Shown piece after piece: positions 1 through 64,000 of a DNA stretch of 64,000 nucleotides. This stretch comes from Nitrospira sp. GTDB lineage: Bacteria > Nitrospirota > Nitrospiria > Nitrospirales > Nitrospiraceae. The stretch's first letter is position 1, and every line of letters starts with the position of its first letter. The DNA is taken from the NCBI GenBank assembly GCA_024998595.1, contig JACOEK010000001.1:186001-250000 (forward strand), in the 5' to 3' direction. The position numbers and the translations under genes were made by a program. The notes beneath the pieces are model-generated. The model was not told the origin of the DNA, did no database searches, and saw only the letters and a program-made list of their open reading frames with translations.

Positions 1-49
1 ACAGCAGAGAAATCAGGATGAAAAGGGTGAGCAAGATCGGGCGAAACAT
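1..49 (-). CDS. 5' end of an exported or membrane protein (partial)
   Basis: An ATG on the minus strand at 49 opens a frame that runs off the left edge after 16 codons. The visible residues are M-F-R-P followed by an almost unbroken run of Leu, Ile, Phe and Thr, which looks like the hydrophobic core of a signal peptide or first membrane helix. No clear Shine-Dalgarno sequence precedes it. It would be divergent from anmK. Function cannot be told from this much sequence. Confidence 0.4.
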   Translation of the reverse strand, partial: MFRPILLTLFILISLL

Positions 50-209
50 CCGGCGGACGGTAACATCCGATTTTCGCAAAGTCAACGCGATGGCCTGCAC
101 AGATGGAATCCTTTACAGAACTGCAGCGCTTGACCCGTTGCGTGGTTTCGATTAGCGTAGCGCACCGCATGCCAGGCGGATGCTTGGCATGCGGTGCGGG
201 GAGAACGGG

Positions 210-1394
210 ATGAAGATTATCGGACTCATGTCCGGGACATCGGCAGATGGTGTGGACGCGGTGCTGGTCAATATCGTCCGCCGCGGGGGCAGACCGAACA
301 TCACGCCCATCGCCTTCTCATCCCTGCCCTACCCTCGAACACTGCAGCAACGAGTGGTGGATCTGTCGCTTCACGGCCAGGTGGCGGAGATCTGCCATAT
401 GAACATGTACCTGGGGGAATTGTTTGCCAAGGCGGCGCTCAAGGTGATTCGAGCCGCGAAGTGTCAGCCGTCCGATATCCACGCCATTGGATCACACGGC
501 CAGACGATCCACCATCTGCCGAAGGGAACGCGCGAGCCGGGTACGGGCCTGGTTCGATCGACATTGCAAATTGGTGAGCCGGCCGTGATTGCAGAGCGTA
601 CAGGTATCACCACCGTCGCAAATTTCCGGCCGCGTGACATGGCGGCGGGTGGTGAGGGAGCTCCGCTGGTTCCCTATGCCCATGCGATCGCCTTCAGCCA
701 TGCACGTCGGGGTCGGTTGGTGGTGAATATCGGGGGGATTAGCAATGTGACGTATCTTCCTGCTGGCGGCGGCGTGGTTGATGTGCGCGCGTTTGACACA
801 GGGCCAGGCAACATGGTGCTCGACGCAATCATACAGGGAGCGACAAAAGGCCAGCGTGCGTATGACGCCGGGGGGAGATGGGCGAGCAGGGGAACCGTCA
901 ATCGGGCTCTGCTCACGGAACTTATGGCCCATCCGTTTTTGACGCGGCGTCCGCCGAAGTCTACCGGACGGGAAGAGTTCGGTGCTCCGTTCGTTCGCAC
1001 CTTGCTCGACAGGCAGAAGAGGGCGCGGTTATCGATGGAAGACCTGCTGGCGACCTGCGCGGCCTGGACGGCGGAAGCGATCGGGTCGTCCCGGCGGTGG
1101 GTTCACGGCAAGATCGATGACGTGATCGTCGGTGGCGGCGGCGTGTCCAATCGAGCCATTATGGCGTCACTGCGGACGGTGTTTGCTCCTGCGCCCGTGC
1201 TGACGTTCGATGAATGCGGGTGGAGCAGCAAGGCGTTTGAAGCGACGGCCTTCGCATTGCTCGCTCACGATCTGTTGCACGGGCAATGCACAAATGTTCC
1301 GCAAGTGACAGGGGCTCGTCGTTCCGTTTTACTCGGTTCCGTGGTTCCCGGCGGTATGGGTAGGCGGAGTATGGGCCTGTCTCTGCCTCGTTAA
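210..1394 (+). CDS. anmK: anhydro-N-acetylmuramic acid kinase
   Basis: AnmK phosphorylates 1,6-anhydro-MurNAc and opens its anhydro ring, giving MurNAc-6-phosphate in cytoplasmic peptidoglycan recycling. The 394-residue protein has the family length. It begins MKIIGLMSGTSADGVDAVL, the ATP-binding phosphate-1 loop of the family, and carries FDTGPGN and a C-terminal GGGGVSN motif. The frame is open from 180, but ATG 210 is preferred because GGGGAGA lies 6-10 nt upstream and the conserved N-terminus starts there. The next gene follows after 15 nt, so the two may be cotranscribed. The lytic transglycosylase at 5249 acts in the same recycling route. Confidence 0.95.
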   Translation: MKIIGLMSGTSADGVDAVLVNIVRRGGRPNITPIAFSSLPYPRTLQQRVVDLSLHGQVAEICHMNMYLGELFAKAALKVIRAAKCQPSDIHAIGSHGQTIHHLPKGTREPGTGLVRSTLQIGEPAVIAERTGITTVANFRPRDMAAGGEGAPLVPYAHAIAFSHARRGRLVVNIGGISNVTYLPAGGGVVDVRAFDTGPGNMVLDAIIQGATKGQRAYDAGGRWASRGTVNRALLTELMAHPFLTRRPPKSTGREEFGAPFVRTLLDRQKRARLSMEDLLATCAAWTAEAIGSSRRWVHGKIDDVIVGGGGVSNRAIMASLRTVFAPAPVLTFDECGWSSKAFEATAFALLAHDLLHGQCTNVPQVTGARRSVLLGSVVPGGMGRRSMGLSLPR

Positions 1395-1409
1395 TTCAAT
1401 CGGACTGTC

Positions 1410-1928
1410 ATGGACCTACTCTTTCCTCTCCTCGGTATAGGCGCGCTGGTCTTTCTGGGAAGTTTGGCCTGGGAGACATTCGGACGGCGGCGTGCGCCGG
1501 CTGCGCCGGGGGACAACCTGCCGTCCGGAATGGCATTTGCCCCCAAGCCGCTGCTGACGGATCAGGAGGTTCAACTGTATAACCTTCTCCGTCTGGCGGT
1601 AGAAGATCGCTATCTGTTATTCACGCAGATTCCTCTGTGGAGTATCTTGGATTTGCGCGTTCCATCCGGAATGCCTCCGGCTGAGACGCTGCGGGAACTG
1701 GCGCTCACCCGGGCAACGTTTGTATTGGTGCATCCCGGCAGCCGGTTAGTAGAGAAGGTGGTGCAGGTCGAGCGACCGGCACCGGAGGCTGAAGCGGATG
1801 GAGCCTCTGACTCTCTGTTCGACGGTGCCCTTCGCGCCGCTGGCGTGCAACTCGTAAGGCTGAGTTCCTTACACACGTATACGGTTCCAGGTCTCGTGAC
1901 GGTCCTGGATCTTGCCGATCCGGACTAA
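1410..1928 (+). CDS. DUF2726-like membrane-anchored protein
   Basis: A protein of 172 residues. Residues 1-22 form one hydrophobic segment ending in WETFGRRR, so it is likely N-terminally anchored with the rest in the cytoplasm. Residues about 45-125 resemble the DUF2726 fold: LLTDQEVQLYNLL, then a YLLFTQIPLWSIL stretch and a beta-strand pair around FVLVHPGSRLVEKVVQVE. The usual cysteine-containing end of DUF2726 is not obvious. Its role is unknown in the family; some members resemble nucleases or topoisomerase-associated domains. It sits 15 nt after anmK on the same strand. Confidence 0.6.
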   Translation: MDLLFPLLGIGALVFLGSLAWETFGRRRAPAAPGDNLPSGMAFAPKPLLTDQEVQLYNLLRLAVEDRYLLFTQIPLWSILDLRVPSGMPPAETLRELALTRATFVLVHPGSRLVEKVVQVERPAPEAEADGASDSLFDGALRAAGVQLVRLSSLHTYTVPGLVTVLDLADPD

Positions 1929-1991
1929 TGCCGGTTCGGTCAAGGACGCGGACGGGTGGACGACCTGCAGCGACCGAATGTGGCAACCCGG

Positions 1992-2513
1992 TCAGTTCGG
2001 TTCAGCTGCGATGGGTTCTCCCTTTGCGACAGCGGCGTCTATCGCCTTACGTGCGACTTCTGCTTCAGGACTATCGGGATATTGGCCCGTAACCCGTTCA
2101 TACATGAGTTGGGCTTTTTCGAGGTCGCCCTGTTTCGTGTAGATTTGTCCGATTTTGAGGGTCGAGGCCGCGAGTTTCTGACTCATCGGATAATCTGAAA
2201 TGAGCCGGAAGAATGATCCCAGCGCTTCCTCATGTCGTCCCATGCGGTACTGGCATTCACCCATCCAATATTGCGCGTTGGCCGACAAGGAGGATTGCCC
2301 ATGAAGTTCGAGGAAGAAGCGGAACCCCGCGAGTGCTGCGGCATAGTCTTTGTGGCGGAACTCGTCCATCACACGGTCGTAGAGGCGGCGTGAGGCATCC
2401 GGTGGCTGGGGCGACGCCGCGAGCAGATCCGAAGCGCTCGCCAGCATGCCGAACAACACCAATGTGGCACCGATGCCTCGCATTTTCCCAAGGGTGAGTT
2501 GAACCATGGTCAT
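1992..2513 (-). CDS. exported TPR protein, CpoB/YbgF-like
   Basis: The protein is 173 residues. A signal peptide (about residues 1-32, ending LLAASPQPP) is followed by three TPR-like repeats of the CpoB/YbgF/BamD type: YDRVMDEFRHKDYAAALAGF, AQYWMGECQYRMGRHEEAL and LKIGQIYTKQGDLEKAQLMY. Start ATG 2513 is chosen because AGAGGGG lies 5 nt upstream. The frame is open 65 codons further, but that stretch lacks any family similarity. CpoB-like proteins couple Tol-Pal to cell-wall synthesis at division. No tol-pal genes are visible here, so the assignment is to the fold only. Confidence 0.8.
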   Translation of the reverse strand: MTMVQLTLGKMRGIGATLVLFGMLASASDLLAASPQPPDASRRLYDRVMDEFRHKDYAAALAGFRFFLELHGQSSLSANAQYWMGECQYRMGRHEEALGSFFRLISDYPMSQKLAASTLKIGQIYTKQGDLEKAQLMYERVTGQYPDSPEAEVARKAIDAAVAKGEPIAAEPN

Positions 2514-2830
2514 AGCAGCCCCTCTTTCTTCCGTGGTGGCAGAGCCTGGATCCCGTCCATTATCGTGGGACGTCGATATGAAAGAACTGCACCAGCCGGA
2601 GGCGGTCGAGAATCTATTGTGAAATTGTATGGTTGGCACGATCGGAGTGGCGAATGAATCAGAAAGTCCGGTGTGAAAAGCACACAGGGTTGTACGGAAA
2701 AGGGCCAATCGTGAGGATGAGGGGAGACTGGTTGACAGAAAGCACGTTCTCGTTTGTTGTCGGTTAGCGCTCCATTTGTTGTTGTGATCGGCCGGGCCGA
2801 TCTGAATTCAAAGAGGATTGAGACAGTCGT
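2514..2830. other. divergent intergenic region, weak promoter only
   Basis: This is the spacer between the leftward TPR gene and the rightward beta-helix gene. A TTGACA hexamer lies at 2732-2737, but 17 nt downstream there is only TGTTGT, a poor -10 match. No convincing gene, repeat or hairpin was seen. Confidence 0.4.
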
Positions 2831-3664
2831 ATGGATAGACCTCCTGAGCCTGGTTCATTCGGCGCAAAGAAGGACCCCCTCACCGAGCCGCCGCCCAATC
2901 CCAAGGGCGGCAAGACGCTGATTGTCGATGCCCTGGACCCCGGTGCCTACATTCGTCCCAGCGCGGCGCTCAAGGATGCCGGAGATGATGATCAGGTGTT
3001 TATCCGCCCCGGCATCTATGAAGACAAGGTATTTGTCGCAGATAAGCCGGTGCTCCTTGTGGGGGCTGGTCGAGACCAGGTGCAGATTTACAGTCGGCGG
3101 GGCGGGCCGCTCTATTTGCAACGGGTTCCCAATGGCATGATTGCCGGGATTACCTTCCGGTATGTGGGCAGCGATCAGCATTCCGCCATGAATGTCTTAG
3201 ACTCGGTGTGCACGATTATGCAGTGCCGGGCTATGGAGGGCATCCTGTCCGGAGTAGTGATTTATGGGCCGGAAGCCAGACCGACGTTTCTCGATAATGA
3301 GGTTTGTTTCAACAGGGAATCGGGCATCTTTGTGTTTGCGGGCGCGCAACCGCGTGTGGCGCAGAATGTATGTTATGGCAACCACCACTTTGGGTTGGCG
3401 GTGCGAGATCAGGGAAGCCATCCAGAGTGTGTCCGGAATGTGTGCCATAGCAACATGCTGAGCGGCATGCTCTTGTTCCATCATGCGGAGGCCCTGCTCT
3501 TGGATAATATCTGCCGCGACAACCAGCACTGGGGACTCGTGATGACGCCGGACTCGCATCCGACTCCTTCACAGGAGGAATTGGTCGCGGCGAACGTCTT
3601 CCTGCCCAATCCCCGCGGCTCCTTGATGGTGACGGAGCAACCCCTCGCCGATATCGGGCGGTAG
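2831..3664 (+). CDS. right-handed parallel beta-helix protein
   Basis: A protein of 277 residues without a signal peptide. From about residue 50 it consists of short repeats typical of pectate-lyase-like or NosD-like beta-helices: DNEVCFNRESGIFVFAGAQP, QNVCYGNHHFGLAVRDQGSH, RNVCHSNMLSGMLLFHHAEA and DNICRDNQHWGLVMTPDSHP. Each carries the N-x-C-x-x-N...G pattern, so a conserved Cys stacks on each rung. No catalytic Asp cluster of pectate lyases is evident, so a binding or scaffold role is as likely as carbohydrate cleavage. AAAGAGGA precedes the start. The gene stands alone and converges on a GGDEF gene. Confidence 0.8.
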   Translation: MDRPPEPGSFGAKKDPLTEPPPNPKGGKTLIVDALDPGAYIRPSAALKDAGDDDQVFIRPGIYEDKVFVADKPVLLVGAGRDQVQIYSRRGGPLYLQRVPNGMIAGITFRYVGSDQHSAMNVLDSVCTIMQCRAMEGILSGVVIYGPEARPTFLDNEVCFNRESGIFVFAGAQPRVAQNVCYGNHHFGLAVRDQGSHPECVRNVCHSNMLSGMLLFHHAEALLLDNICRDNQHWGLVMTPDSHPTPSQEELVAANVFLPNPRGSLMVTEQPLADIGR

Positions 3665-3730
3665 CGGCGGGGTCGTGAGATGTGCGTGGATTCCAACTGC
3701 GGCTGGTGACGAGGGCGTCACGCAGCGTGT

Positions 3731-4663
3731 CTACGAGAGCGGAGCGGGGACGTCGGACGGAGAATGGCCGGCCGGTGAATGAAAGTGATAGCGGCCTCCG
3801 CCCTGCTGTTTGGCGGCGTACATGGCTTTATCGGCGTGCCTCAGCAGTTCGTCGAGATCTTCATCATCCAACGGATACAGGGTGATGCCGATACTTACGC
3901 CGATTGAGATGCGATGCGGTCCGATCTGAAACGGCGTACCGATCGATTCTACGATTCGCTTTGCGACAACCAGCACATCTTCTTCACCTGAAATCCCTTC
4001 CAGGATGGCGGTAAATTCATCGCCGCCCATGCGGGCGACGGTATCGACCTCTCGCACACATTCCATCAATCGCGTGGCCACCTCTTTCAGCAGCTGATCG
4101 CCGATATCGTGCCCCAGCGTGTCGTTGACGGCTTTGAAACGATCCAGATCAAGGAGCATGACCGCCAAGGGCTGATCCTTCCGTTTGCTGCGGGCCATGG
4201 CGTGGATGAGCCGGTCACGAAACAACGCGCGATTGATCAAGCCGGTGAGGGGATCATGCTGCGCAAGATAGGTCAGTCGTTCCTGCGCCTTTTTGCGTTC
4301 GATCGCATAAAGAATGGACCGTGCAAGAAATTCAGTCCCGCCTTCTCCCTTGACCAGATAGTCCTGCGCGCCGTGCTGGAGCGCCTGTAGCGCGAGCGGG
4401 TGGTCATCGTGTCCGCTTAAGACGACGACCGGTACATCAGGGCTTGTTGCCAACACCTGAGTGACGGTGGCCAGGCCATGTGTGTCCGGGAGCGAGAGAT
4501 CGAGGAGGACGACATCGAATCGGTCTCGGCTCAATCGAGCGAGTCCATCAGCCAGTACGGAGGCATGGGTAATCTCGAAACGGTCCAGCGACCATTCGGC
4601 AAGGAGGTCCTGCGTGAGTTGGGCGTCGACGGAATTGTCTTCTACCAGGAGCAGTTTGATCAT
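3731..4663 (-). CDS. response regulator with diguanylate cyclase (GGDEF) output
   Basis: The protein is 310 residues. A receiver domain occupies residues 1-120, with the acidic pocket in LLLVEDN, the phosphoacceptor Asp in VVLLDLSLPD and the Lys in YLVKGEGG. A GGDEF domain follows (about 135-300) with an intact active site, ARMGGDEF. The product inhibition site REVD lies five residues before GGDEF, so feedback by c-di-GMP is expected. Phosphorylation presumably promotes dimerisation and c-di-GMP synthesis. ATG 4663 begins directly at MIKLLLVEDN; an in-frame TTG lies 21 nt upstream. No cognate histidine kinase is adjacent. Confidence 0.93.
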   Translation of the reverse strand: MIKLLLVEDNSVDAQLTQDLLAEWSLDRFEITHASVLADGLARLSRDRFDVVLLDLSLPDTHGLATVTQVLATSPDVPVVVLSGHDDHPLALQALQHGAQDYLVKGEGGTEFLARSILYAIERKKAQERLTYLAQHDPLTGLINRALFRDRLIHAMARSKRKDQPLAVMLLDLDRFKAVNDTLGHDIGDQLLKEVATRLMECVREVDTVARMGGDEFTAILEGISGEEDVLVVAKRIVESIGTPFQIGPHRISIGVSIGITLYPLDDEDLDELLRHADKAMYAAKQQGGGRYHFHSPAGHSPSDVPAPLS

Positions 4664-5248
4664 GAGGCAGCGCTCAGACTTCAATCACAACCGCATTTCA
4701 TGGCCTGATATGGAGAACTCTGTCGTAAACAGGTCTCCGCCTGGAGAGCAACCATGAGTATCGGCAAGGTCCTGCTCATCATACATGAGTGGTGAGGCTG
4801 GGCGCGGATTCAGTGCGAGAATTTCTCCCGGCCCACGGTTTCGTGCGTTGAAGGACCGGCTTGATCGGGATTCTAGCATGTCGTTCAAAACCTTCAAACA
4901 ATAGCCTGCTTCTCGCCTGATCTGCCTGTGAAAAAATGGTTCAGTCCGTGGCTTGATATCTGCTTCGTCCGTTCCCTATCGCCGGCATCCGTGCATCACT
5001 CCTGCAACCGACGGCAACGAGCATATGGCCAAAATATGGTCAGATGGCGCCCAAAAATCGGCTCGGCTCGAACTTCGTATCTGTCTGGGCAAAATTGTAT
5101 GCGGAACCCTTTTCCTAACCACGGGATGTTGTTGGCTGTGGGCGTTTTTGTGCAACCAGCTGAGTGGCATGAAAGCTGCGGGAGCATGACTGATTCACGA
5201 CGCTCTGAAGTCCCTCGGAGAAGAACAGCAGGAGAGGAGGGAGGACGT
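4664..5248. other. long intergenic region without a firm gene
   Basis: This 585-base spacer separates the leftward GGDEF gene from the rightward lytic transglycosylase gene. A frame is open upstream of the transglycosylase from GTG 4928, but it has no family similarity and no start signal. A short frame from ATG 5025 (54 codons) contains one hydrophobic stretch but no good ribosome binding site. Neither is supported as a gene. Confidence 0.4.
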
Positions 5249-6025
5249 ATGGCCCACGAACAATCTGCTTGGATCGAGCGTGCTTTTCAATGCACACCTC
5301 CCGACGATCGCAGTCTGAGCGGAGACGCGCGGACATCCGTCTCCTGGGCGATTCCGTTGGCCATCGCGAGTGCGCTGATTGTGGGGGATTCCGCTTCCGG
5401 GGAAAGCGACATCTATGGCTATGTGGGAGCGAACGGTGTGTTCGAAATGACGAATGTTCCCACTGACCGACGCTTTCGTCCGGCTGAGTCGCACGTCAAC
5501 CGGTTGTCACATCGAGTGTCCGTAGAAGAGGTGGAGGACGCGGTTGAGCGCTATGCTTGGCAGTTCCACCTGCATCCGGCGTTGCTACTGGCCGTGATCA
5601 AGGCAGAGTCGGATTTTAATCCCACCGTCATTTCCCGGGCCGGCGCGGTGGGGCTCATGCAGTTGATTCCCGAAACGGCCATTCGTCACGGTGTGCAGAA
5701 TTTGTATGACACGGGCGACAACGTGCGCGGTGGCGCGCGGCATCTGCGGTATTTGCTGGATCGTTTCAATGGGAATGTCCGGTTGGCCGTGGCGGCGTAC
5801 AATGCAGGGGAACGACGTGTGGAGCGATATCACGCGATTCCGCCTTATCCCGAAACCCGCGACTATGTCCGAAAAGTGATGATTTATTACAAGAACTTTC
5901 GGGGAGATTATCACGCGTCGCCCCGAAAAGCGGTGTTGATGGCTATGCACCATAAGCCTTTGCAGTTCGAGCCCCTGTCCGTTCCAGTCGATTTCCGGAA
6001 TACTCGCCGAGCTGCTAGAAAGTAG
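5249..6025 (+). CDS. lytic transglycosylase (SLT domain)
   Basis: The protein is 258 residues. A hydrophobic segment at about 32-50 (VSWAIPLAIASALIVGDSAS) suggests export. A short DUF4124-like strand region follows (DIYGYVGANGVFEMTNVP). The SLT/MltE-type catalytic domain runs from about 90 to 215, with the catalytic Glu in AVIKAESDFNP, then SRAGAVGLMQLIP and AAYNAGERRV. It cleaves the MurNAc-GlcNAc bond to form 1,6-anhydro-MurNAc in the periplasm. ATG 5249 follows GGAGGGAGGA by about 4 nt, which fixes the start. It works upstream of AnmK, whose gene lies about 4 kb to the left. Confidence 0.92.
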   Translation: MAHEQSAWIERAFQCTPPDDRSLSGDARTSVSWAIPLAIASALIVGDSASGESDIYGYVGANGVFEMTNVPTDRRFRPAESHVNRLSHRVSVEEVEDAVERYAWQFHLHPALLLAVIKAESDFNPTVISRAGAVGLMQLIPETAIRHGVQNLYDTGDNVRGGARHLRYLLDRFNGNVRLAVAAYNAGERRVERYHAIPPYPETRDYVRKVMIYYKNFRGDYHASPRKAVLMAMHHKPLQFEPLSVPVDFRNTRRAARK

Positions 6026-6460
6026 CGCTAAAAGAGAAATCCTCAAATCCCGCTATCGCACCGATTGAAGGAATAGAAAGGCCAAAGCAAGGCCTGCCTG
6101 TCGTTTGGATTCTCCCTGTCGATAGCCCCTCCGGACATCAGAAAGATTGGCTTAAGTATATTCCATACTCGTCCACGGAGAGTTTTGGGAGATGGTCGTG
6201 GGGCATAAACGTTTCATGTTCTGACAGTGTGCGTGAAAGCTGTCTAATCGTGAGCAGCCGTCAGGCTATTGAAGAGGGCTTCCAGGCATAGGGTTTTGCC
6301 TAGGTGCGACCAGGGCTCTCCTAGGGCACCATAAGTGAGGGAATACATTGTGAATCACTTCCTCGACCCCAGCCATTACGTAGAGCTTGTTTGGTAAGAC
6401 TCTCTGGGGCCAGGTGACGTTATTGCCATCATCTACGTTCTGCGCAGGGGGAGTCATTTC
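6026..6460. other. intergenic region, weak hairpin only
   Basis: This 435-base spacer lies between two rightward genes. An AGGCC/GGCCT inverted repeat with a 7-nt loop lies at 6079-6095, 55 nt after the transglycosylase stop. It could be a weak terminator, but no T-run follows. A second 5-bp hairpin (GACAG/CTGTC) lies around 6221-6243. No gene was recognised. Base composition becomes more AT-rich from here to about 8500. Confidence 0.35.
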
Positions 6461-7315
6461 TTGTCTTCCGCCTCATCCTTCCAATCGCACAAGGGGCATC
6501 CCAGGCGTGAACGGTTCTCCGTGAGTCGGCTGATTTCTGCCTTGGCATGGCCGGTTAAAACGATTGTTAGGCGGCTCCTGGGAGAGGGCTTCTATCAAGA
6601 GGCACGCGTAACCTTGCTCCACGAGCACGGCGGAGTCGGCCTGGATTGGAAATGGGGAAACTCTCTCCGTCGCGTCCATCCCATTCGGCGTGATTTCGGC
6701 TGGCAGTCCGGGCAGCCCATCGATCGTTATTACACTGAAGAACATTTTCTGCCGGCATACCACACGGACATTCGCGGCCGCGTCTTAGAGATCGGCGACG
6801 ACCGCTATACCCGGCAGTTCGGAAAGGAACATGTCACCGTTTCGGATGTGCTTCATGTGAATCCCGGCATAAGTGGTACCACCATCCAGGCTGACCTCAC
6901 GGACGCAGGGCATCTCCAATCAGACACGTACGACTGCGCCATTCTGACCTTTACCTTGCAGTTTATTTTTGATGTTCCAGCGGCGCTCAACACCATCGCA
7001 CGTATCTTACGACCGGGAGGCGTCTTGTTGGTGATCGTGCCAGGGATTAGTCAGATTGCCCGCTACGATATGGATACTTGGGGCGAATTTTGGCGGTTCA
7101 CGTCACTCTCTGCCAGGCGATTATTTGAGCAAGTGTTTCATGCGGAGGACATTACGATCACCACGTACGGTAACGTCTTGTCTGCACTTGCGAGTTTGCA
7201 TGGTCTCCACTCAACAGAGCTCACCAAGGGGGAATTAGATCATTGGGATCGTGACTACGAGCTCGTCATCGGTATACGCGCCGTAAAGCGTCTCGATGGC
7301 CGAATTGGAGCCTAG
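6461..7315 (+). CDS. class I SAM-dependent methyltransferase
   Basis: The protein is 284 residues. The SAM-binding motif I region is RGRVLEIGDDRYTRQFG (about 106-122). Motif II/III regions are DTYDCAILTFTLQFIFDVP and ARILRPGGVLLVIVPG. The N-terminal block with YYTEEHFLPAYH is typical of methyltransferases found in polysaccharide or glycan clusters. The substrate cannot be told. The start is TTG 6461, with GGGGGAG 7-8 nt upstream. No sugar genes are adjacent, and the gene sits in the AT-richer stretch that may be part of an island. Confidence 0.75.
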   Translation: MSSASSFQSHKGHPRRERFSVSRLISALAWPVKTIVRRLLGEGFYQEARVTLLHEHGGVGLDWKWGNSLRRVHPIRRDFGWQSGQPIDRYYTEEHFLPAYHTDIRGRVLEIGDDRYTRQFGKEHVTVSDVLHVNPGISGTTIQADLTDAGHLQSDTYDCAILTFTLQFIFDVPAALNTIARILRPGGVLLVIVPGISQIARYDMDTWGEFWRFTSLSARRLFEQVFHAEDITITTYGNVLSALASLHGLHSTELTKGELDHWDRDYELVIGIRAVKRLDGRIGA

Positions 7316-7577
7316 GGCAGCTCTGTCCCTCCAATGGCCTCTGATAGGGAAGCCAACCACGAACGCTCGGAGCGTGCCTCGTCAGCCGAAACAGCTCCTT
7401 CAAAAAGCACTCACACGGCGTCTAATGTTTCGTGTCGACGAAAACCGCGTAATACGTGGGCATGGCACCTCGCCCGATCGCTTCTGGCAGGAAACATTTC
7501 TAACAATGTGGCAACGAGGCGTGAATAACGGCTGCGCTATTGAGGAGTCTATGATTGCGAAAATTTATGTCGAACTC
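7316..7577. other. convergent intergenic region, no gene seen
   Basis: This spacer between two converging genes is AT-rich. Two overlapping open frames here (about 64 and 104 codons) have no recognisable domain, no ribosome binding site and no hydrophobic or repeat pattern. They are not accepted as genes. Confidence 0.4.
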
Positions 7578-8276
7578 TTAATGCAGATATCCCGGAGGCA
7601 GGGCATTTAAGATTAACGCGTCCGGTACCATACAGAGCTGTTGGATGGTCTTATCAAGAGCAGTGTTCAGACTGATATTATTGGACGATGCTGACGTGGA
7701 GGAGCCTCGTTCCACGTAATGAGGATTGAGTCGAGAGAGGGTTTCATTGATGTAAAGTGACGGATGAACCAACAGGCCTTGCCGCAATACTTCGTGGGGC
7801 AAGGTATCCGCATGATATTGGCAGATACCGGAGAGTGCCGGGTGCGCGTGAAGAAATTCTTCGAGCCGCCATTCGTAATCAAGAAGTTTTGAGAAATCTC
7901 TTTCCGGACCAAATTCCAGCGACATATCGCCTGTACACCAAAGACCGTGATACCCGTCACGTAATGCCTGGTTTAGCGCGTCTTCAAGCATTCCTAACAT
8001 TCGATCAATATCGAAATGCCCGTCGGCAAGATGCGCGCTGTTTGAAGACAGCACGAGACTGCCTTTCACAACCTCCTGCGTGATATCGATTCCTCCGGCC
8101 AACAGATAGGGCCGAATTGCGGCGACCATAGTCGAAGTATTCAAATACAGGCAGCGATAATTCTCGGTGAGCTTCTGTCGAATCAGTGCCGAAAGCCCAG
8201 ACAGATGCGTTGCAGGAGAGCCTTTATAAATCAGACATTGGTGACGAGGAATGGGTGTCATGACATTCGGCGGCAT
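7578..8276 (-). CDS. MEDS-domain sensory protein (DcmR-like)
   Basis: The protein is 232 residues. The whole length to about residue 190 matches the MEDS domain, found in DcmR and many stand-alone or kinase-linked sensors: PRHQCLIYKGSP at the start, then YRCLYLNTS, a DIDRMLGMLEDALNQALRDG helix, WCTGDMSLEFGP and ICQYHADTLP. It is RecA-like in fold, but the ligand is unknown in the family. No DNA-binding or kinase domain is attached. No strong Shine-Dalgarno sequence is seen before ATG 8276 or ATG 8261, so the start is uncertain. It is divergent from arsR. Confidence 0.8.
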   Translation of the reverse strand: MPPNVMTPIPRHQCLIYKGSPATHLSGLSALIRQKLTENYRCLYLNTSTMVAAIRPYLLAGGIDITQEVVKGSLVLSSNSAHLADGHFDIDRMLGMLEDALNQALRDGYHGLWCTGDMSLEFGPERDFSKLLDYEWRLEEFLHAHPALSGICQYHADTLPHEVLRQGLLVHPSLYINETLSRLNPHYVERGSSTSASSNNISLNTALDKTIQQLCMVPDALILNALPPGYLH

Positions 8277-8297
8277 AAGTTAGACGCAATGGAACCA

Positions 8298-8311
8298 AAT
8301 ATGTCCATATT
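8298..8311. promoter_or_regulatory. inverted repeat upstream of the MEDS gene
   Basis: AATATG-TC-CATATT is a perfect 6-bp inverted repeat 22 bases upstream of the MEDS start codon. It is flanked by GGAA on the left and CC on the right. The size suits a dimeric regulator. The regulator is not known; ArsR from the neighbouring gene is one candidate. Confidence 0.4.
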
Positions 8312-8330
8312 CCTTAATTGGCGCTTCCCA

Positions 8331-8346
8331 GATACTACATAGTATC
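8331..8346. promoter_or_regulatory. second inverted repeat in the MEDS-arsR spacer
   Basis: GATACTA-CA-TAGTATC is a perfect 7-bp inverted repeat in the middle of the divergent spacer. Its sequence differs from the repeat at 8298, so two different proteins may bind, or one of the two may be an RNA hairpin in the MEDS leader. Confidence 0.4.
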
Positions 8347-8463
8347 TCATAAGGGATATCTGATCACGTAAAATTGAAAAAGTCATTGTGCTGTGGCAGC
8401 ATCTGAATCGCCCGAATCGCCAAATGGCCATGGAGAAACATTGTCTAGTTATCCGGCAGGGCT

Positions 8464-8493
8464 TTGACGCATCAACTTTTGTTGTTGTATTAT
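8464..8493 (+). promoter_or_regulatory. sigma-70 type promoter of the ars operon
   Basis: TTGACG (8464-8469) and TATTAT (8488-8493) are separated by 18 nt. A CAAC-TTTT-GTTG inverted repeat (8473-8484) lies between them, where an ArsR-type repressor would block RNA polymerase. Transcription should begin about 7 nt after the -10 box, at or next to the arsR ATG at 8500, which predicts a leaderless or nearly leaderless mRNA. Confidence 0.55.
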
Positions 8494-8499
8494 GGCTCC

Positions 8500-8823
8500 A
8501 TGACCACGAACACCGGCAAAAGCCTCCCGACCGTCGCTCGCATTTTTCACGCATTATCTGAGGAGACACGATTACAGATTCTCGAGCACTTAAAAGAAGG
8601 CGAGCAATGTGTGTGCGATCTTACAGGAGTGTTTAAGACCGGGCAGTCACGACTTTCTTTTCATCTCCGAGTGCTGAAAGAGGCGGGCTTAATCCTGGCT
8701 CGACCTGAAGGGCGATGGGTGTATTACTCGCTCAATGCGGACGCGGTTGAAGAACTGCAGGAAGTGGTGAATTCACTCAAAGCGTCATCGTATCGCGCTG
8801 CTAAGCGAGGGTGTTGCCCCTGA
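8500..8823 (+). CDS. arsR: ArsR/SmtB-family arsenic-responsive repressor
   Basis: The protein is 107 residues, the usual ArsR length, with a winged helix-turn-helix: VARIFHALSEETRLQILEHL, then the recognition helix GQSRLSFHLRVLKEAGL and the wing RPEGRWVYYSLN. The metal-binding pair CVC lies in the GEQCVCDL helix, the classical arsenite site. The C-terminus ends in a further CC pair. It should repress the downstream efflux and modification genes until As(III) binds. ATG 8500 is preferred over the upstream in-frame TTG 8464, because the latter coincides with the -35 box. Confidence 0.92.
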   Translation: MTTNTGKSLPTVARIFHALSEETRLQILEHLKEGEQCVCDLTGVFKTGQSRLSFHLRVLKEAGLILARPEGRWVYYSLNADAVEELQEVVNSLKASSYRAAKRGCCP

Positions 8824-8875
8824 CATTTTTTTGCCTTTATTCATCAATATTAATTGATTTTGCGCGATAACTAAT

Positions 8876-9982
8876 ATGGACACCGTTGGAACCCTCGAGC
8901 AGCAGACTCTTCCGACAGAGAAACAGCTTAGTCTTTTCGAACGCTATCTTACCGTCTGGGTGGGGCTCTGTATGGTCGCGGGGGTCGTGTTGGGCAAATC
9001 TATGCCCGGCGTCATTCAGGCAATGCGAGCGATGGAATTGGGGCAGGACAGTCATGTGAATTTCCCCATGGCCGTTCTGATCTGGCTGATGATCACTCCT
9101 ATGATGATGAAAGTAGATTTTCGCGCCGTGGCGAAGGTCGGCCAACGTCCTCAAGGCTTACTGGTCACCCTGTTTGTGAATTGGGTCGTGAAACCATTCT
9201 CTATGGCCCTCTTCGCCTGGATCTTTTTTCGATTCATGTTCTCAGCCTGGATGACATCGGGAGACGCGGATCAGTACATCGCCGGTGCCATCATCCTCGC
9301 CGCCGCCCCCTGCACAGCCATGGTGTTTGTGTGGAGTTATCTCACTGATGGTGATCCTGCCTATACCCTGGTCCAGGTTTCCGTGAACGATTTGATTATG
9401 TTGGTACTGTTTGCGCCTATCGTTGGTCTCCTGGTCAGCGGTGCATCTTCGCTCACTGTGCCGGTTGCTGTACTCGTGTATTCAGTCGTGGGTTTTATTG
9501 TCATTCCGTTGGTATTGGGAGTCCTGATCCGGCAGTGGTTCATCAACCAACGAGGAAAGACGTGGTTTGAGGATACGCTCCTTCCGCAATTTGCTCCTAT
9601 CACCATTGCCGCGCTGCTCGTAACACTGGTCCTGATTTTTGCCTTTCAAGCGGACAATATTCTAGGTAAACCACTACACGTCCTGCTGATTGCGATCCCC
9701 ATACTTCTGCAAGTGTATTTCAATGCGTCCTTGACCTACGGCTTGATGAAATGGTTGAAGGTCCCCTATGCGGTTGCTGCACCTGGAGCGCTGATTGGAG
9801 CAAGCAATTTTTTTGAACTCGCCGTGGCCACGGCAATTGCGTTGTTTGGCCCAGAATCTGGAGCCGCCTTGGCCACAGTCGTGGGTGTGCTCGTCGAAGT
9901 CCCCGTCATGCTGTCCGTGTGTCATATGTGTAACCGTACCCGACATTGGTTTCCTTCGAACGAGGCGACAGCAGTCTCTTGA
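8876..9982 (+). CDS. acr3: ACR3-family arsenite efflux transporter
   Basis: The protein is 368 residues with about ten hydrophobic helices. It matches ACR3 throughout: LSLFERYLTVWVGLCMVAGV at the N-terminus, MMKVDFRAVAKVGQRPQG, and the essential Cys in AAAPCTAMVFVWSYLTDGDP. It exports arsenite across the inner membrane using the proton gradient. The gene follows arsR after 52 nt. No strong ribosome binding site precedes the ATG, so translation may depend on coupling or a weak site. Confidence 0.95.
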   Translation: MDTVGTLEQQTLPTEKQLSLFERYLTVWVGLCMVAGVVLGKSMPGVIQAMRAMELGQDSHVNFPMAVLIWLMITPMMMKVDFRAVAKVGQRPQGLLVTLFVNWVVKPFSMALFAWIFFRFMFSAWMTSGDADQYIAGAIILAAAPCTAMVFVWSYLTDGDPAYTLVQVSVNDLIMLVLFAPIVGLLVSGASSLTVPVAVLVYSVVGFIVIPLVLGVLIRQWFINQRGKTWFEDTLLPQFAPITIAALLVTLVLIFAFQADNILGKPLHVLLIAIPILLQVYFNASLTYGLMKWLKVPYAVAAPGALIGASNFFELAVATAIALFGPESGAALATVVGVLVEVPVMLSVCHMCNRTRHWFPSNEATAVS

Positions 9983-10084
9983 ACGGAACACTCAGATTCG
10001 TCTGGTTAATGAAGTTGTTGATGGAGACCAGCCGGCGATCAGTCGCTCAACTGTTCACCGACTGTTTACAAAAGGAGACTCAAT

Positions 10085-10555
10085 ATGAAGCGATTACATC
10101 TGCATGTCGGCGTAGAGAATCTCAGCGAAGGTATCAGCTTCTACACAGCACTCTTTGGGGTCCCTCCAATGAAGACAAAGCAGGACTATGCGAAGTGGCT
10201 GTTGGATGATCCTCGCGTGAACTTTGCTATCTCGACTCGGGCAAAGAAGGGGGTTGACCACCTGGGCATCCAGGTTGACGAAGAGGCAGAACTGGCAGAG
10301 GTGAGGGAGCGCCTGAAAGCGAAGGATGTCACCCTGACGGATGAGGGTGAAACGATCTGCTGTTACGCACGGTCGGAAAAATCATGGATTCAAGATCCGT
10401 CCGGGATAGCCTGGGAGGCCTATCGGACGATGGAGGATGTTCAACTCTTCTCAGGAGGAGAAGCCTCTGGCGAGGCCGCCTGTTGCACACCGCTGACCAT
10501 GGCGACGCCGAATTGTTGTGAACCATCTGGAAAAACCGCAGGGTGTTGCGACTAA
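10085..10555 (+). CDS. arsI: ArsI-type C-As lyase (VOC-fold dioxygenase)
   Basis: The protein is 156 residues with one VOC/glyoxalase fold. Candidate Fe(II) ligands are a His in LHLHVGVENL, the His in GVDHLGIQVD and the Glu in AWEAY. The vicinal Cys pair in ETICCYARSEKSW is the organoarsenical-binding site of ArsI, which cleaves trivalent methyl- or aryl-arsenicals to As(III). CadI-like proteins share the fold, so cadmium binding is an alternative. The C-terminal 30 residues add three more CC pairs. AAGGAGA precedes the start. Its TAA overlaps the arsC ATG by one base. Confidence 0.85.
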   Translation: MKRLHLHVGVENLSEGISFYTALFGVPPMKTKQDYAKWLLDDPRVNFAISTRAKKGVDHLGIQVDEEAELAEVRERLKAKDVTLTDEGETICCYARSEKSWIQDPSGIAWEAYRTMEDVQLFSGGEASGEAACCTPLTMATPNCCEPSGKTAGCCD

Positions 10556-10992
10556 TGCAGGGCAAACCCATCAACGTATTGGTTCTCTGCACGGGGAATT
10601 CCTGCCGTTCGATCATGGCGGAAACGTTGATCAACGCCCTCCGCCCTGGCCGCTACCGAGCCGTGAGCGCGGGCAGCCATCCGACAGGATATGTGCACCC
10701 GAAATCCATCGAGACGCTGAAGCGACATGGGATCGATCCAGGTCAGCCCCGTAGCAAATCGTGGAATGAATTCGCGAGTGAAACCTTCGATTTGGTGATT
10801 ACGGTATGTGATCAGGCCGCAGGAGAAAGCTGTCCGTTGTTCCAGGGGGCACCCACGAAGATGCATTGGAGTACGCCCGACCCCGCCAAAGCGACTGGAT
10901 CGGGCGCCGAAGTGAATGCTGCCTTCGACGAGGCGTTCCTGATGCTAAAAGCACGCATTGAACAGCTGCCCAACGACCCTCTTAGATTTTAG
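10555..10992 (+). CDS. arsC: arsenate reductase, low-molecular-weight phosphatase type
   Basis: The protein is 145 residues. The P-loop VLCTGNSCRS near the N-terminus is the LMW protein tyrosine phosphatase-like active site CX5R of thioredoxin-linked ArsC. A downstream Cys pair in TVCDQAAGESCP supplies the disulfide relay. It reduces As(V) to As(III) for export by Acr3. ATG 10555 overlaps the arsI stop (TAATG), implying translational coupling. An upstream in-frame GTG at 10543 lies inside arsI and is less likely. Confidence 0.93.
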   Translation: MQGKPINVLVLCTGNSCRSIMAETLINALRPGRYRAVSAGSHPTGYVHPKSIETLKRHGIDPGQPRSKSWNEFASETFDLVITVCDQAAGESCPLFQGAPTKMHWSTPDPAKATGSGAEVNAAFDEAFLMLKARIEQLPNDPLRF

Positions 10993-10993
10993 A

Positions 10994-11152
10994 ATGCTTG
11001 TCCGCTTTCGGTATGCCCATCATCATTCGGAGAGTTTGCGTGCTGGTGTGGAGATCTTGGATCGCGTTCCGGCAGGAGTTAGCACAAATTTAGCACAATC
11101 GGCGTCTCACACTCGTGTCGAGGCCGGTGCTGAAACTGCTGTAAGTCGTTGA
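10994..11152 (+). pseudogene. C-terminal remnant of a tyrosine recombinase
   Basis: Directly after arsC an open frame encodes FRYAHHHSESLRAGVEILDR and then VPAGVSTNLAQSAS before its stop at 11152. RYAHxxxExLRxxVxxLD is the end of phage-type tyrosine recombinases, where the Tyr is the catalytic nucleophile; compare RYAHLAPGHLRDAV in the intact integrase of this window. The rest of the gene is missing. The fragment points at the 3' end of tRNA-fMet 18 nt away, the usual arrangement of an integrase and its attachment site. It looks like the scar of an old integrative element. Confidence 0.6.
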
Positions 11153-11170
11153 AAAAGAAGTTGGGAAGGT

Positions 11171-11247
<77 letters not shown>

Positions 11248-11334
11248 ACCGGATACTAACAGGCGTGTGAAACGAGAGTCAAGGAAGCGGCTAGGAGAAT
11301 TGCATTCGCAAAGCGAGAATGATAAAGCCAGAGC

Positions 11335-12285
11335 ATGCGTATTGTATTCATGGGAACACCTGACTTCGCCGTGCCCTCGTTGGAGGCGTTGCTCAAATCT
11401 GATGATCAGGTCGTTGGTGTGGTGACGCAGCCCGATCGGCCGAAGGGCCGCGGTCAAGAGGTCATTCCTTCCCCGGTGAAAGTTGTGTGCCAGCGCGAGG
11501 GCATTCCTCTGCTCCAGCCGCTGAAGATGAAGGATCCTGCTTTTCTTGACGCATTGCGCGTATGGAAGCCGGATGTGATCGCGGTGACCGCCTTCGGCCG
11601 TATCCTCCCCCCGGTCATTCTGACTTTGCCCCCGCGAGGCTGCATCAACGTGCACGGATCGCTGTTGCCAAAGTATCGCGGGGCAGGTCCGGTGCAATGG
11701 GCCATCATCAGAGGGGAACGGGAAACAGGCATCACGACGATGTTCATGGCTGAAGGCATGGATACCGGCGACATGCTGCTGCGTGAGACCGTGGAGATCC
11801 GTCCTGATGATACCGCCGGCACGCTGGCTCCCCGTCTTGCCGATGTCGGTGGTCGTTTGTTGGTCGAGACCATGCGTCGACTCAAGGCGGGGACGCTCAC
11901 CCCGGAGCGACAGGATGATGCGCAGGCGACCATGGCGCCGCTGCTCAAGAAGGAAGACGGACAGATCGATTGGACCCTGTCAGCGACGGACATCGCAAAC
12001 CGTGTGCGCGGCCTCTCTCCTTGGCCAGGGGCGTTTACATTTGTACACGGCGAGCGGTGGACCCTGTGGCGGGTTGCGATCGGCGAGGAGTTTCCAGCAG
12101 CGAGTCCAGGCACCGTGACGAAAGTGACAAAAGACCGAGTCGAGGTGGCGACAGGGGGTGGAACCATCCACATTCTCGACATTCAGCCATCCAATAGCCG
12201 TCGGATGACGATGGCGCAATACTTGGCAGGTCATCGTTTGACTGAAGGCCTTAGCCTGCAAGCTGTTCCGCCGTCACAGAGCTGA
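11335..12285 (+). CDS. fmt: methionyl-tRNA formyltransferase
   Basis: The protein is 316 residues, the family length. It transfers a formyl group from 10-formyl-THF to initiator Met-tRNA. The catalytic formyl-transferase domain shows HGSLLPKYRGAGPVQWAI (SLLPxYRG signature) and MAEGMDTGDML. A C-terminal OB-fold domain follows from about 205. It starts MRIVFMGTPDFAVPSLEAL, so the first ATG is right. Usually def precedes fmt; here def is absent and rsmB follows after 60 nt. Confidence 0.97.
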   Translation: MRIVFMGTPDFAVPSLEALLKSDDQVVGVVTQPDRPKGRGQEVIPSPVKVVCQREGIPLLQPLKMKDPAFLDALRVWKPDVIAVTAFGRILPPVILTLPPRGCINVHGSLLPKYRGAGPVQWAIIRGERETGITTMFMAEGMDTGDMLLRETVEIRPDDTAGTLAPRLADVGGRLLVETMRRLKAGTLTPERQDDAQATMAPLLKKEDGQIDWTLSATDIANRVRGLSPWPGAFTFVHGERWTLWRVAIGEEFPAASPGTVTKVTKDRVEVATGGGTIHILDIQPSNSRRMTMAQYLAGHRLTEGLSLQAVPPSQS

Positions 12286-12345
12286 CCGAGAGCGGTCACG
12301 CACATTCTCCTTAATACCTTCCAGCGATGAGTATGCCTACTGCCT

Positions 12346-13785
12346 ATGGGAACTGATCCGCAACCAGCACCAGCCGCGCACGCGGTATCTCCCGGGCGAC
12401 ATGCCGCCGTGAAGGCGCTGTTGGCCATCGATCAGGCCGGCCTGTTGGAGGATGACTTGTTCGATCAGGTCTCGTCCAAAGCCGGGCTGGATCTCCGCGA
12501 TCGGGCATTCATGGTGGAACTCGTGCGCGGTGTCTTGCGATATCGCGCGACGCTCGATTGGCGTCTGGGCCTCTTGTCCGACCGGCGCATCGCTAAACTT
12601 CCCACCCTCGTGCAAATCATGTTGCGCCTCGGCGCTTATCAAGTGCTGTATTTGGACCGGGTGCCGGATTCAGCGGCGGTGAACGAATCCGTACAGATGA
12701 CGAAACAGCTTCGCCGGCGCCTGGGGCGAGACTGGAGCGGATTCGTCAATGCCGTGCTCAGGTCCATGCTGCGAGCGTCTCCGCCGGAGTGGCCGGATGT
12801 CACGAAGGGTCCTGTCGAGGCGTTGTCCGTTCGGTACTCCTGCCCGGCGTGGCTGGTGGAGCGTTGGTGTCGACTCTGGGGACCTGAACGTGCCGAATCC
12901 CTGTGCCGAGCCTCAGTAGAAGTGCCACCAATAACGCTTCGCGTAAACCGGCTTCGAACTACGCGGGCGGCGTTATTGACCGCCTTGGGCGCGGCGCAGG
13001 TGGACGCGAGTCCGACGTCGATCAGTGAGGTCGGCATTCAATTGGATCGCACCGCTTCCGTAGCAGACCTGCCCGGATACGCGGCAGGCCATTTTTATGT
13101 CGAGGACGAAGCGGGGCAATTGGTGCCCTTGCTGCTAAATGTGCAGCCGGGACAGCGGGTGTTGGATGCCTGCGCAGCGCCTGGTGGCAAGGCGACGCAT
13201 ATCGCTGCGCTCATGGAGAATCGAGGTGAAATCATCGCGGTAGACCGGGCCGCTATACGTCTTGACCTCGTGATGGACAACTGTCGACGCCTGGGGGTGG
13301 AGATTGTGACACCCATCGTGGGTGATATAAGGCGACTGTTGGGTGGGGAGGCTGCGCCAGGCGAGCAGAGCCTGTCTAGCTCGTCGCTTGAAGTGTGGTC
13401 TCGCCCGTTCGATCGGATTTTACTCGATGCGCCGTGCAGCGGCCTCGGCGTGCTGCGGCGTCATCCAGAAGGCAAGTGGTACAAGACGCCGGAATCCATC
13501 GCGCAACATCGGCAGGTGCAGTTGGAATTGCTCGCCGCGACGAGTCGTCTCTTGCGGCCTGGCGGGGTGTTGGTCTATAGTACCTGCTCGATTGAGCTCG
13601 AAGAAACCGAATCAGTCATCGACGAGTTTTGTCAGTCTCATCGTGAATTTCAGCGCGACTCGATTGCGCCTTGGTTGCCCCCAGCCGGTCTGCCGTTCCT
13701 GACCCCTCGAGGGGACCTATCTACGATGGCCAATATGAATCATATGGATGCGTTTTTTGCCGCCCGTATACGGAGGAGCGAATAA
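12346..13785 (+). CDS. rsmB: 16S rRNA m5C967 methyltransferase
   Basis: The protein is 479 residues. An N-terminal NusB-like RNA-binding domain (about 20-155) is followed by a Rossmann methyltransferase domain. The SAM motif is DACAAPGGKATHIA. The two catalytic Cys lie in DAPCSGLGVLRRHPEGKW (motif IV) and YSTCSIELEE (motif VI). It methylates C967 of 16S rRNA. The stop TAA shares one base with the rpe ATG. The fmt-rsmB-rpe order is a common bacterial arrangement. Confidence 0.95.
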   Translation: MGTDPQPAPAAHAVSPGRHAAVKALLAIDQAGLLEDDLFDQVSSKAGLDLRDRAFMVELVRGVLRYRATLDWRLGLLSDRRIAKLPTLVQIMLRLGAYQVLYLDRVPDSAAVNESVQMTKQLRRRLGRDWSGFVNAVLRSMLRASPPEWPDVTKGPVEALSVRYSCPAWLVERWCRLWGPERAESLCRASVEVPPITLRVNRLRTTRAALLTALGAAQVDASPTSISEVGIQLDRTASVADLPGYAAGHFYVEDEAGQLVPLLLNVQPGQRVLDACAAPGGKATHIAALMENRGEIIAVDRAAIRLDLVMDNCRRLGVEIVTPIVGDIRRLLGGEAAPGEQSLSSSSLEVWSRPFDRILLDAPCSGLGVLRRHPEGKWYKTPESIAQHRQVQLELLAATSRLLRPGGVLVYSTCSIELEETESVIDEFCQSHREFQRDSIAPWLPPAGLPFLTPRGDLSTMANMNHMDAFFAARIRRSE

Positions 13786-14489
13786 TGGCCGGCAGAACCG
13801 TGTGCATCGCCCCGTCCATTCTGTCGGCAGATTTTGCGCGCTTGGCCGAAGAGGTCGCCCGGGTAGAAGAGGCGGGTGCCGACTGGTTGCATGTGGACGT
13901 GATGGATGGTCACTTCGTGCCGAACTTGACGATCGGACCCCCAGTGGTTGAAGCGCTCAGAAAGGTCACCACTCTCCCGCTGGATGTGCATCTGATGATG
14001 ACCAATCCGGATGCGTTCATCGGGGAGTTTGCCGAGGCCGGCGCCGACTACCTCACCGTCCATGTGGAAACCTGTCCCCACTTGCATCGGACCGTGCAGT
14101 TGATCAAGGAGCGCGGGGTGAAGGCGGGGGTCACCTTGAATCCCGCCACACCGGCGATCACCCTGTCCGAAATCGTCTGCGACGCCGATCTCATCCTCAT
14201 CATGTCTGTGAACCCCGGTTTCGGTGGGCAAAAATTCATTCCATCGTCCTTACAAAAGATTGCGAGCGTCCGGGCCATGATCGACCGCACTCACAGCCAC
14301 GCGTTGCTCGAGGTAGACGGGGGCGTGAAACCGGACAATGCGGAGGCCATTCTCGCGGCCGGGGCCGACGTGTTGGTTGCAGGCTCAGCGGTGTTTTCCG
14401 AGCACGACTATGCCGCCGCCATTTCCGCGCTCCGGGCCGGTCATGTACCACCGCCACGGACCAATAGGATTGTAGCCGCTCAGCGATAG
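13785..14489 (+). CDS. rpe: ribulose-phosphate 3-epimerase
   Basis: The protein is 234 residues, a complete TIM barrel. It interconverts ribulose-5-P and xylulose-5-P in the pentose phosphate pathway. Signature stretches are APSILSADFARLAEEV, LHVDVMDGHFVPNLTIGP, DVHLMMTNPD, SVNPGFGGQKFIP and EVDGGVKPDNA, including the metal-binding His/Asp residues. ATG 13785 overlaps the rsmB stop and follows GGAGGAG, so translation is coupled. Confidence 0.97.
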   Translation: MAGRTVCIAPSILSADFARLAEEVARVEEAGADWLHVDVMDGHFVPNLTIGPPVVEALRKVTTLPLDVHLMMTNPDAFIGEFAEAGADYLTVHVETCPHLHRTVQLIKERGVKAGVTLNPATPAITLSEIVCDADLILIMSVNPGFGGQKFIPSSLQKIASVRAMIDRTHSHALLEVDGGVKPDNAEAILAAGADVLVAGSAVFSEHDYAAAISALRAGHVPPPRTNRIVAAQR

Positions 14490-14513
14490 AGGCATCGGAC
14501 CACACCGTTATTC

Positions 14514-16058
14514 ATGGATAACCTTCATCCCCTCGAAAGCAAAGTGCTGCTGGCGTTGGCTCCGCAGCCTGGCTCGCCTTGTACGCTCGATCAACTCGCG
14601 GAATCCACCGGGCTGGAACCCTCGCAGTTGAGTATGGCCGTCGAATGGCTCTTGGCCAAATCCCTGATTGCCGTACACGCTGAAACCGTGGCGTATATCG
14701 CTTCGCTGACTCCGGTCGGTGAGGTGTTTTTCGAGAAGTACGCCCCGATTGAACGCGTGCTGTCGGCGGCGCGGGAAGCCGGGCAGACTGGAAAACGCCT
14801 GACGATTCAGGATATCCAGGCCAAAGAATCGCTCGAACCGTCGGATGTCAGTAAGGCGGTCGGGACCCTGAAGAAAGAGGGATCCATCCTGATCGTGCAG
14901 GGCGGATGTATTGAAAGTACCGGACGGAATAGCGCTACGGCAGAGGCGATGCGCGCCCTGTTGCAGGAGTTGCGGAGCGGGCAGCGGGAGCTACAGACAT
15001 TTGCTGAACCCTTGCGGGCCGTGCTTCAACAGCATGCGGTCAAGCGCGGCAATGCGCGCGAGCCCTTCCGGGTCGATGAACGGGTGACGCGCTCGTTTCT
15101 GCTGACGCCATCCGGCCAGGAGGTGGCAGACCAATTGTCGCGCGACGGCGTGGCGGACGAAGTCTCGCAATTGACGCCCGAACTCCTGAAGGAAGGCGCC
15201 TGGCGAACGAAGCAGTTCCGAAAATATACGATCAGTTTGCGGGCCCCGAGGATCGCGGCCGGGAAACGGCATCCTTACAGGGAGTTTCTGGATCTTGTGA
15301 AACTCAAGCTGGTCAGCATGGGCTTTCAAGAAATGCGCGGAACGCTCGTTGAGACCGAGTTCTGGAATATGGACGCGCTGTTCATGCCGCAGTTTCATCC
15401 CGCGCGGGACATCCACGATGTCTATTTTGTAAAGAATCCGACCCATGCCCGTGACATTGCCGAGCCGTTTCTGACGAACGTGACGCAGGTTCATGAAAGT
15501 GGAACGGGCGCTGGATCGACGGGCTGGGGGTATCAGTTCGATGCCGAACGCGCGAAGCGATTGGTGTTGCGGAGCCAGGGGACTGCGGTCTCTGCGCGTA
15601 GGCTGGCGACGAGCCCGTCCGTGCCGGGAAAGTACTTCTCTATCGCCCGCTGTTTTCGTTATGACCAGGTGGACGCCACCCATGCGACCGATTTTTTTCA
15701 GGTGGAAGGGATCGTCCTGGGCTCGGATATCAACTTCCGGACGTTGTTGGGATTGTTGAATCTCTTCGCCCGCGAAGTGGCGCAGGCCAAGGAAGTGAAA
15801 TTTCTTCCGGCCTATTTCCCTTTCACCGAACCATCAGTCGAGATGCATGTGCGCCATCCGAAGCTGGGTTGGATGGAGTTGGGCGGCGCGGGATTATTCC
15901 GGCCTGAAGTCACGACGCCGCTCGGCGTCTCGGTGCCGGTGATTGCCTGGGGTCTCGGGCTGGATCGCATGGCGATGGTGGCGTTGGGCATTCACGATAT
16001 TCGCGACCTCTTTTCGGCAGATTTGGAATTCATTCGAACCATGCGGGGAAGTTTTTAG
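14514..16058 (+). CDS. pheS: phenylalanyl-tRNA synthetase alpha subunit, archaeal/eukaryotic type
   Basis: The protein is 514 residues, against about 330-350 for the ordinary bacterial alpha subunit. Two N-terminal winged-helix segments (about 1-75 and 95-135, then a third-like region near 190) replace the bacterial coiled coil; this is the archaeal/eukaryotic architecture. The class II core has FWNMDALFMPQFHPARD, motif 2 at YFSIARCFRYDQVDATH, and motif 3 at WGLGLDRMAMVALGIHDIRD, which resembles archaeal enzymes. It charges tRNA-Phe together with the adjacent beta subunit. It starts 25 nt after rpe, so it has been absorbed into a bacterial operon. Confidence 0.92.
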   Translation: MDNLHPLESKVLLALAPQPGSPCTLDQLAESTGLEPSQLSMAVEWLLAKSLIAVHAETVAYIASLTPVGEVFFEKYAPIERVLSAAREAGQTGKRLTIQDIQAKESLEPSDVSKAVGTLKKEGSILIVQGGCIESTGRNSATAEAMRALLQELRSGQRELQTFAEPLRAVLQQHAVKRGNAREPFRVDERVTRSFLLTPSGQEVADQLSRDGVADEVSQLTPELLKEGAWRTKQFRKYTISLRAPRIAAGKRHPYREFLDLVKLKLVSMGFQEMRGTLVETEFWNMDALFMPQFHPARDIHDVYFVKNPTHARDIAEPFLTNVTQVHESGTGAGSTGWGYQFDAERAKRLVLRSQGTAVSARRLATSPSVPGKYFSIARCFRYDQVDATHATDFFQVEGIVLGSDINFRTLLGLLNLFAREVAQAKEVKFLPAYFPFTEPSVEMHVRHPKLGWMELGGAGLFRPEVTTPLGVSVPVIAWGLGLDRMAMVALGIHDIRDLFSADLEFIRTMRGSF

Positions 16059-16070
16059 GACCATCACATC

Positions 16071-17789
16071 ATGCCCACCATTTCCCTACAACGAGACGAT
16101 CTTGAGGCGCTGATCGCCGGACCTGACGCCACGCCGTCCCGTATTGCGATCGACCAGCTTGAGCAATGGCTGATGTTGGTGAAAGGGGAGTTGAAGGGCC
16201 ACAATACCGAAACCGGTGAATTGCGGATCGAGCTGCAGGACAGCAACCGGCCGGATTTGTGGTGTTGCGAAGGGATTGCGCGGCAGATCAGAATCAAGCA
16301 GCAGGGCGCGGCGGCTTCCTACCCTTTTTTTAAAAAACAGAAACGCGTCGCCGGAAAACTCGTGGTGGCTCCGGGGCTGGAACACGTGCGGCCCTATGTG
16401 GCGGCCTGTACGGCGATAGGCTATCGGGTGACCGCATCCGGTCTGACGCAACTGATTCAGACACAGGAAAAGTTGGCGGACATTTTCGGGCGCAAGCGCC
16501 GCTCGGTGTCCATTGGCCTCTATCGTCTGGCGCCGATTGTGTTTCCCGTGTCGTACGATCTGGTGAAGCCGGATGACGTGCGGTTCACGCCGTTGGGCAT
16601 GGAAACGGTGATGACCCTGCGCGAGATCCTCATGGTTCATCCCAAAGGCGTGGAGTACGGCGGCATCGTGAGCGGCCACGATCGCCTTCCGGTATTGCGT
16701 GACGCGAAGGGGCAGGTCTTATCGTTTCCCCCGATCATCAACAGCCGGGAGATCGGCGAGGTGCAGGTGGGCGACGACCAACTGTTCGTAGAGGTGACGG
16801 GAACGGACCTCCATATGGTCGCGCTGACGCTGAATATTTTTGCCGCGAACCTTGCCGACCGGGGAGCCGTGATTACGCCGGTGGAAATTCAGTCGCCCGT
16901 GAAAACCGCCTTCGGCAAACGCTGGCACACTCCGATCGATTTCGGCGCGCCGCGGACGATTCCACTCAAGGCCATCGAAACCGCGTTGGGAGATGCGTTA
17001 GGGAGTAGGGAAGTCACGACGGCACTCAAGTCCTATGGCTACACGGTGAAATCAGCCGGACCCAAGGTGGCCGTGCAGTTGCCCCCGTATCGCAACGATC
17101 TGTTGCATACCGTCGATGTGGTGGAGGATGTGGCAATCAGTCAGGGCTATTCACGGTTTGCTCCGGTCATGCCGTCGCAGTTTACGGTGGGAGGGCTTTC
17201 CCGGTTGGAGCAAATGGCCGATCGGGTCCGTCATCTCATGGTGGGAATGGAGTTTCAGGAAATCATTTCCAACATCATGGGATCTCATCAAGACTTTTGC
17301 ACGCGCATGCGCGTGGATGGCACTGAGTGGGCGAAGGTCGTGGAAGTGGATAATGTGATGTCCCTCAGCTATTCCTGCCTGCGCCAGTGGATCACCCCTT
17401 CGTTGCTGCAGGTCGAGACGAATTCAAGCCGGGCGTTTTATCCGCATCGTATGTTCGAGGTCGGTGAAGTGGCCGTTCCCGATGCGAGTGCCGATGTCGG
17501 GTCACGAACGATCACAAGATTGGGTGCGGTCATTGCCCATGCCGGAGCGCATTTCTCAGAAATCCATTCCTGCTTGGATTTGCTGCTCTATTATTTGGAC
17601 CGTTCGTTTACCTTGGAACCGGTTCCTCACCCGTCGTTCCTTGAGGGCAGGGCGGGAAGAATCATGCTGAATGGGCGAGTCATCGGACTGCTCGGAGAGT
17701 TACATCCTGAGGTGTTGGAGCACTGGCAGATCGGGGTGCCGACAGTCGCGCTGGAGTTGGAAATCGATCGATTACTGGATGAGGCGTGA
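16071..17789 (+). CDS. pheT: phenylalanyl-tRNA synthetase beta subunit, archaeal/eukaryotic type
   Basis: The protein is 572 residues, against about 800 in typical bacteria. It lacks the N-terminal EMAP-II-like tRNA-binding domain and the C-terminal FDX-ACB domain. It starts with the archaeal B1-type segment containing LQDSNRPDLWCCEGIARQIR, followed by the B3/B4 region and a B5 domain (PPYRNDLLHTVDVVEDVAIS). Whether a B3/B4 editing site is active cannot be told from the sequence by eye. The gene lies 12 nt after pheS. Its stop codon lies within the stem of a terminator hairpin. Confidence 0.92.
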   Translation: MPTISLQRDDLEALIAGPDATPSRIAIDQLEQWLMLVKGELKGHNTETGELRIELQDSNRPDLWCCEGIARQIRIKQQGAAASYPFFKKQKRVAGKLVVAPGLEHVRPYVAACTAIGYRVTASGLTQLIQTQEKLADIFGRKRRSVSIGLYRLAPIVFPVSYDLVKPDDVRFTPLGMETVMTLREILMVHPKGVEYGGIVSGHDRLPVLRDAKGQVLSFPPIINSREIGEVQVGDDQLFVEVTGTDLHMVALTLNIFAANLADRGAVITPVEIQSPVKTAFGKRWHTPIDFGAPRTIPLKAIETALGDALGSREVTTALKSYGYTVKSAGPKVAVQLPPYRNDLLHTVDVVEDVAISQGYSRFAPVMPSQFTVGGLSRLEQMADRVRHLMVGMEFQEIISNIMGSHQDFCTRMRVDGTEWAKVVEVDNVMSLSYSCLRQWITPSLLQVETNSSRAFYPHRMFEVGEVAVPDASADVGSRTITRLGAVIAHAGAHFSEIHSCLDLLLYYLDRSFTLEPVPHPSFLEGRAGRIMLNGRVIGLLGELHPEVLEHWQIGVPTVALELEIDRLLDEA

Positions 17790-17825
17790 CGGGAAACTCC
17801 GTTCAATCAGGACTTTCCCGTCACG
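17785..17825. terminator. bidirectional hairpin between pheT and rplT
   Basis: CGTGACGGGAAA (17785-17796) pairs perfectly with TTTCCCGTCACG (17814-17825) around a 17-nt loop. It overlaps the pheT stop codon and lies 19 bases from the rplT stop. The position between convergent operons suits a two-way terminator, although T-runs are short on both sides. Confidence 0.65.
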
Positions 17826-17843
17826 AACTATGAGACGTACCCG

Positions 17844-18212
17844 CTAGCTCGCTGCAGTGGCGAGTTGCTGTTTGGCAACCCCGACGAGTTTTTCAAACCC
17901 CGCCATATCCCGGATCGCCATATCGGACAGGACTTTCCGATCCAGCAAGATGTTCGCCTTCTTCAGGGCATTCATGAAGCGGCTATACGCGATGCCATGC
18001 AAACGGGTGGCGGCGCTGATGCGCGCAATCCAGAGTTGGCGGAAGTCGCGCTTGCGGTGCTTTCGTCCGGCGTAGGCATAGGCCTGCCCTTTATCGACTG
18101 ATTCAGTTGCTGTTCGGAACAGCCGGCTTTTCGCGCCATACTGGCCTTTCGCCAGTTTCAGGCGCTTCTTTCGCCGCTGTCGTGTTTTCGGACCACCTTT
18201 TGTACGGGGCAT
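17844..18212 (-). CDS. rplT: 50S ribosomal protein L20
   Basis: The protein is 122 residues and full length. The basic N-terminal extension RQRRKKRLKLAKGQYGAKSR, which threads into 23S rRNA, is followed by the globular domain with KRDFRQLWIARISAA. In many bacteria L20 represses its own operon through an rpmI-rplT leader site. It is the last gene of thrS-infC-rpmI-rplT. Confidence 0.98.
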   Translation of the reverse strand: MPRTKGGPKTRQRRKKRLKLAKGQYGAKSRLFRTATESVDKGQAYAYAGRKHRKRDFRQLWIARISAATRLHGIAYSRFMNALKKANILLDRKVLSDMAIRDMAGFEKLVGVAKQQLATAAS

Positions 18213-18256
18213 GGGACGCTACTCCTTTCAGATCCTGTTCACGGCACCATCATTCG

Positions 18257-18454
18257 TTATTGCGGAAGCAACTTGTTCAATGCGGGAGTCGAGGCGGAGG
18301 ATACTTCCGTCGCCCCTTTCAGGTTCCGCTTGCGATCGCGCGGCTTGCCGGTCAACAAGTGTCGACCGCCGGCCTTTCGACGAACCAGTTTGCCCGTTCC
18401 CGTGCGTCGGAACCGCTTCTTCGCGCCGCTGTGGGTTTTCATCTTAATCTTCAT
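18257..18454 (-). CDS. rpmI: 50S ribosomal protein L35
   Basis: The protein is 65 residues, beginning MKIKMKTHSGAKKRFRRTGT, the canonical L35 start. It is a small basic 23S rRNA-binding protein. It lies 33 nt after infC and 44 nt before rplT in the standard order. Confidence 0.97.
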   Translation of the reverse strand: MKIKMKTHSGAKKRFRRTGTGKLVRRKAGGRHLLTGKPRDRKRNLKGATEVSSASTPALNKLLPQ

Positions 18455-18487
18455 GCTGTCATTCCTTCCTTGCGTGCGTCGTGCACG

Positions 18488-18994
18488 CTATTTGGGAGCC
18501 AGAATCATGATCAGGCTCCGCCCTTCCATCCTCGGCGCAAACTCGACGGTCCCTGCTTCCGTGCACTGCTGAATCACACTCGTCATCATCGTGCGGCCCA
18601 TTTCCTGATTGGCCATTTCACGCCCGCGATACGTGAGCGTCACCTTGGTTTTGTTCCCGTCGGCCAGGAATTCTTTGATCTGACGGATCTTGATCTCAAG
18701 GTCATGTTTGTCGGTGCGCGGTCGCAGCTTGATCTCCTTGACCTGCGTCGACTTCTGGTGCCGCCGGCTCTGGTGATCTTTTTTGCTCAGCTCGAACTTA
18801 TACTTCCCATAGTCCATGATACGGCAAACCGGCGGCTGCGAGGTCGGGGCAACCTCAACAAGATCGTAGCCCCCTTCCTGTGCCTTATTGAATGCCTCTA
18901 CGGTCGGCAGTATTCCCAATTGCTCGCCGTCAGGACCGATGACTCGAACTTCCCGAATCCTGATTTCCCGGTTTACGCGTAATTTAGGGACGAT
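18488..18994 (-). CDS. infC: translation initiation factor IF-3, probable AUC start
   Basis: The 168-residue frame covers the whole of IF-3: the N-terminal domain with LRVNREIRIREVRVIGPDG and LGILPTVEAFNKAQEGGYDL, a linker, then the C-terminal 30S-binding domain with KEIKLRPRTDKHDLEIKIRQ. The conserved N-terminus lies upstream of every ATG, GTG or TTG that could start a full-length protein. In that frame a stop codon lies two codons before ATC 18994. GAGGTGA ends 4 nt before ATC, so AUC is the likely start. IF-3 normally discriminates against such codons, giving autoregulation, as known for AUU in E. coli infC. Confidence 0.85.
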   Translation of the reverse strand: MVPKLRVNREIRIREVRVIGPDGEQLGILPTVEAFNKAQEGGYDLVEVAPTSQPPVCRIMDYGKYKFELSKKDHQSRRHQKSTQVKEIKLRPRTDKHDLEIKIRQIKEFLADGNKTKVTLTYRGREMANQEMGRTMMTSVIQQCTEAGTVEFAPRMEGRSLIMILAPK

Positions 18995-18997
18995 AGG

Positions 18998-20953
18998 TCA
19001 CCTCGTTTGTGAGTGGGTTGCTGTGTCGCGTAGTGATTGATTCGTGTCTGTGCGGATGAGTTCCAGGAATTGTTCGATCGGCATAGTCCCATGGTCGGCC
19101 TTGCTTCGACCGCGAACCGCCACCATGCCGCTCTGCACTTCCTTGTCGCCCACCACCAGCATATAAGGGATTTTGTTCTTTTCCGCTTCTCGGATCTTGA
19201 AGCCGATCTTCTCGTTGCGGAGGTCTGCTTCAACCCGGTAGCCGTGGCTCTTGAGCGTGGAGACGATCTTGGCCGCGAATTCTTGTTGATGATCGGTGAT
19301 CGTGAGCACCACTGCCTGAACCGGGGCCAGCCACGTTGGAAAGGCGCCGGCATAGTGTTCGATCAAGATGCCGAAGAAGCGCTCAATCGATCCCATGAGC
19401 GCTCGATGAATCATAATGGGCTGGTGGTGTTTGCCGTCTTCACCGGTATAGGCCAGCTTGAAGCGCTCGGGATTGTTGAAGTCGACTTGAACCGTCGAGC
19501 ATTGCCAGGAACGGCCGAGAACGTCCTTAATCTTGATGTCGATTTTCGGGCCATAGAACACGCCTTCACCCGGATCCACCTGATACGCCACGTTCCGGCT
19601 TTTAAGCGCAGCCTCCAAGGCGTTGGTAGCAACAGTCCAGTTCTCATCCGAACCGACCGATTTCTCAGGGCGGGTCGAGAGGTAGATTTCAAATTCCGAA
19701 AACCCGAAAGTGCCGAGGACGAAAAAGGTAAAGTCCAGCACGCGGCTGACTTCAGCCTCGATCTGATCGGGTCGACAGAACAAATGCGCGTCATCCTGGG
19801 TAAAGCCTCGGACCCGCAGCAGGCCATGCAGCACGCCGGTTCGTTCGTAACGATAGACGGTGCCCAATTCTCCGTACCGGATCGGCAAATCCCGATAGCT
19901 GCGCAAATGAGATTTGTAGATCATGATATGGAAGGGACAGTTCATCGGCTTGAGCTGATATTCGCTGCCTTCCAACTTCATCGAGGCGAACATGTTTTCG
20001 CGGTAGTAGTCGACGTGGCCGCTGGTTTTCCACAAATCGAGCCTGGCGACATGTGGTGAGTAGACCAGATCGTATCCATCCTTGATATGCTGCTCTCGCC
20101 AGAAATTTTCGATGAGCAGGCGGATCAGCGACCCCTTGGGGTGCCACAGGACCAAGCCGGGGCCGATTTCGTCCTGAATCGTGATCAGGTCGAGCTCTTT
20201 GCCGAGTTTGCGATGGTCGCGCCGTTTGATCTCCTCGAGTTTCGCCAGATGGGCATCAAGTTCCTTTTTTGAGGGGAACGAGGTGCCGTACACCCGTTGC
20301 AGCATGGGATTACGTTCGTCGCCCCGCCAATAGGCGCCTCCAGTAGAGAGGAGCTTGAACGCACCCACGTAGCCGGTGGTGGGAAGGTGCGGTCCTCGAC
20401 AAAGATCGACAAATTCTCCCTGGCGGTAGAGGGAAATAGGGGAGCCGTCCTCGAAACTATTGATCAATTCGACTTTATAGGCTTCGCCGCGGTCCTGAAA
20501 AAACTTGATCGCATCTGCTTTAGACAGCTCGCTTCGACTGACGGTCAAGCTACGTTTAGTGATTTCAATGGCGCGCGCTTCGATCTGTTCCAGGTCTTCC
20601 GGGGTGAACGGTCGGTCGAACGCGAAATCGTAATAGAAGCCGTCTTCTAGCGCCGGGCCGATCGTGAGTTGCGCAGTAGGAAACACTTCCTTTACGGCCT
20701 GAGCCATAATGTGAGTGCTGCTGTGGCGATAGACTTCGCGCCCCTCTGCCGATTCAAAGGTCAAGGGTTCGACGGTCGCGTCTTGATCCAACGCATGAAA
20801 CAAGTCCATCGGCGCACCGTTCACCTTGGCGGCCAAGATCTTGCCGTCGAGGCGTCCGCCCGTCGGAGTTAAGGCGTCGCGGACGGTGCATCCTGTTGGT
20901 ACTTGTTTTCGAGTTCCGTCAGGAAGGGTGATGTGAATGAACTGTGAGGCCAC
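18998..20953 (-). CDS. thrS: threonyl-tRNA synthetase
   Basis: The protein is 651 residues from GTG 20953. Order of domains: TGS (FIHITLPDGTRKQVPTG), the SAD/editing domain with HSSTHIMAQAVKEVFP, the class II core (GPGLVLWHPKGSLIR, MNCPFHIMIYKS, RYERTGVLHGLLRVRGFTQD) and the anticodon-binding domain. GTG 20953 fits the usual TGS start and has AGGA 9 nt upstream. An in-frame TTG lies six codons earlier. The end of the gene carries the infC ribosome binding site. Confidence 0.96.
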   Translation of the reverse strand: MASQFIHITLPDGTRKQVPTGCTVRDALTPTGGRLDGKILAAKVNGAPMDLFHALDQDATVEPLTFESAEGREVYRHSSTHIMAQAVKEVFPTAQLTIGPALEDGFYYDFAFDRPFTPEDLEQIEARAIEITKRSLTVSRSELSKADAIKFFQDRGEAYKVELINSFEDGSPISLYRQGEFVDLCRGPHLPTTGYVGAFKLLSTGGAYWRGDERNPMLQRVYGTSFPSKKELDAHLAKLEEIKRRDHRKLGKELDLITIQDEIGPGLVLWHPKGSLIRLLIENFWREQHIKDGYDLVYSPHVARLDLWKTSGHVDYYRENMFASMKLEGSEYQLKPMNCPFHIMIYKSHLRSYRDLPIRYGELGTVYRYERTGVLHGLLRVRGFTQDDAHLFCRPDQIEAEVSRVLDFTFFVLGTFGFSEFEIYLSTRPEKSVGSDENWTVATNALEAALKSRNVAYQVDPGEGVFYGPKIDIKIKDVLGRSWQCSTVQVDFNNPERFKLAYTGEDGKHHQPIMIHRALMGSIERFFGILIEHYAGAFPTWLAPVQAVVLTITDHQQEFAAKIVSTLKSHGYRVEADLRNEKIGFKIREAEKNKIPYMLVVGDKEVQSGMVAVRGRSKADHGTMPIEQFLELIRTDTNQSLRDTATHSQTR

Positions 20954-21042
20954 TCCGGTCAATCCTGCCAAAAAAATACAACGTCGTGCCGACCACCCCC
21001 ACTGCCGGTAATCGGATCACGAACTTCTTGAGCGAACCAAAA

Positions 21043-21117
21043 TGGTAGGCGCGGACGGTCTTGAACCGTCGACCTCTACCGTGTCAAGGTAGCGCTCTCC
21101 CCCTGAGCTACGCGCCT
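21043..21117 (-). tRNA. tRNA-Val (GAC)
   Basis: This is a 75-nt cloverleaf on the minus strand with encoded CCA. The acceptor stem is AGGCGCG/CGCGCCT, the anticodon stem CTACC/GGTAG with loop TTGACAC (anticodon GAC), and the T-arm GACGG-TTCAAGA-CCGTC. It lies upstream of thrS on the same strand. Confidence 0.96.
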
Positions 21118-21248
21118 ATCGATCGGCGATGCTAATACAGGCTTACCGAAGGTGTCAAGGAAACGCGATGGCACCATAGGCTTTTCTCTGCGGCCGTGCC
21201 ATGCAATCGCGTCGTTCCCGCTGGGCCATCCGGGAGTCTACCGACGAA

Positions 21249-21521
21249 CTATTTCACTGCGGCCTTTAGTTCCTTGCCGGCCGAGAATTTGGGAATGCGG
21301 GCGGCGGGAATTTTCAAGGCTTCGCCGGTCCGGGGATTGCGTCCCATTCTGGCCTTGCGCTTAGAGATCGTGAAGGTTCCGAAATTGACCAGTGTCACGC
21401 GTTTCCCCTTCTTGAGAGACGTGGTGACTGCGCCGGTGAAGGCTTCCAGCGCGACCGTTGCGGCAACCTTCGTGATGCCGGCGCTATTGGCCATTTTTGC
21501 AATCAATTCTTCCTTGGTCAT
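21249..21521 (-). CDS. HU-family nucleoid protein
   Basis: The protein is 90 residues and full length: the alpha-helical dimerisation body MTKEELIAKMANSAGITKVA, the FGTF turn, the DNA-binding arm with RMGRNPRTGEALKIPAARIP, and the C-terminal helix FSAGKELKAAVK. It is closer to HU than to IHF. A second family member is encoded at 45728. Confidence 0.95.
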   Translation of the reverse strand: MTKEELIAKMANSAGITKVAATVALEAFTGAVTTSLKKGKRVTLVNFGTFTISKRKARMGRNPRTGEALKIPAARIPKFSAGKELKAAVK

Positions 21522-21615
21522 TGCTTCCCTCCGTTGGTGGTTGGCGACCTGTGGATGTCATGCATGGGCGTACCTATGACGCCTGTGAAGAGCTGCGACT
21601 CAGTCGTGAGGTGCG

Positions 21616-22200
21616 TTAGCTGGCCCTGGCGCGTTTGACAGGGATGTCCAGATCGAGAATTTTTTTTCTCAGCGTATTGCGATTCAGACCCAGTAGTTCA
21701 GCGGCCTGGATCTGGTTGCCCTTGGTCTCCCGCAAGGTCAGAAGAATCAACGGACGTTCGACTGCGGCGATCAGCATCGGGTGGAGATTTTTCCCCGAGC
21801 CGTTCCGCATGCCTTTGACGAAATCTCCGACCTTGTGTTCGAGATAAGAGTCCAGACACAACGCTTGTCCTTTGCCGTTGGACTGAGGCGCTTCGGCTTT
21901 CGGAGCCTTGGACGCCTGAAGCGCAGTAGCCGTGCGCTTGAGCACGGTGCGAGATCCCACGAGGAGCAGCGTTCGTGAAGGATCTATCCCTGTGAGCAGT
22001 TTGCCAAGGTCCGCCGCGGCTGCCAACTTCGATTCGATGATGACGGCATCGAAGTCGCGCTTCGCCAAGTCCTTCTGCAGCGATGGGCCTTCCCGACCGA
22101 CCGTAATCGCTTGCTCACCGAAAAGGTCCTTGTAGTGTGACTGGATCTCGCTGTCTGTACTGAGCAATAGAATATTAAATGTTGATGAACGCAGCGTCAT
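21616..22200 (-). CDS. Fis-type DNA-binding protein with degenerate receiver-like domain
   Basis: The protein is 194 residues. The C-terminal 55 residues form a Fis/NtrC-type helix-turn-helix: AAVERPLILLTLRETKGNQI then AAELLGLNRNTLRKKILDL. The N-terminal 110 residues look like a receiver fold (FNILLLSTDSEIQSHY, FDAVIIESKLAAA) but lack the acidic pocket, and Glu stands where the phosphoacceptor Asp would be. There is no AAA+ domain, so it cannot act as a sigma-54 activator alone. It may be a phosphorylation-independent architectural regulator. It is divergent from the sulfur operon. Confidence 0.75.
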   Translation of the reverse strand: MTLRSSTFNILLLSTDSEIQSHYKDLFGEQAITVGREGPSLQKDLAKRDFDAVIIESKLAAAADLGKLLTGIDPSRTLLLVGSRTVLKRTATALQASKAPKAEAPQSNGKGQALCLDSYLEHKVGDFVKGMRNGSGKNLHPMLIAAVERPLILLTLRETKGNQIQAAELLGLNRNTLRKKILDLDIPVKRARAS

Positions 22201-22541
22201 GAAAGGTACCGAGGAAGAAGAGGGCGGGATTATTGCTCAGGCCCCAGATGATGTCAATGACGAAAAATCTGCCGCGGCTCCGATGCGTCTTGATCTGGAA
22301 ACGGCGTGAATGGCGAGACTGGTCAGGTCATGACAAATTGCCCTCTGAAATGGCGGCCGAGGGTTCTACGGATGGAACCGATGTGTCTCTGCAGGCGTCA
22401 GGCGGGAGCAATTGTTGAGTAGATGCTGTGTAGTGGGTAGCGCAGCAATGCCTTGCATGACCAAGTGAGCGAGTCTCGACTTGACAGGAAAGATGGGCGC
22501 AAGGTATAGACGTTCATGAATCCCCATCGGAATAGTCGCAA
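22201..22541. promoter_or_regulatory. divergent spacer with a promoter for the Rrf2-sulfur operon
   Basis: This 341-base spacer holds TTGACA (22481-22486), an 18-nt gap and TATAGA (22505-22510), a good sigma-70 pair that would start transcription about 25 nt before the Rrf2 ATG at 22542. Nothing else firm was seen; no gene fits. Confidence 0.6.
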
Positions 22542-22994
22542 ATGAAGGTCAGCCTTAGAGCCACCTATGGGATCATTGCTGCGGTGGATCTGGCGCTCCA
22601 CCACGCGGAGCACCCTGTATGCGCAAAATCGATTGCCAAACGGCAGGCTATCCCGGCCCGCTTTTTAGAGCAGGTGCTGCATGCGATGAAGAAAGCGGGA
22701 GTCGTGACGAGTCAGCGCGGGGCCCAGGGTGGATATGTGTTGAGTCGTAAACCCTCGGAGCTCTCTGTGGCGGACATTCTCGATGCCTTAGAAGGCCCGC
22801 TACTCGCGACGAACGGTGACGCCGGTTCAAAACAATCGTCTGCGCGAGGATCGAAGCAAGAGGCGCTCCTGGCCCATATTTGGGATCGGGTGAAACGGGC
22901 GGAATTGAGTGTGTTATCCGAAGTGACCGTCGAGGAGTTGGCGAAACGCCAGCGGGCCCTCGACGAACAACATACGTTGATGTATCACATCTGA
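22542..22994 (+). CDS. Rrf2-family transcriptional regulator, CymR-like
   Basis: The protein is 150 residues. The winged helix is typical: MKVSLRATYGIIAAVDLALH, AKRQAIPARFLEQVLHAMKK, and the wing RGAQGGYVLSRKP, followed by the long dimerisation helix. Only one Cys is present (HPVCAKS), so the three-Cys Fe-S site of IscR and NsrR is missing. Such cluster-free members include CymR, a regulator of cysteine and sulfur metabolism. Its place as first gene before sulfite reductase fits control of sulfate assimilation. The sulfite reductase start lies 50 nt downstream. Confidence 0.9.
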   Translation: MKVSLRATYGIIAAVDLALHHAEHPVCAKSIAKRQAIPARFLEQVLHAMKKAGVVTSQRGAQGGYVLSRKPSELSVADILDALEGPLLATNGDAGSKQSSARGSKQEALLAHIWDRVKRAELSVLSEVTVEELAKRQRALDEQHTLMYHI

Positions 22995-23044
22995 CGATTC
23001 CAAATTATGTGCCGGCACATTACTTCCGAACCGACGAGGTCGTT

Positions 23045-25537
23045 ATGATGAGTTCCCATACAGAGGCTCTGCGTCCCGCTGTGAAGACCGAGCCCATTCC
23101 CGCGCATATTGTCGAAGAAATCGAGACATTCGAGGCCGAAGCCCAGCGGGTTCTTGCGGGCGATCTCTCGACCGATATCTTCAAGCCTTTCCGGCTCCAG
23201 TACGGCATTTACGGTCAGCGGCAACCGGGCGTGCAGATGTTCCGGATCAAAATTCCGTTCGGCGGGCTGACGGCCAATCAATTGCGGCGAGTCGCCGAAC
23301 TGGCCGACCACTTCGCCACCGGCGTGGGCCATGTGACGACACGGCAGGACATTCAACTGCATTTCGTGGAGCTCAAGCATGTTCCCGAAATGATGCGCCA
23401 GCTGGCCTCCGTCGGGCTGACAACCAGGGAAGCTTGCGCCAACACGGTGCGTAATGTGACGGCGTGCCATTTGGCCGGGGTGTGCCAAGGTGAGGTGTTC
23501 GATGTGACACCCTATGCGAAAACGGTCGCTTATCATCTCTTGCGCAATCCGCTGAACCAGAGCCTCCCACGGAAGTTCAAGATTGCGCTCTCAGGCTGCC
23601 GGCAGGATTGTGCGCTTACGCCTATCCACGACATCGGTTTGCTGGCGGCAAAGCGGGCGGACGGAACCATTGGGTTCCGGATGGTCGCGGGCGGTGGCCT
23701 GGGTTCGACCCCGCGCATGGCCCAAGTGCTCAGAGAATTTACGCCGATGGACGAATTATTGCCGACCATCGAAGCGGTGATCAAAGTGTTCGATACCCTC
23801 GGAAACCGCAAGAATCGTAACAAGGCTCGCATGAAGTTCGTCATCGAGAAACTCGGTTTCGACGAATTCAAGCGCCGGTGGGAAGCGGCCTACGCGTCGA
23901 TGGGGTATGCGGTGCCGACGCATGAACCGATCAAGTTACTGGAGTATGCCGATACGCCCCCGTTGTTGATGCCGACGAAAGCCTCGAGCGTCACCAATGG
24001 AAACGGCACTGGCAACGGTGTTGCCTCGCGTAACGGCGCCGAGTCTGCATTCGAAGCGTGGAAACGGACGAACGTAGTTCCCCAACGGCAGCCTGGATTT
24101 TCCGCAGCGGCGATCAAATTGCCCATGGGCGATCTGACGGGCGAGCAAATGTGGGTAGTGGCCGACTTGGCCGAACGCTATTCCAATGGCAACATCCGCA
24201 CCACCATCAATCAAAACGTGATCATCAGGTGGATTCAGGAGGAGCGTCTAAGCGCGTTTCATGAGGAACTCGTCGCGCATAGCTTGGGCGATCCCGGCGC
24301 TGAGTTGGTCGAGGACATTATCGCTTGCCCCGGCACGGACACCTGCGGCTTGGGGATCACATCGTCCAAGGGAATGGCCCGCGCGCTGGCTGAGGTGTTT
24401 CCTGCCGGTCAGGTGCCTGAAGATCTTCGCGACGTGAGCGTCAAGATCAGCGGCTGCCACAATTCTTGCGCCCAGCACCATATCGCGACGATCGGATTGC
24501 ACGGCGTCGGTAAACGGCTCGGCGAACATACCGCGCCCCATTATGAGCTGCACCTCGGCGGACACGTGGATGGTACGCCGAAAATCGGACAGCTTGCGGT
24601 CAAGCTGCCAGCGAAAAGTGTTCCCGCGGCCGTGCGTCACCTGGTGGATGTGTATCGCCGCGATCGGAAGCCCAATGAGAGCCTGCAATCGTTCATCGGG
24701 CGGGTCGGGAAGAACGTCCTGAAGGACGAACTCATTCCCTATACGATTGTGCCGCCCTACGAGCAGGATCCGACCTACTATTACGATTGGGAAGGTGAAG
24801 CTGAATTTGTGCTGGAGGATTTGGGCCCCGGCGAGTGCGCAGGCGGAGCCTTGGAAATGATCGACGACCGCATGTTGGAGGCGGATCAGGAGCTCTACCA
24901 GGCGAAACTGCTCGTCGAGAAACACCAGTACGCTCTGTCGGTGAATAAATCATATCGCGCGGTGCTGGCGGCGGCCAAAGGGTTGCTGGTGACCGAAGGA
25001 ATCGATCCGGCGACCGATGCCGAGACTTTCCAGGAATTCGACGTGCGCTTGGCGACCAAAGGCATCGTCCCGACTACGTATCAGAATCTCGGTGCGCAAG
25101 TCGGCGATCTGGGATCTAAGGATGCAACCGCCGAGGCAGCGAACGAGAAAATGGCGTTCGCCAAACGGTTTCTCGGTGTCTGCCGGGCAGCTACGGAGCA
25201 AATGGGCAAAGATCTGAAGTTGGCCCAGGTGAAGGAAGAAGCCGTGCCGACTCCGGCTCCTGCTGCGGTTCCCGCCGCACCCGCACCTGTTGCCGCGGCT
25301 CAGGCGCCTGTGTATGACCTGCGTGGTGTGGCCTGCCCGATGAACTACGTAAAGACGAAATTGAAATTGGAGATGATGAATAACGGCGAGCAGCTCGAAG
25401 TCTGGCTCGATGCCGGAGAGCCGATCCGGAATGTGCCGATGAGTTTACGGAACGATGGGCACAAGATTTTGGCGGAGGGACCGTTGGAGCCTGAGGCCAA
25501 GCATTTCAAAATTCTCGTGGAAAAGGTCGAGGGGTAA
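23045..25537 (+). CDS. ferredoxin-type sulfite/nitrite reductase fused to a TusA-like domain
   Basis: The protein is 830 residues. Residues about 35-590 form the two-fold siroheme reductase. The [4Fe-4S]-siroheme Cys ligands are C428 and C434 (CPGTDTC) and C471 and C475 (SGCHNSC). The gene context with APS reductase favours sulfite as substrate. Residues about 635-720 form a helical, HEPN-like segment (ADQELYQAKLLVEKHQYALS). After a Pro/Ala-rich linker, residues 757-830 are a TusA/SirA-like domain with the putative sulfur-carrier C764 in GVACPMNYVK. GAGG precedes ATG 23045 by 5 nt. Confidence 0.9.
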   Translation: MMSSHTEALRPAVKTEPIPAHIVEEIETFEAEAQRVLAGDLSTDIFKPFRLQYGIYGQRQPGVQMFRIKIPFGGLTANQLRRVAELADHFATGVGHVTTRQDIQLHFVELKHVPEMMRQLASVGLTTREACANTVRNVTACHLAGVCQGEVFDVTPYAKTVAYHLLRNPLNQSLPRKFKIALSGCRQDCALTPIHDIGLLAAKRADGTIGFRMVAGGGLGSTPRMAQVLREFTPMDELLPTIEAVIKVFDTLGNRKNRNKARMKFVIEKLGFDEFKRRWEAAYASMGYAVPTHEPIKLLEYADTPPLLMPTKASSVTNGNGTGNGVASRNGAESAFEAWKRTNVVPQRQPGFSAAAIKLPMGDLTGEQMWVVADLAERYSNGNIRTTINQNVIIRWIQEERLSAFHEELVAHSLGDPGAELVEDIIACPGTDTCGLGITSSKGMARALAEVFPAGQVPEDLRDVSVKISGCHNSCAQHHIATIGLHGVGKRLGEHTAPHYELHLGGHVDGTPKIGQLAVKLPAKSVPAAVRHLVDVYRRDRKPNESLQSFIGRVGKNVLKDELIPYTIVPPYEQDPTYYYDWEGEAEFVLEDLGPGECAGGALEMIDDRMLEADQELYQAKLLVEKHQYALSVNKSYRAVLAAAKGLLVTEGIDPATDAETFQEFDVRLATKGIVPTTYQNLGAQVGDLGSKDATAEAANEKMAFAKRFLGVCRAATEQMGKDLKLAQVKEEAVPTPAPAAVPAAPAPVAAAQAPVYDLRGVACPMNYVKTKLKLEMMNNGEQLEVWLDAGEPIRNVPMSLRNDGHKILAEGPLEPEAKHFKILVEKVEG

Positions 25538-25542
25538 GAAGG

Positions 25543-26265
25543 GTGAAAGACACACAGCAGCCCGCTGAACGACCCTCCGATCCAGAGCTGAAGGCGCTGA
25601 GTGATTCATTTGAATCTCAGCAGCCCTGGGACCTGCTGGAATACGCGCTGAAGACCTACCGGCAACGCATCGTCCTGGCTTGCAGCTTCGGGGCGGAAGA
25701 TGTGGCGTTGGTCGATATGGTGCATCGGATCGACCCGGAAGCGCCGCTCTTCTATCTCGATACCGATTTTCTGTTTCCGGAAACGTTCGACGTGCGGGAC
25801 CGCATTGTCGCGCGATATGGCTTACAACCGGCGCAGGTGATTGAGATGAAATCGCTCTTGACGCCGGAGCAGCAGGCTGCTCAACATGGAGCGGCCTTAT
25901 GGGCGAGCAAGCCCGATCAGTGCTGCGAGCTGAGAAAAATAGAGCCATTGACCCGTATCCTCGGCCGGTACAGTGCATGGATCACCGGAATCAGGCGGGA
26001 TCAGGCTCCGACGCGGGCCAATGCGGGGCTGATCGAGTGGGACAAGAAATTCAACCTTGTCAAAGTGAATCCTCTGGCCAAGTGGAGTAGCGAGCAGGTG
26101 TGGACCTATCTTCAGCTGCATGAGGTGCCGTACAACACATTGCACGACCGCAACTACCCCAGCATCGGCTGCACGCATTGCACCGCGCCTGTCCTTCCGG
26201 GAGACGATCCGCGTTCCGGTCGGTGGAAAAATTTCGGTAAGACCGAATGCGGACTGCACAAATAA
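25543..26265 (+). CDS. cysH: assimilatory adenylyl-sulfate (APS) reductase
   Basis: The protein is 240 residues of the PAPS/APS reductase family. The PP-loop-type start is IVLACSFGAEDVALVDMV. The Cys pairs CCELRK and GCTHCTAPVLPG, which bind a [4Fe-4S] cluster, mark it as an APS rather than PAPS enzyme. The catalytic Cys lies in the C-terminal ECGLH. It reduces APS to sulfite, using thioredoxin, for the preceding gene product. It starts at GTG 25543, 5 nt after the sulfite reductase stop. Confidence 0.95.
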   Translation: MKDTQQPAERPSDPELKALSDSFESQQPWDLLEYALKTYRQRIVLACSFGAEDVALVDMVHRIDPEAPLFYLDTDFLFPETFDVRDRIVARYGLQPAQVIEMKSLLTPEQQAAQHGAALWASKPDQCCELRKIEPLTRILGRYSAWITGIRRDQAPTRANAGLIEWDKKFNLVKVNPLAKWSSEQVWTYLQLHEVPYNTLHDRNYPSIGCTHCTAPVLPGDDPRSGRWKNFGKTECGLHK

Positions 26266-26308
26266 CATCACCGTCACCCTGATACGAGACAAGGTTACTA
26301 CCATTCAC

Positions 26309-27376
26309 ATGCAACATCTGCTCGCCAAAGTCGCCAAAGGTCAAAAGACGTCCAAGGATCTCACGTGGGAGGAAGCCAAGCAGGCCATGCGCCTGATGAT
26401 CGAAGGGACCGCCACGCAGGCTCAGGTCGGCGCGTTTTTGACGGCCATGCGTTTCAAGTCCGAGTCGGTCACGGAATTGGCCGCGTTTACTGCCACTGCC
26501 AGACAATATGTTCCGCCGGTGCCCGTCCGTTCCGGACTCGGTGTGGTGGACGTCCCGGTGTATGGAGGCAAGCGGGAAACGTTTCACGCCATCGTTCCCG
26601 CCGCAATTATTGCGGCGGCAGCTGGAGCGGTGTTGTTGCTTCATGGTGTGGATGGACCTGCCGATCGACGCGGCGTCTCGGCAGTATTGAAGCTCCTGGG
26701 TATTCCTACCGATCACACCGCCAAGCTCGTCGGGCCTGAGCTGGAGAAGAAAGGGTTTGCGTATCTCGATCTCGCGTTGTACCACCCGCCGGTGAGCCGG
26801 TTTCTCGAAATGCGGCAGGAATTGGGCGTACGCAATTTCTTCCATCCGGTGGCGAGATTGCTCAATCCAGCTCGCGCCGGTTCTCAGGTGATCGGGCTCT
26901 CGCATCCGCCCTATTTCGAAAAGACGGTCGAGGCCTTGCGGATGCTCAGCTGTCCGCGTGCGCTGGTAATCCGCGGCGTGGAAGGCGATCCGGAACTTTC
27001 GATCGGCAACTCGACCCGTCTCTTGGAACTCAAAGACGAACGCATCACGCCCTTTACCTTTCAACCCAAAGACGCTGGACTGGCCATGGCGACATTCCGC
27101 GAAATGGCCGGGTTCCCCCCGGAGCAGCGTGAACGGGAAGCCGATTTGATCAAACGGTTGGTCGCCAACGAGATTCAAGGCGGGCAACGGGACTGGGTCC
27201 TCCTCAATGCAGCCATGTTGCTTTATGCGAGCGGTAAGGGGACGTCGATCACCGGGAATCTGGCGGCAGCCCGCAGCGCGTTGGAGTCCGGACAGGCCAA
27301 AGCCAAATTGGCAGAACTAATCGCGGGAGTACCGTCGGCAGCAGGCGCGGCGTCGAAGATCGGCCTCTCCGCATAA
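26309..27376 (+). CDS. TrpD2-like (anthranilate phosphoribosyltransferase family) protein
   Basis: The protein is 355 residues with the TrpD fold: the N-terminal helical domain (LTWEEAKQAMRLMIEGTATQ, AQVGAFLTAMRFKSESVTEL) and the alpha/beta domain. The canonical PRPP loop GTGGD is altered to VYGGKRET, and the KHGN region reads LLLHGVDGPADRRGV. These changes are typical of TrpD2/YbiB-type members, which bind nucleic acids and may lack TrpD activity. It lies between cysH and cysD, 43 nt after cysH, so a role tied to sulfate assimilation is suggested by position only. Confidence 0.8.
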   Translation: MQHLLAKVAKGQKTSKDLTWEEAKQAMRLMIEGTATQAQVGAFLTAMRFKSESVTELAAFTATARQYVPPVPVRSGLGVVDVPVYGGKRETFHAIVPAAIIAAAAGAVLLLHGVDGPADRRGVSAVLKLLGIPTDHTAKLVGPELEKKGFAYLDLALYHPPVSRFLEMRQELGVRNFFHPVARLLNPARAGSQVIGLSHPPYFEKTVEALRMLSCPRALVIRGVEGDPELSIGNSTRLLELKDERITPFTFQPKDAGLAMATFREMAGFPPEQREREADLIKRLVANEIQGGQRDWVLLNAAMLLYASGKGTSITGNLAAARSALESGQAKAKLAELIAGVPSAAGAASKIGLSA

Positions 27377-27393
27377 ATACACGAGTGTGAATC

Positions 27394-28191
27394 ATGAAAC
27401 ATTTGCGTCAACTTGAAGACCAGAGCGTCTACATCCTTCGCGAAGCCTATAAGCACTTCAATCACCTTGCCATGTTGTGGTCAATGGGCAAGGATTCGAC
27501 GGTCTTGTTGTGGCTGGCTCGCAAGGCCTTTTTTGGGCATGTGCCCTTTCCTTTGCTGCACGTGGATACGAGTTATAAGATCCCGGCGATGATCGAATAC
27601 CGTGACCGGATTGCGCGGGAATGGCGGCTGAATCTGGTGGTGGGTCAGAATAAGGAAGCCTTGGCCGCGGGGATGAATCATACGTTAGGGCGGGATGTCT
27701 GCTGCACGGCGTTGAAGACGAATGCCATGAAGAATCTCGTCGAGGAAAAGGGCTATACCGGCATCATCCTCGGCGTTCGTGCGGATGAAGACAGCACGAG
27801 GGCGAAGGAGCGATATTTTTCGCCGCGTGACAAACACGGCGATTGGGATTTCCGCGATCAGCCGCCTGAATTGTGGGATCAGTTCAAGACTACCTTTCCA
27901 CCGGGGACCCATATCCGGATTCATCCGCTCCTCGATTGGACCGAGATCAATATCTGGGAATACATCAAGCACGAGAATATTCCCTTCATGGATCTCTATC
28001 TCGACCGGGGCGATGGAACACGGTACCGCAGCCTCGGGTGTGCACCCTGTACCATGCCCATCAAGTCGACCGCGAAGACGGTGGACGAGATCATTATCGA
28101 GCTGCGAAAGAGCAATGTGGCTGAACGGGCCGGCCGCGCGCAGGATGCGGGGCGAGGCATGGAAATGCTTCGTAAGAAGGGCTACATGTAG
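27394..28191 (+). CDS. cysD: sulfate adenylyltransferase subunit 2
   Basis: The protein is 265 residues. The PP-loop reads [19 protein letters not shown], and further family blocks are [20 protein letters not shown] and [12 protein letters not shown]. With CysN it makes APS from sulfate and ATP. It begins 17 nt after the TrpD2-like gene and lies 77 nt before cysN. Confidence 0.96.
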
Positions 28192-28268
28192 GACCGGTTT
28201 CCTCAGCCAGGTCGCTGGCCGAATCGGACGAAATTGGGAAACAAAAGTTCCACTGCACGAGTAATCAT

Positions 28269-30116
28269 ATGACACAGCACGACCAGACCAAGCCGCAAGA
28301 AAGCCTCAATATCGTCATTGTGGGCCACGTCGATCACGGGAAATCCACCTTGGTGGGTCGACTCTATGCCGACACCGGCTCTCTGCCGGAAGGCAAGTTG
28401 GAAAAGGTGCAGGCCATTTGCCGCCAGCAGGGCAAAGAGTTTGAGTATGCGTTCCTGTTTGATGCCTTTCTGGAAGAGCAGGAGCAAGGCATCACCATCG
28501 ATACGGCGCGCACGTTTTTTATCTGGAACGGGCGGCAGTACATCATCATCGACGCGCCGGGGCATAAGGAGTTCCTGAAGAACATGATTTCCGGGGCCGC
28601 CCGTGCCGAAGCCGCCCTCCTGCTGATCGATGCCTTGGAGGGAGTGCGCGAACAGTCGAAGAAGCATGGGTACCTGCTGTCGCTGCTGGGCGTGACGCAG
28701 TTCGCGGTTGTCGTCAACAAGATGGATCTGGTCGGCTATCGACAAGATGTGTTCGATGGAATCGAGAAGGAATATCGGGAGTTTCTGGGACAGTTCCGGG
28801 CAGTGCCGCAACAGATGATTCCGGTCAGCGCGAAGATGGGTGACAACATCGCAACGCGCAGCAGTCATATGAACTGGTATCAGGGGCCCACCGTGTTGGA
28901 AACGCTGTCACTCTTCAAGAAAGAGCAGGTGCGTTCAGAGCAGCCGCTCCGGTTTCCGCTGCAGGACGTCTACAAGTTCGACGCCCGCCGGATTTTGACC
29001 GGACGTATCACCGCCGGACGTCTAAAAGTCGGCGACCAGCTCGTATTTTCGCCTTCGAACAAGACGGCGGTGGTGCAATCGATCGAAGGATTCAATGTGG
29101 ATCCTCCGACGAGCGAGGCGCAGGCCGGTCAATCGGTCGGCATCACGCTCGACGAGCAGATTTTTGTGGAGCGCGGAGAAATTGCGTCGCATCGGGATTC
29201 CGTCCCGTTGGTCTCCACGGCGATCCGGGTGAACCTGTTTTGGATGGGACGGCGGCCCCTTGAAAAGGGGCGGAAGTACATGTTGCGACTGGCCACCAGG
29301 GAGGCCGCCTGCGAGGTGGCGGTGATCCATCGCATTATCGACACGGCCGACTTGGCGCAGCTGCAAGAGAGTCAGTCCGTGGCCCGGAATCAAGTCGCTG
29401 AATTGACCCTGCGCGTGAAAGCCCCTCTCGCGTTTGATCTATCGTCCTCTTTCGAAGCGACAGGCCGCTTCGTGCTGGTGGACGAATACGATATTTCCGG
29501 CGGCGGGATCATCACCGAGTTGGTGCACGACGAACAAGAAGGGCTGCGTGAAGAGGCCCGGCAGCGGGAATATGCCTGGCTGACCGGAGATGTCCGCTCC
29601 GAGGATCGAGCGCTACAGTATGGCCACCGGGCGGCGATTGTGCTCTTCACCGGCTCGGCGCAGACGGGTAAAACGTTTCTCGCGCGGCGGGTTGAAGCAT
29701 TGCTGGTAGCCGATAGCCGGCATGCCTACTTGTTGGAAGGCGAAAATCTCCTGCAGGGGTTAGACGCGGATTTATCTGCCGCCGACCCGTCATTTGCCTC
29801 CGAACGGGTTCGTCGATATGGCGAAGTCGCCCGGCTGTTGATCGACACCGGACTGATTGTGGTCTCGACCAGCAAGACATTCGGTATCAACTATCACCGT
29901 ATGGCGGAGATGATACGGACATTGGTCCAACCGGCGCCGGTGATTGCGGTGCATATGAGCAGAGCGGGAGAGGAACCGCCGCCGAATACTGACCTGCATT
30001 TTGCCGGGCCGCAGGATTTTGATGCCGCAGCCCGGCAAATCCTGGAGGAGTTGAAGAAGCGAGGCGTGCTGATCCAGCCGTCCGGGACGAAGTCCACCAT
30101 CCAATATTCCATCTAA
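28269..30116 (+). CDS. cysN: sulfate adenylyltransferase subunit 1 with divergent APS kinase-like domain
   Basis: The protein is 615 residues. Residues 1-430 are the EF-Tu-like GTPase Cys[37 protein letters not shown] and NKMD. Residues about 450-610 are a CysC-like domain. Its Walker A is GSAQTGKT, the usual DGDN is EGEN, and [20 protein letters not shown] matches the family. The changed residues, and an APS (not PAPS) reductase in the same operon, suggest this domain may not act as an ordinary APS kinase. CysNC fusions with an active kinase are known, so activity remains possible. Confidence 0.92.
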
Positions 30117-30193
30117 TCGATGAGGGCTGGGTGGTTTGACTCCGTTGAAATCCCTGTGGTAGCGTCCTTCATCAACAATTTCGAGGGTTTTTC

Positions 30194-31120
30194 ATGACCA
30201 TGGCGGCCGGGAAAGATCTCAAGTCAATCCTGACAAAACTCCAGTATTCCGACGACGCAAAAGTTGTCCAGCAGATCACCGCGCAGATGAAGCAGGTGCA
30301 GGCTCGAATGGCCGGCATCAAGCAGAAGCTCGTGGTGATGAGCGGCAAAGGCGGAGTCGGGAAGAGCATGACCACCGTCAATCTCGCTCTGGCGTTTGCG
30401 CGCCAGGGTGCGAAGGTCGGGTTGCTCGATGTCGATTTAAACGGGCCTTGTGTCCCGCGCATGATGGGGCTACATGGCCAGTCGTTGAAAATGACTCCGG
30501 AAGGGGCGCTGCCCCCGGTCGGTCCCCTGGGCATCAAAGTGGCCTCGATGGATTTTTTCCTCGACGATGCCTCGCCGGTGCGGTGGAAAGGCCCGATGGA
30601 TTTGAGCCCGGTCTGGCTCGGTCTCATGGAAATGAACGTCATTCGTGAATTCCTCGCCGACGTGGTCTGGGGCGAACTGGATTATCTTCTGGCCGATTTG
30701 CCCCCCGGCGCGGCTGCGGATAAGCCCCCGGTCATCGCCGGATTTATTCCCGATCTGGCCGGGGCGATCGTGGTGACGACGCCTTCCGAAGTCGCCTCCG
30801 ATGTGGTACAGAAATCAGTCACCTACGCCAGGGATATGGGGATCCGGGTGTTGGGTATCGTGGAAAATATGAGCGAATATCGGTGTCCCGCCTGCGGCGC
30901 CGAAAATGAGCTGTTTGAGGGGAATACCGAGGCGATGTGCGAAGTCTTGGACCTGCCGTTGCTGGGTCGTATTCCCTTCGACCGCACACTCGCGAAAACG
31001 TTCGATAAGGGGCAGCCGCTCCTTGATCCCGACTATCCGACGATCCGGAAATATCAAGAGATTGTCGGGCGGATTCAATCGTTGCTGGATTACAAAAAAG
31101 TCCTGGCGGAGAAGCTCTAA
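30194..31120 (+). CDS. Mrp/NBP35-family Fe-S carrier ATPase
   Basis: The protein is 308 residues. The deviant Walker A is VMSGKGGVGKSMTTVNLALA, followed by LLDVDLNGPCVPRMMG and LADLPPGAAADKP (switch regions). The CPAC pair in YRCPACGAENELFEG is the bridging Fe-S cluster site of the Mrp/NBP35/ApbC family. Such proteins deliver [4Fe-4S] clusters to targets. Sulfite reductase and APS reductase in the same gene row both need such clusters. The N-terminal DUF59-like domain of some Mrp proteins is absent. Confidence 0.92.
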   Translation: MTMAAGKDLKSILTKLQYSDDAKVVQQITAQMKQVQARMAGIKQKLVVMSGKGGVGKSMTTVNLALAFARQGAKVGLLDVDLNGPCVPRMMGLHGQSLKMTPEGALPPVGPLGIKVASMDFFLDDASPVRWKGPMDLSPVWLGLMEMNVIREFLADVVWGELDYLLADLPPGAAADKPPVIAGFIPDLAGAIVVTTPSEVASDVVQKSVTYARDMGIRVLGIVENMSEYRCPACGAENELFEGNTEAMCEVLDLPLLGRIPFDRTLAKTFDKGQPLLDPDYPTIRKYQEIVGRIQSLLDYKKVLAEKL

Positions 31121-31146
31121 GCGGACCGGCCTGGAAGGGGGATCCT

Positions 31147-31899
31147 ATGAAGTTCGTTTGCCTGAACTGCGAGACCTACATGACGTTTCAAAAGGTCGAA
31201 AAACCCGGTGAGGGCTCACTCGGCGTGTTCTTCGGCTGTCCGTCCTGCGAAGCCAAGTTTTCGATGGTGACCAATCCCGGCGAAACACAAATGGTCGCAT
31301 CGCTCGGTGTCAAGCTTGGAGGCCGCACGGAAACCGCCGAACCGTTCGAGATGACTCGAGGGACCCTCAAGGATGAAGCGCAGGCCGGCGCAGGGCAAAT
31401 GGCCGCCTATCTCAATGAGAAGATTCAGGGTGGTCAGCCGGCCACGGCGGCCCCGAAGGCCAGTGCACCAGCGGCCGGTGGAGAGAAGGCCTCGGGTGGA
31501 TGTCCGTTCTCGGCGATGGTCGCGGAGATGGGATTGACCTCTGGCGGCAAGCCGAATGCCAACGGTGCCAGCGAATTTACGTGGACGGCGGATGCCAAGG
31601 AAAAGTTGGAGCGGTTGCCGTCCTTCGTCAAGCCGATGGTGCAAAGCAGTGTTGAAGCCTATGCCCGCAAGCATGGGTATAAGAGCATCACGCTGCAGGT
31701 CATGGATGATTCCAAGAACGATTCCCCGAACGGCATCGCGTGGACGAAAGATGCCGAGCAGCGTATGGATAACATCCCTGACTTCATTCGTCCCATGGCT
31801 CGCCGGGAAATTGAGCGGATTGCCAAGGAGCGAGGCCTGGTAGAAATCACGGCCCAGGTCATGGACGAAGCCAAAGAGAAGTTCATGAAGTTCATGTAG
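31147..31899 (+). CDS. zinc-ribbon protein with two PCP_red domains
   Basis: The protein is 250 residues. C5, C8, C31 and C34 form two CxxC pairs of a zinc ribbon (or cluster site). After an Ala-rich linker with a further Cys, two tandem PCP_red repeats begin at W146 (WTADAKEKLERLPSFVKPMV) and W199 (WTKDAEQRMDNIPDFIRPMA). PCP_red is the C-terminal domain of the light-independent protochlorophyllide reductase B subunit, but no reductase core is present. It follows the Mrp gene by 26 nt. Function outside photosynthesis is unknown; a redox or cluster-related role is only suggested by position. Confidence 0.85.
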   Translation: MKFVCLNCETYMTFQKVEKPGEGSLGVFFGCPSCEAKFSMVTNPGETQMVASLGVKLGGRTETAEPFEMTRGTLKDEAQAGAGQMAAYLNEKIQGGQPATAAPKASAPAAGGEKASGGCPFSAMVAEMGLTSGGKPNANGASEFTWTADAKEKLERLPSFVKPMVQSSVEAYARKHGYKSITLQVMDDSKNDSPNGIAWTKDAEQRMDNIPDFIRPMARREIERIAKERGLVEITAQVMDEAKEKFMKFM

Positions 31900-31910
31900 T
31901 AGACGATTGC

Positions 31911-32759
31911 ATGCGTGAGACGAGTTCTCGGCCCGTCCGGCAGTCCGGATGGGCCGTTCGATTCCCGCCCGTTTCCCTTTCTCGACCGAATTATCGTCTG
32001 AGATGGCTGAGGCCTTGGTGCTCGCTGTTGGGCCTGTGGTGCATCGCGATCTTCGTCTGGCTTGCGTTCTCTCCCATTGCACAGGCCGCTGATCATGGTC
32101 ATGACTCGTCCGTCGAGGAGCACGGACATCACCATGGACAGTCGTCTTCCTCAGGGCCTCAGTGGGAAGGGTCGCGTGAAGGCATCGCCTATTCCGAATT
32201 CAATCATCATCTGGCCGGCGTTTTTCTTCTCCTGATCGGGTTGAGTGAATTGCGTCAGGCGTTGGGGTGGCCTCTCCTGGCCTGGACGCGCTTTTTGCTT
32301 CCAGGGGCCCTGGCGGTGGCCGGTGTGTTGCTCCTTATTTGGAGTGATCACGATGCCTGGCCAATCGGGTCGATGACGTTTGCGCAAACCTTTCTGGGAA
32401 CCGACCCGGAGGTCCTGCAGCATAAGACCTACGGCGTGCTGGCCTTGTCGGTGGGTACCATCGAATTTCTGCGGCGCCTCGGCTGGTTCGCCCACGCCGT
32501 GTGGACAGTGCCCCTTCCGATATTTGCCGTCGTGGGAGGATTGATGCTGTTCGCGCATTCCCATGGGGATCACCCCGCAGCCGATAAGATTGCCCTGCAC
32601 CATCTCATGATGGGTACCATGGCGATTACTGCGGGGTCGTCAAAGTTGATCTCCGGCTGGCGTCAGCGGCAGCTCGAGACAGAACGGTCATATTGGGAGC
32701 TCATCTGGGCGAGCCTCGTCCTCGTCATCGGTGCGCAATTGCTGTTTTATTCGGAGTAG
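31911..32759 (+). CDS. His-rich polytopic membrane protein
   Basis: The protein is 282 residues. A hydrophobic segment at about 35-58 ends in FSPIAQAADHG and may be a signal peptide or first helix. A His-rich stretch DHGHDSSVEEHGHHHG suggests metal binding. Five or six more membrane helices follow, with conserved-looking His in NHHLAG, HSHGDHP and LHHLMMG. The layout resembles copper-resistance or CopD-like membrane proteins, but no family was firmly recognised. It begins 11 nt after the PCP_red gene. Confidence 0.65.
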   Translation: MRETSSRPVRQSGWAVRFPPVSLSRPNYRLRWLRPWCSLLGLWCIAIFVWLAFSPIAQAADHGHDSSVEEHGHHHGQSSSSGPQWEGSREGIAYSEFNHHLAGVFLLLIGLSELRQALGWPLLAWTRFLLPGALAVAGVLLLIWSDHDAWPIGSMTFAQTFLGTDPEVLQHKTYGVLALSVGTIEFLRRLGWFAHAVWTVPLPIFAVVGGLMLFAHSHGDHPAADKIALHHLMMGTMAITAGSSKLISGWRQRQLETERSYWELIWASLVLVIGAQLLFYSE

Positions 32760-32804
32760 CGACTGCCCCTCTTTTTCAGGAATGTTGCAGGCGCGGACAT
32801 CGCG

Positions 32805-32833
32805 TTGACACCCTTGTCAGGACTATGTTAGCT
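32805..32833 (+). promoter_or_regulatory. candidate promoter of yebC
   Basis: TTGACA (32805-32810) and a weak TTAGCT (32828-32833) are 17 nt apart. TGACA-CCCT-TGTCA forms an inverted repeat over the -35 box. The start of yebC lies about 80 nt downstream. Confidence 0.4.
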
Positions 32834-32911
32834 GTACATTTTTAACCTCGGTTTCAACGCGTTCATGGACCACACGGGCAGTGGGGTCTGTGCACGCTAA
32901 GAGGAGTCGCC

Positions 32912-33667
32912 ATGGGTGGCCACAGCCATTGGGCAACAATCAAGCGGCATAAATCGGCGGTCGATGCCAAGCGCGGCAAGGTCTTCACGCGCATCATCCG
33001 TGAGTTGACGATTGCGGCCCGGTCCGGCGGGGACCCCGATGGTAACCCCCGCTTGCGATTGGCCATTGCCAAGGCCAAAGAAGCCAATATGCCCGGCGAT
33101 ACCATGAAGAAAGCCATCCAGCGTGGTACCGGCGAATTACCCGGCGTCACCTATGAAGAATTCACGCTCGAAGGCTATGGTCCCGGAGGGACTGCCGTCT
33201 TGATGGAAATTACCTCGGATAACCGGAATCGCACGGTCGCTGAAATCCGCAGCCTGCTCACCAAAAATGGCGGCAACATGGCGGAGGCCGGGGCAGTTGC
33301 CTGGCAATTCCATAAGAAAGGCGTGCTGGTCGTCGAGAAGGGGAAGGCCGAGGAAGATGCGCTGCTCACCATCGCCCTGGAAGCCGGTGCGGAAGATGTG
33401 AAGGTCAGCGACAAGGCCTTCGAGGTTTTGACCAGCCCGCATGATTTTGAGGCCGTCAAGAAAGCGCTGAGCGACGCGAAAATCGAGTATACGCTTGCTG
33501 AATTGAACTTCATTCCCCAGAATACGATTGCGTTGGAAGAAAAGGCCGCGGAACACATGTTAAAGCTCATGGAAATCCTGGATGAGCACGACGATGTGCA
33601 GAAGGTCCATGCGAACTTTGACATTTCCGACGAGGTCATGGAGAAAGTGGCCGCCGCCACGGCGTAA
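32912..33667 (+). CDS. yebC: YebC/PmpR-family protein (TACO1-like)
   Basis: The protein is 251 residues and full length. The N-terminus MGGHSHWATIKRHKSAVDAK is diagnostic. Members act as transcription regulators or, as shown for TACO1/YebC, aid translation of difficult (proline-rich) stretches. It lies before ruvA, as in many bacteria, but without the usual ruvC between them. Confidence 0.96.
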   Translation: MGGHSHWATIKRHKSAVDAKRGKVFTRIIRELTIAARSGGDPDGNPRLRLAIAKAKEANMPGDTMKKAIQRGTGELPGVTYEEFTLEGYGPGGTAVLMEITSDNRNRTVAEIRSLLTKNGGNMAEAGAVAWQFHKKGVLVVEKGKAEEDALLTIALEAGAEDVKVSDKAFEVLTSPHDFEAVKKALSDAKIEYTLAELNFIPQNTIALEEKAAEHMLKLMEILDEHDDVQKVHANFDISDEVMEKVAAATA

Positions 33668-33746
33668 TCCGGGAGTTCGGCACTGAGTATCGACGAGCAC
33701 CAGTCTTTTCACCAAGCACTCCGCAGCCCTCGTTCCTACTGATCAT

Positions 33747-34355
33747 ATGATCGCCTTACTGACAGGCCTCGTGGCCTTCAAGGCGCCCTCGCAAGTCACG
33801 CTCGATGTCCATGGCGTGGGCTATGAGGTGTTGGTCCCTCTCAGTACGTACTATTCACTGCCCAATCAGCATGAGCCCGTGACGCTGAGCATTCATACGC
33901 ATGTGCGGGAAGATGCCATTCAGCTGTTCGGGTTTCTCACCGCTGCCGAGAAGGAGGCCTTTCTCCTGTTGACGGGCATTTCCGGTATCGGGCCGAAGTT
34001 GGGACTTAGCGTCCTGTCCACACTCTCCGTACGTGACCTGTACACGGCTATACAGGCAGGTGATATTGAAAAATTGGGGACAGTGCCGGGCGTCGGCAAA
34101 AAGTCGGCGGCTAGAATTGCCCTGGAACTCAAAGACAAGGTGGCCAAGTTACATCCATCCGGCGAGCCGGCCGGGGCTGGCTCCGGGCGGTCCGATAATC
34201 CGCTCTATGAGGATGCCTTGTCGGCGCTGGTGAATCTCGGCTACCGGCAACCGGATGTGAAAGAAGCGCTGAAGCGGGTGGAAAAATCTGGCGTGATGAC
34301 GCAGGGATTAGAGCAGGTGATTCGAGAGGTCCTCAAAGACCTGGCCAAGGGGTGA
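33747..34355 (+). CDS. ruvA: Holliday junction branch migration protein RuvA
   Basis: The protein is 202 residues. The OB-fold domain is MIALLTGLVAFKAPSQVTLD, followed by two helix-hairpin-helix motifs (FLLLTGISGIGPKLGLSVLS and LGTVPGVGKKSAARIALELK) and the C-terminal RuvB-contacting domain (EDALSALVNLGYRQPDVKEA). The tetramer binds four-way junctions and directs RuvB. The next gene starts 3 nt after its stop. Confidence 0.97.
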   Translation: MIALLTGLVAFKAPSQVTLDVHGVGYEVLVPLSTYYSLPNQHEPVTLSIHTHVREDAIQLFGFLTAAEKEAFLLLTGISGIGPKLGLSVLSTLSVRDLYTAIQAGDIEKLGTVPGVGKKSAARIALELKDKVAKLHPSGEPAGAGSGRSDNPLYEDALSALVNLGYRQPDVKEALKRVEKSGVMTQGLEQVIREVLKDLAKG

Positions 34356-34358
34356 CAC

Positions 34359-34865
34359 ATGGCAATGATGGAGCTCGCATCAAAGACACAGCGACGGCGA
34401 GGCATCGCGACCGGGTTGGCCGTAGTGGCCGTGTTGTTCTTCGCATCGATGACGGAACGGGTCTTTGCTGTCGACGGGATGGAGGAGCCCAAGAGTATCC
34501 GTAAGACCTGCGGGTTGTGTCCGGACGGGTACGCTACCACCGGGAGAACCAATGCCCCGGAGTTGTGTAAGGATGGCGATCCGGTTTTGGTGCAGTGTGT
34601 GCCTTTAGGCAGCAACATGCTCTCGGTCTGTGGCGCTTGTCCCGATGGCTATAGCGAGGTGGGGCGGTCTCATGTGCCCTCGCGTTGCGGATCGGTCGAT
34701 AATGGGCTGGTGTCGCAGTGTCAATTGCAGCAGATGGGGTCGAGCATGCCCGATCCGAGCCAAGGAGGAGTTCGCTGCCCGCCTGATTGCGGAAGCACGG
34801 CTGCCCCGGGACAGGGCGCCTCTCCGCCGCCGCCCAAATTCAGGCCAACACCCGAGTCCAAATAG
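34359..34865 (+). CDS. exported Cys-rich protein with two CxxCPDGY repeats
   Basis: The protein is 168 residues and was not recognised. A signal peptide (about 1-38, ending RVFAVDG) is followed by two tandem units of about 40 residues. Unit 1 has C51, C54, C70 and C80 ([12 protein letters not shown]); unit 2 has C91, C94, C110 and C121 ([12 protein letters not shown]). A third Cys pair (C140, C144) precedes a Pro-rich tail. The even Cys pattern suggests disulfides in the periplasm. AAGGGGTG precedes the start. It sits between ruvA and ruvB, which is unusual. Confidence 0.75.
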
Positions 34866-34894
34866 TTGCGCCCCATTCTTTTCAGGATTATGTC

Positions 34895-35932
34895 ATGTCC
34901 GATCGCACCGTGAGCAACCAACTGACAGACGACGAGCGCGGGCTCGAGGCAGCGCTGCGCCCGCAGAGCTTGCGGGAATATGTCGGACAATCACGGATGA
35001 AGGAATCGCTGGAGATTTGCATCGAGGCGGCCAAACGTCGTGGCGAGGCGTTGGATCACGCCATCTTTTACGGCCCGCCGGGCCTTGGCAAGACGACTAT
35101 CGCGCACATTATCGCCAGGGAAATGGGGTCGGCCATCCGGTCGACTTCCGGCCTCGTCCTGAGCCATGCGGGTGATCTTGCCGCGATCCTGACTAATCTG
35201 CAGGAACGAGATGTCCTGTTCATCGATGAAATTCACCGGTTACCGGCGTCGGTGGAAGAGGCCCTCTATCCGGCAATGGAAGACTACCAGCTTGATCTGG
35301 TCGTGGGGCAAGGCGCGTCGACCAGGACCGTCAAACTGGACTTGCCCCGGTTTACCCTGGTTGGAGCGACGACCAGGGCCGGGGCCTTGACCTCACCTCT
35401 GCGAGACCGGTTCGGGTTGGTGCACCGCCTGGAGTTTTATTCCTCCCAGGAGCTGACATCGATCGTCACGCGCTCAGCACGGTTGCTCAGTATACCGATC
35501 GACGAGGCCGGGGCGGCTGAGATCGCCCGGCGGGCTCGCGGAACTCCGCGCATCGTCAATCGACTGATTAAACGCATCCGGGACTATGCCGAGATCAAGG
35601 CGGGCGGCCACATCACTCAACGAGTGGCGCAGGATGCCCTGGTCTGGTTGGCGGTGGATGCCGCCGGGTTGGATGAGATGGACCGGCGTGTTCTTTTGAC
35701 GGTGATCGAGAAGTTCAATGGGGGCCCGGTCGGAGTGGATTCCTTAGCGGCCGCGGTGCAGGAGGATAAGGGCACGCTGGAAGATGTCTATGAACCGTAT
35801 CTAATCCAGGCGGGCTTTCTGGAACGCACCGGTCGAGGCCGCCAGGCAACCAGGTTGTCCTACGATCATTTCAAGAAACAGAAAGACCTTCTCCCGTTCT
35901 CCGGCGAAACGGATTCCATCGCAACTCCTTGA
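34895..35932 (+). CDS. ruvB: Holliday junction ATP-dependent helicase RuvB
   Basis: The protein is 345 residues. The AAA+ motifs are Walker [10 protein letters not shown], Walker [11 protein letters not shown], sensor 1 [19 protein letters not shown] and arginine finger [10 protein letters not shown], plus a C-terminal winged helix. It drives branch migration with RuvA. ATG 34895 is chosen because the protein then begins at the conserved N-terminal region and AGGA lies 9 nt upstream; the open frame further left overlaps the preceding gene. Confidence 0.97.
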
Positions 35933-35948
35933 ATCCCCAGACCTATCC

Positions 35949-35978
35949 TTGCAATGCCCGCGGTGGCTCCTGTAGGAT
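35949..35978 (+). promoter_or_regulatory. candidate promoter of the aromatic amino acid operon
   Basis: TTGCAA (35949-35954) and TAGGAT (35973-35978) are 18 nt apart. Transcription would start near 35985, about 85 nt before pheA. The hairpin at 35987 would then lie at the very 5' end of the transcript. Confidence 0.45.
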
Positions 35979-35986
35979 ACCCACTT

Positions 35987-36013
35987 GTCCAAGTACGTCC
36001 TTTGGGCTTGGAC
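35987..36013 (+). promoter_or_regulatory. 5' leader hairpin upstream of pheA
   Basis: GTCCAAG (35987-35993) pairs with CTTGGAC (36007-36013) around a 13-nt loop. No leader peptide rich in Phe or Tyr codons and no T-run are seen, so classic attenuation is not supported. It may stabilise the mRNA or be a protein-binding dyad. Confidence 0.35.
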
Positions 36014-36070
36014 TCGTTTCGCGGCTCGTCTTCCTGAGGACGTGTTCCGTGAGGAGGAAATCCCCCCGTC

Positions 36071-37147
36071 ATGTCTGACGACTTGCAAGTCCATCGCGAA
36101 GAAATCGACCGGCTCGACGATCAGATTTTGCGCCTCCTGAATGAGCGCTCGAAATCGGTCATCGAAATCGGCCGACTGAAAAAACTGAAAGATGCTGCGG
36201 CGAATTTGCACACGCCGGCGCGCGAAGCGGCAATTTTCGATCGTCTCAGCAAGCAAAACACCGGGCCGTTCCCTACCGAAGCCATCCGTGCAGTGTATCG
36301 GGAAATCATGTCGGCCTCGTTATCCCTGGAGGGGCCTCAAAAGGTCGCCTACCTTGGACCGAGGGCCACATTTACCCACATGGCCTGCATGCAAAAATTC
36401 GGGGCCTCCGCGCAGTATATTCCCGTCAACAGTATTAAGGACGTCTTCAGCGAAGTGGAGCGGGGACGCGCCCATTTCGGCGTGGTGCCGATCGAGAACA
36501 CGACTGAAGGTGTGGTGAACCACACCCTCGATATGTTCGTCGATTCCAGCCTGTTGATTTACGGCGAAGTGCTTCAGGAAGTGGCGCATCATCTCATGTC
36601 AAAAAGCGGAGTGGCAGGAGACATCAAGCGCATCTATTCGCATCCCCATGCCATTGCGCAATGCCGCAATTGGCTGGAAACCAACTTGCCCCACGTGCCG
36701 GTGTCCGAAGTGGCGAGTACCGCGCGAGCCGCTGAGATGTCGATGGATGATCCCTCGGCCGCCGCGATCGCGTCGGAGTTGGCGTCCCAGTTATACGGGC
36801 TGAAGGTGGTAACGGCGAGGATCGAAGACAACATCAATAACTTCACCCGGTTTCTCGTGTTGTCACAGAAGGCGCCGGAGCGGACCGGTCGAGATAAAAC
36901 GTCACTGATGTTGTCGGTCAAGGACAAGGTCGGCGCGCTCTATGACTTATTGCGACCATTTGCCTCTCATGGCCTGAACATGACCAAGATCGAATCGCGT
37001 CCATCGCGTCGCAAAGCCTGGGAGTACATTTTCTTTGTCGATATCGAGGGACATATCGATGAGGAACGGGTGAAGAAAGCGGCGGAAGAGGTCAAAAGTC
37101 GCTGCCTGTTCATGAAGATTCTCGGGTCGTATCCCGCCTATTCCTAG
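36071..37147 (+). CDS. pheA: bifunctional chorismate mutase/prephenate dehydratase
   Basis: The protein is 358 residues. An AroQ-type chorismate mutase (1-90, REEIDRLDDQILRLLNERSK) is joined to prephenate dehydratase (about 95-275, YLGPRATFTHMA and the GVVPIENTTEGVVNHTLD region) and a C-terminal ACT domain (KTSLMLSVKDKVGALYDLLR, then ESRPSRRKAWEY), which senses Phe. It makes phenylpyruvate from chorismate. It is first in pheA-hisC-aroF-tyrA-aroA. Confidence 0.97.
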   Translation: MSDDLQVHREEIDRLDDQILRLLNERSKSVIEIGRLKKLKDAAANLHTPAREAAIFDRLSKQNTGPFPTEAIRAVYREIMSASLSLEGPQKVAYLGPRATFTHMACMQKFGASAQYIPVNSIKDVFSEVERGRAHFGVVPIENTTEGVVNHTLDMFVDSSLLIYGEVLQEVAHHLMSKSGVAGDIKRIYSHPHAIAQCRNWLETNLPHVPVSEVASTARAAEMSMDDPSAAAIASELASQLYGLKVVTARIEDNINNFTRFLVLSQKAPERTGRDKTSLMLSVKDKVGALYDLLRPFASHGLNMTKIESRPSRRKAWEYIFFVDIEGHIDEERVKKAAEEVKSRCLFMKILGSYPAYS

Positions 37148-37163
37148 AGGTCCGAGTTACGCC

Positions 37164-38249
37164 ATGCCATTGAAGGTGCACCCCGACATCGCTTCCCTCG
37201 TGCCGTACGTGCCAGGAAAACCCATTGAAGAACTGCAGCGTGAGTTGGGATTGCCGCGCGCAGTGAAGCTGGCGTCCAATGAAAATCCGATCGGGCCATC
37301 ACCGAAGGCCATGGCAGTGCTGGCGGAGACAGTGCCGACGCTGCACCGGTATCCCGACGGCGGGGGGTTTCGCTTGCGCGGAGCCCTGGCCGAGCGTTGG
37401 AAGGTTTCGCCGGACCAAGTCATTCTCGGAAACGGCTCCGATGAAATTTTAGGGCTGCTCGCGCGAACGTTCTTGTCGCCGGGAGATGAGGCCGTGATGG
37501 CCGAACATACCTTCGTGATTTATAAAATGGAGGTCAAGGCAGCGCACGGCGTGGCAGTAGAAGTGCCACAGAAAAATTGGTACCACGATTTGCCGGCCAT
37601 GGCGGCCGCCATCACCGATAAGACGCGGTTGCTGTTTGTCTGTAATCCCAACAATCCGACCGGCACCACGGCTACCAAGGCGGAGGTAGCCGCTTTAATG
37701 GAACGGGTGCCCGACCATGTTGTGGTCGTGTTCGATGAGGCCTATTACGAATATGTCCGGCATCCGGAATTTCCCGAATCGCTCGGCTATGTCAAGGCCG
37801 GACGTCCTGTCATCGTCTTGCGGACCTTCTCCAAGATATATGGATTGGCCGGCTTGCGCATCGGGTATGGCATCACCACCCCTGAGATTACCAATTATTT
37901 GAATCGAATCCGGCCACCCTTCAACGCCAACAGTATGGCGCAACGTGCCGCCCTGGCGGCACTGGACGACGAGGCCCATGTAGCGGCGAGCCGGTCACTC
38001 AATCATGTTGAGATGGACAAGGTGCGGGACGGTTTACGGCGGCTCGGGTTCGAGGCCTTGCCCAGCGAAACGAATTTTCTCTATTTCGATGTCGGGAGAA
38101 GCGGGCGCGAAGTCTTTGACGCGTTGTTGGCCAAGGGCATCATTGTGCGTCACATCGAAGGCCGCATGCTGCGGGTGACCATCGGCCTCCCGGAAGAAAA
38201 TCAATTGTTCCTGAGCGCGCTGGAAGACGTGACACGCGCGTCGCAATAA
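37164..38249 (+). CDS. hisC: HisC-like aminotransferase in the aromatic cluster
   Basis: The protein is 361 residues, fold-type I PLP aminotransferase. KLASNENPIGPSPKAM, CNPNNPTGT and VVFDEAYYEY are the HisC signatures; the PLP Lys lies in FSKIYGLAGLRIGYG. HisC enzymes often also transaminate phenylpyruvate and hydroxyphenylpyruvate. Its place between pheA and aroF suggests it closes Phe and Tyr synthesis here, with histidinol-phosphate as an additional or alternative substrate. It begins 16 nt after pheA. Confidence 0.9.
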   Translation: MPLKVHPDIASLVPYVPGKPIEELQRELGLPRAVKLASNENPIGPSPKAMAVLAETVPTLHRYPDGGGFRLRGALAERWKVSPDQVILGNGSDEILGLLARTFLSPGDEAVMAEHTFVIYKMEVKAAHGVAVEVPQKNWYHDLPAMAAAITDKTRLLFVCNPNNPTGTTATKAEVAALMERVPDHVVVVFDEAYYEYVRHPEFPESLGYVKAGRPVIVLRTFSKIYGLAGLRIGYGITTPEITNYLNRIRPPFNANSMAQRAALAALDDEAHVAASRSLNHVEMDKVRDGLRRLGFEALPSETNFLYFDVGRSGREVFDALLAKGIIVRHIEGRMLRVTIGLPEENQLFLSALEDVTRASQ

Positions 38250-38267
38250 GGAAAGCGAGACGAGCAC

Positions 38268-39281
38268 ATGATTATTGTCTTGAAGCCTGACGCTTCGGAG
38301 CGGGAAGTCGATCACATCACAGACCGGCTTCGGGAATTGGGGCTGAAGTCGCACATCTCTGCGGGGCAGGAACGGACCATTATCGGGGTGATCGGGGACG
38401 ACCGGATTTTGCACAATCAGCCGTTGACCGCTTTGCCCGGCGTGGAGAGCGTGTTGCCGATTCTGGCCCCCTGGAAGTTGGTCAGCCGGGAATTCAAAAA
38501 AGAAAACACGATCATTGACGTGAACGGGGTCAAGATCGGCGACAAGAAAATTACGATCATGGCAGGGCCCTGTGCGGTCGAGCGTTTGGAACTGACCGTG
38601 GGAATCGCGCACGAAGTCAAATCGGCCGGCGCCACGGTGTTGCGAGGCGGTGCGTATAAGCCGAGGACCTCGCCCTATTCCTTCCAAGGGCTGGGCCGCG
38701 AGGGCTTGGATTACTTGGTAGAGGCCAAGAAGCAGACCGGCTTGCCGGTGGTAAGCGAAATTCTCGATACCCGTGATATCGAACTCTTCCTGGAAAAAGC
38801 CGACATCATTCAAATCGGCGCCCGCAACATGCAGAACTTCGAACTCCTCAAGGAAGTCGGCGCGTATGATAAGCCGGTTCTGTTGAAGCGCGGCCTCTCG
38901 GCCACCATCAAGGAATTTCTGCTTTCCGCGGAATACATCATGTCCCGCGGCAATCGCAATGTCATGTTGTGCGAGCGCGGCATCCGCACCTTTGAAACGC
39001 AATATCGGAACACCCTGGATCTCGCGGCCATCCCGACGCTCAAGGATCTCTCCCATCTTCCCGTCATCGTCGATCCCAGTCATGCAACCGGCAAGTGGGA
39101 TCTAGTGGCGCCGATGTCCAAAGCAGCGATCGCTGCCGGAGCCGATGGGCTGTTGATCGAAGTGCATTCCAATCCCGAATGCGCCCTGTGTGACGGTGAG
39201 GAATCCATCCGGCCGTCGAAATTCAAAGAACTGATGGGCGATTTGCGCAAGATTGCTGCCGCCGTCGATCGAACAGTGTAG
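38268..39281 (+). CDS. aroF: DAHP synthase, type I-beta with N-terminal regulatory domain
   Basis: The protein is 337 residues. Residues 1-70 form the ferredoxin-like domain ([19 protein letters not shown]) which in the Thermotoga-type enzyme mediates feedback inhibition. The TIM barrel follows with [35 protein letters not shown] and [11 protein letters not shown]. It condenses PEP and erythrose-4-P, the first step of the shikimate pathway. It lies 18 nt after the HisC-like gene. Confidence 0.97.
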
Positions 39282-39330
39282 AGAGCGCGGCGATACCTGG
39301 AACAGTTTCCTGAGAAGCGGCAGTGATTCA

Positions 39331-40227
39331 ATGACGAAACCACATTTCAAACAAGTCGCAATTATCGGGGTCGGACTCATCGGCGGCTCTCTGGGGATGA
39401 TCCTGCGCCGACAGAAGTTGGCAGACTCGGTCGTCGGCATCGGGCGCCGTGTGGAGAATCTAAAAACGGCGGTGGAGGTCGGCGCCATCGATCGATATGT
39501 GTCTGATCCGCGCGAAGGCGTCGAGGGAGCTGATTTCGTCCTGCTGGCCACGCCGGTTGACACCTATGAGCGGCATCTGCAGGAATGGGCCGGATGCCTC
39601 AAGCCCGATACGATCGTCAGCGATGTGGGCAGCGTCAAGGGGGAGTTGGTCACACGGGCAGAGGCCCTGCTTCCGCCTGGCGTACGGTTTGTCGGCGCAC
39701 ATCCCATTGCCGGCAAAGAAAAGACCGGTGTCGCCGCCGGGTCGGAGACGCTCTTTTCCGGTGCACGATGCATTTTGACGCCCACGGCCAAGACAGATCG
39801 TGAGGCACTAGCAACTATTCGCAGAGTCTGGGAGCTCGCAGGATCGATCGTGCTGGAGATGGATCCCTTTCTCCACGATAAAATCCTCGGTGCCGTCAGT
39901 CACCTTCCGCATGTGGCGGCTTTTGCGTTGATGACCGCCTTGGCGGATGTGCGCGACCATGGCGTGCCCGAACTGGATCTCGCCGGTCATTCCGGCGGCG
40001 GATTGCGGGACACCACCAGGATCGCCGCCAGTTCGCCGGAAATGTGGAGAGACATTTTCCTATGGAATCGGGACAACGTCGTGTCGTTGATCGAGACCTA
40101 TGAACGGCATCTCGGGGAGCTCAAACGATTAATTGCTGCGGGCGATGCGGCTGGGATCGAAAAGCAATTGGACAAGGCCAAGCACGAACGCGAACAACTG
40201 ATACCCCGAACGCCGGGGAAGGTCTAG
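39331..40227 (+). CDS. tyrA: prephenate dehydrogenase
   Basis: The protein is 298 residues. The NAD-binding Rossmann start is VAIIGVGLIGGSLGMILRR. The dehydrogenase domain has SVKGELV, FVGAHPIAGKEKTG and the C-terminal helical dimerisation part. It has no fused chorismate mutase or ACT domain. It makes hydroxyphenylpyruvate. The frame opens upstream inside aroF, but ATG 39331 starts the conserved domain. Confidence 0.95.
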   Translation: MTKPHFKQVAIIGVGLIGGSLGMILRRQKLADSVVGIGRRVENLKTAVEVGAIDRYVSDPREGVEGADFVLLATPVDTYERHLQEWAGCLKPDTIVSDVGSVKGELVTRAEALLPPGVRFVGAHPIAGKEKTGVAAGSETLFSGARCILTPTAKTDREALATIRRVWELAGSIVLEMDPFLHDKILGAVSHLPHVAAFALMTALADVRDHGVPELDLAGHSGGGLRDTTRIAASSPEMWRDIFLWNRDNVVSLIETYERHLGELKRLIAAGDAAGIEKQLDKAKHEREQLIPRTPGKV

Positions 40228-40233
40228 GCTGCG

Positions 40234-41562
40234 ATGGCCTCGTTAACGATCAGTCCAGGCCGTCCGTTAAAGGGCACCATTACAGTGCCTGGCGATAAGT
40301 CCGTCACCCATCGGGCCATCATTCTCACGGCTTTGGCCGAGGGACCGAGCAGTGTGAAGGATTATTGTCGTGGCGAAGATTGCTTGAATACCATGCGCGC
40401 CTTTCAGTCGCTGGGAGTACGGATCGAAGAGACGGCGCAATTGTTGACCGTCCACGGCAAAGGCATGTGGGGATTGACGGAACCGCTCGGCCCTATCGAT
40501 TGCGGCAATTCAGGGACCGGTATTCGTTTGATGGCCGGACTGCTGGCGGGGCAGGATTTCTTTACGGTCCTTACCGGAGACGAATCGATCAGACGACGTC
40601 CGATGGGGCGGGTGGTGAAACCGTTGCGCGCAATGGGGGCGACAATCGCCGGCCGAAAAGGCGGGGAATTGGCGCCATTGGCCATCACCGGGACCAGGCT
40701 CAAGGGCATGTCCTATGTGTCGCCGGTGGCAAGCGCCCAGATCAAATCATCACTGCTGTTTGCCGCCCTCTATGCGGACGGTCTCACGACGATTTCAGAG
40801 CCGCGTCTCTCACGGGATCACACCGAGCGTATGTTGGCCTATTTCGGGATTCCCTTTCAGCGGGACGGATGTACAGTCCGGATCGAAGGGCGTCCGTCGG
40901 TACGCTGGAGCGGCAAGCCGGTAGTAGTCCCTGGTGACCTCTCGGCCGCGGCGTTTTTTCTAGTTGGAGCCTCCATTGTCCCGGATTCCGATGTGACGAT
41001 TCGCAGTGTGGGGATGAATCCGACGCGTACCGGCTTGATCGACATCCTGCTTCAGATGGGTGCGCAAATCGAGGTGCTTCATCCGCGCGAAGAGGCGGGT
41101 GAGCCAGTAGCGGATTTGCGGGTGGTGTCTAGACCGCTTCGTGGTGTACGGATCGGTCCCGACCAGATTCCTCAGACCATCGACGAATTTCCCATTCTCT
41201 GCGTGGCGGCAGCCGTGGCGGAGGGCGAAACGGTGATCACCGGCGCTGAAGAGCTACGTGTGAAAGAAAGCGACCGGATTGCCACCATGGCCAAAGAGTT
41301 GCGGGCCATGGGAGCGCGCATCGAAGAACGGCCGGACGGCATGGTGATTCGGGGGCTGGGACGCAACGGCACCAATGGCTCACTGACCGGCGCCACCTGT
41401 GAAAGTCATGGCGATCATCGCGTGGCCATGTCCGTGGCCATCGGCGGGTTGACGGCGTCGCAGACCACGCAGATTCAGGATACAGACTGTATCGAGACTT
41501 CGTTTCCGAATTTCGACCGTAAGCTCTTGGAACTGTTGACTGATTCTGGGAAACGTCTATAG
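40234..41562 (+). CDS. aroA: 3-phosphoshikimate 1-carboxyvinyltransferase (EPSP synthase)
   Basis: The protein is 442 residues with the two inverse alpha/beta domains. It shows GDKSVTHRAIILTALAEG, LDCGNSG-like IDCGNSGTGIRLMAGLLAG, RPMGRVVKPL and ELRVKESDRIATMAKELRAM. The motif GNSGT with RRPMGRV places it near class II-like forms; herbicide sensitivity cannot be judged. It starts 6 nt after tyrA. Confidence 0.96.
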   Translation: MASLTISPGRPLKGTITVPGDKSVTHRAIILTALAEGPSSVKDYCRGEDCLNTMRAFQSLGVRIEETAQLLTVHGKGMWGLTEPLGPIDCGNSGTGIRLMAGLLAGQDFFTVLTGDESIRRRPMGRVVKPLRAMGATIAGRKGGELAPLAITGTRLKGMSYVSPVASAQIKSSLLFAALYADGLTTISEPRLSRDHTERMLAYFGIPFQRDGCTVRIEGRPSVRWSGKPVVVPGDLSAAAFFLVGASIVPDSDVTIRSVGMNPTRTGLIDILLQMGAQIEVLHPREEAGEPVADLRVVSRPLRGVRIGPDQIPQTIDEFPILCVAAAVAEGETVITGAEELRVKESDRIATMAKELRAMGARIEERPDGMVIRGLGRNGTNGSLTGATCESHGDHRVAMSVAIGGLTASQTTQIQDTDCIETSFPNFDRKLLELLTDSGKRL

Positions 41563-41574
41563 TGCGAGGATTGC

Positions 41575-42273
41575 GTGGGTGAGATCGGTGCCCCCAACCG
41601 GGACAAACGTGGTTTGATCATCGCGATCGATGGTCCGGCAGGGGTGGGCAAGAGCACGGTTGCGAGGCTCCTGGCGTTGCGGCTCGGGTATCTGTATTTG
41701 GATACCGGTGCCTTGTATCGCGCCATTGCGTGGAAGGTACACAATGCGGGGATCAGTCCTGACGATCACCTCGCTATCGCCGCGCTGCTCCCTAACACGA
41801 CCCTGCAGATGGCCTGTGGCCCGGAGCAATCCCATGTGCTCCTGAATGGACGTGATATTACCGGAGAGCTGCGAACACCGGAGGTGACGGCACTGGCCTC
41901 GATGGTCTCGGCCATTCCGGCCGTTCGCGAATGGCTGCTGCCCGTGCAACGGCAAATCGGTACCGAAGGGTGCGTCGTGGCAGAAGGGCGTGACATCGGC
42001 ACCCGGGTCTTCCCGGAAGCCGATGTGAAGTTTTTCCTCGAAGCCGATGCGGAAGTGCGAGCCACGAGGCGTCATCACGAACTGGTGGCGGCGGGGCACT
42101 CGGTGCAATTTGATCAGACCAAGCGCGACCTCACCGGGCGTGATGATCGTGATCGTTCCCGCGCGGTGGCGCCCTTGATTCCCGCACCTGATGCGGAACG
42201 CCTCGATACGTCGAGCATGCCGGTGGAGGAGGTCGTCTCACACATGATGGCCGTGGTTGCGGCGCGATTGTGA
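41575..42273 (+). CDS. cmk: cytidylate kinase
   Basis: The protein is 232 residues. The P-loop is IDGPAGVGKSTVARLLA, followed by GYLYLDTGALYRAIA, EGRDIGTRVFPEADVKFFLE and the lid RATRRHHEL. It phosphorylates CMP and dCMP. It starts at GTG 41575 with GAGGA 5 nt upstream. The aroA-cmk-rpsA order is widely conserved in bacteria. The stop overlaps the next gene's GTG. Confidence 0.96.
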   Translation: MGEIGAPNRDKRGLIIAIDGPAGVGKSTVARLLALRLGYLYLDTGALYRAIAWKVHNAGISPDDHLAIAALLPNTTLQMACGPEQSHVLLNGRDITGELRTPEVTALASMVSAIPAVREWLLPVQRQIGTEGCVVAEGRDIGTRVFPEADVKFFLEADAEVRATRRHHELVAAGHSVQFDQTKRDLTGRDDRDRSRAVAPLIPAPDAERLDTSSMPVEEVVSHMMAVVAARL

Positions 42274-42965
42274 GCTCCGCACTGTATGGCCTGTTGTGGC
42301 TCCTCTCTCGCACCATCGGCTGGATCTGTTTCCGGTATCGCACGATCGGGCGGGTGCCGAAGCAGGGTGGATTGCTGATCGCGTCGAACCACGCGAGCTA
42401 TTTGGATATCCCATTGCTGGGCTGCGGAATCTCCCGGCGCGTGTGGTACATGGGGCGGCATGACTTATTCCCGATCCCGCTGCTGAACGGCCTGTTGCAA
42501 GCGTTGGGATGGATTCCGTTACGCATCGGTCGCCTCGATCGGGATGCATTCAGCAAAGCGGTCGCCTTGATCAAAGAGGAAAAAGCCGTCGCCATTTTCC
42601 CCGAGGGCGGCCGCACGATGACCGGGGCCTTAAAACCGGGAAAGCCGGGGATCGGGGTGATCGTGTCGCAGACTGGTTGCCGGGTGGTGCCGACGCATAT
42701 CGGCGGCACGTTTGATGTGTTGCCGCCCGGCGCCTCATGGCCCAGATTTCGCCGCGTGACGGTGACGTATGGAGAACCGTTAGATTTCTCCTCAGACGCC
42801 GCCCGGTTGGAAGGTAAAGCGTTTTATCAACATGTCAGTCGTACGGTGATGGCAAAGATTGCAGAGCTCGGACAGGTTCCGAACCCCGGAGACGGGCAGG
42901 CGCATGCCGGGCCCTCTCATGATCTTGACGCCAGGCCGGCAGCCAAGTCTTGCAACGCTGAGTAA
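42270..42965 (+). CDS. plsC: 1-acyl-sn-glycerol-3-phosphate acyltransferase
   Basis: The protein is 231 residues. The acyltransferase motif NHASYLDIP (HX4D) is followed by FPEGGRTMTG (motif III) and VPTHIGGT (motif IV). One N-terminal hydrophobic stretch anchors it in the inner membrane. It makes phosphatidic acid. GTG 42270 overlaps the cmk stop by GTGA, implying coupling. Confidence 0.93.
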   Translation: MSSALYGLLWLLSRTIGWICFRYRTIGRVPKQGGLLIASNHASYLDIPLLGCGISRRVWYMGRHDLFPIPLLNGLLQALGWIPLRIGRLDRDAFSKAVALIKEEKAVAIFPEGGRTMTGALKPGKPGIGVIVSQTGCRVVPTHIGGTFDVLPPGASWPRFRRVTVTYGEPLDFSSDAARLEGKAFYQHVSRTVMAKIAELGQVPNPGDGQAHAGPSHDLDARPAAKSCNAE

Positions 42966-43022
42966 GACTCGGAGTATTTCACTATCAGCACCCGGCATAG
43001 GCCGGAGGACGAGGACCTTTTC

Positions 43023-44738
43023 ATGAGTACTGCCACACCACAAAGCGAACCCAAACTTGACCGCGATGCCTTGGCGGCAATGTATGAGGAAACCTTCCGC
43101 AATTTTGAGGAAGGAACCATCACCGAGGGCATGGTGGTCGCGATCGGCAAGGACAAAGTGGTCGTCGATATCGGCTATAAGTCCGAAGGGATGATTCCAG
43201 CCGACCAGTTCTCACAGGAAGAATTGGGGCAACTGAAAGTGGGCGATCGCCTGCAGGTGTATCTCGAAGAATGTGAAGACGCAGACGGCAATCTCGTGCT
43301 CTCCAAAGAAAAAGCCGACAAGATGAAAATCTGGGAGGAATTGGAGAAGCTGCATAAGGAAGAAAAGAGCATCGAAGGCAAGATCATTTCCCGTATCAAG
43401 GGCGGCATGATGGTCGATATCGGCGTCAAGGCGTTCTTGCCCGGCTCCCAGATCGACCTGCATCCGGTCCGCGATCTCGATGGGCTGGTCGGCAAGACGT
43501 TTCCCCTCAAGATCATCAAGATCAACCATCGCCGCGGCAATGTGGTCGTTTCCCGACGGGTCTTGTTGGAAGAGACGCGCGACCGTCGCCGTCAGACGAC
43601 GTTGTCGACCTTGAAAGAAGGTCAGCTGATTCAGGGGACGGTGAAGAACATCACCGATTACGGAGCGTTTATTGACCTCGGCGGCATCGACGGATTGCTG
43701 CACATCACGGATATGTCCTGGGGTCGTGTGGGGCATCCGTCCGAGCTGTTCCAGGTCAGCGACAAAGTGGAAGTCACCGTGCTCAAGTATGACCGGGAAA
43801 CCGGCCGTATCTCCCTGGGCCTCAAGCAGAAGTCGGCAGATCCCTGGACCGGTGTGGCGGCGAAGTACCCGGTGGGCACGCGCGTTCGTGGTCGCGTGGT
43901 GAGTTTGACCGACTATGGCGCCTTCGTTGAGTTGGAGCCCGGCGTGGAAGGATTGGTCCACGTGTCCGAGATGTCCTGGACGCACGAAGTGCGGCATCCG
44001 TCCCGCGTCGTCTCGGTCGGCGATCAGGTGGAAGCCGCCGTGTTGAACATCGATCCGGGAAGCCGGAAGATTTCGCTCGGCATGAAACAGACGGCGCCGA
44101 ATCCGTGGGACATGATCGAGGCGAAGTACCCGGCCGGGACGCGAATCGAGGGAAAGGTGAAGAGCCTGACCGATTTCGGCGCCTTCGTCGGATTGGAAGA
44201 AGGCATCGATGGATTGATCCACATTTCCGACATGTCCTGGACGAAGCACATCAAGCATCCGTCGGAGCTCTTCAAGAAGGGCCAGAAGGTGGATGCCGTC
44301 GTGATTCGCATCGATAAGGAAAAGGAGCGTCTCTCGCTCGGGTACAAGCAATTGTCCCGCGACCCGTGGGAAGAGCAGATTCCCAACAAGTATCGGGTTG
44401 GCGATAGCATTACCGGCAAAGTCAGCAAGATCGCTGATTTCGGACTCTTTATCGAGCTGGACGGCGATGTGGAAGGGTTGATCCATATCAGCGAAGTGGG
44501 CTTGGATGCCAACGTCCGCATGGAAGAAAAATTCAAGCCGGCCGATGACGTGACGGCGAAAATCATCAAGGTGGATCGGGATGAGCGGAAAATTGCGCTC
44601 AGCTTACGCGATCACCAGATGGATTCCGATCGGCGTCAGGTCGATGAGTTCCACGCGTCGCAGGGCGGCATCGACCAAACCCTGGGTCGCGCGGCCAAGC
44701 AGAGCCGGAAGCGGAACCAAAGCGATTCCGAAGCCTAG
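43023..44738 (+). CDS. rpsA: 30S ribosomal protein S1
   Basis: The protein is 571 residues with six S1 RNA-binding repeats. Their starts read TEGMVVAIGKDKVVVDIG, IEGKIISRIKGGMMVDIG, IQGTVKNITDYGAFIDLG, VRGRVVSLTDYGAFVELE, IEGKVKSLTDFGAFVGLE and ITGKVSKIADFGLFIELD. Six is the proteobacterial-type number. Repeats 1-2 bind the ribosome; 3-6 bind mRNA. The last 35 residues are polar (RQVDEFHASQGGID onward). Confidence 0.97.
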   Translation: MSTATPQSEPKLDRDALAAMYEETFRNFEEGTITEGMVVAIGKDKVVVDIGYKSEGMIPADQFSQEELGQLKVGDRLQVYLEECEDADGNLVLSKEKADKMKIWEELEKLHKEEKSIEGKIISRIKGGMMVDIGVKAFLPGSQIDLHPVRDLDGLVGKTFPLKIIKINHRRGNVVVSRRVLLEETRDRRRQTTLSTLKEGQLIQGTVKNITDYGAFIDLGGIDGLLHITDMSWGRVGHPSELFQVSDKVEVTVLKYDRETGRISLGLKQKSADPWTGVAAKYPVGTRVRGRVVSLTDYGAFVELEPGVEGLVHVSEMSWTHEVRHPSRVVSVGDQVEAAVLNIDPGSRKISLGMKQTAPNPWDMIEAKYPAGTRIEGKVKSLTDFGAFVGLEEGIDGLIHISDMSWTKHIKHPSELFKKGQKVDAVVIRIDKEKERLSLGYKQLSRDPWEEQIPNKYRVGDSITGKVSKIADFGLFIELDGDVEGLIHISEVGLDANVRMEEKFKPADDVTAKIIKVDRDERKIALSLRDHQMDSDRRQVDEFHASQGGIDQTLGRAAKQSRKRNQSDSEA

Positions 44739-44753
44739 GAGTCGGGAGACTGA

Positions 44754-45653
44754 ATGGGGCCACAAGCAGACACGGCGGTGAAACCACAGCGGAGCCTGTT
44801 GCGCCGTATCTTCTGGGCCATCGTGATTGGGGGAGGAGCGTTGATTCTCTTGAACGCGCTCCTCCCCGACTTCGATTTCTCAGCCCAGGATCGTGTGGCC
44901 CTCATTCGCATCGAGGGGGTGATCCTGGACGCGCAAGCGACCATCAGTGAGTTGAAGCACTACAGCGAGAATCCGCTGGTGAAGGCGATCGTGTTGCGCA
45001 TCGATAGCCCTGGCGGCGGCGTCGTGCCGTCTCAGGAAATTCACGACGCCGTGAAGCGGGTGAAAAACAAAAGTAACAAAGCCGTAATCGCCTCCATGGG
45101 AACAGTCGCTGCTTCGGGAGGCTATTACATCGCGGCTGCGACGGACCGTATCATCGCCAACCCCGGTACGTTGACGGGGAGTATCGGCGTCATCATGGAA
45201 ATGGCGAACTTCGAAGGCCTGATGAAAAAAGTTGGGGTCGAGGGCGTGGTCATCAAGAGCGGGCGATTCAAAGATGTCGGGTCGCCGTTGCGGAAGATGA
45301 GTGACGAGGAACGGAAGCTGCTGCAGTCGGTCATGGATGATGTGCATCAGCAGTTTATTCAGGCCGTGGCCGACGGACGCTCGCTGGAGGTGTCGGATGT
45401 CGAGCCGCTGGCCGACGGACGTATTTACACCGGACGCCAGGCAAAAGAGGCCCGGCTGGTCGACGAACTGGGCGATCTCGACGATGCGATCCATATCGCG
45501 GCGGACATCGCCGGTATGGAAGGGGAGCCGAAAGTCGTCGAGCCGCGAAAGCGGTTTTCATTTCGGGATATGATCGAATCACGTTGGTCGTCGGTGTTTC
45601 CGAAGCTGGAGTTCGATACCGGCGTCAAACTCAAATATTTGATGGCGTTCTGA
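44754..45653 (+). CDS. sppA: signal peptide peptidase SppA
   Basis: The protein is 299 residues, the short SppA form. One N-terminal membrane anchor (about 18-38) precedes the ClpP-like protease domain. The nucleophile Ser lies in GTVAASGGYYIAAATD and the general-base Lys in VIKSGRFKDVGSP. It degrades cleaved signal peptides in the membrane. It lies 15 nt after rpsA. Confidence 0.94.
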   Translation: MGPQADTAVKPQRSLLRRIFWAIVIGGGALILLNALLPDFDFSAQDRVALIRIEGVILDAQATISELKHYSENPLVKAIVLRIDSPGGGVVPSQEIHDAVKRVKNKSNKAVIASMGTVAASGGYYIAAATDRIIANPGTLTGSIGVIMEMANFEGLMKKVGVEGVVIKSGRFKDVGSPLRKMSDEERKLLQSVMDDVHQQFIQAVADGRSLEVSDVEPLADGRIYTGRQAKEARLVDELGDLDDAIHIAADIAGMEGEPKVVEPRKRFSFRDMIESRWSSVFPKLEFDTGVKLKYLMAF

Positions 45654-45727
45654 GCGGCCGGAGCACCATCGGTCAGGCAACGCAGCAAGTCAGCCGTGCG
45701 TAAGCCCCACCCACGAGGAGAGGGACG

Positions 45728-46006
45728 ATGACCAAAGCGCAGATTATCGAGCGGGTTTCGGAACAGGTCACCACGTTGACGAAGCGGCAGGCGGAAATCG
45801 TGGTCAATACGATTTTCGATTGTATTCGGGACTCCCTGCGAAGCGGCAATAAAACGGAAATTCGAGGGTTCGGGAGCTTCCGTCTTCGTGCCCGGCGCAT
45901 GAAGGAAGGGCGCAACCCCAAGACCGGCGCAACCGTTGCAGTGCCGGCGAAGCGTGTGCCATTCTTCAAGGCAGGCAAGGAGCTGAAGGAATTACTCAAT
46001 AAGTAA
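45728..46006 (+). CDS. IHF/HU-family DNA-bending protein, IHF-beta-like
   Basis: The protein is 92 residues: MTKAQIIERVSEQVTTLTKR, then EIRGFGSFRLRARRMKEGRN and the arm KTGATVAVPAKRVPFFKAGK. The FGSF turn and the rpsA-sppA context resemble IHF-beta (himD), which follows rpsA in many bacteria. AGGAGAGGG precedes the start. Confidence 0.93.
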   Translation: MTKAQIIERVSEQVTTLTKRQAEIVVNTIFDCIRDSLRSGNKTEIRGFGSFRLRARRMKEGRNPKTGATVAVPAKRVPFFKAGKELKELLNK

Positions 46007-46019
46007 CAGGAGTGATACC

Positions 46020-47015
46020 GTGGCAGAGTCCTCAAATATAACAGCCCCAGAGGTTCGGTGGAGTGACGGCGCGCTCAAGCGAATGGAGCGCGCTCCCATG
46101 TTTTTGCGAGGAATGGTCCGCCGCCTGGCTGAGAAAAAGGCGCGAGAGTTGGGCTATCCCGAAATCACCGAAGAAATCCTCGATCAGTTCAAAGGTCAGA
46201 TGATGGGGACCATGGGCGGTGAGGGCGGAATGGCAGAGGCGGCCGATCAAATGGCAAAAGGGCAGTTGCCCTGGACCGCGGCTGCGAAGGAACGCTTGGC
46301 GGCCGTCCCGGAGTTCATGCGCGGGATGATCAAGCAGATCGCCGATGAGATCGCCCGCAAAGGCGGCCACATGGAGGTCAACGTCGATCTCTTTGAAAAG
46401 GTCGAAGCCTTAGGGGAGATTCGCGAGCGCGAGGCGGCCCCACTGGAATGGTCCGAAGGTGCGTTGGCGCTCTTGCAGCAGAAGATCAAAGAGTCGCCGC
46501 CGATCGCCATGGATTTTGTGAGCGATATGATCCGGCATGATACAGAAGAGTTGGCGCGAGAGAAGGGATTCACCAGGATCGACGAGCAAACCGCGGTGCA
46601 GTTGTGGGAAGCCCCGCAAGAGCGCGTAGCCTGGAGCGACGAAGCCTGGAAGCGCCTGCAAACGTCGCCCGATTTTGTGCGCAGCGGCATCCGCAAAGCG
46701 GCCGAGCGTCGAGCCCGCAAGTTGGGGCTGAAAGAGGTCGATTCCGAGCACCTGACGACCTTCCGGAACCAGGCGATGATGAAAGCCGTGAAGCGCATCC
46801 GGTCATTTGGATATAATGAGCTGACGTTCGATGCCTTCGACACCGCCCTCCAGAAGACCAAGCGGTTGCAGGGGAACGATCAGGCGGAAAAACGGCTCCA
46901 GGAAATCCGTTCGCATTTCAGTGATCCCGAAGTGAAGAAGCCGGAAGGCGGGACACTGGGGGCCGACCTGATGGGGCGTTTCAGAAAGTTTCTCAAGGGC
47001 GAAGGCTCGCTCTAG
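46020..47015 (+). CDS. protein with four PCP_red repeats
   Basis: The protein is 331 residues built from four PCP_red-like units that begin at W14 (WSDGALKRMERAPMFLRGMV), W85 (WTAAAKERLAAVPEFMRGMI), W144 (WSEGALALLQ) and W205 (WSDEAWKRLQTSPDFVRSGI). Unit 3 is the most divergent. A Met/Gly-rich linker separates 1 and 2. No cofactor Cys are present. The family domain is known from light-independent protochlorophyllide reductase; here there is no reductase part. It starts at GTG 46020 after AGGAG, 13 nt after the IHF gene. Function is unknown. Confidence 0.85.
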   Translation: MAESSNITAPEVRWSDGALKRMERAPMFLRGMVRRLAEKKARELGYPEITEEILDQFKGQMMGTMGGEGGMAEAADQMAKGQLPWTAAAKERLAAVPEFMRGMIKQIADEIARKGGHMEVNVDLFEKVEALGEIREREAAPLEWSEGALALLQQKIKESPPIAMDFVSDMIRHDTEELAREKGFTRIDEQTAVQLWEAPQERVAWSDEAWKRLQTSPDFVRSGIRKAAERRARKLGLKEVDSEHLTTFRNQAMMKAVKRIRSFGYNELTFDAFDTALQKTKRLQGNDQAEKRLQEIRSHFSDPEVKKPEGGTLGADLMGRFRKFLKGEGSL

Positions 47016-47021
47016 CAATCA

Positions 47022-47060
47022 AACGGGCCGCCTGGGATTGGAAGTTCCGGGCGGCTCGTT
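47022..47060 (+). terminator. strong hairpin after the rpsA-sppA-ihf-PCP_red operon
   Basis: AACGGGCCGCCTGG (47022-47035) pairs with CCGGGCGGCTCGTT (47047-47060), a 14-bp stem with two G-T pairs and an 11-nt loop, starting 6 nt after the stop codon. The downstream tract (TCCTTCCACTCCC) is pyrimidine-rich but not a pure T-run. Confidence 0.7.
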
Positions 47061-47298
47061 CCTTCCACTCCCACCTATTTCCACATCCTCGCAGTCGCGC
47101 TGACCACATGATGTGCGGGTCTTTCCCTGCGCAGATGACAGGAAGATTCACCTCGCCTGGACGATTTCTGGGGACGCGCAACGAAGTCCGCTGAGCCCGT
47201 GCCGCGAAAGGACTGCAGCCGGGAAATCGGGATCCTTTTGTTCAGGCGGTCATCGGGCTAGCCGATGATATTGGGAGACAAGAACCTGAGCGGAGATT
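47061..47298. other. intergenic region with one further hairpin
   Basis: No gene was recognised. A CATCGG-GCTAG-CCGATG hairpin lies at 47251-47267. Together with the hairpins at 47022 and 47299, the stretch is rich in secondary structure; an unannotated small RNA is possible but has no direct support. Confidence 0.35.
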
Positions 47299-47327
47299 CC
47301 ACCCGCAAGCCGGATGCCTGCGGGTGG
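47299..47327 (-). terminator. hairpin downstream of the leftward gene at 47366
   Basis: CCACCCGCA and TGCGGGTGG pair perfectly (9 bp, 11-nt loop), 38 bases past the stop of the minus-strand gene. No T-run follows on either strand, so strength is uncertain. Confidence 0.5.
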
Positions 47328-47365
47328 ATCACCACATTGAGACGAAGTGAACTGAGGCGTGTCGC

Positions 47366-47692
47366 TTAATGTGCGGCGGTACCGGCCGCTTGGGGCCAGA
47401 ATTTATGCCGAATCTGGGGAAGCGGTTCGTTATCGAAGTTCGGAATGTCGTAGAGGCAACGGTCAACGGTTGACACCTCGTCTTCCGTCAATTCCAAGGC
47501 GATTTGCTTCTTCCAGAATTGGTCGAGCGCCAGATAGTCGTTAGACGTGGGCTTCTCGGCCAAAAGGGCCTGCATATGTTTGAACCCTTCGGTATCGACT
47601 CCCGGCACACGGCCGTTATTGCGATCAATACACCATTTCAGCACTTCTGCGACGCCATACATCGACAAAGGAATTGTAACTTTCTTGCTCAT
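47366..47692 (-). CDS. small acidic hypothetical protein
   Basis: The protein is 108 residues, soluble, without signal peptide or membrane helix. ATG 47692 has GGAGGAGG 5 nt upstream, one of the best ribosome binding sites in the window, so it is a real and probably well-expressed gene. Residues 20-45 (CIDRNNGRVPGVDTEGFKHM) and 50-75 (SNDYLALDQFWKKQIALELT) are mostly helical by eye. No family was recognised. Confidence 0.7.
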   Translation of the reverse strand: MSKKVTIPLSMYGVAEVLKWCIDRNNGRVPGVDTEGFKHMQALLAEKPTSNDYLALDQFWKKQIALELTEDEVSTVDRCLYDIPNFDNEPLPQIRHKFWPQAAGTAAH

Positions 47693-47931
47693 GGGCACCT
47701 CCTCCACACTTGGCCCGCATTGTAGCCTAAGGCTTTCCAAGTTTTCAAAGGGGCGAAAGGCCTAGACGCGAGAGCCCATTCGGGAGCCCGACGGGCAATC
47801 ACCGACCCACGTTGCCGAGGGCCGGACTTCGTTGCGAAGCAGCAGGGGGCTCTGTATACTCCGCACAGCGCATCAGGATTGGGAGCGGCGAAGCATGGAC
47901 TTGGCCGGAATGTCATGCTGTTTTCATCGGG

Positions 47932-49131
47932 ATGGCTATGACCATCAACACCCGTGCCAGCAAGAGTTCGTCGATCGTGCGTGTCGGTCTGGCACTCGTG
48001 GCCGGCTGGCCCCTCCTATTCGCCTGCTCGAAAACGGATCCGTACGTCCCGCCTGATCCCTTCTACTATTTTGAGAGTTATCCGGTCGGCAAGAACCCCA
48101 CGACGGTGACGACGGCCGACTTCAATCGTGACCAAATCACCGATCTCATCACGACGAACATTTCCAGCAACTCCATTTCGCTGCTGTTCGGTAACGGAGA
48201 TGGAACGTTTAAGGATCAGGTTCAGGTGAAAGTGTGCCAGGAGCCCAGGTCGCTGGCCCTCAATGACTTCAATCACGATGACCAGCTGGATGTGGCGCTG
48301 GCCTGTTCAGGCGGGGACCAGGTCTCCATCCTATACGGTCGAGGCAATGGAAAGTTTGATGAAGGCCCCCAGTACCCGGTGCATCGCGCTCCCGTGTCCA
48401 TATCCAGCCAGGATGTCAACGGCGACGGGCATCCGGATTTAGCCGTCGCCTTGCGCAACGACAAGGTGAAGATTTTCCTCGGGAGCGCCCGCGGCGAGTT
48501 TCGTCCAGGCGCGCAGTATGAATATGGTGATACCCCCACCTCCGTAGCGCTCAGAGATCTCAATCAGGACAACAAGCCGGATTTGGTCGTGACGAACGGC
48601 GGGCCCATGTTGAGCGCCGTTTCCGTGTGGATCGGCAACGGCGACGGAACCTTCCGCGATCCCAAAGACTACAAAACCGGGAGACGGCCGTTGGGGGTGA
48701 GTTTTGCCGACTTTAACAACGATCACCTGCCTGATCTTCTGGTCATCAATGGGGAAGGGGACAGCTTTACAACCTTCCTGGGCAACGGCAATGGGACGTT
48801 TCAGCCGGGAAAGGATTCCGGCGCCGATGCCAGCCCCAATTTCGGCGTGGCCCATGACTTTGACGGCGACCATATCGACGATGTGGCGATCGTCAATTTG
48901 CAGTCCACCGATTTGTCCATTCTGTTCGGGCGCGGCGATGGCACGTTTCATTACCCGCCGCGCAATTACCGTACGAAGAACGGCCCGTTTGCGGTGGCGA
49001 GTTATCGTGTCTCGGCCGACAACGGGGAAGAGCCGGGTCTCGTGACGGCCGATAACGGCGCCGCCAGCGTCTCGGTATTTTTGCATCACGGTAAGAAGGC
49101 GCAGATCCCGCCGAGAGGGACGACGGAATAG
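47932..49131 (+). CDS. FG-GAP/VCBS-repeat lipoprotein
   Basis: The protein is 399 residues. The signal peptide ends in a lipobox, LLFACSKTD, with Cys as the lipidated residue. It then has about seven FG-GAP/VCBS-type repeats with DFNRDQITDL, GNGDGTF, DVNGDGHPDLAV, DLNQDNKPDLVV and DFDGDHIDDVAI, the Ca2+-binding D-x-D/N-x-D loops of a beta-propeller. Such proteins often bind ligands or partners at the cell surface; no enzyme domain is attached. ATG 47932 or 47938 could start it. Confidence 0.88.
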   Translation: MAMTINTRASKSSSIVRVGLALVAGWPLLFACSKTDPYVPPDPFYYFESYPVGKNPTTVTTADFNRDQITDLITTNISSNSISLLFGNGDGTFKDQVQVKVCQEPRSLALNDFNHDDQLDVALACSGGDQVSILYGRGNGKFDEGPQYPVHRAPVSISSQDVNGDGHPDLAVALRNDKVKIFLGSARGEFRPGAQYEYGDTPTSVALRDLNQDNKPDLVVTNGGPMLSAVSVWIGNGDGTFRDPKDYKTGRRPLGVSFADFNNDHLPDLLVINGEGDSFTTFLGNGNGTFQPGKDSGADASPNFGVAHDFDGDHIDDVAIVNLQSTDLSILFGRGDGTFHYPPRNYRTKNGPFAVASYRVSADNGEEPGLVTADNGAASVSVFLHHGKKAQIPPRGTTE

Positions 49132-49272
49132 CGGCCGATTCAGATTTGAGCCGCGTCAACCGAAGAGGAGACAGGCAGTTTGCTTGACACCTCGAGGGGG
49201 CTCGGATAGAGTTCGACAAGGTCGCCGGACGCAGGTCCCGCGCTATTTTCAGCGATCAGACCACGGGGGCTC

Positions 49273-49473
49273 GTGCGATCGTTTTTGTGGTGGTTTAGCA
49301 TGGGCTGCCTGACGACGCTGGCAGTCTTAATGGTCCAAGGCGGGGTGCGCGATCTGGTGTCGGGAACCAACCCGACGGGAAGCTCCGGCGCGATCCTTTC
49401 CTTCAGTACCACGATCTTCGGGGGTGGGTTGTTGGCCGGCTGCCTCGCCCTTATCCTCAATCGTCTCCGCTAA
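49273..49473 (+). CDS. possible small membrane protein
   Basis: A 66-codon frame from GTG 49273 (or 57 codons from ATG 49300) has two hydrophobic segments, CLTTLAVLMVQGGV and TIFGGGLLAGCLALIL, separated by a polar loop. No ribosome binding site is clear and no family was recognised. It is accepted with low confidence because of its membrane-protein pattern. Confidence 0.45.
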   Translation: MRSFLWWFSMGCLTTLAVLMVQGGVRDLVSGTNPTGSSGAILSFSTTIFGGGLLAGCLALILNRLR

Positions 49474-49552
49474 ACACAGTGACGACGTTGGTATCGGTCT
49501 GAGATGCGCCGAGGCGTCCACGCAATCATGTCGAAGGGGCAATGGTCGGGCG

Positions 49553-49741
49553 ATGCACTGTCTGAAATGCAAAGGATTCATGATGGTGGAGCGGCATTAC
49601 ACGCTCATGAATCGCCGCCTGTACGCGCGCTGCCTGAATTGCGGGTTCTGGATCGATCTGGCCGACTTGCTCCGGTTTTTCCACAAAGTCATTGCCAGCA
49701 GTGTGCGTGGCACGAAGGTTCGAGAAACCTATACCCTGTGA
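49553..49741 (+). CDS. small zinc-ribbon protein
   Basis: The protein is 62 residues from ATG 49553. MHCLKCKGFMMVERHYTLMN and RLYARCLNCGFWIDL carry two CxxC pairs, a zinc-ribbon layout. No strong ribosome binding site is seen, so the start is uncertain. It lies 46 nt before the carboxypeptidase gene. Function is unknown. Confidence 0.6.
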   Translation: MHCLKCKGFMMVERHYTLMNRRLYARCLNCGFWIDLADLLRFFHKVIASSVRGTKVRETYTL

Positions 49742-49787
49742 CCGTCGGAGTTCCTCTGCTCGTCACAAGAAAGCATAGACATTCCGC

Positions 49788-50717
49788 ATGAACCGTTCAC
49801 ATCGGATGTTGCCGGTGGGTGGCATGGTCATTCTGTTCCTCGTAGGTGCCCTATGGACCGGTCAGGCATGGGCCATCGACAACGATGTGGATGATGAGGT
49901 CATTACCGTTCCTTACGATCCCAGACCGGTTCCGTCGGCCAAACAAGCGCATCATAGCCTCCGATGGCGTCATGTGCCGGCGCACAGCATTTTGCTCAAA
50001 GAATTGAAGACGGGCACCACGCTGTATCAGTTCGAGAGTGAGAAGCGGCTGTCCCCCGCGAGCCTCACCAAGATCATGTCTGCATTGGTGATCCTCGAAT
50101 ATGGGCATCTCGACGATGAGGTCACCGTCAGCCCCAAGGCCTCGCGCGCCCACAAAACCCACCTGCGTCTCCGAACGGGACAGATTTTCCGTTTGGAAGA
50201 TTTGTTGAAAGCCATGCTGATTGTCTCCGCGAATGACGCCTGTCTGGCGGCGAGCGAGCATGTCGGCGGCGATGAAGCACGATTTGTCGATCTCATGAAT
50301 GCCAAGGCGGCGGCGCTCGAATTGCACAATACCCACTTCAGCAACGCCTGTGGGTTCGATGCGCCGGAACATTATTCGACCGCCGAAGATCTGGCCAAGC
50401 TTAGCGAGATCGCCCTGCATCATCCTGTGTTCAAAGAGCTGGTCCGCGAAGAGCGGGAAATCATCATGCCGATCAATGAGCATCGCGCCTACGTCTTGCG
50501 CACCACCAATCGGCTGCTTGGCCGGATTCCCGGGGTGCAAGGGGTGAAGACGGGATTTACGTCAAAGGCCGGCCGGTGTCTGATTGCGAAAGTCTCCCAA
50601 GACGGCAGCGATCTGCTGCTCGTGATCCTCAACTCGAAGCGTCGTTGGAATACGGCGACCAGCCTCATCAACTACGGTCTGCGTCTCAGCGATAGCCGCG
50701 CAGCACTCGCCAGATAA
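49788..50717 (+). CDS. dacA: D-alanyl-D-alanine carboxypeptidase (PBP5/6 type)
   Basis: The protein is 309 residues. An N-terminal signal or anchor (about 8-30) precedes the S11 peptidase domain with SLTKIMSALVILE (SxxK), SANDACLAASE (SxN) and KTGFTSKAGRC (KTG). It trims the terminal D-Ala of peptidoglycan stem peptides in the periplasm. The C-terminal beta-domain of PBP5 is missing, as in many short forms. Confidence 0.93.
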   Translation: MNRSHRMLPVGGMVILFLVGALWTGQAWAIDNDVDDEVITVPYDPRPVPSAKQAHHSLRWRHVPAHSILLKELKTGTTLYQFESEKRLSPASLTKIMSALVILEYGHLDDEVTVSPKASRAHKTHLRLRTGQIFRLEDLLKAMLIVSANDACLAASEHVGGDEARFVDLMNAKAAALELHNTHFSNACGFDAPEHYSTAEDLAKLSEIALHHPVFKELVREEREIIMPINEHRAYVLRTTNRLLGRIPGVQGVKTGFTSKAGRCLIAKVSQDGSDLLLVILNSKRRWNTATSLINYGLRLSDSRAALAR

Positions 50718-50882
50718 CATTTCACCATCGTGAGCGGTCGTGGGAAGTCCGTGCCGGTCTCGTCCTCAGCGGGGCTGGCACGAGTGCGCCTCGTTCATGA
50801 CGAAGAGGGACGGTGGATGGATTCAGGAGGTTGAGAGGACGAAAGACTCGAGGAGCCGGAGCGGAAATCAGTAGCCTGATGG

Positions 50883-51413
50883 TTAGTGCGGGAGTGAGAA
50901 CTCCACGTTGACGTCCTTGCCGAGATAATTCACCTGGAAGCCCTGCTTGTCATAGGCCAGCATGGCGCCCATCACATTCTCATCGCCGTAATCTTCCTTG
51001 CCAAGGATCTTGCGCACATCGTCAGGGCTCTCACTATTGAGGACATTGCGGAAGATGCCGCGCGTTTTAAAGGCAAACCGATTGTTGATGAAAATCAGAT
51101 CGACTTTGCCGTCTTGGACCCGGACGCCGGCCATCGGCCCGGTCGGTTTGCGTTGATCGAGCAAGAAAATGAAGGTGGCCTCTTGCTCCGCCTTGATGCC
51201 CGGGATCTTTTCATTCACCAGCCCGTCGAGGGCTTTCGCTTCATCATCGCCCAGCTTGATACCGAACAGTGAAACGTCCTGGCTGGCGACGCCTTTAGCG
51301 TCGGTTACGTCGTTCTTGCTGAGTTCATACGGTTCGGCGGTCACGATGGCAGCGAGGCAAAGGGACCCCAGCAGAGTCGTCAAAGCTGTGAACGTCCGGG
51401 TACGCTGCATCAT
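50883..51413 (-). CDS. exported hypothetical protein
   Basis: The protein is 176 residues with a clear signal peptide (TALTTLLGSLCLAAIVTAEP). The mature part has alternating charged loops and strands, e.g. SQDVSLFGIKLGDDEAKALD and GKVDLIFINNRFAFKTRGIF, and ends VNYLGKDVNVEFSLPH. No Cys remain after the signal, and no family was recognised. It converges on the carboxypeptidase gene. Confidence 0.7.
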   Translation of the reverse strand: MMQRTRTFTALTTLLGSLCLAAIVTAEPYELSKNDVTDAKGVASQDVSLFGIKLGDDEAKALDGLVNEKIPGIKAEQEATFIFLLDQRKPTGPMAGVRVQDGKVDLIFINNRFAFKTRGIFRNVLNSESPDDVRKILGKEDYGDENVMGAMLAYDKQGFQVNYLGKDVNVEFSLPH

Positions 51414-51600
51414 GAATGCCTCCTTAAAGCCCTTACGGAAACCTCAGACTGAGTCACCATGACCGGTCGCATGATAGAGGGAAATGGTCAGGCAACAGGG
51501 CATTCTATCCAAGGGGCCGTCTGACTTTCAAGGTCGCGCCCGCGCTTATTCGGGTTGGAGAAGTCTGGAGACCGTTCCTCAGCGAAGGCGGTTTGAGATG

Positions 51601-52542
51601 CTAGGCGGCTGTTCCTTTGCGCCGCCTGTTGCGGGGCGGCTGAGTGGATCTTGACTGTAGATCACGCATGGTAGTTTCACACAGGGCGGCGAATTCTTCG
51701 GCTGCTTGGCCCCGATGCCGTTTGGTGAGGTACGCAAGTCCCACGGTATGGCGAGGCGTGGGATCGTACAGGTCGATGATCTGCAGTTGTGCCGCCGGCA
51801 GTCTGGATCTGACGTAGAGTTCTGGCAGAATCGTCGCCCCGGTTCCTTCCGCCACCGCCTGAAGAATACCTTCCGGCGAACTCATTTCCAGCACGACCTG
51901 CGGGTGCACTCCCGCCTTCGCGCATTCCGATTCGACCATTTTTCGCAGGCAGTAATCTGCAGGCATCAAGACCAAAGGTAGCTGCGCAAGGTCTTGCATG
52001 CGCGTTCGAATCTTGCCGATCTTCATGCTGGCGGGAGCAATGAGCGCGAGGCGTTCTTCAAACAGGGGAATGGTGGTGATGTGCGCATGGGACAGGGGGA
52101 GGAGGCAAATTCCGACATCAAGACGATTCGTCAAGAGGCCATTGACGATCTCGGAAGACGGTTGAGCGTGCACTTGAAGATGAATGTCGGGAAAGCGCTG
52201 CTTGAATCGAGAGACCAGCGGTGCAATCAGGTAGGAATTGACGGTCGACAACGTGCCGACCACCAAACGGCCGCGTTTTGCGCCGAGCAGTTCGTGAACC
52301 ACCTGCTCCGCCTGCTCTACTTCTCGCAAGGCCCGCTCTGCATGCACCTGAAAGAGTTCGCCTGCCTGCGTCAGCACGACCTTCCGTCCGAGGCGGTCGA
52401 ACAGACGCGTGCCTAACTCCTTTTCAAGCCCCGCGATCTGAATCGACAACGAAGGCTGCGAGACATGCACATGCTCCGCGGCGCGGCTGAAATTGTGATG
52501 CGTCGCCACGGCCATGAAATATTCAAGTTGTCGCAATTCCAT
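51601..52542 (-). CDS. LysR-family transcriptional regulator
   Basis: The protein is 313 residues. The winged helix-turn-helix is MELRQLEYFMAVATHHNFSR with AAEHVHVSQPSLSIQIAGLE, followed by the linker helix and the periplasmic-binding-like effector domain (about 90-290, GRLVVGTLSTVNSYLIAPLV). It resembles CynR/OxyR-like members in length. The effector is unknown. It is divergent from the lipidated hemoglobin gene, which is its likely target. Confidence 0.92.
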   Translation of the reverse strand: MELRQLEYFMAVATHHNFSRAAEHVHVSQPSLSIQIAGLEKELGTRLFDRLGRKVVLTQAGELFQVHAERALREVEQAEQVVHELLGAKRGRLVVGTLSTVNSYLIAPLVSRFKQRFPDIHLQVHAQPSSEIVNGLLTNRLDVGICLLPLSHAHITTIPLFEERLALIAPASMKIGKIRTRMQDLAQLPLVLMPADYCLRKMVESECAKAGVHPQVVLEMSSPEGILQAVAEGTGATILPELYVRSRLPAAQLQIIDLYDPTPRHTVGLAYLTKRHRGQAAEEFAALCETTMRDLQSRSTQPPRNRRRKGTAA

Positions 52543-52564
52543 GCCGGCTCCGTCTAGCTATAGT

Positions 52565-52575
52565 CATAGGCTATG
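52565..52575. promoter_or_regulatory. candidate LysR-type operator
   Basis: CATAG-G-CTATG is a perfect 5-bp inverted repeat within an AT-rich stretch, 23 bases upstream of the LysR start and about 145 bases from the hemoglobin start. LysR-type proteins typically bind dyads near their own divergent promoter. Confidence 0.5.
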
Positions 52576-52718
52576 AATTATATCAAAACAATATATTGGA
52601 CGAATAGATCTTAGAGCTCCTAAGGTGAATCGTCAACTGGCATGTCGCGTCACAGAGCGCCTTGCTATCGTTGAAGGCGAGGTCAGGCAACCGGGTATTC
52701 ATCATTAGGAGGTGGTTG

Positions 52719-53195
52719 ATGGTATCGAAATATGGAATGGGAGTAGTCCTCTTAGGGGCCTTGGCACTGTGTGGAGGATGCGCCGAAACGGGAGGGGTGA
52801 ACGAGACTCAGCGCTCGGCAGCCGCCGTTCCCGTGGCGAAGTCCTTGTACGAACGCTTGGGCGGCCAGCCGGCGATAACGGCGGTGGTCGACCAATTTGT
52901 CGCGAATGTTGCGGCTGACGGACGGATCAACAACCGGTTTGCGACCACCGACATCCCCAAGTTAAAGGGGCATCTCGTTGATCAGGTGTGCCAGGCAACA
53001 GGCGGGCCTTGCCGATATCAGGGGCGTGATATGACGGCCACGCACTTGGGTATGCGGATCAGTTCGGCAGATTTCGGGGCGTTGGTCCAGGACCTCGTGG
53101 CGGCGTTGGACAAGTTCAATGTGCCCGCGGGTGAGAAGGGCGAACTTCTGGCATTGCTCGGTCCGATGAAGAAAGACATCGTGGAGTTGCCGTAG
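52719..53195 (+). CDS. lipidated truncated hemoglobin (group 1)
   Basis: The protein is 158 residues. A signal peptide ends in a lipobox, LALCGGCAETGG, so the protein should be a lipoprotein facing the periplasm. The globin follows: LYERLGGQPAITAVVDQFVA, KGHLVDQVCQATGGPCRYQG and the proximal His in MTATHLGMRISS. Group 1 truncated hemoglobins bind O2 or NO and can act as NO dioxygenases. AGGAGG lies 7 nt before ATG 52719. Membrane attachment of such a globin is unusual. Confidence 0.9.
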   Translation: MVSKYGMGVVLLGALALCGGCAETGGVNETQRSAAAVPVAKSLYERLGGQPAITAVVDQFVANVAADGRINNRFATTDIPKLKGHLVDQVCQATGGPCRYQGRDMTATHLGMRISSADFGALVQDLVAALDKFNVPAGEKGELLALLGPMKKDIVELP

Positions 53196-53208
53196 GCACA
53201 TGGCAAGG

Positions 53209-53230
53209 GGGCCGGCCTGATGGCCGGTCC
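53209..53230. terminator. terminator after the hemoglobin gene
   Basis: GGGCCGGCC-TGAT-GGCCGGTCC forms a 9-bp GC-rich stem with a 4-nt loop, 14 bases after the stop and 23 bases before the end of the converging gene. There is no T-run; it may serve both directions. Confidence 0.6.
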
Positions 53231-53252
53231 TCATCCTGCGGCGTGAACAGAC

Positions 53253-53546
53253 TTAAGATTGCCGGCCGGCGTCAACGAGGGCGGTCGCGAGCCGGCGAAG
53301 GCGCTGGAAGTAGCCCAGGCTGTCCTCCGACAGGTCTTCAAGCAGACCATCGAGGTCGGCCACACAATCCTGAAGTATGGCGATACGCTGGATGTCCATT
53401 TCCGGCTCCCCGTCCAGATAAAACACCGCGCAGCCGCCGATCACGGTATCCAAGGTCATCAATTGCCCTTCATTCGGGCTGGAAAAACGAGGCCAGCCTT
53501 CGCGGCTGTGTTCTTCCCAGAGAGAAGCGATGGATTGAGGACTCAT
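53253..53546 (-). CDS. small acidic hypothetical protein
   Basis: The protein is 97 residues from ATG 53546. Sequence GGCAVFYLDGEPEMDIQRIA followed by ILQDCVADLDGLLEDLSEDS and a basic helix YFQRLRRLATALV looks like a folded small protein. No family was recognised and no strong ribosome binding site is seen. It ends the leftward operon behind the membrane protein gene. Confidence 0.55.
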   Translation of the reverse strand: MSPQSIASLWEEHSREGWPRFSSPNEGQLMTLDTVIGGCAVFYLDGEPEMDIQRIAILQDCVADLDGLLEDLSEDSLGYFQRLRRLATALVDAGRQS

Positions 53547-53584
53547 ACAGATATGATTGGCCAGGCTCGTGTGAGAACGAAGGG

Positions 53585-53971
53585 TTACCCGTGCAACAAC
53601 CCTAACGCATGGAGGAGCAGGACGGCAAGCGTGCAGAGCCAGAGGCCGAAGAATCGGTAATCGACCGCCTCGCGAGTGAAGCACCAACTCAGAAGAGGCG
53701 TCCGCCAGTCGGCCGGGCCCCATGCCAGGAAGCCGCTTTTGATGACCATGACCGCACCGGTCATCCACCAGAGTGGTTGATACGGCAACGGGGTGGACCA
53801 CAGGAGAAGAATGATCCCGAGACCGATGCCAACAGCTTGCCAGCGGAGCAGGTGCGGACTCTGCTGGAGTGAATCCTGCAGCCGCCGGATCACGAGCAAG
53901 GGGGCGCTCAACAAGGCGAGGCCGTCGGCCATCCACATGCCGGCAATCGCCGCGAGGATGTAGCGACTCAT
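53585..53971 (-). CDS. small polytopic membrane protein
   Basis: The protein is 128 residues with four hydrophobic helices: YILAAIAGMWMADGLALLSA, AVGIGLGIILLLW, WWMTGAVMVIKSGFLAW and FFGLWLCTLAVLLLHALGLL. No family was recognised. It follows gdhA by 32 nt on the same strand. Confidence 0.65.
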   Translation of the reverse strand: MSRYILAAIAGMWMADGLALLSAPLLVIRRLQDSLQQSPHLLRWQAVGIGLGIILLLWSTPLPYQPLWWMTGAVMVIKSGFLAWGPADWRTPLLSWCFTREAVDYRFFGLWLCTLAVLLLHALGLLHG

Positions 53972-54003
53972 CGCTGGGACCAGAAGCTCGGCATGATCGC
54001 GGC

Positions 54004-55260
54004 TTACGGGTAAAGCCCGCGTTGGAGATGGGCCTGAGCTACCTTATCGATGCCCGACATGAGCGCCGCCATCCGCATCGTCGTGCGCCGTTCGAGAGAA
54101 AAATGCAGCGTTCTGTGGAAGGCGCTGGTGATGATGTCTTGTAACCGGTCTTGAATGTCCTTCGCTTTCCAAAAGAAGCGCTGCACGTCCTGCACCCATT
54201 CAAAATACGAGACGATCACCCCGCCCGAGTTGGCCAGGATATCGGGAATGATGAAGATCCCTTTGTCAGTCAGGATGCGGTCGGCCTCCAGGGTCGTGGG
54301 GCCGTTCGCGCCTTCCGCCAGAATGCGGCAACGCAACTTCGCCGCGTTGGTTTGCGTGATTTGTTCGGAGAGGGCCGCGGGAACCAGTACCGTGCAGTCC
54401 AACTGGAGTAATTCTTCATTGGTGATCGGTTCGCCCAGCGTGATCTCGCGAAGCGGCTCCTGTTTCTCGTGGTAGCGATTCAGCAGGTCCGGGATGTCGA
54501 GGCCGTGAGGGTTGTAGAGCCCGCCGCTCACGTCGCTCACGGCAATGATTCGCGCGCCGGCCTGCTGCATGATGCGGGCCGTATGAGAGCCGACGTTGCC
54601 AAACCCTTGAATCGCAACGGTGGCTTTCGAGATATCCAGCTTCAAGTGCTGGAGCGCTTCCAGTGTCACATAGACCACACCGCGACCGGTCGCTTCCTCA
54701 CGTCCGAGGCTGCCCCCGATGGACAACGGTTTTCCCGTGACGACGCCTTGCACCGCATAACCGACTTGTTGGCTGTAGGTGTCCATGATCCAGGCCATGA
54801 CCTGCTGATCGGTCCCTACGTCAGGCGCAGGCACGTCCTTATCCGGGCCGATGAGGGGGAAAATCTCCGCCGCGTATCGCCTGGTGAGGCGTTGCAGCTC
54901 TGCGCGGCTCAACTGTTTGGGATCTACCCGTACGCCGCCTTTCGCGCCGCCATAGGGCAGGTCGGCCAAGGCGCATTTCCACGTCATCCACATGGAGAGG
55001 GCGGCGACTTCCCCTAAATTCACCTCCGGATGGTACCGGATGCCGCCTTTCGACGGGCCGCGGGCCGTATCGTGCTGGACGCGATATCCCGTGAACACTT
55101 CAACGCGGCCATCATCCATTCGGACCGGCACGCTGACAATCAACGAACGCTGCGGGAGTTTCAGCCGCTCGCGCAGGTTGGTATCCAGATGCATCGCTTC
55201 AGCCGCTTCATTAAATTGCGCGACGGCCAGGCGGAAGGTGTGAGTATTCAGTTCAGTCAT
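54004..55260 (-). CDS. gdhA: glutamate dehydrogenase (Glu/Leu/Phe/Val dehydrogenase family)
   Basis: The protein is 418 residues. The substrate domain has GPSKGGIRYHPEV and LPYGGAKGGVRVDPK (catalytic Lys); the Rossmann domain has VAIQGFGNVGSHTARIMQQ. It interconverts glutamate and 2-oxoglutarate with ammonia. The coenzyme cannot be told by eye. ATG 55260 has AAGGAGCG 6 nt upstream and overlaps the end of lipB by 8 nt. Confidence 0.95.
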   Translation of the reverse strand: MTELNTHTFRLAVAQFNEAAEAMHLDTNLRERLKLPQRSLIVSVPVRMDDGRVEVFTGYRVQHDTARGPSKGGIRYHPEVNLGEVAALSMWMTWKCALADLPYGGAKGGVRVDPKQLSRAELQRLTRRYAAEIFPLIGPDKDVPAPDVGTDQQVMAWIMDTYSQQVGYAVQGVVTGKPLSIGGSLGREEATGRGVVYVTLEALQHLKLDISKATVAIQGFGNVGSHTARIMQQAGARIIAVSDVSGGLYNPHGLDIPDLLNRYHEKQEPLREITLGEPITNEELLQLDCTVLVPAALSEQITQTNAAKLRCRILAEGANGPTTLEADRILTDKGIFIIPDILANSGGVIVSYFEWVQDVQRFFWKAKDIQDRLQDIITSAFHRTLHFSLERRTTMRMAALMSGIDKVAQAHLQRGLYP

Positions 55261-56089
55261 CAGAGCGCTCCTTCGGGTTGGATGGCGCATGAATGGATGA
55301 AGGGAGAAGAGTCTCGTCCGGTTGTGCCATCAGAGTCGTCAGCCGTTCAGGAGCAACGGTCTCAGTCCAGGTGAGATGAAACCGCGCGGCAAACTGCGCG
55401 GCAATCTGTTGCTGAACGACAGAGACCTCGAGTGTAGTACTCAAAAGAGCGGCCATGGATGTCACACGGCAATCCAAAATGCCGCAAGGAACGATATGAG
55501 AAAAGGGTTCCAGCTCAGGGCAGACATTCAACGCAAAGCCGTGGGTAGTGATGCCCTGGGAAATACGCACACCGATCGACGCGATTTTTGACGGACGGTC
55601 ACCGCCGACCCACACACCCGGCAGGCCCTCGCGCCGATGGGCCGTGATGCCCCACTCGGCGAGGGTTGCGATCAACACCTCTTCCAGCCGGCGAACGTAG
55701 GCCTTGGGCCCTGGGCAGTAATCGGTCAGTCGAAGGATGGGATACCCCACCAACTGTCCCGGCCCGTGGTAGGTAATCGATCCGCCGCGTTCCGTCCGGA
55801 TCACGGGAATGCCGGTTTCGCGAGACAAGCGGTCTTCTCCCGGCCAATGCCCTTCCTGCGTCGTGCGCCCCAGGGTGTAGACGGGAGGATGTTCCACGAG
55901 CAAAAGCAGATCGTGGCAGCGGTCAGCCGCCCGTTCGGCGCGGTAGGCGCGCTGCAGGTTCCAGGCTTCCTCATAGGGCAGCGTCTTACAGTGGACCAAC
56001 GTTGCGGGGTGCGGCGCTTCGCTTTGTTCCGGCGTCTCTGGGACCGTGACAGTCGTGGCATCGTCATTGTGGGGATGGTGAAGTGTCAT
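55253..56089 (-). CDS. lipB: octanoyl-[ACP]:protein N-octanoyltransferase
   Basis: The protein is 278 residues. LLLVEHPPVYTLGRTT, RGGSITYHGPGQLVGYPIL, VGVRISQGITTHGF-like IASIGVRISQGITTHGFALN with the catalytic Lys in PSKIAS, and the Cys in HIVPCGI are the LipB signatures. It starts lipoate attachment by moving octanoate from ACP. The first 30 residues are a non-conserved extension. ATG 56089 overlaps the protease stop by ATGA. Confidence 0.94.
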   Translation of the reverse strand: MTLHHPHNDDATTVTVPETPEQSEAPHPATLVHCKTLPYEEAWNLQRAYRAERAADRCHDLLLLVEHPPVYTLGRTTQEGHWPGEDRLSRETGIPVIRTERGGSITYHGPGQLVGYPILRLTDYCPGPKAYVRRLEEVLIATLAEWGITAHRREGLPGVWVGGDRPSKIASIGVRISQGITTHGFALNVCPELEPFSHIVPCGILDCRVTSMAALLSTTLEVSVVQQQIAAQFAARFHLTWTETVAPERLTTLMAQPDETLLPSSIHAPSNPKERSDD

Positions 56090-57165
56090 GGTTTACGGCC
56101 GAGCAAGGCGGGTTGCGAAACGGTGATGGTGGATGTGCCGGATTTGCCTTGGGTGGCGATCTGAAACGACATCTGCCCGTTGGCGTGCTCAATGGCATGC
56201 CAGAAATCCCCCATATTATAGAGCGGACGGTTGTCGATGGCGGTCACCACGTCCCCGGACTGCAATCCGGCCTGTCCGGCTGGTTTGGCTTGGTCCACTT
56301 GCAGGGCAAGGATGCCCCGATCGCTCTCCAGATCGAAACTCGCCGCCACGCTGGGCGTAATGGTCAGTGGAATCAATCCAAGGTCCGGCCGCTCGACGGT
56401 TCCCCGGGCCATCATCGAGTCGATATGCGAGGTCATGGCTTCGATGGCGATGGCGTAACTGATGGCTTGAGCCGAAGGTGCAATGGCAACGTTGATCCCG
56501 ACGACCTGGCCGAAGCGATCGACCAGGGGGCCGCCGCTGTTGCCCGGATTGATGGCTGCATCCGTCTGGAGCAGATTGTAGAGGGTTTCACCCTCCGGCG
56601 TCAGGACTGACCGGTCCAGCGCGCTGATGACTCCGACGGTGACGGTAGAACCGCCCTTCAGGGCCAGCGGGTTGCCGATGGCGATGACGGTTTCTCCAAT
56701 CTCAAGCGCGGTCCGCCGGCTGAATTCCGCAGGGACCAGATCGGGCGCGGTGATGCGAATGAGGGCGAGGTCCAGGAGAAAGTCGCGGGCCACAACTCGT
56801 CCTGGCGTCAGCCGACCCGTGGATAATCCGACCACGACGCTGGTCACGCCCTGAACCAGATGGTTGTTGGTGAGGATGTAGCCGTTGGTATCGAGAATGA
56901 CGCCGGAGCCCGATCCGGAGGGCGCGCCATGTTGCGAGCCGCCGGGAGGGATTCCGCGTGTCAGCACGGTCACGACCGACGGTCGTACTTTCGACACGAC
57001 GGCGGGCACAGGCAGTTCCGCCAACGAGACGCCAGTGGCGTTCTGCTGCTCCCCGCCGAACGCGGTGATGGTGAGGCTGCATATGAAGAAGGAGAGGGTA
57101 CAGGCGATGCGACGAGTCAGGCCGCGCCTGGAGCGTGCGCCACGACTGTAGGAGCCTGTCACCAT
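56086..57165 (-). CDS. DegP/HtrA-like serine protease
   Basis: The protein is 359 residues. A signal peptide (about 17-38, ACTLSFFICSLTITAFG) leads to the trypsin-like domain with His in ILTNNHLVQG, Asp in LLDLALIRI and Ser in INPGNSGGPLVD, then one PDZ domain (about 255-350, AGQAGLQSGDVVTAIDNRPL). One PDZ matches DegS/HhoB-like forms. It would degrade misfolded proteins in the periplasm. The frame is open to 57261, but ATG 57165 directly precedes the signal peptide. Confidence 0.92.
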   Translation of the reverse strand: MVTGSYSRGARSRRGLTRRIACTLSFFICSLTITAFGGEQQNATGVSLAELPVPAVVSKVRPSVVTVLTRGIPPGGSQHGAPSGSGSGVILDTNGYILTNNHLVQGVTSVVVGLSTGRLTPGRVVARDFLLDLALIRITAPDLVPAEFSRRTALEIGETVIAIGNPLALKGGSTVTVGVISALDRSVLTPEGETLYNLLQTDAAINPGNSGGPLVDRFGQVVGINVAIAPSAQAISYAIAIEAMTSHIDSMMARGTVERPDLGLIPLTITPSVAASFDLESDRGILALQVDQAKPAGQAGLQSGDVVTAIDNRPLYNMGDFWHAIEHANGQMSFQIATQGKSGTSTITVSQPALLGRKP

Positions 57166-57220
57166 GGATCTCGATCCCCCGTTGGCGCATTCTCTCACAC
57201 TCGCGCGACCGGAGAAAGCG

Positions 57221-57259
57221 CGCACAAAACAAAGCGGGCGAGGCCGAGGCCTCGCCCGC
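57221..57259 (-). terminator. rho-independent terminator of the sigma factor gene
   Basis: On the minus strand GCGGGCGAGGCC-TC-GGCCTCGCCCGC (57259-57234) is a perfect 12-bp stem, followed by TTTGTTTTGTG (57233-57223). It lies 31 bases after the sigma gene stop and ahead of the protease operon. Confidence 0.85.
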
Positions 57260-57289
57260 ATCCAACTCCCGAGAGCCGTTCTGCCGTCG

Positions 57290-58546
57290 TTACTTCAGCG
57301 CGGCAAACATTTCCTTGACCATGGGGGTCTTGAGCTTCTTCAACGCTTTGGCTTCAATCTGCCTGATGCGTTCGCGCGTCACCGACAGATGTTGCCCCAC
57401 CTGCTCCAGCGTACGTGCTTGATCTTCGCCGATGCCGAATCGCAACCGGATGACCGTCTGTTCTCTGGGCGTCAACGTCCCGAGAATACGGTCCATCTCG
57501 CGGGTGAGTTCCGTGCGATTCACATGGGCGTCCGGCGGGACCGCCTGCTGGTCCGGTAGAAGTTCGCCGAGTTCCGTACCGCCATCACCGACCTGATGCT
57601 CCAGCGCGACCGGCTCTTGAAACGCCTGCATCGTTTCGTGCAGACGATCGGGCCGCATGCGCATCATCGAGGCCACTTCCTCCAGGCGCGGCTGGCGACC
57701 TAACTGTTGCACGAGCCGGCGCGAAGCCCGGAGAATGCGGTTCGACGCCTCGGTCTGGTGCACCGGAATTCTGATCGTGCGTGACTGATCGGCGAGAGAC
57801 CGCGTAATGCCTTGCCGGATCCACCAGGTCGCATAGGTGCTGAATTTGAACCCCTTGCGGTGCTGATAGCGCTCGGCGGCCTTCATCAATCCGATATTGC
57901 CTTCCTGCACCAAGTCCAGCAGCGTGAGGCCTCGCCCCGTGTAATGCTTGGCGACATTCACCACCAGCCGAAGGTTGCAGCGCACTAACTCGTCCTTGGC
58001 CGTTTCCAGCGTGATGCGTGAATTTCGCAGCGTGGCCAGGCAGGTTTCCAGCTCTTTGCGTACGCCTGCGGGAAGTCTGCCGCCGGTCGTCGTATCCAAG
58101 AGCAGGTGTTCCAGCGCGTGATCCGCTTGATTGAGCACCGTGGCCGACAGGCCGCTGAGACGCCGCACGGTCTGCAACGTCTGAATGTGTTCAGCGGCCT
58201 CTACGGAACGTTTCAGCCCTGCACAGGCTTTCACCGCTTGATGCAGCGTCTGGCGAATCTGGCGCGTGCCGAGGTCGAGTTGCTTGGCCAGTCCGATCTC
58301 CTCGTCTCGCTCAAGCAGTCCCCGTTCGCCGAATGAACGAAAATATAAAGATTCCAAAAGAAAAGGGGACGACGTCGAACGCGAGGATTTTTCGGGAACC
58401 GCCTCCTCGGTGTCCGCTTCAGGTTGGTCGCCCTGCACGATGCTATCCAGCAGAGTGCTGGCTTCTGCGTCATCGGCGTCCGGGTCCACCTCTACGGTCA
58501 CCGTCGGATCTGTATCGTCTTGAATCGCCATCGCATTTTTCATCAT
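57290..58546 (-). CDS. RNA polymerase sigma-70 family factor (RpoD/RpoS-like)
   Basis: The protein is 418 residues. It shows region 1.2 (FRSFGERGLLERDEEIGLAK), region 2 (LRLVVNVAKHYTGRGLTLLD, then QEGNIGLMKAAERYQHRKG and FSTYATWWIRQGITRSLAD), region 3 and region 4.2 (TLEQVGQHLSVTRERIRQIE). Region 1.1 of primary sigma factors is missing; the first 60 residues are short and acidic instead. A long helical insert lies between 1.2 and 2 (about 95-190). It is most like a group 2 (alternative, RpoS-like) factor. Confidence 0.92.
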   Translation of the reverse strand: MMKNAMAIQDDTDPTVTVEVDPDADDAEASTLLDSIVQGDQPEADTEEAVPEKSSRSTSSPFLLESLYFRSFGERGLLERDEEIGLAKQLDLGTRQIRQTLHQAVKACAGLKRSVEAAEHIQTLQTVRRLSGLSATVLNQADHALEHLLLDTTTGGRLPAGVRKELETCLATLRNSRITLETAKDELVRCNLRLVVNVAKHYTGRGLTLLDLVQEGNIGLMKAAERYQHRKGFKFSTYATWWIRQGITRSLADQSRTIRIPVHQTEASNRILRASRRLVQQLGRQPRLEEVASMMRMRPDRLHETMQAFQEPVALEHQVGDGGTELGELLPDQQAVPPDAHVNRTELTREMDRILGTLTPREQTVIRLRFGIGEDQARTLEQVGQHLSVTRERIRQIEAKALKKLKTPMVKEMFAALK

Positions 58547-58593
58547 GTGTCACCCCTCTTCCCCATCTTGGGGATGGTTGGCTACGGGATCCT

Positions 58594-58611
58594 TGAGGGA
58601 AGACTCCCTCA
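58594..58611. promoter_or_regulatory. inverted repeat upstream of the sigma factor gene
   Basis: TGAGGGA-AGAC-TCCCTCA is a perfect 7-bp inverted repeat in the divergent spacer, 48 bases from the sigma gene start. A second weaker repeat (CCATC/GATGG) lies closer to the gene. It may be an operator or an mRNA leader hairpin. Confidence 0.4.
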
Positions 58612-58838
58612 TATATGTGAGAGACCAGAGTAGGAAAAAGGATTCGTGCCGTTCATCCCACTCTCCGGCTGTCCTTGGTCATACTACGGGGTCACACAGC
58701 CATTCAGATTCGTTCTTCGCTGAGAAAGAGATAGGGATGCTCGTTGAACTGTCAAGGGATCGGCGGGAGAGGACCTGAGGGCTGGTCTGCCTGCGGTTCG
58801 GTTGAAAACGCGTCGGCCATCTCCTAGAATGCCGACCT

Positions 58839-59717
58839 ATGTCACAACTACAAAACGGGGAACGTGTTCACCTGGTCGACAAGAAGGGCCGCCAATACGC
58901 CCTGACTTTGAAGGCTGGAGATACCTATCACTTCAGTGGCGAGACGATTCCGCACGATGAGTTGATCGGCAAGCCCGACGGGTCGATCGTGACCCTGTCG
59001 AAAGGCAAGCGCTTCCTGGCGTTGCGGCCGACGTTCGGAGAGTATGTCCTCAAGATGCCCCGCGGGGCGCAGGTGTTGTATCCCAAAGATTTGTCGTTGA
59101 TTCCCATGTGGGCGGATGTGTATCCCGGCGCGCGGGTGTTCGAGGCCGGAACCGGCTCCGGAGCCCTCACGATGGCCTTGCTGCGCGCCGTGGGCCCCAC
59201 CGGGCTGGTGGTGACCTATGAGGCTCGCGATGATTTTGCCCGCACGGCCTTGACGAATATCGAACGGTACATGGGGCCGGTGTCCACGCTGATGCCCATG
59301 AGGAAGAACGCCTATGAAGGCATCGACCTCCTCGAAGATGGCCGTCCGTTCGATCGCCTGGTGCTGGATTTGCCGGAGCCCTGGCAGGTGGTGCCGCATG
59401 CGGCGAAGGTGTTACGCTCCGGCGGCATCTATTTGAGCTTTGTGCCCACGGTGCCGCAAGTGATGCAAACCGTCGATGCGCTGGAGCGCACGTCGGTCTT
59501 CGGCAATATCGAAACCTTTGAAACCCTGCTGCGGACCTGGTCGATCCAAGGGCGTAGTGTCCGACCGGATCATCGGATGGTGGCGCACTCGGGGTTCTTG
59601 ACCGTGGCCAGAAAGGTCGAGGAGGGTTGGTGGTCGCGTCCAACCAAGACCGTCGATCCGGAGGAGCAGGCCGACAGGGACCACGAAGAGCACGAGGGGG
59701 AGGACGCAACGGCATGA
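58839..59717 (+). CDS. trmI: tRNA (adenine-58-N1)-methyltransferase
   Basis: The protein is 292 residues. The N-terminal small beta-domain (QLQNGERVHLVDKKGRQYAL) is followed by the SAM fold with VYPGARVFEAGTGSGALTMA and the catalytic Asp region DRLVLDLPEPWQV. It makes m1A58 in the tRNA T-loop. The acidic C-terminal tail (EEQADRDHEEHEGED) is not conserved. Its stop overlaps the next gene's ATG. Confidence 0.94.
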   Translation: MSQLQNGERVHLVDKKGRQYALTLKAGDTYHFSGETIPHDELIGKPDGSIVTLSKGKRFLALRPTFGEYVLKMPRGAQVLYPKDLSLIPMWADVYPGARVFEAGTGSGALTMALLRAVGPTGLVVTYEARDDFARTALTNIERYMGPVSTLMPMRKNAYEGIDLLEDGRPFDRLVLDLPEPWQVVPHAAKVLRSGGIYLSFVPTVPQVMQTVDALERTSVFGNIETFETLLRTWSIQGRSVRPDHRMVAHSGFLTVARKVEEGWWSRPTKTVDPEEQADRDHEEHEGEDATA

Positions 59718-60475
59718 ATCGGTTACAGGGGAAAGTGGCCATCATTACCGGTGGAAATGCAGGAATCGGCGAAGCCATCGCCAAGTTGTTTGCGGATGAA
59801 GGGGCGCACGTCGTCGTCACGGGTCGCCGGAAAGAGGAGCTCGACCGCGTCGTCAAGGGCATTGGAGTGAACGGAGGGCGAGCGCTGGCGGTCGCCGGGT
59901 CCGTCACGGACGAAGCCCATGTGCAGGACGTGGTGGCGCAGACCACGCGGACGTTCGGCAAAGTCCACATTCTGGTGAACAATGCCGGAATTGGGGATTT
60001 CGGCAAGCGGCTCCACGAGACGGACGATGCCACCTGGGCGAAGGTGTTGGACATCAATTTGACGGGCGTGTTCCGGATGACGCGGGCGGCGCTTCCGGAG
60101 TTGATCAAAGCCGGTGGCGGCTCGATCATCAATATTTCCACCGTGGCCAGTTTGATCGGGATTCGCGGGCTGTCCGCCTATGCCGCATCGAAAGGCGGGT
60201 TGGATGCCTTGACCAGATCCGTGGCCGTCGACTATGGGCAAGACAATATCCGGTGCAATGCGGTGAACCCGGGCTTGGTCGATACACCGATGGCGGCTCC
60301 CTTAATGGCGGATCCTGCCAGCCTGGAACCCATCATGGCGCAGTATGCCATCCGTCGGCCCGGGAAGCCCGAAGAAGTCGCCAAGATGGTGCTGTACCTG
60401 GCCTCCGATGAGGCGACCTGGGTGACCGGCCAGACTTTTCCGATCGATGGGGGCATGACGATCAGCAAAGGATAG
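59714..60475 (+). CDS. short-chain dehydrogenase/reductase (FabG-like)
   Basis: The protein is 253 residues. The NAD(P)-binding motif is TGGNAGIGEA, and NNAG lies in VHILVNNAGIGDFG. The catalytic Ser lies in IINISTVASL and the YxxxK motif in SAYAASKGGLDALTRS. The C-terminal WVTGQTFPIDGG is typical. The substrate cannot be told. ATG 59714 overlaps the trmI stop (ATGA). Confidence 0.93.
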   Translation: MNRLQGKVAIITGGNAGIGEAIAKLFADEGAHVVVTGRRKEELDRVVKGIGVNGGRALAVAGSVTDEAHVQDVVAQTTRTFGKVHILVNNAGIGDFGKRLHETDDATWAKVLDINLTGVFRMTRAALPELIKAGGGSIINISTVASLIGIRGLSAYAASKGGLDALTRSVAVDYGQDNIRCNAVNPGLVDTPMAAPLMADPASLEPIMAQYAIRRPGKPEEVAKMVLYLASDEATWVTGQTFPIDGGMTISKG

Positions 60476-60538
60476 GCAGCAGTCTCTCGCGCCGGCCACG
60501 GCGTGGGAATCATCGCGCACGAAGCAGGATCATCGCGT

Positions 60539-61393
60539 ATGGACATCACACCTCACACTCAGTGGTGCGGCATCATCGGGAACCCGGTCGAGCATTCGTT
60601 GTCGCCGGCGATCCACAATGCCGCCTTTCAGAAAATGGGGCTGGATCTCGTCTATCTGGCCTTTCGCGTGGAATCCCTCGGTGATGCGTTGAAAGGCATA
60701 CGGGCCTTGGGCAATGCGCGGGGCTTCAGCGTGACGATTCCGCACAAGGTGGCGGCCATTCCGTTCCTGGACGAGGTGGAACCCACGGCCAAACACATCG
60801 GGGCAATCAATACCATCGTCGCCGAAGAGGGCAAACTCAAAGGCTACAATACGGATGCGTCGGGAGCTCTGCGGGCGTTGAAAGAGGGTGGGGCACTGCT
60901 CGACGGGCATCGTGTGTTGATCCTGGGTTCCGGCGGAGCCGCTCGCGCCATTGCGTTTGCGCTGGCCACGGGGACGGGCATTGCGGGGTTGACCATTCTC
61001 GGTATCGAAGAGGCGGAGCGGCAGAAGCTGGTGAAAGACTTGCGGGACAAGACCGGAGTGCCCATCGAAGACGGGCCGTTGACATTGGACATGCTCCGCA
61101 ATTGGGTCCCGCATGTCCGTACGCTGATTCACTGTACGCCGGTCGGCATGTCGCCGAAGGTGGGAGAATCCTGCGTCCCGGCCAATCTGTTCAGGCCGGA
61201 ACTGACGGTGATGGATATCGTCTACAACCCGCGCGAAACCAAACTCCTCCAGGAAGCGAAGGCAGGCGGGTGCCGGACGATTTCAGGGTTGGAGATGTTC
61301 CTCAATCAAGCCGTGCTGCAATTCGAGTTGTGGACGAACCAGCCGGCTCCGGTCGATATCATGCGGCATGTGCTGGAGTCGCGCTTTGTCTAA
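60539..61393 (+). CDS. aroE: shikimate dehydrogenase
   Basis: The protein is 284 residues. GIIGNPVEHSLSPAIHNAAF binds shikimate; VTIPHKVAAIP carries the catalytic Lys; NTDASGALRAL the Asp; and VLILGSGGAARAIAFALA the NADP site. It converts 3-dehydroshikimate to shikimate. ATG 60539 directly starts the conserved domain. aroK follows after 66 nt. Confidence 0.96.
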   Translation: MDITPHTQWCGIIGNPVEHSLSPAIHNAAFQKMGLDLVYLAFRVESLGDALKGIRALGNARGFSVTIPHKVAAIPFLDEVEPTAKHIGAINTIVAEEGKLKGYNTDASGALRALKEGGALLDGHRVLILGSGGAARAIAFALATGTGIAGLTILGIEEAERQKLVKDLRDKTGVPIEDGPLTLDMLRNWVPHVRTLIHCTPVGMSPKVGESCVPANLFRPELTVMDIVYNPRETKLLQEAKAGGCRTISGLEMFLNQAVLQFELWTNQPAPVDIMRHVLESRFV

Positions 61394-61459
61394 CGAATCG
61401 GCCCTTCTCTGCGGGCAGACCTGGGCAGTATCCTCATCCTTTCCCACCTGGAACTTGTT

Positions 61460-61972
61460 ATGAATCTGGTGTTGATCGGGTATCGGGGGACCGGCAAGAG
61501 CACGGTCGGCAAAGTTCTCGCGCGCAAGCTCGGGCGCACGGTCGTCTCGACCGATGCCGAGATCGTGAAGCGCGCCAACCTCCCCGTGCCTGAAATCGTC
61601 AAACAATTCGGGTGGGACCATTTTCGGGATTTGGAATCGACCGTCTGCCGGGATTTTGCCGCGCAGGATCGCTTGATCATCGATACCGGTGGCGGCGCCA
61701 TTCTCCGGCCGGAGAATGTTGAGATGCTGCGAAAGAACGGGACGCTGGTTTGGTTGACCGCCACAGTGGAGACGATCACACGCCGGATCGGTGGCGATAC
61801 GCAGCGGCCGTCGCTGACCGGCACGAAATCCTTCACGGAAGAAATCCGTGACGTCTTAGCCGAACGGACGCCCAAGTATCAGGCCGCCGCCACTCACGTA
61901 GTTTCGACCGATGGCGTCTCTACGGCAGTGGTGGCCGAACGCATTCTCCAACTGACCTCGGGCATTTCTTGA
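61460..61972 (+). CDS. aroK: shikimate kinase
   Basis: The protein is 170 residues. The P-loop is VLIGYRGTGKSTVGKVLA, followed by VVSTDAEIVKRANLPVPEIV, FRDLESTV and DTGGGAILRPENV, plus RP in TQRPSLTG. It phosphorylates shikimate for EPSP synthase, encoded at 40234. It ends 34 bases before tRNA-Arg, so this operon stops at the integration site. Confidence 0.96.
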   Translation: MNLVLIGYRGTGKSTVGKVLARKLGRTVVSTDAEIVKRANLPVPEIVKQFGWDHFRDLESTVCRDFAAQDRLIIDTGGGAILRPENVEMLRKNGTLVWLTATVETITRRIGGDTQRPSLTGTKSFTEEIRDVLAERTPKYQAAATHVVSTDGVSTAVVAERILQLTSGIS

Positions 61973-61979
61973 CATCCCC

Positions 61980-63209
61980 TCAGTAACATGGTCTTAATCC
62001 CCACGCGCGCCCGTAGCTCAATTGGATAGAGCATCGGACTTCGGATCCGAGGGTTGGGGGTTCAAGTCCCTCCGGGCGCACCATATAATCAATAGGTTGC
62101 ATCGTTTCTCGCTCTTCCCCCTCCGGTTTGGTCACGGTTTTGGTCACGGTTCCAGCCAGACTCCCTCGATTCACTGCGTCCCGAAGATGTCCTGGAGCAA
62201 GGTGGGCATACCGGAGGGTCGTTTCAATATCGCGGTGTCCGAGAATCTCCTTCACCGACACGAGATCGACCCCTGCCATGACACGGCGGCTGGCTGCGGT
62301 ATGCCGAAGTGAGTGCCAGCACGCCCCAGTGATCCCCGCTCGGCGCAGGCTAGGCTCAAACGCACGCCTAAGGAACGCCCGGCTGTCCATCGGGTGAGTC
62401 ACGTCCTTTAAGCCTGGGAACACCCAAGCCGATCGAAGGAACGAGTCAAATGACCTCAGAATGGTCTTGGCTCCTTCGCTCAAGGGCACATGCCGGGTTT
62501 TGCCGCCCTTCGGCATGGGGAGGGTCAGGACCTCGTTCTCCAAATCGACCTGGTTCCACCGGAGCGAAAACTGTTCTCCTCGTCTCAAGCCTGTCTCGAC
62601 GGCGAAGGCCACCAATTTCCAGTCGTCCGGGGTCATCACGCCCCTCAATCGATCAAGTTCCTCACTGGTCAGGAATCGCGTCCGGTTGGCTTCCGGGAAG
62701 AACTTGAGGCTGGACACCGGGTTCTTAGTGAGCTTGTCGTCTTTAACGGCTAACATGAGCACATGACGAAGGAAGGCAAAATGTCGGTTGATCGTGGCAT
62801 CCGCCCACAGTCGTTGCGGGTCCTTCTTACTCACCTTCAGTTTGGCTCGCATTCTGGCTTGAATGCGCCGGAGATCGTCGACCGTAATCTGGGTGAGCAC
62901 GCGATTCCCGATGAGCAGCGACCAGCGTCGCCCATAGAGCACTTCACCTGGCTTATTGCGGTTAACAGACCCTTCGAGGTAGCGATTGATCCAGGCCCGA
63001 AGCGTCACGTCCTTTCGAGGGGCGAATTTCTCGGGGAAAAATGTCCCTTCCCGAATGTCGGCCCGCAATCTGCCATACAGCGCTTTGGCCTGTGATTTTG
63101 TATCACACCGAAACCAGCGCTCCCGACCGTGGACATAGAGCCTCACCCACCAGCCTTCGCGGTTTTTGCGCTGGGTGATCCCCCTATCCTTTCCCGCTTT
63201 TCGTGCCAC
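61980..63209 (-). CDS. tyrosine recombinase/phage-type integrase, running through tRNA-Arg
   Basis: The protein is 409 residues from GTG 63209 (AAGGAG 7 nt upstream; overlaps the CGNR gene by 26 nt). An AP2-like arm domain (about 15-45), a SAM-like core-binding domain (about 65-160) and the catalytic domain follow. Its active residues are Arg in VETGLRRGEQF, Lys in PMPKGGKTRHVPL, HSLRHTA (HxxR), His in LGHRDIETT and Tyr in RYAHLAP. The last 34 residues, from MVRPEGLEPPTLGSEVRCSI on, are the antisense translation of tRNA-Arg and its flank, so the end of the protein is host DNA. Confidence 0.92.
   Translation of the reverse strand: MARKAGKDRGITQRKNREGWWVRLYVHGRERWFRCDTKSQAKALYGRLRADIREGTFFPEKFAPRKDVTLRAWINRYLEGSVNRNKPGEVLYGRRWSLLIGNRVLTQITVDDLRRIQARMRAKLKVSKKDPQRLWADATINRHFAFLRHVLMLAVKDDKLTKNPVSSLKFFPEANRTRFLTSEELDRLRGVMTPDDWKLVAFAVETGLRRGEQFSLRWNQVDLENEVLTLPMPKGGKTRHVPLSEGAKTILRSFDSFLRSAWVFPGLKDVTHPMDSRAFLRRAFEPSLRRAGITGACWHSLRHTAASRRVMAGVDLVSVKEILGHRDIETTLRYAHLAPGHLRDAVNRGSLAGTVTKTVTKPEGEERETMQPIDYMVRPEGLEPPTLGSEVRCSIQLSYGRAWGLRPCY
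62007..62083 (+). tRNA. tRNA-Arg (TCG)
   Basis: This is a 77-nt cloverleaf with encoded CCA: acceptor GCGCCCG/CGGGCGC, anticodon stem TCGGA/TCCGA with loop CTTCGGA (anticodon TCG), T-arm GGGGG-TTCAAGT-CCCTC. It reads CGA codons. An integrase gene points at its 3' end from the right. Confidence 0.97.
62127..62150. repeat. two tandem 12-bp units inside the integrase gene
   Basis: TTTGGTCACGGT is repeated twice in tandem. On the coding strand it gives TVTK-TVTK in the linker after the catalytic Tyr. A recent unit duplication by slippage is likely. Confidence 0.8.
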
Positions 63210-63849
63210 GGCGACGCTCCTTTTGTTGGTCGGCTTTGTGGCTCTCTCGCCATTTGCGAGTCGCGACTCGCGTCTGACAACGAGGCCCACAGTATCTTTG
63301 ATCGAAACGAATGGCCAAGTAAATCCGTTGGCACTCGGGGCAGCGACGGATGCGCCCGGCATAGTCCACCAACAGATGGGCAAACCGATATTCAAATTCT
63401 TTCACTTTCCGCTTCGTGGCGACAAACACACTCCCTTTGCGTTCGTCTTCGAGGGGTAACGTCACGATGATCGTGAATTGCGGGAACGTAAAGGCGGTGA
63501 CGGCGGTCTCCCAGAGCGTTTCAAGGCTGCCCAGGACCATCGCCTGGATCTCTTTGGCCTCTCCACGACTTGGCAGTGTGCCGCGAGCTCCCTCTCCTGG
63601 AATCGATCGGACGCTCCAGCCGGCCTCTGTCGCGATGTCCGCCCCACGGCGGTTGGCGACGTCATCGACAAAGCTGGCGATCTCAAACGCCAAGACCATC
63701 CATTCACTGGCCGTGAGGGTGTCCAGGTCAGTCTGAATAAACTTCAGGAGCCATCCCACCTCGCCATCTGCCGTGGCGAGAATCCTCTCTCTCGCCTTCT
63801 TCATCTCTCCGTGAAACTGGTCGTAGATTGCGGCTCGATCACCCGGCAT
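63184..63849 (-). CDS. CGNR-type zinc-finger protein
   Basis: The protein is 221 residues. Residues about 1-150 are a helical and beta region without clear family. The C-terminal zinc finger has C-x2-C and C-x3-C pairs (RRCPECQRIYLAIR, then DQRYCGPRCQ), like the CGNR family of putative DNA-binding proteins. A basic tail follows (RKWRESHKADQQKERRR). ATG 63849 has AAGGAG 6 nt upstream. The integrase gene overlaps its end, so the two are probably cotranscribed as element genes. Confidence 0.8.
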   Translation of the reverse strand: MPGDRAAIYDQFHGEMKKARERILATADGEVGWLLKFIQTDLDTLTASEWMVLAFEIASFVDDVANRRGADIATEAGWSVRSIPGEGARGTLPSRGEAKEIQAMVLGSLETLWETAVTAFTFPQFTIIVTLPLEDERKGSVFVATKRKVKEFEYRFAHLLVDYAGRIRRCPECQRIYLAIRFDQRYCGPRCQTRVATRKWRESHKADQQKERRRGTKSGKG

Positions 63850-64000
63850 TGGGGGCTCCTTCTCATGATGAGTGGATGAGAATCTCACTCCATCGCAGTA
63901 CAGACGAAAAAAGTTGGGACCAACGGTAGATGTTGCGTGGAAATCGCTTGAAGAGTGTACCTCGGTAGTGGTAATGCGTGTCAAGATAGGATATGCCTTT
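63850..64000 (-). promoter_or_regulatory. upstream region of the element genes
   Basis: On the minus strand, TTGACA (63983-63978) lies 19 bases from TACACT, a weak promoter pair. GTTGG-GA-CCAAC (63913-63924) is a perfect short inverted repeat. The same strand is open as a frame here but lacks a start signal. Confidence 0.35.

Follow-up and report, generated by a model that had tools for sequence, protein, structure and literature searches.

How does a bacterium come to carry a phenylalanyl-tRNA synthetase (PheRS) of archaeal build, and does it have another one? The question is raised by a 64,000-nucleotide stretch of Nitrospira sp. (assembly GCA_024998595.1, contig JACOEK010000001.1, positions 186,001 to 250,000), hereafter called the window. 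In it, a first-pass annotation made from the sequence alone had described pheS and pheT as an archaeal/eukaryotic-type pair and proposed that it had replaced the native pair by transfer.

The pheST locus and its products

The window contains the following features around pheST:

fmt, 11335..12285, plus strand: TIGR00460; first gene of a probable operon
rsmB, 12346..13785, plus strand: TIGR00563; upstream part of the probable operon
rpe, 13785..14489, plus strand: TIGR01163; 24 bp upstream of pheS
pheS, 14514..16058, plus strand: archaeal-type PheRS alpha subunit, 514 aa (NF003210, PF01409, AlphaFold2 model and Foldseek)
pheT, 16071..17789, plus strand: archaeal-type PheRS beta subunit, 572 aa (TIGR00471, Pfam, alignment to P. 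horikoshii 2cxi)
inverted repeat, 17785..17825, no strand: perfect 12-bp arms CGTGACGGGAAA with a 17-base spacer, in the pheT-rplT gap
rplT, 17844..18212, minus strand: TIGR01032; convergent with pheT
rpmI, 18257..18454, minus strand: TIGR00001
infC, 18488..18919, minus strand: TIGR00168
thrS, 18998..20971, minus strand: TIGR00418

The TIGR models confirmed the neighborhood as annotated, with pheST behind fmt-rsmB-rpe on one strand and opposite rplT-rpmI-infC-thrS on the other. The stop codons of the convergent pheT and rplT genes are 54 bp apart, and that of pheT sits within the first arm of the inverted repeat. The gap folds with -25.8 kcal/mol (z -4.6), and the repeat probably forms a hairpin shared by the two genes. 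Upstream of fmt (8464-10992), the sequence reads as an ordinary arsenic-type set comprising an ArsR-like regulator, an ACR3-like transporter and an ArsC-like phosphatase.

The positions and lengths given for pheS and pheT were exact, and the N-terminal winged helices of PheS were recovered. PheS matched the archaeal model NF003210 with 580 bits and is laid out as three N-terminal winged-helix/HTH-like modules (residues ~1-211) followed by a class II catalytic core (238-509). A MarR-type winged helix scored above the Pfam cutoff at residues 4-54, and the AlphaFold2 model (pLDDT 87.6) contained three HTH-like modules in residues 1-211. The top Foldseek match of this model, human cytosolic PheRS alpha (3l4g_C), was aligned along its full length; in a VIA-align comparison, coverage was confined to the catalytic core.

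PheT passed the archaeal model TIGR00471 (pheT_arch; 461 bits, cutoff 283) and stayed below the bacterial model TIGR00472 (pheT_bact; 105 bits, cutoff 403). A Pfam scan of the pair detected B5 and CLM domains in addition to the catalytic domain. The annotation had named bacterial B1/FDX-ACB domains as possible counterevidence and had described PheT, with its 572 residues, as devoid of EMAP-II-like and FDX-ACB domains. Indeed, Pfam found neither EMAP-II/tRNA_bind (B2) nor FDX-ACB (B8) in PheT, so that both bacterial domains are absent. The AlphaFold2 model of PheT (pLDDT 88.5) matched 3l4g_B and 2cxi, the latter at 1.7 A, and the solved structures nearest to the pair were eukaryotic cytosolic PheRS and P. 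horikoshii PheT. In the 2cxi alignment, L209, S218, E241 and T243 correspond to the P. horikoshii editing-site residues L202, S211, D234 and T236; equivalents of the editing site are thus kept. The third of these positions varies between D and E, with E in both the window PheT and human 3l4g_B. Together with the trees described below, sequence, domain content and fold model confirm that the window pheST is of the archaeal type.

A bacterial-type pheST elsewhere in the genome, for which the annotation had advised a search, was not found: the 99.4%-complete window genome yielded no second pheS or pheT. There was a weak extra match to TIGR00472, but it lies in the tRNA-binding domain of a presumptive MetRS ORF, and a hidden second bacterial-type pheST was rejected. 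We conclude that the window pheST is the sole PheRS of the genome.

Kinship and distribution of the archaeal-type pair

Trees were built for PheS, PheT and both joined from archaeal and non-spirochaete bacterial sequences. Both subunits fell inside archaeal-type PheRS and not among ordinary bacterial enzymes. All archaeal-type Nitrospirota copies formed one clade with Fermentibacterota and one planctomycete (support 100), on which the PheS, PheT and joined trees agreed. Its sister comprised Thermococcus, Methanofastidiosia and DPANN archaea (support 96), and a Bathyarchaeota subgroup was the next branch out. The kin of the pair are archaeal, and a eukaryotic origin is unsupported, the pair nesting beside those archaea in a tree of archaeal and bacterial sequences. 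A second bacterial clade (support 100), comprising WOR-3, other Planctomycetia and Myxococcota, lies elsewhere among the archaea, which shows at least two acquisitions by bacteria in the sequences sampled. The planctomycete in the first clade is the MAG ACE_NR_PLAN1, whose archaeal-type PheST lies among Nitrospirota (support 90) and apart from other Planctomycetia; a transfer between phyla is likely in this case.

The immediate donor may have been another bacterium, Fermentibacterota-like or of an unsampled lineage, with the archaeal origin one step earlier. We give this reading slightly less than an even chance. It is in line with the single clade of Nitrospirota, Fermentibacterota and one planctomycete nested among Nitrospirota, with the long stem of that clade (0.57 in the joined tree) and with U20 in the tRNA-Phe of Fermentibacterota as well, but no sequence pinpoints a donor, and a single entry from an archaeon into any member of the clade, with later spread, fits equally. 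A tblastn search of plasmids for spirochaete-type PheS gave no match reaching 80% coverage of PheS, and viral contigs gave only weak matches (26-28% identity) to the PheS catalytic core.

We surveyed 296 Nitrospirota genomes with the PheT models at their cutoffs. The archaeal type was over the cutoff in 158 and the bacterial type in 127. Archaeal-type matches were present in all sampled families of the window's class (f1-f12) and, outside it, in six families (f13, f14, f17, f20, f21 and f37). Archaeal-type PheRS is therefore not peculiar to the window genome and spans nearly all of its class. Since the pair is class-wide and its GC content (0.58-0.59) is like that of its neighbors and of the window, a recent acquisition was ruled out, and pheST was acquired long ago. 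In a sample of genome contigs, the archaeal-type PheS motif occurred in Nitrospira moscoviensis and other Nitrospirota, Fermentibacterota, some Planctomycetota, a Myxococcota-like MAG, WOR-3 and many archaea. Bacterial-type PheT was over the cutoff in 43 of 59 Planctomycetota and 48 of 58 Myxococcota genomes, making the archaeal type a minority there. A literature search that missed most subscription journals turned up no paper naming a PheRS of the archaeal type in Nitrospira.

Two further observations concern the bacterial-type enzyme. In most families outside the window's class (loci L043, L084, L049, L051 and L041), bacterial-type PheT lacks the EMAP-II-like B2 domain through a deletion of ~100 residues between the two parts of B1, while f15, f18 and genome G135 retain B2. 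PheT without B2 is common in Planctomycetota too and has been reported for CPR bacteria (PMC5370408). Furthermore, a cyanobacterial MAG, Tildeniella torsiva (G303; L102, L213, L302), has a full bacterial-type PheT, while other contigs carry an archaeal-type PheS and, separately from it, an archaeal-like PheT; this double set represents either contamination or an accessory PheRS.

Gene history and gene order within the phylum

The bacterial-type PheT of Nitrospirota (f15, f18 and the remaining families) grouped together among other bacteria with a support of 91-92, under the 95 mark. This grouping suggests, though not strongly, that the bacterial-type pair is probably ancestral in the phylum. 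The bacterial-type PheT of G135 (f27; L082), with B2 kept, fell outside the other Nitrospirota copies of its type, and either a separate transfer or contamination would account for it.

The RpoB tree placed f37 as the sister of bacterial-type families (98) and f17 together with f15 (90). Uniting all archaeal-type Nitrospirota in one clade was rejected for RpoB (AU test, p = 0.007), and a grouping of f17 with f37 was weakly rejected (p = 0.036). In contrast, the joined PheST tree had f17 and f37 as sisters (100), with f20 next (95). These results imply either a spread of the archaeal pair between lineages of the phylum or the sorting of two coexisting pairs. Replacement by transfer, as first proposed, is supported by the trees, the sole copy and the synteny, but not as a single clean event: the pair is class-wide and old, and its history within the phylum is tangled. 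As for RpoB itself, no rpoB match was obtained in the 99.4%-complete window assembly, although the gene is present in a congener, and an assembly gap is the probable cause; f21 RpoB (L293, L294) is ~1725 aa long and has a large insertion between model positions ~220 and 255-270.

The sorting of coexisting pairs would mean that the ancestor of the phylum, or several lineages, had both pairs and lost them differentially, f17, f37 and the window's class keeping the archaeal and others the bacterial one, with no transfer within the phylum. We regard this as rather unlikely. A PheST clade of archaeal-type Nitrospirota that leaves out f17 and f37 was not rejected (AU test, p = 0.08, short of 0.05), and the bacterial-type PheT look vertically inherited. 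Yet two essential pairs would have had to coexist for long, and among the genomes checked by name, both types were present only in the apparently unrelated cyanobacterial MAG. Moreover, f20 is the PheST neighbor of f17 and f37, contrary to RpoB, and the archaeal pair of f37 sits in the bacterial slot.

This slot was visible in sister families: at 10 of 15 loci, the bacterial-type pair came immediately behind rplT and shared its strand. The archaeal-type pair was tail-to-tail with rplT at 16 loci including the window, with a gap of <1 kb in 12 of them and usually behind rpe; the rpe-pheS linkage recurs across the phylum. In nine archaeal-type loci read, some at contig ends, rplT was absent from the stretch. 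The two f37 genomes had their archaeal pair in the canonical slot and strand after rplT, and their thrS-infC-rplT-rpmI block was sister to that of bacterial-type lineages (support 99). Holding all archaeal-type lineages together in the thrS-block tree gave a borderline result (AU p = 0.058, short of 0.05). On the far side of pheT, no gene was common to f37 and bacterial-type lineages, and so the slot is marked by the rplT side alone.

A chance insertion of the archaeal pair beside rplT or elsewhere, with separate loss of the bacterial pair and an rplT adjacency that says nothing about replacement, is improbable. In its favor, most archaeal-type lineages have the pair in the opposite orientation, linkage to rpe is roughly as frequent as linkage to rplT, and rplT is not nearby in f13 and f17. 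Yet chance adjacency to a given gene end would be expected at about 1 in 3,000 genes, and two configurations are seen, one of them that of f37, which matches the old slot and strand exactly. The gene order thus supports replacement of the bacterial by the archaeal pair, in f37 at the old position itself and in the window's class either there or next to it. For the earlier proposal of an exchange at or near the old locus, this means that sister families do keep their pair after rplT and that f37 fills that slot, whereas "at the old locus" is inferred from gene order.

tRNA-Phe and the probable replacement of PheRS

G20 is an identity base of archaeal/eukaryotic tRNA-Phe (PMC9976931), and pairs of PheRS and tRNA-Phe of the archaeal/eukaryotic and the bacterial kind are reported not to cross-react (PMC3275996). 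In the window genome, a pattern search found one tRNA-Phe, with U20, A26:G44, U45, U59, G34-A35-A36 and A73; the first four of these are bacterial traits. G20, the feature that typically accompanies archaeal/eukaryotic-type PheRS in its substrate, is thus absent there; it was present in the tRNA-Phe of Thermococcus and of a DPANN archaeon. U20 or C20 was seen in every one of the 17 tRNA-Phe read, that of the window genome among them; they came from Nitrospirota of both PheRS types and from Fermentibacterota, a sample that leaves out f17, f37, f2 and most bacterial-type families. We conclude that tRNA-Phe kept its bacterial form; presumably, it was the enzyme, not the tRNA, that adapted.

In summary, we consider it very likely that the sole PheRS of this genome is of archaeal build, that an archaeal-origin pair took over from a lost bacterial pair and that the bacterial tRNA-Phe was kept. 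As judged from sequence, the locus would encode an (alpha-beta)2 enzyme, with the PheS catalytic core predicted to form Phe-adenylate and charge tRNA-Phe, and the B3/B4 site of PheT predicted to hydrolyze Tyr-tRNA-Phe. The N-terminal winged helices of PheS presumably provide contacts to the anticodon and the tRNA core in place of the bacterial B8. The ancestral bacterial pair behind rplT was probably lost, and the archaeal-origin pair probably took its position or one next to it; in the window's class, pheST would then have become the tail of the fmt-rsmB-rpe unit, tail-to-tail with rplT. The same chromosomal neighborhood is known from E. coli (thrS-infC-rpmI-rplT-pheM-pheS-pheT), from which Nitrospira differs in enzyme type and, in its class, in orientation. 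The domain plan, fold and editing-site residues are like those of P. horikoshii and human (3l4g) PheRS; unlike archaeal and eukaryotic cytosolic PheRS, the Nitrospira enzyme works in a bacterium with a tRNA-Phe without G20.

A similar exchange is known in spirochaetes. Spirochaeta, Borrelia and Treponema have archaeal-type PheRS with alpha subunits of 513-528 aa and beta subunits of 514-573 aa (Andam and Gogarten 2011, PMC3191353); both subunits were transferred together, replacing the bacterial form, and an affinity to Thermococcales was reported (PMC3191353). Both Nitrospira subunits are likewise archaeal-type and, in trees of non-spirochaete sequences, fall in the same archaeal neighborhood. 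Unlike the spirochaete case, ours concerns a different phylum and adds the gene order at the old slot and an unchanged tRNA-Phe. CPR bacteria have archaeal-type TyrRS and TrpRS with archaeal tRNA identity (PMC5370408). These, too, are archaeal-derived synthetases in bacteria, but the tRNA-Phe genes read on the Nitrospira side are bacterial.

The enzyme has a predicted ordinary function and an unusual history. It provides a large, well-resolved further case of the swap known in spirochaetes; interdomain replacement of PheRS, so far described for one spirochaete family, now takes in an entire class of environmentally important bacteria, the nitrite oxidizers and their relatives. PheRS type is a marker for the history of the phylum, and its sister lineages have one enzyme or the other with a tRNA and an operon that hardly differ. 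Since the two kinds of pairs are reported not to cross-react (PMC3275996), an archaeal-type PheRS on a U20 tRNA makes retuning of tRNA recognition directly testable. More tentatively, an essential synthetase may have been swapped between domains repeatedly at one slot within one phylum, the incoming archaeal PheRS being retuned to the bacterial U20 tRNA-Phe. If true, this would offer a natural series for mapping the adaptation of tRNA recognition.
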